From an uncultured Gemmatimonadales bacterium (GTDB lineage: Bacteria > Gemmatimonadota > Gemmatimonadetes > JACCXV01 > JAHWKZ01), in assembly GCA_947259315.1 (NCBI GenBank), contig CAMYLR010000007.1, positions 1-23,629 of the forward strand: a DNA stretch of 23,629 nt, read 5' to 3'. The notes beneath the pieces were generated by a model. The model made no database searches and had not been told where the DNA came from. It worked only from the letters and a program-made list of their open reading frames with translations. The translations under genes were made by a program, and so were the position numbers. This document shows, piece by piece, positions 1 to 23,629 of this stretch (positions are counted from its first letter, which is position 1; each line of letters opens with the position of its first letter).

Positions 1-130
<130 letters not shown>

Positions 131-149
131 TCAAATGAATCAAAACTGG

Positions 150-225
150 TGGAGCCCAGGAGCGGGTTTGAACCGCCGACCTCGTCCTTACCAAGGACGT
201 GCTCTACCGACTGAGCTACCTGGGC
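150..225 (-). tRNA. tRNA-Thr (anticodon GGT)
   Basis: This is a 76-nt cloverleaf on the minus strand. The acceptor stem GCCCAGG pairs with CCTGGGC, the anticodon stem CGTCC/GGACG encloses loop TTGGTAA with anticodon GGT, and the T-loop is GGTTCAAACC. The discriminator is U73 and CCA is genome-encoded. It is the last of four tRNAs before tuf. Confidence 0.95.
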
Positions 226-235
226 TCAATGACGC

Positions 236-312
236 TGGAGCGGGAGACGGGTCTCGAACCCGCAACCCCGAGCTTGGAAGGCTCGTGCTCTAGCCAGTTG
301 AGCTACTCCCGC
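236..312 (-). tRNA. tRNA-Gly (anticodon TCC)
   Basis: This is a 77-nt minus-strand tRNA. The acceptor stem is GCGGGAG/CTCCCGC, and the anticodon stem CGAGC/GCTCG encloses loop CTTCCAA with anticodon TCC. The T-arm GCGGGTTCGAGACCCGT is followed by encoded CCA. It lies 10 nt upstream of tRNA-Thr(GGT). Confidence 0.95.
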
Positions 313-340
313 GCGCCGCGGTGTCGTTAGAACCGTTCCA

Positions 341-426
341 TGGTGGAGGGAGGAGGATTCGAACCTCCGAAGGCTTAAGCCAGCAGATTTACAGTCTGCC
401 CCGTTTGACCGCTTCGGTATCCCTCC
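341..426 (-). tRNA. tRNA-Tyr (anticodon GTA)
   Basis: This is an 86-nt class II tRNA with a long variable arm, on the minus strand. The acceptor stem is GGAGGGA/TCCCTCC, the anticodon stem GCAGA/TCTGC encloses loop CTGTAAA (GTA), the variable arm is GGCTTAAGCC, and CCA is encoded. A long variable arm with GTA is diagnostic of bacterial tRNA-Tyr. Confidence 0.96.
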
Positions 427-445
427 ATTGATCCCCGAGCAGTAG

Positions 446-471
446 CGTGGCCACCCGACGAGCTGGCCACG
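446..471. other. 8-bp hairpin between tRNA-Thr(TGT) and tRNA-Tyr
   Basis: CGTGGCCA (446-453) and TGGCCACG (464-471) form a perfect inverted repeat with a 10-nt loop, inside the 52-nt spacer between two co-transcribed tRNAs. No T-run follows, so a terminator is unlikely. A processing or stabilising hairpin in the precursor is the inferred role. Confidence 0.5.
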
Positions 472-478
472 GCAAATC

Positions 479-554
479 TGGAGCCGATGACCAGACTCGA
501 ACTGGTAACCTGCTGCTTACAAGGCAGCTGCTCTACCAATTGAGCTACATCGGC
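479..554 (-). tRNA. tRNA-Thr (anticodon TGT)
   Basis: This is a 76-nt minus-strand tRNA. The acceptor stem is GCCGATG/CATCGGC, the anticodon stem GCTGC/GCAGC encloses loop CTTGTAA with anticodon TGT, and CCA is encoded at 479-481. It is the first tRNA of the cluster. With Tyr(GTA), Gly(TCC), Thr(GGT) and tuf it reproduces the order of the E. coli thrU-tyrU-glyT-thrT-tufB transcription unit. Confidence 0.95.
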
Positions 555-580
555 TACCGGGTCTCTCTCCCCACTGAGCA

Positions 581-615
581 CTCGGCACCGACCGAGGGCG
601 CGCCGCACCGCCCTC
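581..615 (-). other. Two mutually exclusive small hairpins in the tRNA-operon leader
   Basis: CTCGG (581-585) can pair with CCGAG (592-596). GAGGGCG (594-600) can pair with CGCCCTC (609-615). The two stems share bases 594-596, so only one forms at a time. Both lie in the leader between the promoter at 650-677 and the first tRNA. The function is unknown; they may only guide 5' processing. Confidence 0.35.
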
Positions 616-649
616 CTGGACGCATTACGCCTGAAAGAAAAGAATGCCA

Positions 650-677
650 AATATACGGTTAGCTTCGCAGATGTCAA
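650..677 (-). promoter_or_regulatory. Sigma-70-type promoter of the tRNA-tuf operon
   Basis: On the minus strand a perfect -35 TTGACA (672-677) is followed after 16 nt by a -10 TATATT (650-655). It lies just after the cysS stop codon and about 95 nt upstream of the first tRNA, as expected for a strong stable-RNA promoter. Confidence 0.75.
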
Positions 678-696
678 CACCCCCCAGGGCAGGAGG

Positions 697-2097
697 TTAG
701 ACCTTCTTCCAGCGCACCCCCTGGGCGGTATCTTCGAGCACCACGCCGCGGCCGGCCAACTCCTCCCGGATGGCGTCCGCGCGCGCGTAGTCCCCGGCCT
801 TACGAGCCGCTTCGCGAGCCGCGATCAGAGCCTCAATGTCGGCGCCGATCTCGGCCTCGCCGGGGTCCGGGGTCAGCACGTCGTATATGCTATCAAAGCT
901 CTTCAGAAAGCCCCCAAGCTGGTCACGATCGGCGGTCGTCGCCTGTCCCGAATCCAACGCTCGGTTGACGTCCCGAACCCACTCGAAAACCGCCGCCAGC
1001 GCACGGCTCGAGTTGAGGTCGTCGTCCAGCGCCGTGTCAAACTCAGTGGCCGCTTGCTGGGTGCGGCCGGCCAGCTCGTCGTTGGGCGAATCCCCCGCGG
1101 GCAGCTGTTCCAACCGATCCGCAAAGTCAGCCAGACGTTCAAGGGCCGCAGCCGCCTGGTCGAGTCCGGCGAAGGTGAAATTCAGCTGCGACCGATAGTG
1201 CACCGAGAGCAGCAGGTAGCGAATCACTCGGGGGCGATAACCCCGATCCAACAAGTCGCGCAGCGTGTAAAAATTGCCCAGCGATTTGGCCATCTTCTGA
1301 CCATCGACAATTAGGTGTTCGGCATGGATCCAATAGCGGACGAACGGTTTCCCAGTGGCCGCCTCGGACTGGGCGATCTCGTTCTCGTGATGGGGAAAGA
1401 CATTGTCGACCCCACCGGTGTGGATGTCGAACGACTCCCCCAGATACTCCATCGACATCGCAGAGCACTCGATGTGCCAACCGGGCCGACCGCGGCCCAG
1501 AGCCGTGTCCCAGGCCTGCTCATCCGGCTTGGCCGCCTTCCAAAGCGCGAAATCCTTGGGACTCTCCTTGTCGTACTCATCCGAGTCGACCCGCGCACCA
1601 TCGCGCATCTCGGAGAGATCGACGCGCGAGAGCTTGCCATAGTCAGGAAAGGTGGAGATTCGGAAATAGATCGATCCATCATCGGTTGTGTAAGTGTGGC
1701 CGTTATCGCGAAGACGCTCGATCAACCCGACCATCGCGTCGATATGATCGGTGGCAGCCGGGTACTCCTCCGCGGGATCGATACGCATGGCGGCCAGATC
1801 GTCGAAAAATGCCCGCTTGTAGGGATCGGTGTACTCTCCGATCGACACCCCGGTCTCAACCGCCTTACCGATGATCTTGTCATCGACATCGGTCAGGTTC
1901 ATAACCTGCACGACATCGTAACCCCGACGCTTGAGAACTCGTCGCAGCAAGTCCTCGAACAGAAACGTCCGCAGATTCCCTATGTGGGCGAAGTCGTGAA
2001 CGGTCGGTCCGCACGTGTAGATCCGCACCCGACCCGGGTCCAACGGTTCGAAGTCGACGGTCTCTCGCTGCAGCGTGTCGTACAGTCTCAGCCCCAT
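697..2097 (-). CDS. cysS: Cysteinyl-tRNA synthetase
   Basis: This enzyme charges tRNA-Cys with cysteine in the cytoplasm. The 466-aa length is normal for the class Ia family. The TCGPTVHDFAHIGN segment holds zinc ligand Cys29 and the HIGH motif (HIGN, 38-41). Further zinc ligands are Cys211 in HIECSAM, and His236 and Glu240 in FPHHENE. The KMSKS loop is KMAKS (268-272). The start ATG lies 2 nt after the mscS stop codon, so the two genes are almost certainly co-transcribed, probably from the PadR/SPFH side. No terminator is evident between its stop and the tRNA promoter downstream. An antisense open frame covering much of the gene is a shadow. Confidence 0.97.
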   Translation of the reverse strand: MGLRLYDTLQRETVDFEPLDPGRVRIYTCGPTVHDFAHIGNLRTFLFEDLLRRVLKRRGYDVVQVMNLTDVDDKIIGKAVETGVSIGEYTDPYKRAFFDDLAAMRIDPAEEYPAATDHIDAMVGLIERLRDNGHTYTTDDGSIYFRISTFPDYGKLSRVDLSEMRDGARVDSDEYDKESPKDFALWKAAKPDEQAWDTALGRGRPGWHIECSAMSMEYLGESFDIHTGGVDNVFPHHENEIAQSEAATGKPFVRYWIHAEHLIVDGQKMAKSLGNFYTLRDLLDRGYRPRVIRYLLLSVHYRSQLNFTFAGLDQAAAALERLADFADRLEQLPAGDSPNDELAGRTQQAATEFDTALDDDLNSSRALAAVFEWVRDVNRALDSGQATTADRDQLGGFLKSFDSIYDVLTPDPGEAEIGADIEALIAAREAARKAGDYARADAIREELAGRGVVLEDTAQGVRWKKV

Positions 2098-2099
2098 CG

Positions 2100-2945
2100 C
2101 TAGCCCCGCCCCGAGCTACCGGAACCTCCCTCGGGTTCGCCCTTATGCCAGATCGTCCGCTGAGGAAACGGGATCTCGATCCCCTCGGCGTCGAACCGGT
2201 GCTTGATTCGGCGCCGCAACTCGCGGGCGACATCCCACTGCTTTAGCGGCAGTGTGCGGGCCATCATGCGAATTACCACGGCTGAATCCGTGAACGCCTC
2301 AACTCCAGGAACAGTAGGCGTCTCGAGCAGTAGTGCTCCGTACACGGAGTCGGCGCGCATCTCGGCGCCGATCTCTTCCAATACCGTGATCACCCGGTCC
2401 GGATCCTCGCCGTACCCGACGCCGATTTCGAGTACCGCCCGCGACCACTCCTTGGTCTTGTTCGAGACGACGCGGATATCCCCGTTGGGGACGATATGAA
2501 CGGTCCCGTGCACGTCGCGCAAGATCGTCGTTCTCAGGTTGACTTTTTCGACCACACCGCTGACGCCCGCCGTCTCGATCGCGTCGCCCAGCGAGTACTG
2601 GTCCTCGAGCAGGATAAAGAACCCGCTGATCATGTCCTTGACCAGCGTCTGGGCGCCGAAACCGACCGCCAAGCCGGCGATGCCCGCGGTCGCCAGCACC
2701 GGCCCAAGCGAGATCCCGAGTTCTTGGACGACCATCATCACCGTCACCGCGGCGATGACGACAAGACCCGTGGTGGTGAACACAGCGGCCAACGTCTTGG
2801 CGCGTTGCCGAGCGTCGTCGGTATCGTCGACGTCAGCGCGCGCGATCCGACCTCGCAGCGCCCTGAGGACGAGATAGGCGACCGTCCCGCCCAGGAGCAC
2901 CAGCCCGATCCGGGCCGCGCTTAGAGTTACCTCGTTCCAATCCAT
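2100..2945 (-). CDS. MscS-family small-conductance mechanosensitive channel
   Basis: This is a predicted inner-membrane channel that opens under membrane tension to release solutes. The 281 residues fit the small MscS class. There are hydrophobic segments at about 10-29 and 52-75, and the pore-lining third segment lies at about 79-112. The pore has the Gly/Ala-rich pattern LATAGIAGLAVGFGAQTLVK followed by DMISGFFILLEDQYSLGD, the family signature. The beta domain follows (VVEKVNLRTTILRDVHGTVHIVPNG), then the alpha/beta vestibule. It sits 46 nt downstream of the SPFH gene and 2 nt upstream of cysS, so it belongs to a membrane-themed run. It is too divergent from E. coli MscS to give it that symbol. 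Confidence 0.93.
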   Translation of the reverse strand: MDWNEVTLSAARIGLVLLGGTVAYLVLRALRGRIARADVDDTDDARQRAKTLAAVFTTTGLVVIAAVTVMMVVQELGISLGPVLATAGIAGLAVGFGAQTLVKDMISGFFILLEDQYSLGDAIETAGVSGVVEKVNLRTTILRDVHGTVHIVPNGDIRVVSNKTKEWSRAVLEIGVGYGEDPDRVITVLEEIGAEMRADSVYGALLLETPTVPGVEAFTDSAVVIRMMARTLPLKQWDVARELRRRIKHRFDAEGIEIPFPQRTIWHKGEPEGGSGSSGRG

Positions 2946-2991
2946 GACGATCGGCGCGAAGGTAGGGTCGACCCGGCCAGGTTACAAACGG

Positions 2992-3960
2992 TTACGCGGC
3001 TGGATCTGCCGTCGGTGCGGGCGCGGTTGGTGAGGCTAGGGTCGTGGAATCGCCGTCGCCGGTGCCAAACACCTCGCGAATCGCCCCCAAACTCCCGAGC
3101 ACGCCGGTGACCTCGAGCGGCAGGAAGACCTTGGTCGCCTGCCCGTCGGCGATCCCCTGGAGGGCGTCCAGGTACCGGATCGCGATCAGGTCGGGAGTCG
3201 GGTCACCGGTGTGGATCGCGCCAAATACCCGTTCGATCGCCCGGCCCTCGCCCTCGGCCACCGTCTCGAACTCGTAGCGCTTGCCCTCAGCCACCCGTTT
3301 TATCGCTTCCGCTTCCCCCTCGGCCTCCAAGATCTGTTTCTGCTTTACCCCCTCGGCACGCAGGATCGCTGAGCGCTTCTCGCCCTCGGCTTCGGTAACC
3401 ACGGCTCGGCGAAGTCGTTCGGCTTTCATCTGACGGTGCATCGCATCCGTCACGTCGGGTGGTGGCTCGATGCGTTGGATCTCAACCCGCACCACGCGGC
3501 TTCCCCACTTGTCGGTCGCGTCGTCGAGAATCTCTCGCAGTCTTGCATTGATGAGTTCGCGTGAGATCAGCGCATCGTCGAGCTGGAGATCGCCGACGAC
3601 GTTACGCAGGTTTGTCTGAGCGAGTTTCGTAACCGCCAGAATGAAATCGCCCACGTTGTAGAGGAGCTTTACCGGATCCGTGGGCTCGTAGTAGATCACC
3701 GCGTCGACGGTCACCACCACGTTATCCTTGGTAATCACCTCCTGCGGCGGCACGTCGACCACCTGCTCCCGCATGTCGACCTTTAGCAGCCGCTTGACGA
3801 ATGGCATCACCCATCGAAGGCCAGAGTCTACGGTGGTTTCGTATTTGCCGAGGACCTCGACCAGTCCTTTTTCGTAAGGTCGAACGATGCGAAATCCGGT
3901 GGCGGCCACAAACACGAGCACCACGGCCATAAAAACAAATAGCACAACAATCGGGTCCAT
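2992..3960 (-). CDS. SPFH/band-7 (paraslipin/stomatin-like) membrane protein
   Basis: This is a stomatin/prohibitin-type scaffold of about 322 aa. An N-terminal membrane anchor (about residues 3-25) is followed by a band-7 domain with [21 protein letters not shown] and a strongly conserved central part ([20 protein letters not shown], then [20 protein letters not shown]). A coiled coil rich in EAEGEKR/AEGEAEA repeats comes next. The C-terminus is low-complexity Pro/Ala/Thr. SPFH proteins of this type typically pair with NfeD partners in membrane microdomain and quality-control complexes, and here the NfeD-containing gene lies 28 nt upstream. The ATG at 3958-3960 follows a G-rich Shine-Dalgarno (GAGAGGGGGG). 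The adjacent GTG at 3961-3963 is an equally possible start. Confidence 0.93.
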
Positions 3961-3988
3961 CACGCCCCCCTCTCTCGATTATGGGTCA

Positions 3989-4783
3989 TTATTGATCCGC
4001 CGGGGCCACGACCAATCGCGCTCCCCGGATTCCAACCACCACGACGTGAGCGCCAGGCTCGAGCGGCTGGCCATCGGTAGTCGCACGCCACTCCTCGGTC
4101 TCGACGCGTACCATTCCGGTCGCGGTTTTGGCATCAACCCGCGTCGTGACGACGCCGCGGCTATTCAGGTATCGATTGGCTCCGATCGCGAAAACAGCTT
4201 CGTCCTGATGGCTCATGAACTGGCGCACGTAGGCCAACGCGAGGCCGGAGACGAAGAAGAACACCAACCACTGAGCCAACAACTGAACGCCGAGCCACGC
4301 CAGCACCGCCCCCGCGACCGCGCCGACGGCGAAGGGCAGAAGAAAAAAGCTGGCGGTGAAGATCTCACCCAATCCCATGATGATCGCCAAGCCCGTCCAC
4401 AACCAACGCCACGTCGCGTTCGTGACGGGGTCGCCATCACCGGCGATCGTCAGCGCCAACCCACCGGCGGCCAAAACCAAGGCGACAAAGCCGGCAGCCG
4501 CGAAACGGGCTTGCCGGTTGCGAGCCGTCTTGCCGGTGGTCACCTCTTCCCACGAGGGGACCTGCCCTGCGGATGAGCGCCGCTCGGCGGCCCACGCTTC
4601 GGCGAATGCCGGCAGATCCGACCCTACGACCGCGTGCGCTGAACGACCCTCCGCCAACACTTGGACAAGGTGTTGCTCTAGCTCAGCTCGCATCTCGGTC
4701 ACCGCCTCAGGGGGCACCCCCGTCTCGCGCCAGTAGCGCTCGCAATCGGAAACGACCGTCACCATGTCGCTGTGATCAGACAT
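3989..4783 (-). CDS. HAAS-NfeD fusion membrane protein
   Basis: This 264-aa protein appears to join two modules. Residues 8-70 look like a HAAS-type helical domain, as found in proteins encoded next to PadR regulators (DCERYWRETGVPPEAVTEMR, then AELEQHLVQVLAEGRS). After a hydrophobic helix at about 92-112 comes an NfeD-type part: membrane helices at about 126-190 (WTGLAIIMGLGEIFTASFFL onward) and a C-terminal OB-fold-like beta domain with LNSRGVVTTRVDAKTATGMV and VRVETEEWRAT. Its ATG overlaps the PadR stop by 8 nt (ATGTCTGA), indicating translational coupling. The SPFH gene follows after 25-28 nt. The NfeD part is recognised with good confidence. The HAAS assignment rests on sequence flavour plus the PadR neighbour. 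Confidence 0.82.
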   Translation of the reverse strand: MSDHSDMVTVVSDCERYWRETGVPPEAVTEMRAELEQHLVQVLAEGRSAHAVVGSDLPAFAEAWAAERRSSAGQVPSWEEVTTGKTARNRQARFAAAGFVALVLAAGGLALTIAGDGDPVTNATWRWLWTGLAIIMGLGEIFTASFFLLPFAVGAVAGAVLAWLGVQLLAQWLVFFFVSGLALAYVRQFMSHQDEAVFAIGANRYLNSRGVVTTRVDAKTATGMVRVETEEWRATTDGQPLEPGAHVVVVGIRGARLVVAPADQ

Positions 4784-5129
4784 CGCGCCCTCCTCTCAAG
4801 ACCGTCTCTACTCCGATCGACAACTCCCGCCACTCTCGACTCCACTCGTCGAGCCGATCACGGCCCAGCTCGGCGATGCGGTAATACTTGCGCCGGGGCC
4901 CCTCCCGCGACGCGACCTGATAACCCTCGACCAGGCCCTGCTTCTGCAGGCGGCTCAACAGCGGATAGATGCTGCCCTCACTCACCAAGCCCAGACCGCG
5001 CTCGCGGAGCTTTTGAGCCATCTCGTAGCCGTAGCTGGGCTCTTCAGCGACGATCGCCAGCAAGCACATGTCGAGAACGCCCTTGAGAAGCTGAGAACTG
5101 CGTTCGGTGCTGACCGCTCTAGCTATCAT
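4776..5129 (-). CDS. PadR-family transcriptional regulator
   Basis: This is a small winged-helix repressor of about 117 aa. It has the PadR signature LLKGVLDMCLLAIVAEEPSY, then GYEMAQKLRERGLGLVSEGS, IYPLLSRLQKQGLVEGY and GPRRKYYRIAELGRDRLDEW. A longer in-frame reading starts with TTG at 5163-5165, but that codon lies inside the putative operator, so ATG 5127-5129 or 5136-5138 is more likely. Neither has a Shine-Dalgarno. A -10 box ending at 5137 would place the transcript start on the A of ATG 5129, suggesting leaderless translation. It is coupled to the HAAS-NfeD gene by an 8-nt overlap, the classic PadR-HAAS pairing. Confidence 0.92.
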   Translation of the reverse strand: MIARAVSTERSSQLLKGVLDMCLLAIVAEEPSYGYEMAQKLRERGLGLVSEGSIYPLLSRLQKQGLVEGYQVASREGPRRKYYRIAELGRDRLDEWSREWRELSIGVETVLRGGRDV

Positions 5130-5136
5130 GCGAGAC

Positions 5137-5165
5137 ATGATACCATATTTAACCTTGCAATGCAA
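5137..5165 (-). promoter_or_regulatory. Predicted PadR-operon promoter
   Basis: On the minus strand, TTGCAT (5160-5165) is followed after 17 nt by TATCAT (5137-5142). The -10 matches the consensus at 5 of 6 positions, while the -35 is poor. The expected start, 7-8 nt further on, falls on ATG 5129. An alternative -10, TAAATA (5146-5151), would make the palindrome the exact spacer, but then the -35 is not recognisable. Confidence 0.5.
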
Positions 5166-5168
5166 GGT
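5152..5168. promoter_or_regulatory. Putative PadR operator (perfect 17-bp palindrome)
   Basis: ACCTTGCA-A-TGCAAGGT is an 8+8 perfect inverted repeat with one central base. It overlaps the predicted -35 and spacer immediately upstream of padR. PadR proteins bind such dyads and usually autorepress. The position fits, but binding by this protein is inferred. Confidence 0.6.
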
Positions 5169-5186
5169 AGCGGCAAAGAAGGAGCC

Positions 5187-5204
5187 TCGCGCCCTGGGGC
5201 GCGA
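5187..5204 (-). terminator. Possible weak intrinsic terminator of the smpB-pyr operon
   Basis: A 7-bp stem TCGCGCC/GGCGCGA with a 4-nt loop (CTGG) lies 20 nt after the stop of the last gene of the operon. On the minus strand it is followed by a loose pyrimidine tract containing TCCTTCTTT, not a clean T-run. It also separates this operon from the PadR promoter. Confidence 0.45.
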
Positions 5205-5224
5205 TCGTCAGGAGGGGGTGGGGT

Positions 5225-5728
5225 CTAGTCGTCGGTGAGCCGGAGCTCGGTCAGCACCCAGCGACCGCGCACCTGGCGCGTACCGGCGAAGACGCGGTCG
5301 GTACGAGGCTTTTCAGCGGGTCCTTCGCGATACACACGTTCGCCCACCGCGTACGCCGTTCCATTGTCTGCATCGTAATGGGTCGACGCCGGGAAACGGA
5401 GCTCGATCTCGTCGCTCGAGTCAAACAACTCCTGCAGCAGGTACTGTAGCTGGCTGGCCGCCAGACGTTGGTTCACACGCTCCCTTTGAACCACCACGTA
5501 CACCCGCCCATCGCGGGCCAGTTGGGCGATCTCACGAGCGTTGCCCGACTGCCAGAAGTTGGCCAGCTGATCATAGGTCTCCTGGAGGGACGTCGGCACA
5601 GGCGGCGCCTGCGGCTGGAACTGAGCGCCAACCGGTTGCTGACCGATCTCCTGGGCGTCAACCGACGACGCGCCGACCACCGCTACAGCGGCCGTCAACA
5701 CGGCAAGGGAGGAGAGCTTGCTAGCCAT
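5225..5728 (-). CDS. Secreted/periplasmic protein of unknown function
   Basis: I do not recognise a named family. The 167-aa product begins with a clear signal peptide (MASKLSSLAVLTAAVAVVGA, likely cleavage after SSVDA-Q at about 26). A Pro/Gln-rich linker follows, then a compact alpha+beta region: a helix (LQETYDQLANFWQSGNAREI), strands (GRVYVVVQRERV, DEIELRFP, NGTAYAVGERVY) and a final RWVLTELRLTDD. The helix-then-sheet pattern resembles a small NTF2/SnoaL-like fold, which is a guess. It starts 17 nt after pyrE and is the last gene of the long operon. A weak AGGA lies about 16 nt upstream of the ATG. Confidence 0.8.
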   Translation of the reverse strand: MASKLSSLAVLTAAVAVVGASSVDAQEIGQQPVGAQFQPQAPPVPTSLQETYDQLANFWQSGNAREIAQLARDGRVYVVVQRERVNQRLAASQLQYLLQELFDSSDEIELRFPASTHYDADNGTAYAVGERVYREGPAEKPRTDRVFAGTRQVRGRWVLTELRLTDD

Positions 5729-5745
5729 CGGCTATGAGTACTTTC

Positions 5746-6372
5746 CTACTCCGGCTTTGTTCCCGCCCCGCTGGGTCGACTTCCGGGCTTTTCGAGCTCG
5801 AGCCCGGCGGCACACTGGGGACACCGGCCCGGCGGCACCTGAACGCCTTCCAGAGTGACCAGCGCCGCCGAGGGGACTCGCCACTCGATCTCTCCTGCAG
5901 AGCGATCGACTAGCGTGGCTACGCCGACGACCTGAGCTTGGTGACGCTCGAGCAACTCAACCAGCTCGCGCAATGAGCCCGCAGTGGTCACAACGTCTTC
6001 GACCGCCACCACCGGTTCATCCACCCGCAAGCCAAAACCGCGACGAAACGCCAACCGTCCGTCCTGTGGCTCCCGCTCGGCCCAGATCGAACGGCAACCC
6101 CACGCGCGAGCGACTTCGTAACCCAGCGTGATCGCGCCCAGCGCGGGCGAGGCGATCGTCGCCGGCGGCGTATCCAAGCGCGGTGACAACAGCGCCACCA
6201 GATCGTGCGCCGCGGATTGAACCAGATCGGGGCGCTCCAGTAGTCGCGCGCACTGCACATACTCAGCGCTGTGAAGCCCGCTCGAGAGTTCGAAGTGGCC
6301 CTGTGTGACGGCTCCGATCGCGATCAGTCGATCGAGCCACCCGCGCCCGTCGGGGGTGCGTTCGCTGCTCAC
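5746..6372 (-). CDS. pyrE: Orotate phosphoribosyltransferase
   Basis: This enzyme converts orotate and PRPP to OMP, the fifth step of UMP synthesis. The 208 aa carry HFELSSGLHSAEYVQCARLL near the N-terminus and the PRPP-binding motif VVAVEDVVTTAGS (121-133). The C-terminal extension has a CPQC pair (184-187) and KPGSR, as in one bacterial PyrE subgroup. The GTG start overlaps the pyrF stop by 4 nt (GTGA, 6369-6372), so translation is probably coupled. It acts directly after PyrD/PyrK and just before PyrF in the pathway, all encoded here. Confidence 0.95.
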   Translation of the reverse strand: MSSERTPDGRGWLDRLIAIGAVTQGHFELSSGLHSAEYVQCARLLERPDLVQSAAHDLVALLSPRLDTPPATIASPALGAITLGYEVARAWGCRSIWAEREPQDGRLAFRRGFGLRVDEPVVAVEDVVTTAGSLRELVELLERHQAQVVGVATLVDRSAGEIEWRVPSAALVTLEGVQVPPGRCPQCAAGLELEKPGSRPSGAGTKPE

Positions 6373-7076
6373 GCGGCGAGCTCGGCCTGAATCCTAGCCA
6401 CAGCGGCAGCAGGATCTTGTGCCCCGGTAACCGCCCGTCCCACGACTATGTATGAGGCGCCGGCCTTCAGAGCCGCCTGCGGCGTCGCCGTTCGTGCCTG
6501 GCCGCTGTGGTCCGCAATCGACCAGGTTGGTCTGATGCCAGGAACGACCAACAGCGGGGCTGGCCCAAGCGCGGTCCGCAACCGAGCCGCGTCGCTGGCT
6601 GCGCACACGCAGCCGTCGATGCCCGAGTCGATGGCCATCTCCGCCAGCGCCGTAACGGCGTCACCCAGCGCCCTGGCTCCGGGACCCACAATCCGCGTGT
6701 AGTCGTCTTCGCCCAGACTCGTGAGAACGGTCACCGCAAGCAGTCGCAATCCTTGGTCGCCGACATCCGCGGCTCGCCGGGCGGACTCGAGCATCTCGAC
6801 ACCGCCCGCGGCGTGCAACGTGACCAGATCGACCCCAAGCTCGGCAGCGGCTGCCACCGCGCCGGCGACCGTCGCCGGCGTGTCGTGAAACTTGAGATCG
6901 AGAAACACGCTGTAGCCGGCGCCGATCAGCTCTCGAACGAATGCCGGTCCTACTCGCGCGTACAGAACGCTTCCCACTTTGTAGCGCTCGACGAGACCCT
7001 CCAGCGATGCCACGCACGCCTCCGCGTCGGCAACGGTCTTGTGATCGAGCGCGATGATCAGCGGTGACGGATTCAA
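6369..7076 (-). CDS. pyrF: Orotidine 5'-phosphate decarboxylase
   Basis: This enzyme decarboxylates OMP to UMP, the last step of de novo pyrimidine synthesis. Counting from the TTG at 7074-7076 the product is 235 aa, the normal length. It begins with the conserved strand SPLIIALDHKT. The catalytic DxKxxD is Asp60, Lys62 and Asp65 (FLDLKFHDTPATV), and the phosphate-binding end reads GASYIVVGRAVTGAQDP. The open frame extends upstream to 7196, but that stretch is antisense-like sequence inside pyrD with no similarity to the family. The TTG overlaps the pyrD stop by 4 nt (TTGA), matching the GTGA couplings of its neighbours. Confidence 0.94.
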   Translation of the reverse strand: MNPSPLIIALDHKTVADAEACVASLEGLVERYKVGSVLYARVGPAFVRELIGAGYSVFLDLKFHDTPATVAGAVAAAAELGVDLVTLHAAGGVEMLESARRAADVGDQGLRLLAVTVLTSLGEDDYTRIVGPGARALGDAVTALAEMAIDSGIDGCVCAASDAARLRTALGPAPLLVVPGIRPTWSIADHSGQARTATPQAALKAGASYIVVGRAVTGAQDPAAAVARIQAELAA

Positions 7077-8041
7077 CCTGTCCAAGTGGCCGGCTCCGCC
7101 AATCGGCCTTCTCGATGCGCGGCTCCACTGAGCTCGGTGATCGTCGTTTCGCGCTGGGAGCAATAGCGCTCCAGACCGGCGATGATTTCTACGCACGCAA
7201 GCGGGTTTACAAACGCTGCCGTTCCAACCTGGATCGCCTGCGCTCCGGCCAACAAGTATTGAAGCGCGTCACGCCAGGTCGCGATTCCACCGATCCCGAG
7301 AATCGGTAGATCAGGAAACGCGGCGCGCACCTTATACGTCCAATAGACGCCGACCGGGAGTATCGCCGGCCCGGAGAGTCCACCCGAACCCGTTCCCAAC
7401 ACAGGCCGTCGTTTTTCGACATCGATCTGCATTCCGTACAGCGTGTTGATCAGCGACACTCCTTCGGCGCCTTCATCCATGGCGCACCCGGCGAACGGAA
7501 CGACATCGGTCACATTCGGCGACAGCTTGACGAATATCGGCAACGATGTCTCCTGGCGTACGCCCCGAACCGCAGCCTGGAACTGATCCCGATCACAGCC
7601 GATGTTTGTCCCCCCTTCCTTCACGTTCGGGCACGAGACGTTCACCTCGATTCCGGCGCATCCGATGCGCTCCCGATCGCCTTCGACTCTTGCGGCGATC
7701 GCGCGGTATTCGTCAGGGGAGTTTCCGGCGATGTTGACGAGCATCTTGGCGGCCCCGACAGTCGCCTTCAAGTCTGGTACTTTCTCCTTCACAAAAGCCT
7801 CCCAGCCCACGTTGGCGAGGCCGATCGAGTTGATCATCCCGGTCGATGTTTCCGCCACCCGGGGGGCTGGGTTCCCATCCCGCGGCTCGACAAACAGCGT
7901 CTTTGTCACAAAACCACCGAGCGACGCCACCGGGAAGAAGTGCTCAAACTCGGAGCCGTACCCGAACGTGCCGCTGGCCGCGAGCACCGGATTCTGAAAG
8001 GTGATTGGACCACAAGTAGCGGTCAGTCGTGCGCTGCTCAC
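7073..8041 (-). CDS. pyrD: Dihydroorotate dehydrogenase B, catalytic subunit
   Basis: This is a class 1B enzyme that oxidises dihydroorotate to orotate with FMN and passes electrons through PyrK to NAD. The 322 aa start PITFQNPVLAASGTFGYGSE. The catalytic base is Cys137 in VNVSCPNVKEGG, where class 1 enzymes have Cys rather than Ser. FMN and phosphate contacts are in INTLYGMQID, GLSGPAILPV and GIGGIATWRDALQYLLAGA. The GTG start (8039-8041) overlaps the pyrK TGA by 4 nt. Pairing with pyrK supports type 1B over 1A. Confidence 0.96.
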   Translation of the reverse strand: MSSARLTATCGPITFQNPVLAASGTFGYGSEFEHFFPVASLGGFVTKTLFVEPRDGNPAPRVAETSTGMINSIGLANVGWEAFVKEKVPDLKATVGAAKMLVNIAGNSPDEYRAIAARVEGDRERIGCAGIEVNVSCPNVKEGGTNIGCDRDQFQAAVRGVRQETSLPIFVKLSPNVTDVVPFAGCAMDEGAEGVSLINTLYGMQIDVEKRRPVLGTGSGGLSGPAILPVGVYWTYKVRAAFPDLPILGIGGIATWRDALQYLLAGAQAIQVGTAAFVNPLACVEIIAGLERYCSQRETTITELSGAAHREGRLAEPATWTG

Positions 8042-8838
8042 CAGGCTACCTTTCCGATCTCCAGAACGGGCCCTTCAGTGCAGAGTAAGTGGTACCGTGG
8101 CGGTGGGTATCGGTTGGGTACGATGCACGCCTGGCAGACGCCAAAACCACACGCCATGCGCTCTTCGAATGCGAACTGCGCGCTATCCACATCGTGCTCT
8201 TCGAGCTTCGCTGCCGCAGCGCGTAGCATCGGTTGTGGGCCACAGCCGTACCACGCGACCTCTGGCTCCGCCCACCGGTTCTCCAGCCCATCCACGACCG
8301 AACCAGCGATTCCCAGGCTGCCGTCGTCGGTGAATCGTTCAACGGTGTCAAACAACTCCTTCTCATCCGCGGTCAGCTCGATGTGGGAGCGCGCGTCACG
8401 TTCTCCGTAGTAAAGCTCGATCGCTGCCTCCGGCTGCTCTGTCCGTAGCCGACGAGCTAGGAACAGAAACGGCGCCAAGCCTATGCCTCCGGCGATCATG
8501 CGGTGGACCTTGCTCTCGTCACGCGCGAATCCGACGCCCAGCGGCCCAACCAAACGCATCATCGTGCCCAACTCCAGTGTCCGCAGCCATGCCGTTCCGC
8601 GACCCAGGGCTCGCAACATGAAAAACCACTCTCCGTCGCGCACATCCCCGATCGAGAACGGACGACCGAGGTACGCGACGGGTGAGGGCGCGACCGTCGA
8701 TAACATGAAAAACTGTCCCGGTTCGCAGGCCGTGTCTGGGGGCGGTCGAAACCGCAGCCAGCTCGTGCCGGCGGCGATGTCGGCGGTCGACGCGAGGGGT
8801 AAGGCAAAGACCCCGGCCGCCGTTGGGCTCGGAGTCAC
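8038..8838 (-). CDS. pyrK: Dihydroorotate dehydrogenase B, electron-transfer subunit
   Basis: This is the FAD and [2Fe-2S] subunit that carries electrons from PyrD to NAD. The 266 aa have a ferredoxin-reductase-type FAD domain (RPFSI at 59-63), a nucleotide-binding segment (AGGIGLAPFLFLARRL, about 116-131), and a C-terminal cluster-binding motif with Cys230, Cys235, Cys238 and Cys253 (ACGFGVCQACIVP and LLCTEGP). The GTG start (8836-8838) overlaps the stop of the TPR lipoprotein gene by 4 nt (GTGA). It is the first pyr gene of the run, in pathway-subunit order K-D-F-E. Confidence 0.95.
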   Translation of the reverse strand: MTPSPTAAGVFALPLASTADIAAGTSWLRFRPPPDTACEPGQFFMLSTVAPSPVAYLGRPFSIGDVRDGEWFFMLRALGRGTAWLRTLELGTMMRLVGPLGVGFARDESKVHRMIAGGIGLAPFLFLARRLRTEQPEAAIELYYGERDARSHIELTADEKELFDTVERFTDDGSLGIAGSVVDGLENRWAEPEVAWYGCGPQPMLRAAAAKLEEHDVDSAQFAFEERMACGFGVCQACIVPNRYPPPRYHLLCTEGPVLEIGKVAW

Positions 8839-10487
8839 TCCGGTATGTCCCGTGGCGGTGTCGGGCGGGGAGCATCGGGGTCCACCTGGCCTGGGGGCCC
8901 TTCGCCGGCTGGTCCGGGGCGCTCCGCACCATCTGCTGGCTCAGCCAAGGTCGGCCGCGCGCGACCCCCACGCGCTTCACGCCGACGTTGGTCATCCCGA
9001 CGTGCATAGCGGTCGAGCTGGTCAACGATCCGGACCATCGGATCCGCGGCATCGGGAAGCGCTGTAGTCAGCGTCGTCAACTCGGGCGCAACGGCGTAGA
9101 AGTCCATCGGCCGTTCGGGTACATCGAAACCGAGCTCTCGGCGCGCTGAGTCGGCCTCCGGTGTATCCGGGAACTCCGCGATCAAAGAGCGTAGGTCCGC
9201 CGATCCGGTTCCCAGTGAACCGTTGCGAAACCGCAACAGACCCGCTGCCAACATCGCGCGTGGCCGCCACGGTGAGTCAGGGTACTCAACACTCAGTTGT
9301 GTGAAGATCGCCGCGGCTCGATCTGGATCGGACTCGATATCGAGGGTCTCCTCACCCAATCGATACAGAGCGGTCGAGCGTGCCATGCTGGCGTCCTCGA
9401 TACCGACCACGACCTCGCGACCGGCTGCCAACTGCTGAAAGTGAATCAAGCGTGCCAACGCACGGGATTCGCTCCGTGCCGAGTCTCCAAATGCGCTGGT
9501 GGGAGAGTGAAGAAAAGCATCCAGGAGAATGTCCAGGGCTTCCTCATGCTGACGTCTGACCCTCCAGACGATACGTCCGCGTTGGAGCGTCGCCCGGCTT
9601 GCGACCACTGTACCAGGGGTCAGTTCGGCGGTTCGTCGGTACGACGCCTCGGCTTCATCCCAGGCCGAATCGGCAGCCAGCAGATCGCCGCGCTCAACCT
9701 CCGCGATGGCAGCCATAGAGTCTGGTACGCCTAGCTCGATGATCTCGGTGTACGTCGCGAGCGCCTCGCCTCTATGCCCTGCCAAGCCGAGGGCGTGCGC
9801 GATCTTCAGCGCCGCCTCCCGCTGGGCACCCAGATCGGCAGCGTTGTCACGATACGCTGCGTAGGCCTCGAGCGCGGCGTCATACTGACCCGCGTTGAGC
9901 TGCGCGTCAGCAAACTGAAGGATGAGATTGTGCTCGCGAGCGAACTGCGGATCCTGCTCGAGCAACTGTCGAAACGTCCCAACCGCCCGATTGTGAGCGC
10001 CAAGTCCCAGTTCGATCAACGCCTTCTCGTACAGGACCTCGGCCTCGTCGATCCCAAGCGTATCGTTGCCCAGCAACCCGCCCAACGCCGCTTCCGCCGC
10101 TCCCAGATCTCCGAAACGGCGCTGACTCCGCACCAAGCCGAGGCGAGCCAACCCCGCCTCATCGCTATCGGGGAAACGAACGATGTACTCACGAAAAACC
10201 TTCGCCGCGTCGCGATGGCGCCCGAGTTGGTAGAATGACTGAGCCAACAGTAGCAAGGCATCGTCCGCGTAATCCGAATCGCTGTGCCGGTCGAGAACGA
10301 TGGCGCTCTTCTCGGCCGCGCGCTCGAAGGCTTCCCGCGCCGGCGCACTGAGCGAATCCGATTCACCACCCGACAGACGTATCCCTTCCTGGTAGGCTTG
10401 CTCAGCGTTGTAAAATGTGTTCAAGTACGCGCAGCCGACACTCACCCACGCGAGCAGCAACGCGGATACAAGCGAGTAAGGGGAGAT
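8835..10487 (-). CDS. TPR-repeat lipoprotein, BamD/YfiO-like or tol-pal-associated type
   Basis: This is a probable outer-membrane-anchored lipoprotein of about 550 aa. Near the N-terminus SLVSALLLAWVSVGC ends in a lipobox-like cysteine, followed by AYLNTFYNAEQAYQEG, typical of a family of TPR lipoproteins. Many tetratricopeptide helices follow, for example YADDALLLLAQSFYQLGRHR and DAAKVFREYIVRFPDSDEA. The tail is charged and Pro-rich. The start is uncertain: no ATG, GTG or TTG precedes the signal helix without a long overlap into the amidase gene. ATC at 10485-10487 would give a normal 18-residue signal peptide. TTG at 10458-10460 gives a very short one. ATG at 10596-10598 overlaps the amidase by 107 nt. 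The gene lies between the amidase and pyrK. Confidence 0.83.
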   Translation of the reverse strand: MSPYSLVSALLLAWVSVGCAYLNTFYNAEQAYQEGIRLSGGESDSLSAPAREAFERAAEKSAIVLDRHSDSDYADDALLLLAQSFYQLGRHRDAAKVFREYIVRFPDSDEAGLARLGLVRSQRRFGDLGAAEAALGGLLGNDTLGIDEAEVLYEKALIELGLGAHNRAVGTFRQLLEQDPQFAREHNLILQFADAQLNAGQYDAALEAYAAYRDNAADLGAQREAALKIAHALGLAGHRGEALATYTEIIELGVPDSMAAIAEVERGDLLAADSAWDEAEASYRRTAELTPGTVVASRATLQRGRIVWRVRRQHEEALDILLDAFLHSPTSAFGDSARSESRALARLIHFQQLAAGREVVVGIEDASMARSTALYRLGEETLDIESDPDRAAAIFTQLSVEYPDSPWRPRAMLAAGLLRFRNGSLGTGSADLRSLIAEFPDTPEADSARRELGFDVPERPMDFYAVAPELTTLTTALPDAADPMVRIVDQLDRYARRDDQRRREARGGRARPTLAEPADGAERPGPAGEGPPGQVDPDAPRPTPPRDIPE

Positions 10488-10491
10488 GGGT

Positions 10492-12135
10492 CTAACCGGT
10501 CGTCCTGCGGACCAGAGCTCGCTCTCCGTACTGCGAGAGGTAACTGAGCAGAGAGTCGGCGAGTCCGTCGACGAGGCGGGTTCGGAACGCCGAATCATTG
10601 AGCAGAGCTTCCTCCTGGGGATTGCTGATGAATGCCATCTCGAACAAAACGGCTGGCATGAAGGCACCGTTGAGGACGAAAAAGCCGGCTTGCTTTACCC
10701 CTCGACTCTTGAGTGGCAGCTGCCGGCTGAGCGCCTCCTGAATTGTCTCTGCCAGCGTGCTCGATTCGCGGAGGTACTCATTTTGCGCCAGATCCCAAAG
10801 AATGAAATTTAGATCGCCCAGTGATTCAGGGTCAATCTGGGGATTCTCATAGCGAATAGCCGAGTTCTCCATTCGCGCGACTCGTTTTTCGTCCTCTGTT
10901 TTTGCCGCCGACAGGAAGTACGTCTCGAAACCCTCCGCCGAACGATTCCGCGCTGAATTGGCGTGGATCGAAACGAACAGGTCCGCCTGTTCACGGTTGG
11001 CGATCCGAGTACGGTCGGCCAGCGTGACGAACTCGTCCTCATCACGCGTCATCAAAACCCGTACACCGCTCTCGCGCTGCAGCCGCTCTCGCAGCTGGCG
11101 CGCTACCATCAGCGTAACCGCCTTTTCTTGCGTTCGCCGGGGACCGATCGAACCTGGATCGTCCCCACCGTGTCCGGCGTCGAGGACGATAGTCCACTGT
11201 TTTCGCTCCGGTGGCGTGTCCGACGCGGGCGCTTGAGTAACCGGATCGGGGCGGCGATCGGTGGGCGACAAAACCACCGGTCGGCGAACATTGACGTCGG
11301 CAGCGAGCATGATAGCCGCCTCGTCGGTAGCACCCGAGCGAAGTACGACCTCAAAGCCCGTCGGCCGACGAAGCGGAGCTACCGCGTAAACCGAAGCGCG
11401 CGGATCGAGCCACAGCGTCACCGCGGTTTGGCCGCTGCTCTCCGGACCCACCGCCACACTGTCAACCAGTCCCAAACCTGCCAAACCACGCACCAAACTG
11501 GGGTCGATCTCGACCCCGGATAACAGCAACTGGAGTGTCCCGGGAAGCGCGTCGTCGACGACGATCCCCGGAACAGCAGCCAACCGGAACCCAAGCCGCG
11601 TACGCCCCGGCTCGGCCCAGAAGTCGACTCTCGGGAGGTCATCGCCAGCCGGCAAGCCGTCGAGGCCAATCATGCCGCTCTCCACCCCACCCGCGGGGGG
11701 CTCTGTCTGAGTGTCGGCTGGCGGCGGCGCGCGCTCGATGCTGCCGCGGTCGGGGAGGGTCGGGAAACGTCCTGGCCACAAGGTCGGCAGAAGTTGAGAG
11801 AGGCTCGAAGCTGGTAAGTAGAAACCGGCCCCATCCTTCTGTGCCGCCTCTATCATCTGGTACCAACGGCCATCGAACTGGACAAACGGTGAACGGCGAT
11901 GAACGGTCATCCGTGCCTGGTCGACGACCAGCACTGCCCGCTCCGGCCCCGCAGCGAGCACCTCGCCACCCAGCAACCGTGCGACTTCGGCGAGCGCTAC
12001 GAACTGCCGGCCTTGGCGCTCGATTACGGGTACCTCGCGGGCCACACCGTCGATCGCCACCGTTACCGACTGCGCAGCCAGTGGCGGTGCGGCGCTCAAA
12101 ACGACCAGCGCGACGAGCAGTCTCACGCGAGTCAT
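10492..12135 (-). CDS. N-acetylmuramoyl-L-alanine amidase (AmiC-type, Amidase_3)
   Basis: This is a periplasmic zinc amidase that cleaves the stem peptide from muramic acid during cell separation. The 547 aa comprise a signal peptide (MTRVRLLVALVVLSAAPPLA, cut near AAQS), a copper-amine-oxidase-N-like domain (about 25-120), a Pro-rich linker, an AMIN-like domain (about 165-268) for envelope targeting, and a C-terminal Amidase_3 domain (about 313-540). Zinc ligands and catalytic residues are His322 (DAGHGG), Glu337 (TQEKAV), His391 (SIHAN) and Glu499 (LFEMAFISN), all present. The ATG overlaps the smpB stop by 4 nt (ATGA). Confidence 0.94.
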   Translation of the reverse strand: MTRVRLLVALVVLSAAPPLAAQSVTVAIDGVAREVPVIERQGRQFVALAEVARLLGGEVLAAGPERAVLVVDQARMTVHRRSPFVQFDGRWYQMIEAAQKDGAGFYLPASSLSQLLPTLWPGRFPTLPDRGSIERAPPPADTQTEPPAGGVESGMIGLDGLPAGDDLPRVDFWAEPGRTRLGFRLAAVPGIVVDDALPGTLQLLLSGVEIDPSLVRGLAGLGLVDSVAVGPESSGQTAVTLWLDPRASVYAVAPLRRPTGFEVVLRSGATDEAAIMLAADVNVRRPVVLSPTDRRPDPVTQAPASDTPPERKQWTIVLDAGHGGDDPGSIGPRRTQEKAVTLMVARQLRERLQRESGVRVLMTRDEDEFVTLADRTRIANREQADLFVSIHANSARNRSAEGFETYFLSAAKTEDEKRVARMENSAIRYENPQIDPESLGDLNFILWDLAQNEYLRESSTLAETIQEALSRQLPLKSRGVKQAGFFVLNGAFMPAVLFEMAFISNPQEEALLNDSAFRTRLVDGLADSLLSYLSQYGERALVRRTTG

Positions 12136-12584
12136 CGACGTCCCAGCTCGCGCTCGGCTTCACGATCGAGCTCGCGCCGCCGCATCGCCTCGCGCTTGTC
12201 GTAGTGCTTCTTACCGCGCGCCACCGCCAGTGTCATCTTCGCAAAACCGTTCCGGAAGTGGATGTCCAAGGGCACGATCGTCAATCCTTTCTCATCGACT
12301 TGCTCGGCAAGCATCCTGATCTCGCGCTTGTTCAGCAGCAGTTTGCGACGTCGCGTTGGGCTCGGGTTCCAACGATCCGCCGGGTCATAAGGACTAACGT
12401 GAACGCCGTGGATAAACGCCTCACCGCGCTCCACCGTCGCATACCCGTCTCTCAAGTTCACGTTTCCCTGCCGCACCGATTTGACCTCGGCGCCTAGCAG
12501 CACGATCCCAGCCTCGAGCGTCTCGAGGATCTCGTAGTCGTGCCGCGCCCTGCGGTTCCGGGCAACGATCGTCTCCGGTTTCAT
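12132..12584 (-). CDS. smpB: SsrA-binding protein SmpB
   Basis: This protein binds tmRNA and delivers it to stalled ribosomes for trans-translation. The 150 aa are normal length. Family hallmarks are NRRARHDYEILETLEAGIVL, LGAEVKSVRQGNVNLRDGYA, HVSPYDPADRWN, RRRKLLLNKREI and the basic tail GKKHYDKREAMRRRELDREA. It is the first gene of the operon that continues into the amidase and pyr genes, with a TTGAGA/TAGAAT promoter about 60 nt upstream. No ssrA (tmRNA) gene is visible in this window. Confidence 0.97.
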   Translation of the reverse strand: MKPETIVARNRRARHDYEILETLEAGIVLLGAEVKSVRQGNVNLRDGYATVERGEAFIHGVHVSPYDPADRWNPSPTRRRKLLLNKREIRMLAEQVDEKGLTIVPLDIHFRNGFAKMTLAVARGKKHYDKREAMRRRELDREAERELGRR

Positions 12585-12642
12585 CGTTCTCGGTTGTGGT
12601 CGGTCCTCAGGATGGGGATGTCAAACGATACGGATCGAACGG

Positions 12643-12672
12643 ATTCTACGCAAACACGATTGACAGTCTCAA
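12643..12672 (-). promoter_or_regulatory. Predicted promoter of the smpB-amidase-pyr operon
   Basis: On the minus strand, -35 TTGAGA (12667-12672) and -10 TAGAAT (12643-12648) are separated by 18 nt. Each matches the consensus at 5 of 6 positions. The start would lie about 50 nt upstream of the smpB ATG. It overlaps the plus-strand tRNA-Leu promoter. Confidence 0.6.
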
Positions 12673-12689
12673 GCGACGATCCGTATCTT
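12660..12689 (+). promoter_or_regulatory. Predicted promoter of tRNA-Leu
   Basis: A perfect -35 TTGACA (12660-12665) is followed after 18 nt by -10 TATCTT (12684-12689). The predicted start is about 35 nt upstream of the tRNA. Its -35 lies inside the spacer of the opposing smpB promoter, and the reverse is also true. Confidence 0.6.
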
Positions 12690-12717
12690 GATCCTCCCTT
12701 GGCGGGCCCACGGCCAA

Positions 12718-12839
12718 CGGCCCCGCATGCTGCCCAAGTGGCGGAACTGGTAGACGCGCACGATTCAGGGTCGTGTGGGCTTGCGCCCGTGGGGGTTCGA
12801 CTCCCTCCTTGGGCACCATGCGGGGCCGCCGTTGTTTTT
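12718..12839 (+). other. 12-bp inverted repeats enclosing tRNA-Leu, followed by a T-rich tract
   Basis: CGGCCCCGCATG (12718-12729) is perfectly complementary to CATGCGGGGCCG (12817-12828), which begins within the tRNA's 3' CCA. The sequence TTGTTTTT follows at 12832-12839. In the precursor the arms would form a long GC-rich stem that stacks under the acceptor stem. The T-tract makes the right side terminator-like, with the tRNA as the loop. Confidence 0.6.
12732..12818 (+). tRNA. tRNA-Leu (anticodon CAG)
   Basis: This is an 87-nt class II tRNA. The acceptor stem is GCCCAAG/CTTGGGC, A73 is the discriminator, and CCA is encoded. The D-arm contains GGAACTGGTAGAC. The anticodon stem CACGA/TCGTG encloses loop TTCAGGG (CAG), and a long variable arm (TGGGCTTGCGCCCG) follows. 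It reads CUG leucine codons. Confidence 0.96.
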
Positions 12840-12845
12840 CCAATC

Positions 12846-12866
12846 CTGCGACAGTAATCTTCGCAG
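12846..12866 (+). other. Small hairpin just upstream of the 83-aa gene
   Basis: CTGCGA (12846-12851) and TCGCAG (12861-12866) form a 6-bp stem with a 9-nt loop, ending 4 nt before the ATG. No Shine-Dalgarno is seen, and the hairpin occupies the place where one would lie. The effect on translation is unknown. Confidence 0.35.
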
Positions 12867-12870
12867 CGTC

Positions 12871-13122
12871 ATGCTGAAGTTAATCATCATAGTCGCCGTA
12901 CTCCTGTGGGTCGCTTACCGGATCGCGCGGTTGCTCCCCCGGATCGAGATCAGCATCGACCGTGGGCACGACGAGATCCGAGTTTTTGGAATCATGCGCG
13001 AGCACTTTCCTGAGCAGTACGAGCGCTACAAGCACGGCTTGCTGTCGGAGACCGAGGAGCGGCAACTATATCTCGACTGCGTCGAGATCCTCGGAGCACG
13101 ACAGGAGATCGACCGGCTCTGA
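12871..13122 (+). CDS. Small single-pass membrane protein of unknown function
   Basis: I do not recognise a family. The 83 aa begin with one membrane helix (MLKLIIIVAVLLWVAYRIAR), followed by a charged soluble part (PRIEISIDRGHDEIRVFGIM, then REHFPEQYERYKHGLLSETE and ERQLYLDCVEILGARQEIDRL). An N-in, C-terminal cytoplasmic or periplasmic domain cannot be decided by eye. The open frame extends upstream into tRNA-Leu, but the ATG at 12871 fits the start of the membrane helix. Its TGA overlaps the proposed CTG start of the large transporter gene by 4 nt (CTGA, 13119-13122), suggesting coupling and a shared function. Confidence 0.78.
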   Translation: MLKLIIIVAVLLWVAYRIARLLPRIEISIDRGHDEIRVFGIMREHFPEQYERYKHGLLSETEERQLYLDCVEILGARQEIDRL

Positions 13123-16100
13123 GCCCCACCGGTTCTCAGCCAGCTCGCCGCTGGCTCTCCACGCTGCTCGACATCCGTTCCAACGAATGGCCAATCGTAT
13201 GGTTGCTGTTCGGATATTTCTTCCTGCTCACCTCGACACAACACCTGCTCCGTCCGGCTCGAAACGCGTTCTTCCTGAGCACCGCTGGAGCGGAGAATTT
13301 GCCGTGGGCCTACATCGCGAGTGCGATCGTCTCCGCATTCGCCACGATCGCTTACGGACGTCTCTCTGCATCGTTCTCGCGAAGCCGGCAGGTGGTCATT
13401 ACGCTGGCGATCGTCATCGCTTCGCTGGTCGCGTTCTGGATGCTGTTGAGTCGGCCCGACGGCCGCATCGCGGGCGCATTCTACGTTTGGAACAACGTGT
13501 TCTCGTTGCTGTTGATCAGCCAGTTCTTCCTGATCACCAGCGAGCTGTTCGATCCTCGCCAAGCGAAGCGCGTGTTCGGCTTCATCGGCGCCGGAGGGTT
13601 GTCTGGCGGCGTACTCGGAAGCGCCGCCGCCGGTCTCCTATCGAGGCCTCTCGGAGCCATCAACTTACTGCTCATGGCGGCGGTCTTGTTAATCGTGTGC
13701 ACGATCGTCGTGACGCGTGTCCTCAGCGTTGGAACGATTCGTGAAACACGGCAGGCGGGTAGCGAGCGTGCTTCGCGGCGGACAGAAAGCGGAGTCACCA
13801 GTGGTTTCCGCTCGATCAAACGACTCCCCCACCTCCAGCGGATCGCGGCACTCGTGTTCATCACTGTTCTGGTTTCGACTTTCTTCGACTGGATGTTCAG
13901 CTTTCTCGTCGAGTCGACGATCCCCGACCGAGAGGCTCAAGCCGAGTTCTTCGGACGCGCGTTTGCCGTGTTCAATGGCCTCGGACTCATCTTTCAGCTA
14001 GCTGCTACCAGCGCCGTCATTCGCCTGTGCGGGTTGGCGGGATCGTTGTTGATCCTGCCGATGGGCATGGGGCTGGGCGCCGCCGGACTCATCTTCTTGC
14101 CGGGGTTGATCACCGCAACCGCCGGTAAGGGCGTCGATATGACGCTCCGAAACTCGGTCGATCAATCCGCAAGAGAGCTGCTCTACCTCCCCGTGCCGAC
14201 GGCATTCAAGCAACGTGCCAAACCGTTCATCGATGTCGTACTACAGCGCAGCGCGGACGGGTTGGCTGGGGTCCTGATCCTGCTCGGAAGCGGGATGGCC
14301 GGAACCGGTGTGCGACCGCTGGCGTTCATCACTCTAGCATTGGTCGTCGCTTGGCTGGTCACGGTCGTCCGTGTCCGCGGCAGCTACCGTCACGCACTCG
14401 AGCGGTTGCTGGCGGTGCGCGACATCGACTTGGTCGAGGCGGCAGACGAGAGCCTCGACACGGAGGCGGTTCGTGAGCTCCGCGCCGCCTTGCGGCCGTC
14501 GACGAGTGCGACCGGCGTTCATTACGCGCTCGATCTGTTACGCGACTCTCCTTCCGGCAAGCTCCGCGACGACCTGCTGAGATTGCTCGACCATCGCGAC
14601 CCGACAGCCCGCGCGCGTGCGATCATCCAGCTACTGCCGGTAGCAAACGCCAGCGACTTGAGCGCCATCCGACCATTGCTCGACGACGAGGATCCAAGAG
14701 TCCGAGCTCAGGCCACGATTCTCGCAACCCGCTTCGAACCCGAGCGCCAGCTGGCACGCATGGAGGAGTGGCTCAAGTCAACGGAACCCAACGTGTTGGA
14801 GGCGGCGCTGGCGTGCTTCTTGGCCTACGGAGATCGAGCGCACAAACGGGCGGCAACAGACCGGTTGCAGCGTTTGATGGCCGAAGCCACCCCCCAAGCC
14901 GCCCCGGAGAGGGCAGCGTGTGCTCGAGCTCTAGCTCGGCTGCCTGGCGACCACCCGCTTCAGAGCGGACTCGCTGATCTCTTGGCAGACGACGACCCGG
15001 AGGTGATTCGAGCCGCGATTTCGAGCGCCGGTGCCGCTCGCCGGGTCGAGTTGCTGGAGCCTCTGGTGCCACACCTCGGGTCGGCCGAGACCCGCCGTCC
15101 CGCGACGCGGGCGATGGCCGCCGCAGGAGATCGCACGGTCCCGCACCTGTCCGCTTTTCTGCGGGATCCATCCATGCCTCGGAGGTGGTTGCCCAGCGTG
15201 TTCGTCGAGATCGCCACCCCGGCGGCCTTTTTTGCGCTCGCAGACGGTCTACCGTTCTTGACCCAAACGGACATCCAATCGGCAGCGCTAAAGGCACTCA
15301 ACAAGCTGCGCCGTCGACATCCATCGTGGGAGCTCCCAACCGTTGTCATCCGGCGCCAACTCGATTCTGAGCTGTTCGAGGCGTACGACACCGAGCGGCA
15401 GCTCGAGACGCTGTCTCAATTCGCGGACGAGCCCGACACACCGGACGCCGAGAGCGCGATCACGTATGCTTGGGCGTTGAAGCTGCGCGGTGAGCGAGCG
15501 GTCGAGCGAGCGTTCCGGCTAGAGGCGCTGCTCCACACTCCGCGCACGATCTACTTTGCGTACGCGGGGCTTACTGGCGGCAGGTCGGAGCATGCGGCAC
15601 ACGCCATCGAGCTCTTGGAGACCGCGCTCGATCGAGACGATGCGCGTGTCGTCGTGCCGCTGATCGACGCCGATTATTCTCGACCGCAGCGAGTCGCCGC
15701 GGGCCGGCAGTGGTTTCAGTTGGAGGACGTACCGCTCAAGACCGATCTCACGATCGTGCTCGAGCGTGGACAGCCGTGGCTCAAGGCCTACGCCACTCCG
15801 CTTGCGCAACGCGTCGGAGCGGCAATCGCTACAGGCAAGCACGAGGAACGAATGGCTCGGTCTACGGTCGAAAAAGCAGCGGCGCTCAGGCACGCCAAGT
15901 TGATGCGCAATCTCGACGCCGATGATTTGCTGCAGCTGGCAGCGGTCGCCGAGGAGCGTTCGTTCGACCGTGATCAACATCTATTCTACGAGGGCGAGGC
16001 CGGCGAATACCTATATGTCGTTTTGGACGGGGGGATTCGCCTAGAACGAGGCGATCTAGCCGTCCATCAAGCGGTTCCCGGTGATGTGATCGGCGAGTTT

Positions 16101-16313
16101 TCGATTCTCGACCAGCGACCGCGGTCGACCAGCGCGGTGGCTACCGCCCCAACTCGGACGCTCGCCATTCACCGCGACGACATGATCCAGGTCATGGCCG
16201 ACAACTACACTCTCGTCGAGGGGCTCTTCAGACACTTGACAGAGATCATCCGCGATATGAACGAGCTTGTGTATCCGTCGCAGGAGTCGAGGCCGAGCGA
16301 TGAAGATGTCTAG
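13119..16313 (+). CDS. NTT/MFS-like nucleotide-translocase protein fused to HEAT repeats and a cyclic-nucleotide-binding domain
   Basis: This inner-membrane protein of about 1064 aa has three parts. Residues 25-425 form a polytopic transporter resembling ATP/ADP-translocase-like (Npt1/Npt2) proteins; FLLTSTQHLLRPARNAFFLS is the typical first-helix region. Residues about 440-900 are helical with HEAT-like repeats (DHRDPTARARAIIQLL, DDEDPRVRAQATILA, DDDPEVIRAAISSAG). Residues 926-1045 are a cNMP-binding domain with FYEGEAGEYLYVVLDGGIRL and a phosphate-cassette-like GEFSILDQRPRSTS (992-1005). The substrate is unknown. No ATG, GTG or TTG precedes 13203. CTG at 13119 overlaps the upstream TGA and keeps family-like N-terminal sequence (LLDIRSNEWPIVW), so it is preferred over TTG 13203. 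AGGAG lies at 13103-13107. It converges on lpdA with an 11-nt gap. Confidence 0.88.
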   Translation: MSPTGSQPARRWLSTLLDIRSNEWPIVWLLFGYFFLLTSTQHLLRPARNAFFLSTAGAENLPWAYIASAIVSAFATIAYGRLSASFSRSRQVVITLAIVIASLVAFWMLLSRPDGRIAGAFYVWNNVFSLLLISQFFLITSELFDPRQAKRVFGFIGAGGLSGGVLGSAAAGLLSRPLGAINLLLMAAVLLIVCTIVVTRVLSVGTIRETRQAGSERASRRTESGVTSGFRSIKRLPHLQRIAALVFITVLVSTFFDWMFSFLVESTIPDREAQAEFFGRAFAVFNGLGLIFQLAATSAVIRLCGLAGSLLILPMGMGLGAAGLIFLPGLITATAGKGVDMTLRNSVDQSARELLYLPVPTAFKQRAKPFIDVVLQRSADGLAGVLILLGSGMAGTGVRPLAFITLALVVAWLVTVVRVRGSYRHALERLLAVRDIDLVEAADESLDTEAVRELRAALRPSTSATGVHYALDLLRDSPSGKLRDDLLRLLDHRDPTARARAIIQLLPVANASDLSAIRPLLDDEDPRVRAQATILATRFEPERQLARMEEWLKSTEPNVLEAALACFLAYGDRAHKRAATDRLQRLMAEATPQAAPERAACARALARLPGDHPLQSGLADLLADDDPEVIRAAISSAGAARRVELLEPLVPHLGSAETRRPATRAMAAAGDRTVPHLSAFLRDPSMPRRWLPSVFVEIATPAAFFALADGLPFLTQTDIQSAALKALNKLRRRHPSWELPTVVIRRQLDSELFEAYDTERQLETLSQFADEPDTPDAESAITYAWALKLRGERAVERAFRLEALLHTPRTIYFAYAGLTGGRSEHAAHAIELLETALDRDDARVVVPLIDADYSRPQRVAAGRQWFQLEDVPLKTDLTIVLERGQPWLKAYATPLAQRVGAAIATGKHEERMARSTVEKAAALRHAKLMRNLDADDLLQLAAVAEERSFDRDQHLFYEGEAGEYLYVVLDGGIRLERGDLAVHQAVPGDVIGEFSILDQRPRSTSAVATAPTRTLAIHRDDMIQVMADNYTLVEGLFRHLTEIIRDMNELVYPSQESRPSDEDV

Positions 16314-16324
16314 CCGGTCAGATA

Positions 16325-17734
16325 CTAGAGGTGGATGACCTCACCGTGGACATCAAGCGCGGCTTCCTTGATCGCCTCGGCCAGCGTAGGGTGGGCATGA
16401 ACGGTGAGTGCGATGTCCTCAGCGCTGGCTCGAAACGCCGCCGCCGCCACGACCTCGGCGATCAAATCCCCAGCCCTGGGACCGAGGATGTGGCAACCCA
16501 GCATCCGATCGGTCTGAGCGTCGGCAACCAACTTCACAAACCCGACGGTGTCGTTCATGCTGCGCGCGCGCCCGTTGGCTGAGAACGGGAAACGTCCGAC
16601 TCGGGTTTCGTGACCAGCGGCCTTCGCTTCTTCTTCCGATAGCCCCACCGTAGCGATCTCGGGGTGCGTGTAGACGACACCCGGTATCGGAAAGTAATCC
16701 ATCTCGCTATCCCGACCGGCGATCCGCTCGGCGATGACGACACCTTCTTCAGACCCCTTGTGGGCCAGCATCTTGCCGCCGATGACGTCGCCCACCGCGT
16801 AGATGCCCGGCACGCCGGTTTGAAAGTGCTGGTCGACCTCTATGAACCCCTTCTCGTCGGTGGTAACCCCGACGCGATCGAGATTGAGCCCGTCGGTCAC
16901 CGGTCGCCGCCCGATAGCAACTAGCATTACATCGGCCGATAGGGTCTCACCTTCGTCGCCACCAGATAGCTCGACGTCTACGCCGCGGTCGGTCACGTTG
17001 GCTTTCGTCACGAGCGTCGAGGTCCGGATGTCGAGCCCTTGTTTGGTGAACACCTTGAACCCCTCCGCCGCCAGCTCGGCGTCCATCCCGGGCAGGATCG
17101 TCTCCAGCGCCTCGACGACCGTCACCTGTGATCCGACGCGCTGATATACAGAGCCCATTTCGAGGCCGATGTACCCGCCGCCAACGACGATCATCGACGC
17201 GGGGATTTCGTTCATCGCCAACCCTTCGGTCGAGGATATCACCCGTTGGCCATCAAAAGGCGTTCCAGGTAGCGCGATCGGCGCCGATCCGGTAGCGATG
17301 ACGGTCGAAGTCGCCTGTACGCGGCGTGTCGACTCTCGACCCGCGACCTCGATCAAGCCCGGTTCGACGAACCCACCTTCGCCCTCGAGATGCTCGATGC
17401 CGTTCTTTCGAAACAGATACGCCACGCCTTTCGAGCTGGCCGACACGACTCGCTTGCGATGCTTCTGCATCTTCGACCAATCAACCGCCACGTCATCCAC
17501 GACGATCCCGACCTTCCCCGCACCTTCGCGAATCCAAGCCAGATGCTCAGTCGTATCAAGGAGCGCCTTAGACGGTATGCAACCAACGTTGAGGCACGTG
17601 CCGCCCAACGCGTCGCGCTCGATACAAGCCACGCTGAGTCCTAGCTGGGTAGCTCGGATCGCTGCCACGTAGCCCGCCGGGCCGGACCCAATGATCGCTA
17701 GATCGACGCTGAGGTCGGTTTCTTTATCCACCAT
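16325..17734 (-). CDS. lpdA: Dihydrolipoyl dehydrogenase (E3)
   Basis: This FAD flavoprotein reoxidises the dihydrolipoyl arm of 2-oxoacid dehydrogenase complexes, reducing NAD. The 469 aa are full length. An N-terminal FAD-binding GSGPAGY is followed by the redox disulfide Cys47/Cys52 (GGTCLNVGCIPSKALL). The NAD-binding fold has VVGGGYIGLEMGSVYQRVG, the second FAD contact is GIYAVGDVIGG, and the catalytic dyad His448/Glu453 lies in HAHPTLAEA. It is the last gene of the E1-E2-E3 operon, 33 nt after the E2 gene. It could also serve the glycine cleavage system if that is encoded elsewhere. Confidence 0.96.
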   Translation of the reverse strand: MVDKETDLSVDLAIIGSGPAGYVAAIRATQLGLSVACIERDALGGTCLNVGCIPSKALLDTTEHLAWIREGAGKVGIVVDDVAVDWSKMQKHRKRVVSASSKGVAYLFRKNGIEHLEGEGGFVEPGLIEVAGRESTRRVQATSTVIATGSAPIALPGTPFDGQRVISSTEGLAMNEIPASMIVVGGGYIGLEMGSVYQRVGSQVTVVEALETILPGMDAELAAEGFKVFTKQGLDIRTSTLVTKANVTDRGVDVELSGGDEGETLSADVMLVAIGRRPVTDGLNLDRVGVTTDEKGFIEVDQHFQTGVPGIYAVGDVIGGKMLAHKGSEEGVVIAERIAGRDSEMDYFPIPGVVYTHPEIATVGLSEEEAKAAGHETRVGRFPFSANGRARSMNDTVGFVKLVADAQTDRMLGCHILGPRAGDLIAEVVAAAAFRASAEDIALTVHAHPTLAEAIKEAALDVHGEVIHL

Positions 17735-17767
17735 GGTGTGACCCTGTCGAAGTCGACGTTACGGACA

Positions 17768-19063
17768 TCAAGCCTCCAGAAGCAGCCGTTCCGGGTCCTC
17801 GAGCAACACGCACAGTCGCCTCAAGAACTGAACCGCCGGTGTCCCATCCACAAGCCGATGATCGTACGACAAACCGAACCACATCATGGGCCGAATCACG
17901 ACTTTGCCATCGATCGCGACGGGACGCTCCTGGATCTTGTGGATCCCGAGCACGGCTGATTCGGGCTGGCTTATGATCGGTGTGGTCAACAACGCCCCGA
18001 ATCCACCCGCGTTCGAGAGGGTGAACGTGGCTCCCTGGATATCGTCTATATCGAGTTTCCGTTCGCGCGCTCGGGTGGCCAAGTCGTCGATCGCCCCCGC
18101 GATCTCGACCATCGATCGGCGATCGGCATGTTTCACGACCGGTACGACGAGGCCGGGCTCGGTATGAACAGCGACGCCGATGTGGTAGTAACGATGGTAG
18201 ATGATGTCATCGCCATCGATCGAACCGTTCACCTGCGGGAACTCCCTGAGCGCCGCGATCGCGGCCTTCGTTATGAAGGGCATGTACGTGAGCTTGAACC
18301 CGTGTTCGGCGAGAAACGCTTCCTTGATCCGGTTTCTGAGCTCGATCAACGCGCCGAAGTCGCACTCGTCGACGGTAGTGACATGAGCCGCGGTGTGCTT
18401 TGACTCCGCCATCCGGTGCGCGATCGTCTTGCGTATCGGTGTCATCGGCACGCGCTCGATCGGTTCGTCGGCGGCGTAATCCCGAACCGGCGCCGACGCC
18501 GGTATTGGAGCCATCGGTGGTGGGGCCCCCGGTGCCGCTGGGGCCGACGCCACGTGCGCCAAGACGTCCTCCCTTGTCACCCGACCGCCGCGTCCGCTTC
18601 CAACGATCTGGCTCAAGTCGAGCTTGTGCTCCCGAGCGAGCTTCCGAACGGCGGGCGATGTCTTGGCGCCTTCGGGGATTATCGCCTCCACGGCGGCGGG
18701 CGGTGGGGTGGCGACCGGCTCTGGCGGCACCCCAACCGCCTCCGGTGCGGCTGTCGCCTCTTCCGGCTCAGCAGTTGCCACCGCTGCTCCTGGACTCGCG
18801 GCCGCGATCTCGGCCGCGTCCTCACCCTTTTCGGCGATCGCTCCCAGCACCGAACCCACCGCCACGACTTCGCCAGGACCGCGGTCGATCCGGGCCAAGG
18901 TGCCGCCTTTGAACGCCGTTACTTCGACGTTGATCTTGTCGGTCTCGAGCTCGACCACCGCTTCGTCAGCCTCGACCGTGTCGCCGACCTCTTTGAGCCA
19001 CTGTCCGACGACGGCCTCGGGTACACTTTGGCCGAGTGATGGCACCGTGATCTCTAACGGCAT
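17768..19063 (-). CDS. 2-oxoacid dehydrogenase E2, dihydrolipoyl acyltransferase
   Basis: This is the core subunit that moves the acyl group from E1 to CoA. The 431 aa contain one lipoyl domain (residues 1-78, lipoyl-lysine Lys43 in [10 protein letters not shown]), an Ala/Pro/Glu-rich flexible linker, and a peripheral-subunit-binding domain (about 134-172, [20 protein letters not shown]). A second Pro/Ala linker leads to the catalytic domain, with His402 and Asp406 in SYDHRLVDG near the end. A GGAGG lies upstream of the ATG, 43 nt after the E1 beta stop. The substrate class (pyruvate, branched-chain or other 2-oxoacid) cannot be fixed from E2 alone. Confidence 0.95.
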
Positions 19064-19106
19064 CGCTTGGCCTCCATTCGAGGTGTGATCACCGTTCGCT
19101 CGCTGC

Positions 19107-20090
19107 TCATGTCTGGGCCGCGGTCTTCAGCGCGGTGGCGACCTGCCCGGTCGATGGCATGTAGTGCTCTTCCATCGCACGCGCTGCCGGAAATGACGTG
19201 TTGTAACCCGCTACTCGAGTGATCGGCGCATCGAGCTCCCAGAAACATTCCTCGGCCAGTATGGCCGCGATCTCGCCACCGATCCCGCCCGCCTTTGGTG
19301 CTTCGTGAACAACCACCGCCTTGCCGGTCTTGGCGACCGATTCGATCACCGTTGACTTGTCGAGCGGGAGCAACGTCTTGAGGTCGACCACTTCGACCTC
19401 GATGCCTTCCTCAGCCAGTTGGCTTGCGGCCTCAAGACATAATTGGAGGGTGTAGCCAAATGAGACCGCGGTTACGTGCGATCCGGTTCGCACAACCTCG
19501 GCCACACCGATCGGGGTGAGCGTTTGATCTCCATCCGGCAGATCGTCCTTTAATGATCGATACAGCTTCTTGTGTTCCCAATACAGTACCGGATCCTGGC
19601 TGCGGATCGCTGAGCGCAGCAGGCCGGCCGCGTCACGCACCGATCCCGGCGCCACCATTACTAGCCCGGGTGCATTCATGAACCACGCTTCGTTCGACTG
19701 CGAGTGGTAGACACCCCCACCGACGCCGCCACCGTAAGGGCAGCGGAGGGTAACCGGCATCTCGAACGCACCATTCGTGCGCCAGTAGTAACGCGCCAGC
19801 TGCTGGACGATTTGGTCGAATGCCGGACTGATGAAATCTGCGAACTGGATCTCGGGCAGCGGTCGGCAACCGACCATCGCCGCTCCGACCGTCATTCCGG
19901 CGATCAGTGATTCCGAGATCGGGCTGTCGATAATGCGCTCGGGACCAAACTCCTCCAACAACCCTCGCGTGGCCTTGAAGACGCCGCCATAGATGCCGGT
20001 ATCCTCGCCAATCAAGAATGTCGTCTCGTCGCGTGCCATCTCCTCGTGAAGCGTTCGATTGATGGCGTCGATGTAAGTGACCTCAGCCAT
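19107..20090 (-). CDS. 2-oxoacid dehydrogenase E1, beta subunit
   Basis: This subunit forms the alpha2beta2 thiamine-diphosphate enzyme with the upstream gene product. Counting from ATG 20088-20090 it is 327 aa, beginning [20 protein letters not shown]. Family segments include [60 protein letters not shown] and [21 protein letters not shown] frame opening at 20114 adds eight residues, but this ATG overlaps the E1 alpha stop by 8 nt (ATGGCTGA) and matches the usual N-terminus. The tight overlap suggests coupled translation for equal stoichiometry. Confidence 0.95.
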
Positions 20091-21159
20091 TGGCGTCGCC
20101 AGGGTTACGGTCACCGAATTCGAATCCAGGATAGTCCTCGGCGTAGACGTGACTCAGGTACCCATCAGGAGCCGGACGTGGGCTGTTCTCGGCGAAGTCG
20201 ACCGCTTCCTCGATCTCGGCTTCGATCCGCGCGCGCACGTCGGTCAGCGCATCGTCGCTCAGAACCTCTAGCTCGCGGAGGTACTGCTCGTATCGCGGTA
20301 TCGGGTCGCGCTCCATCCAGTGTGCGACCTCATCGTCGGACCGGTAGTCCGCGGGGTCGATATCGGAGTGGCCGTGCCAGCGGTAGGTCTTCATCTCGAT
20401 CAGCGTTGGACCTGCCCCGCTGCGCGCACGCTTCAGCGCCTCACGCGTCGCGTTCCAGGTTTCAACGACATCGTTGCCGTCGATTGAGATGCCAGGGAAA
20501 CCGTATGCGTCCGCGCGGTGGCTCAGATCCGTGAGTGCCGTGGTCAGCGCAACCGGCAGCGACTCCGCCCAGAGGTTGTTCTGAACGACGTAGACGATCG
20601 GCAGGCGGTGAACGCCCGCGAAATTGCAGGCTTCGTGAAAGTCACCGTGAGCCGTAGCCCCATCGCCGCAGAAAGCCACCGCGACGTTGTCTTTTTTGAG
20701 CATCTTGTAGCCAAATGCGGCGCCAGTGGCAGCGACCCAGTTCATGACGATCGACGTGGATGGGTTCATCACCCAGAACTCCGGGTGCCAGTAGTGGCAC
20801 GCCGTGTACCGACCGCCATCTGGCGAGTCGACACGGTTGTAGACCTGAGCCGCGAGATTCTTGAGTGGCACCCCTTTGCCCGTCGACGCGCCCAAGTCGC
20901 GGTGCGAAGGCCCAACAAAATCTTGCTGATCGAGTTGATACGCGATCACGACATCGCACGCTTCCTGCCCGATCTGAGAGTAGAACGTCCCCTCGAAGCG
21001 TCCCTGGCGAAATAGTTTTCGCATGCGAGCGTCGAACTCCCGCGTCTTCAACAAGCGTTCGAACAGCTCTAGCTTTTGCTCGTCGGCGCAGCCTTCCATC
21101 TCGCCGGTTAGGCGATACTTGGCGGGAAAGGAAAGCTCTGTTTCCTGTGTCTTGGTCAT
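20083..21159 (-). CDS. 2-oxoacid dehydrogenase E1, alpha subunit (thiamine diphosphate-dependent)
   Basis: This subunit decarboxylates a 2-oxoacid and passes the acyl group to lipoyl-E2. The 358 aa have YSQIGQEA, SHRDLGAS, the thiamine-diphosphate motif GDGATAHGDFHEACNFAG (165-182) ending at NN (194-195), and the phosphorylation-loop region YRWHGHSDIDPADYRS. The latter resembles the E1 alpha family in general. The ACHYWHPEFWVMNPSTS region differs from the usual PMH/GSMH form, so pyruvate, branched-chain or another oxoacid all remain possible. A GAGGA Shine-Dalgarno lies 6 nt before the ATG. It is 16 nt after lipA. Confidence 0.93.
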   Translation of the reverse strand: MTKTQETELSFPAKYRLTGEMEGCADEQKLELFERLLKTREFDARMRKLFRQGRFEGTFYSQIGQEACDVVIAYQLDQQDFVGPSHRDLGASTGKGVPLKNLAAQVYNRVDSPDGGRYTACHYWHPEFWVMNPSTSIVMNWVAATGAAFGYKMLKKDNVAVAFCGDGATAHGDFHEACNFAGVHRLPIVYVVQNNLWAESLPVALTTALTDLSHRADAYGFPGISIDGNDVVETWNATREALKRARSGAGPTLIEMKTYRWHGHSDIDPADYRSDDEVAHWMERDPIPRYEQYLRELEVLSDDALTDVRARIEAEIEEAVDFAENSPRPAPDGYLSHVYAEDYPGFEFGDRNPGDANG

Positions 21160-21175
21160 CGAGATTCCTCGGTGG

Positions 21176-22159
21176 TCAGCCGGTCTGAGCCAGGTCTGTC
21201 AGACCGCTCGCCAACCGACTTCGTAGTAGTTGGCGGTCGGCGCGGTAGGAGCTCCTGACGAGCGGGCCGGCTTCGACGTGGGCAAACCCCATCGCCTCGC
21301 CGTGTTGGGCGAGCTCCTCGAACTCGTCGGGATGAACAAATCGGTGCACCGGCAGGTGCCATCCGGATGGGCGCAGGTACTGACCGAGCGTCAAGATATC
21401 GACGCCGCGCTCAACCAAATCACGCATCACCGTCAGGACCTCGGACGTCTCCTCTCCCAATCCGAGCATCATCCCCGTCTTCACAACCATCCACGGTGCC
21501 AGCACGCGAGCTCGCTCCAACATCTCGAGCGAGGTCTCGTACACGCCCCCGCCACGCGCCCGCCGGTAGAGCCGGGGGACGGTTTCGACATTGTGATTGA
21601 ACACCTCCGGCCGAGCGTCGAGTACCGTTTTGAGCGCCGCTGGGTTACCCTGGAAGTCTGGCACCAACGTCTCGATTGCCGTGCCTGGCGATTGTTCACG
21701 AATCCGTTCGATGCACTCAGCAAAAACAGTGGCTCCGCCGTCGGAGAGATCGTCACGGTCGACCGACGTGATCACGACGTACGACAGACCCATCCGCACG
21801 ACAGCGTCCGCCAGCCGGCTTGGTTCCTCGAGGTCGAGTTCGGTGGGCATCCCCTTGTTGACGGCGCAATAGCGGCACCCGCGGGTGCACGTGTCGCCGA
21901 GGATCATGAACGTGGCCGTCCCGTGCCCCCAACACTCGCCGATGTTCGGACAGTGCGCTTCTTCGCACACGGTGTGCAGCTCTTGCTCGCGGACGACTTT
22001 TTTGACGCCCACGTAGTGAGCGCCACCACCGGCTCGGATCTTGAGCCAATCGGGTCGCCGCTGCCGGGTTCGATCCGTATGCCCTCTCGCCGGAATCCGA
22101 GGAACTCGAGCGACTCCGGGACGAGCGCTGGCAGCAGCTCGACCATCGCGAGGTGCCAA
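21176..22159 (-). CDS. lipA: Lipoyl synthase, with abnormal N-terminus
   Basis: This radical-SAM enzyme inserts two sulfurs into octanoyl groups on E2, making the cofactor of the complex encoded downstream. Counting from TTG 22159, the auxiliary cluster Cys65/70/76 (CEEAHCPNIGEC), the SAM cluster Cys91/95/98 (CTRGCRYC) and RSSY (302-305) are all present. Family similarity begins at RRPDWLKIR (residues 34-42). The preceding 33 residues look unlike LipA and are simply the antisense of the plus-strand glycosyltransferase. No ATG exists there; the only in-frame starts are TTG 22159 and a GTG at 22010-22012 that would remove conserved residues. The natural start appears lost at a breakpoint near 22050. 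The catalytic core is intact. Confidence 0.92.
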   Translation of the reverse strand: MAPRDGRAAASARPGVARVPRIPARGHTDRTRQRRPDWLKIRAGGGAHYVGVKKVVREQELHTVCEEAHCPNIGECWGHGTATFMILGDTCTRGCRYCAVNKGMPTELDLEEPSRLADAVVRMGLSYVVITSVDRDDLSDGGATVFAECIERIREQSPGTAIETLVPDFQGNPAALKTVLDARPEVFNHNVETVPRLYRRARGGGVYETSLEMLERARVLAPWMVVKTGMMLGLGEETSEVLTVMRDLVERGVDILTLGQYLRPSGWHLPVHRFVHPDEFEELAQHGEAMGFAHVEAGPLVRSSYRADRQLLRSRLASGLTDLAQTG

Positions 22160-22160
22160 C
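22042..22160. other. Head-to-head breakpoint between lipA and a glycosyltransferase
   Basis: In the plus-strand glycosyltransferase frame, TGA at 22042-22044 is followed at once by family-like sequence (NRVAAAGFDPYALSPES). In the minus-strand frame, LipA-like sequence ends at RRPDWLKIR (about 22036-22060). Similarity to the two families therefore stops within about 15 bp of the same point, from opposite sides. There is no intergenic region, promoter or ribosome-binding site for either gene. Confidence 0.7.
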
Positions 22161-22986
22161 GGTCTATCCCCCGTTGGCGCTGGTGCTGTTCATCCTCTCT
22201 GGCTGGCTGCCGGCACCCGTGCTGGGGCTGAAGTCGTTGCTGGCGGCGCTCGATCTCGGCAGCTGCGCGATGTTGTGGCTGCTGGCCAAGCGCTGGCGAC
22301 TCCCGACTGAACGGTCGGTCTGGTTCGCTTGGAATCCACTCCTGACGGTGGAGGTCGCCGGCATGGGTCATATCGACGGTCTCGGAATCGCATTGGTGAT
22401 CTTGACGACGGTCCTGCTGGTGCAACGCCCGCAGAGATTCCTGGGCGCCGCGTTGAGCGCTACCGGTGCGGTTCTCTCCAAGCTGGTGCCGGTGTTGGCG
22501 GCGCCGACCTGGGGGCGGCTGAGCCGGCAATCGTGGCTGTTCGTCATCCTGGTGATGCTGCTTTCGACAACGGGCCTCGTGCCGATGATGGTGGGAACCG
22601 CGGGTGCGCCGCCAGGCCTTGTCAGGTACGGGGTCTCTTGGGAGTTCAACCACATCTATCCTCTCAACTACCCACAGCTTTGGGCCAAGGGAGTCCTGGC
22701 GATCGGGCTTGCGCTTGCGCTGCTGTGGGCGTGGAGGACCCCCGACACCGTAGCGTCCCTGCGGCGGGTGTTCGGATCTGCGATCCTGTTTTCGGCCACC
22801 GTCTACCCGTGGTATGCCCTGTGGGTTCTGCCGTGGGCGGCTCTGGATCGCAGCAAGCCCTGGCTGACGCTGTCGGGTCTGTTGTTCTTGTCGTATATTC
22901 CGCAGGTTCTGGATGTGCCTCTGTTTCCTTGGCTCTTCGGCGCGATATGGCTGCCGTTCGCGTTGATGGCGGCGAGGTACCGATGA
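22153..22986 (+). CDS. 5'-truncated integral-membrane glycosyltransferase (GT87/DUF2029 mannosyltransferase-like)
   Basis: This is a polytopic GT-C-type protein that would use a polyprenyl-phosphate sugar. The open frame runs from 22045 and contains FDPYALSP, then LERLRDERWQQLDHREVPTV and YPPLALVLF, the conserved first-loop region of this family. Later come VEVAGMGHIDGLGIALVIL, LSKLVPVLAAP and VSWEFNHIYPLN, with about seven hydrophobic helices. The only in-frame start is GTG 22153, which cuts off the conserved loop. About 70-90 residues expected upstream (first helices and the catalytic acidic loop) are missing, so as it stands the product is probably non-functional. Its TGA overlaps the truA ATG by 4 nt. 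Confidence 0.8.
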   Translation: MPTVYPPLALVLFILSGWLPAPVLGLKSLLAALDLGSCAMLWLLAKRWRLPTERSVWFAWNPLLTVEVAGMGHIDGLGIALVILTTVLLVQRPQRFLGAALSATGAVLSKLVPVLAAPTWGRLSRQSWLFVILVMLLSTTGLVPMMVGTAGAPPGLVRYGVSWEFNHIYPLNYPQLWAKGVLAIGLALALLWAWRTPDTVASLRRVFGSAILFSATVYPWYALWVLPWAALDRSKPWLTLSGLLFLSYIPQVLDVPLFPWLFGAIWLPFALMAARYR

Positions 22987-23629
22987 TCTATGCCTTGACC
23001 CTTTCCTATCGCGGCGACGCATATTCGGGGTGGCAACGGCAAGACAACGCCTACACTCTTCAGCAGGCGATCGAGGAAGCTCTGGCTGATCTGCTGGAGC
23101 ACGAGGTGCGCATCCACGGTGCCAGTCGAACCGATGCGGGTGTCCATGCTCGCGGTCAGGTGGCCCATTTGAGTCTCGATCACGAGTTTCCGCTCAGTGC
23201 GCTGCAGCACGGCACGAATCAACGGCTGCGAGAGGACATACGAGTGATGGCCGCGCGTCGGATGGCCGATGGCTTCCACGCCAGGAAGTGCGCCACTTCC
23301 AAGGAGTACCGCTACCGCCTGATTCGCAGTCGCGTCGTGTCACCCCTCGATACCCCCTTCGCCGTTCCGGCTCCGCCGGGATTGGAGATGAGCGCCGTAC
23401 GAGAGGCGACGGAGCGACTGGTGGGCAGACACGATTTTTCCGCCTTGGCTCTAGCCGGTGGCGGTCATGGACAGCCCTACAGAGAGATCTCGAGCGCGAA
23501 TTGGCACGAAGAGGGCGCCGCGCTGGAGCTGCGGATCGAAGGCGACGGATTCTTGCGCGGCATGGTGCGATCGATCGTTGGAACGCTGCTCGAGGTCGGA
23601 TACGGGCGCTGCACCGTGTCCAGGTTTCA
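22983..23629 (+). CDS. truA: tRNA pseudouridine synthase A (3' end beyond window)
   Basis: This enzyme makes pseudouridine at positions 38-40 of the tRNA anticodon arm. The 215 visible residues begin MIYALTLSYRGDAYSGWQRQ. The catalytic aspartate lies in ASRTDAGVHARGQVAHL. Family segments FHARKCATSKEYRYRLI, RHDFSALALAG and GDGFLRGMVRSIVGTLLEVG follow. Only some tens of residues should be missing at the right edge. The ATG overlaps the glycosyltransferase stop (ATGA, 22983-22986), showing that this side of the breakpoint is an ordinary operon. Confidence 0.95.
   Translation, partial: MIYALTLSYRGDAYSGWQRQDNAYTLQQAIEEALADLLEHEVRIHGASRTDAGVHARGQVAHLSLDHEFPLSALQHGTNQRLREDIRVMAARRMADGFHARKCATSKEYRYRLIRSRVVSPLDTPFAVPAPPGLEMSAVREATERLVGRHDFSALALAGGGHGQPYREISSANWHEEGAALELRIEGDGFLRGMVRSIVGTLLEVGYGRCTVSRF

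Follow-up and report, generated by a model that had tools for sequence, protein, structure and literature searches.

How two genes came to lose their beginnings at a single point is the question raised by the right end of the DNA analysed here, a window of 23,629 b that makes up one whole contig (C7) of a 2.40-Mb genome in 33 contigs (G000). The minus strand of the window carries lipA (lipoyl synthase), followed by the E1alpha, E1beta, E2, and E3 genes of a 2-oxoacid dehydrogenase complex, and at the right end of the contig this lipA faces a plus-strand glycosyltransferase fragment and then a truA that is cut by the contig end. A first-pass annotation of the sequence had described lipA and the GT87-like glycosyltransferase as both beheaded at one junction, and this is borne out, the N-terminal parts being lost at ~22051-22066. 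We conclude that C7 is very probably an inter-phylum chimeric contig, in which an Acidobacteriota tail was falsely joined to the lipA of the host, and that the beheading, though really present in the sequence, is almost certainly an artefact and no biological feature.

Elsewhere on the contig, reading by eye places the left contig end (window 1-95) within the first codons of a minus-strand EF-Tu-like gene, which adjoins a Thr-Gly-Tyr-Thr tRNA cluster; tuf is often duplicated, and such a duplication may lie behind the left contig break. Window 13203-16313 encodes a 1036-residue protein, listed with a TTG start, that has a TLC ATP/ADP-transporter-like and MFS-like region, HEAT repeats, and a C-terminal cyclic-nucleotide-binding domain.

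Two genes without beginnings

On the minus strand, lipA occupies 21176-22066 and lacks its start codon and roughly its first 7-8 codons. Its product carries the Pfam LIAS_N and Radical_SAM domains and is 89% identical to LipA of the same-genus sister genome G001, whose DNA matches that of the window up to 22066 and differs from 22067 on; by protein identity, DNA match, and Pfam domains, this is host sequence. Past that point the LipA-frame open reading frame gets to a TTG at 22159 only through antisense glycosyltransferase DNA, in agreement with the earlier reading that the LipA N-terminus is antisense to the glycosyltransferase.

The glycosyltransferase fragment (22051-22986, plus strand) is without its N-terminal ~105-155 residues. 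Homology begins at the R (CGG, 22051-22053) of RVAAAGFDPY; homologues extend upstream from there with WDG and those ~105-155 further residues, where the window instead has TGA GCC AAT, and the glycosyltransferase-frame TGA previously placed at 22042-22044 is real. Both this upstream TGA and the missing WDG motif follow from those bases being lipA. The missing N-terminal part was sought in the window's own genome and not found, and a search of the genome collection with the fragment alone returned no confirmed relative. We use the label "GT87-like" only, because the fragment misses the Pfam gathering cut-off for GT87 (PF09594), while among its homologues that in L076 lies just over that cut-off (25.9 vs 25 bits) and that in L074 has no match. 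At window 22645-22660 the fragment is also short of 38 in-frame residues that follow WEFN in the truA-linked Acidobacteriota homologues; either a natural deletion or a second assembly error within the tail may account for this gap.

The neighborhood of lipA in relatives and in the host genome

In G001 (locus L044) the gene order is thiO-lipB-lipA-E1alpha-E1beta, with the lipA ATG within the end of lipB, and lipB and thiO also adjoin lipA in the family members G002 and G003. When the host's own genome was searched with lipB and its flank from G001, both were located where contig C19 begins, with lipB at C19:13-747 and 80% DNA identity over C19:16-2330. C19 opens with TCATTC, which on the opposite strand reads GAATGA, i.e., the TGA stop of lipB overlapping the ATG (ATGA) that is the expected lipA start, and 20 nt separate the end of the C7-like lipA match from that TCAT in G001. 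Because of this spacing and of the lipB stop and ATG at the start of C19, C7 and C19 are expected to be neighbors with ~20 nt unassembled between them, and lipA is probably intact in the organism and split between the two contigs. A lipA that relies on a TTG within some other gene, as had been suggested, finds no support, given this lipB end and expected lipA start on C19. The lipB-lipA overlap comprises the stop and start codons (ATGA) in this genome (L051:1-6) and a few codons in the sister genome (L044:13127-13140), and such an arrangement suggests translational coupling.

These same neighborhoods bear on whether lipA and the glycosyltransferase might simply stand head to head in a normal, conserved arrangement with unusual start sites. 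Relatives sharing that arrangement had been named beforehand as what would overturn the idea of a break; we looked for them and found none: wherever a member of the genus or family gave a lipA match, lipB lay upstream of it. As no point in favor of a conserved arrangement was found, no relative examined shows one, and lipB precedes lipA in genus and family, we give this explanation next to no weight.

Origin of the tail

Beyond the junction, the contig continues as a 1.56-kb dangling end that stops inside truA (22983-23629, plus strand), whose start overlaps the glycosyltransferase stop codon (ATGA at 22983-22986). The genome holds a second truA (C4:46445-47053), which shares 87% identity with the same-genus truA but just 38% with the copy in the tail. 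Among named genomes, the tail truA finds its closest matches in Acidobacteriota, with 60-63% identity over nearly full length, and identities within that phylum reach 60-65%. In a 101-row tree the tail copy falls inside Acidobacteriota, in supported sets of 36, 37, and 38 rows; the C4 copy, which is the vertically inherited one, groups with G001, G002, and G004. The glycosyltransferase fragment is 47-53% identical to truA-linked Acidobacteriota homologues vs ≤40% for homologues in the host's class. Of the 37 closest Acidobacteriota-type truA loci, 34 have a glycosyltransferase homologue beside truA on the same strand (-12 to +23 nt); no such neighbor turned up at any host-class truA locus examined. 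The tree and the second truA lend strong support to the earlier conjecture of another organism as the source of the glycosyltransferase and truA, here Acidobacteriota.

An inversion or deletion within the host genome that fused two of its own operons, as had also been proposed, would account for head-to-head beheaded genes. However, a host truA of the expected lineage stands elsewhere (C4), the tail clusters with a different phylum, the remaining half of the glycosyltransferase is absent from the genome, and a search of four other members of the host's family yielded no glycosyltransferase homologue. Such an internal rearrangement is contradicted by phylogeny and by the second truA, and we rejected it, as scarcely credible, on the grounds of the host's own truA and the glycosyltransferase N-terminus missing from the genome.

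Two observations on the tail count against a chimera. First, 148 genomes of the matching class were searched for a donor of near-identical sequence and none emerged, the best DNA identity being ~65-68% over long stretches. Second, composition and codon usage of the tail, comparisons that the first-pass annotation had recommended, are not unusual for the host: the tetranucleotide distance is 0.270 vs 0.233 ± 0.026 for host windows, with 3 of 40 host windows as distant as the tail, and codon usage falls within the host range, so that neither discriminates. Composition tests can miss an inter-phylum misjoin where GC content happens to match.

The shared 16-nt stretch and the making of the join

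The two homologies had been reported to end at nearly the same base; both do stop at the junction, but rather than merely abutting they overlap by 16 nt (22051-22066). This stretch, CGGGTCGCCGCTGCCG, occurs once in the window, and the junction sequence, when sought elsewhere in G000, was found on C7 only. It is identical in 16 of 16 positions to the lipA of the sister genome (L044:13101-13116) and matches up to 14 of 16, in the same frame, in the homologous codons (RVAAAG; the WDGRVAAxG site) of Acidobacteriota glycosyltransferases. Short-overlap assembly errors and library chimeras typically produce joins of this kind, inside sequence that both parents possess; a break without homology is not expected to leave such sequence.

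On the chimeric reading, bases 1 to ~22066 of C7 would be host and bases ~22051-23629 would belong to an Acidobacteriota organism outside the genomes searched, whose GT87-like glycosyltransferase gene would carry the same or nearly the same 16 nt that the host lipA has near its 5' end. The assembler, or a library or PCR chimera, would have crossed between genomes inside the shared stretch, and the true continuation of the host would be C19, with the lipA start codon, then lipB and thiO. We infer that the join was made during assembly or library preparation and not in the cell, and a choice between the two would likewise be inferred. One further point is counted against a chimera: the start of C19 has no textbook k-mer overlap with C7 (longest common word 12 nt), C19 ending ~20 nt before the shared stretch.

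If Acidobacteriota DNA had truly been inserted between lipB and lipA by horizontal transfer, in the strain or part of the population, the lipA start would be removed and the cell given two truA. Such an insertion would fit the foreign tail (second truA, tree), it would also yield one contig ending at lipB and another in foreign DNA, and the 16-nt shared stretch could be microhomology used in the cell. Yet C19 has no foreign bases before lipB, so the break would have to coincide exactly with the insert edge; only one edge is present, and both edges beside host sequence are not seen; the fragment is truncated at both visible ends, with a beheaded glycosyltransferase and a truA cut by the contig end; the tail shows no mobile-element gene; and the insertion would cost a conserved lipA its start and its overlap with lipB. 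We therefore regard an insertion as quite improbable, and its fuller biological version, in which the lipB-lipA junction recently received a glycosyltransferase-truA fragment from Acidobacteriota, leaving two truA and a lipA read from a TTG in foreign DNA, as very improbable.

A chimeric join, one of the alternatives first proposed, is instead strongly supported by lipB/thiO on C19, the second truA, the truA tree, and the 16-nt overlap. The junction accordingly calls for correction of the record and not for biological interpretation: C7 should be cut at ~22051 with the tail removed or set apart, the lipA annotation should continue from C19, and the tail truA, as a second copy, should be read neither as a duplication nor as gene transfer.

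Comparison with known gene orders and chimeric contigs

From lipA downstream, the window conforms to the thiO-lipB-lipA-pdhAB order of the host family, whereas lipB and thiO of this genome lie on C19 and not beside lipA. The tail, in turn, has the order, strand, and direct abutting of the Acidobacteriota (Thermoanaerobaculia-like) glycosyltransferase-truA pair, but unlike that pair it is truncated at both ends and lacks the 38-residue segment after WEFN.

Among inter-genome chimeric contigs of the metagenome type, for which the usual proof is read evidence (the analysis of C7 covered the assembled sequence), many join close relatives, whereas the parents of C7 come from different phyla; no donor genome was found for it among 148 genomes of the matching class. 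In other respects C7 resembles them. Its origin changes abruptly at a short shared sequence near the contig end, from a lipA 89% identical within the genus to a truA inside Acidobacteriota, with 16 nt (22051-22066) common to both parents at the join, and the true neighbor ends on another contig, here with lipB/thiO at base 1 of C19.
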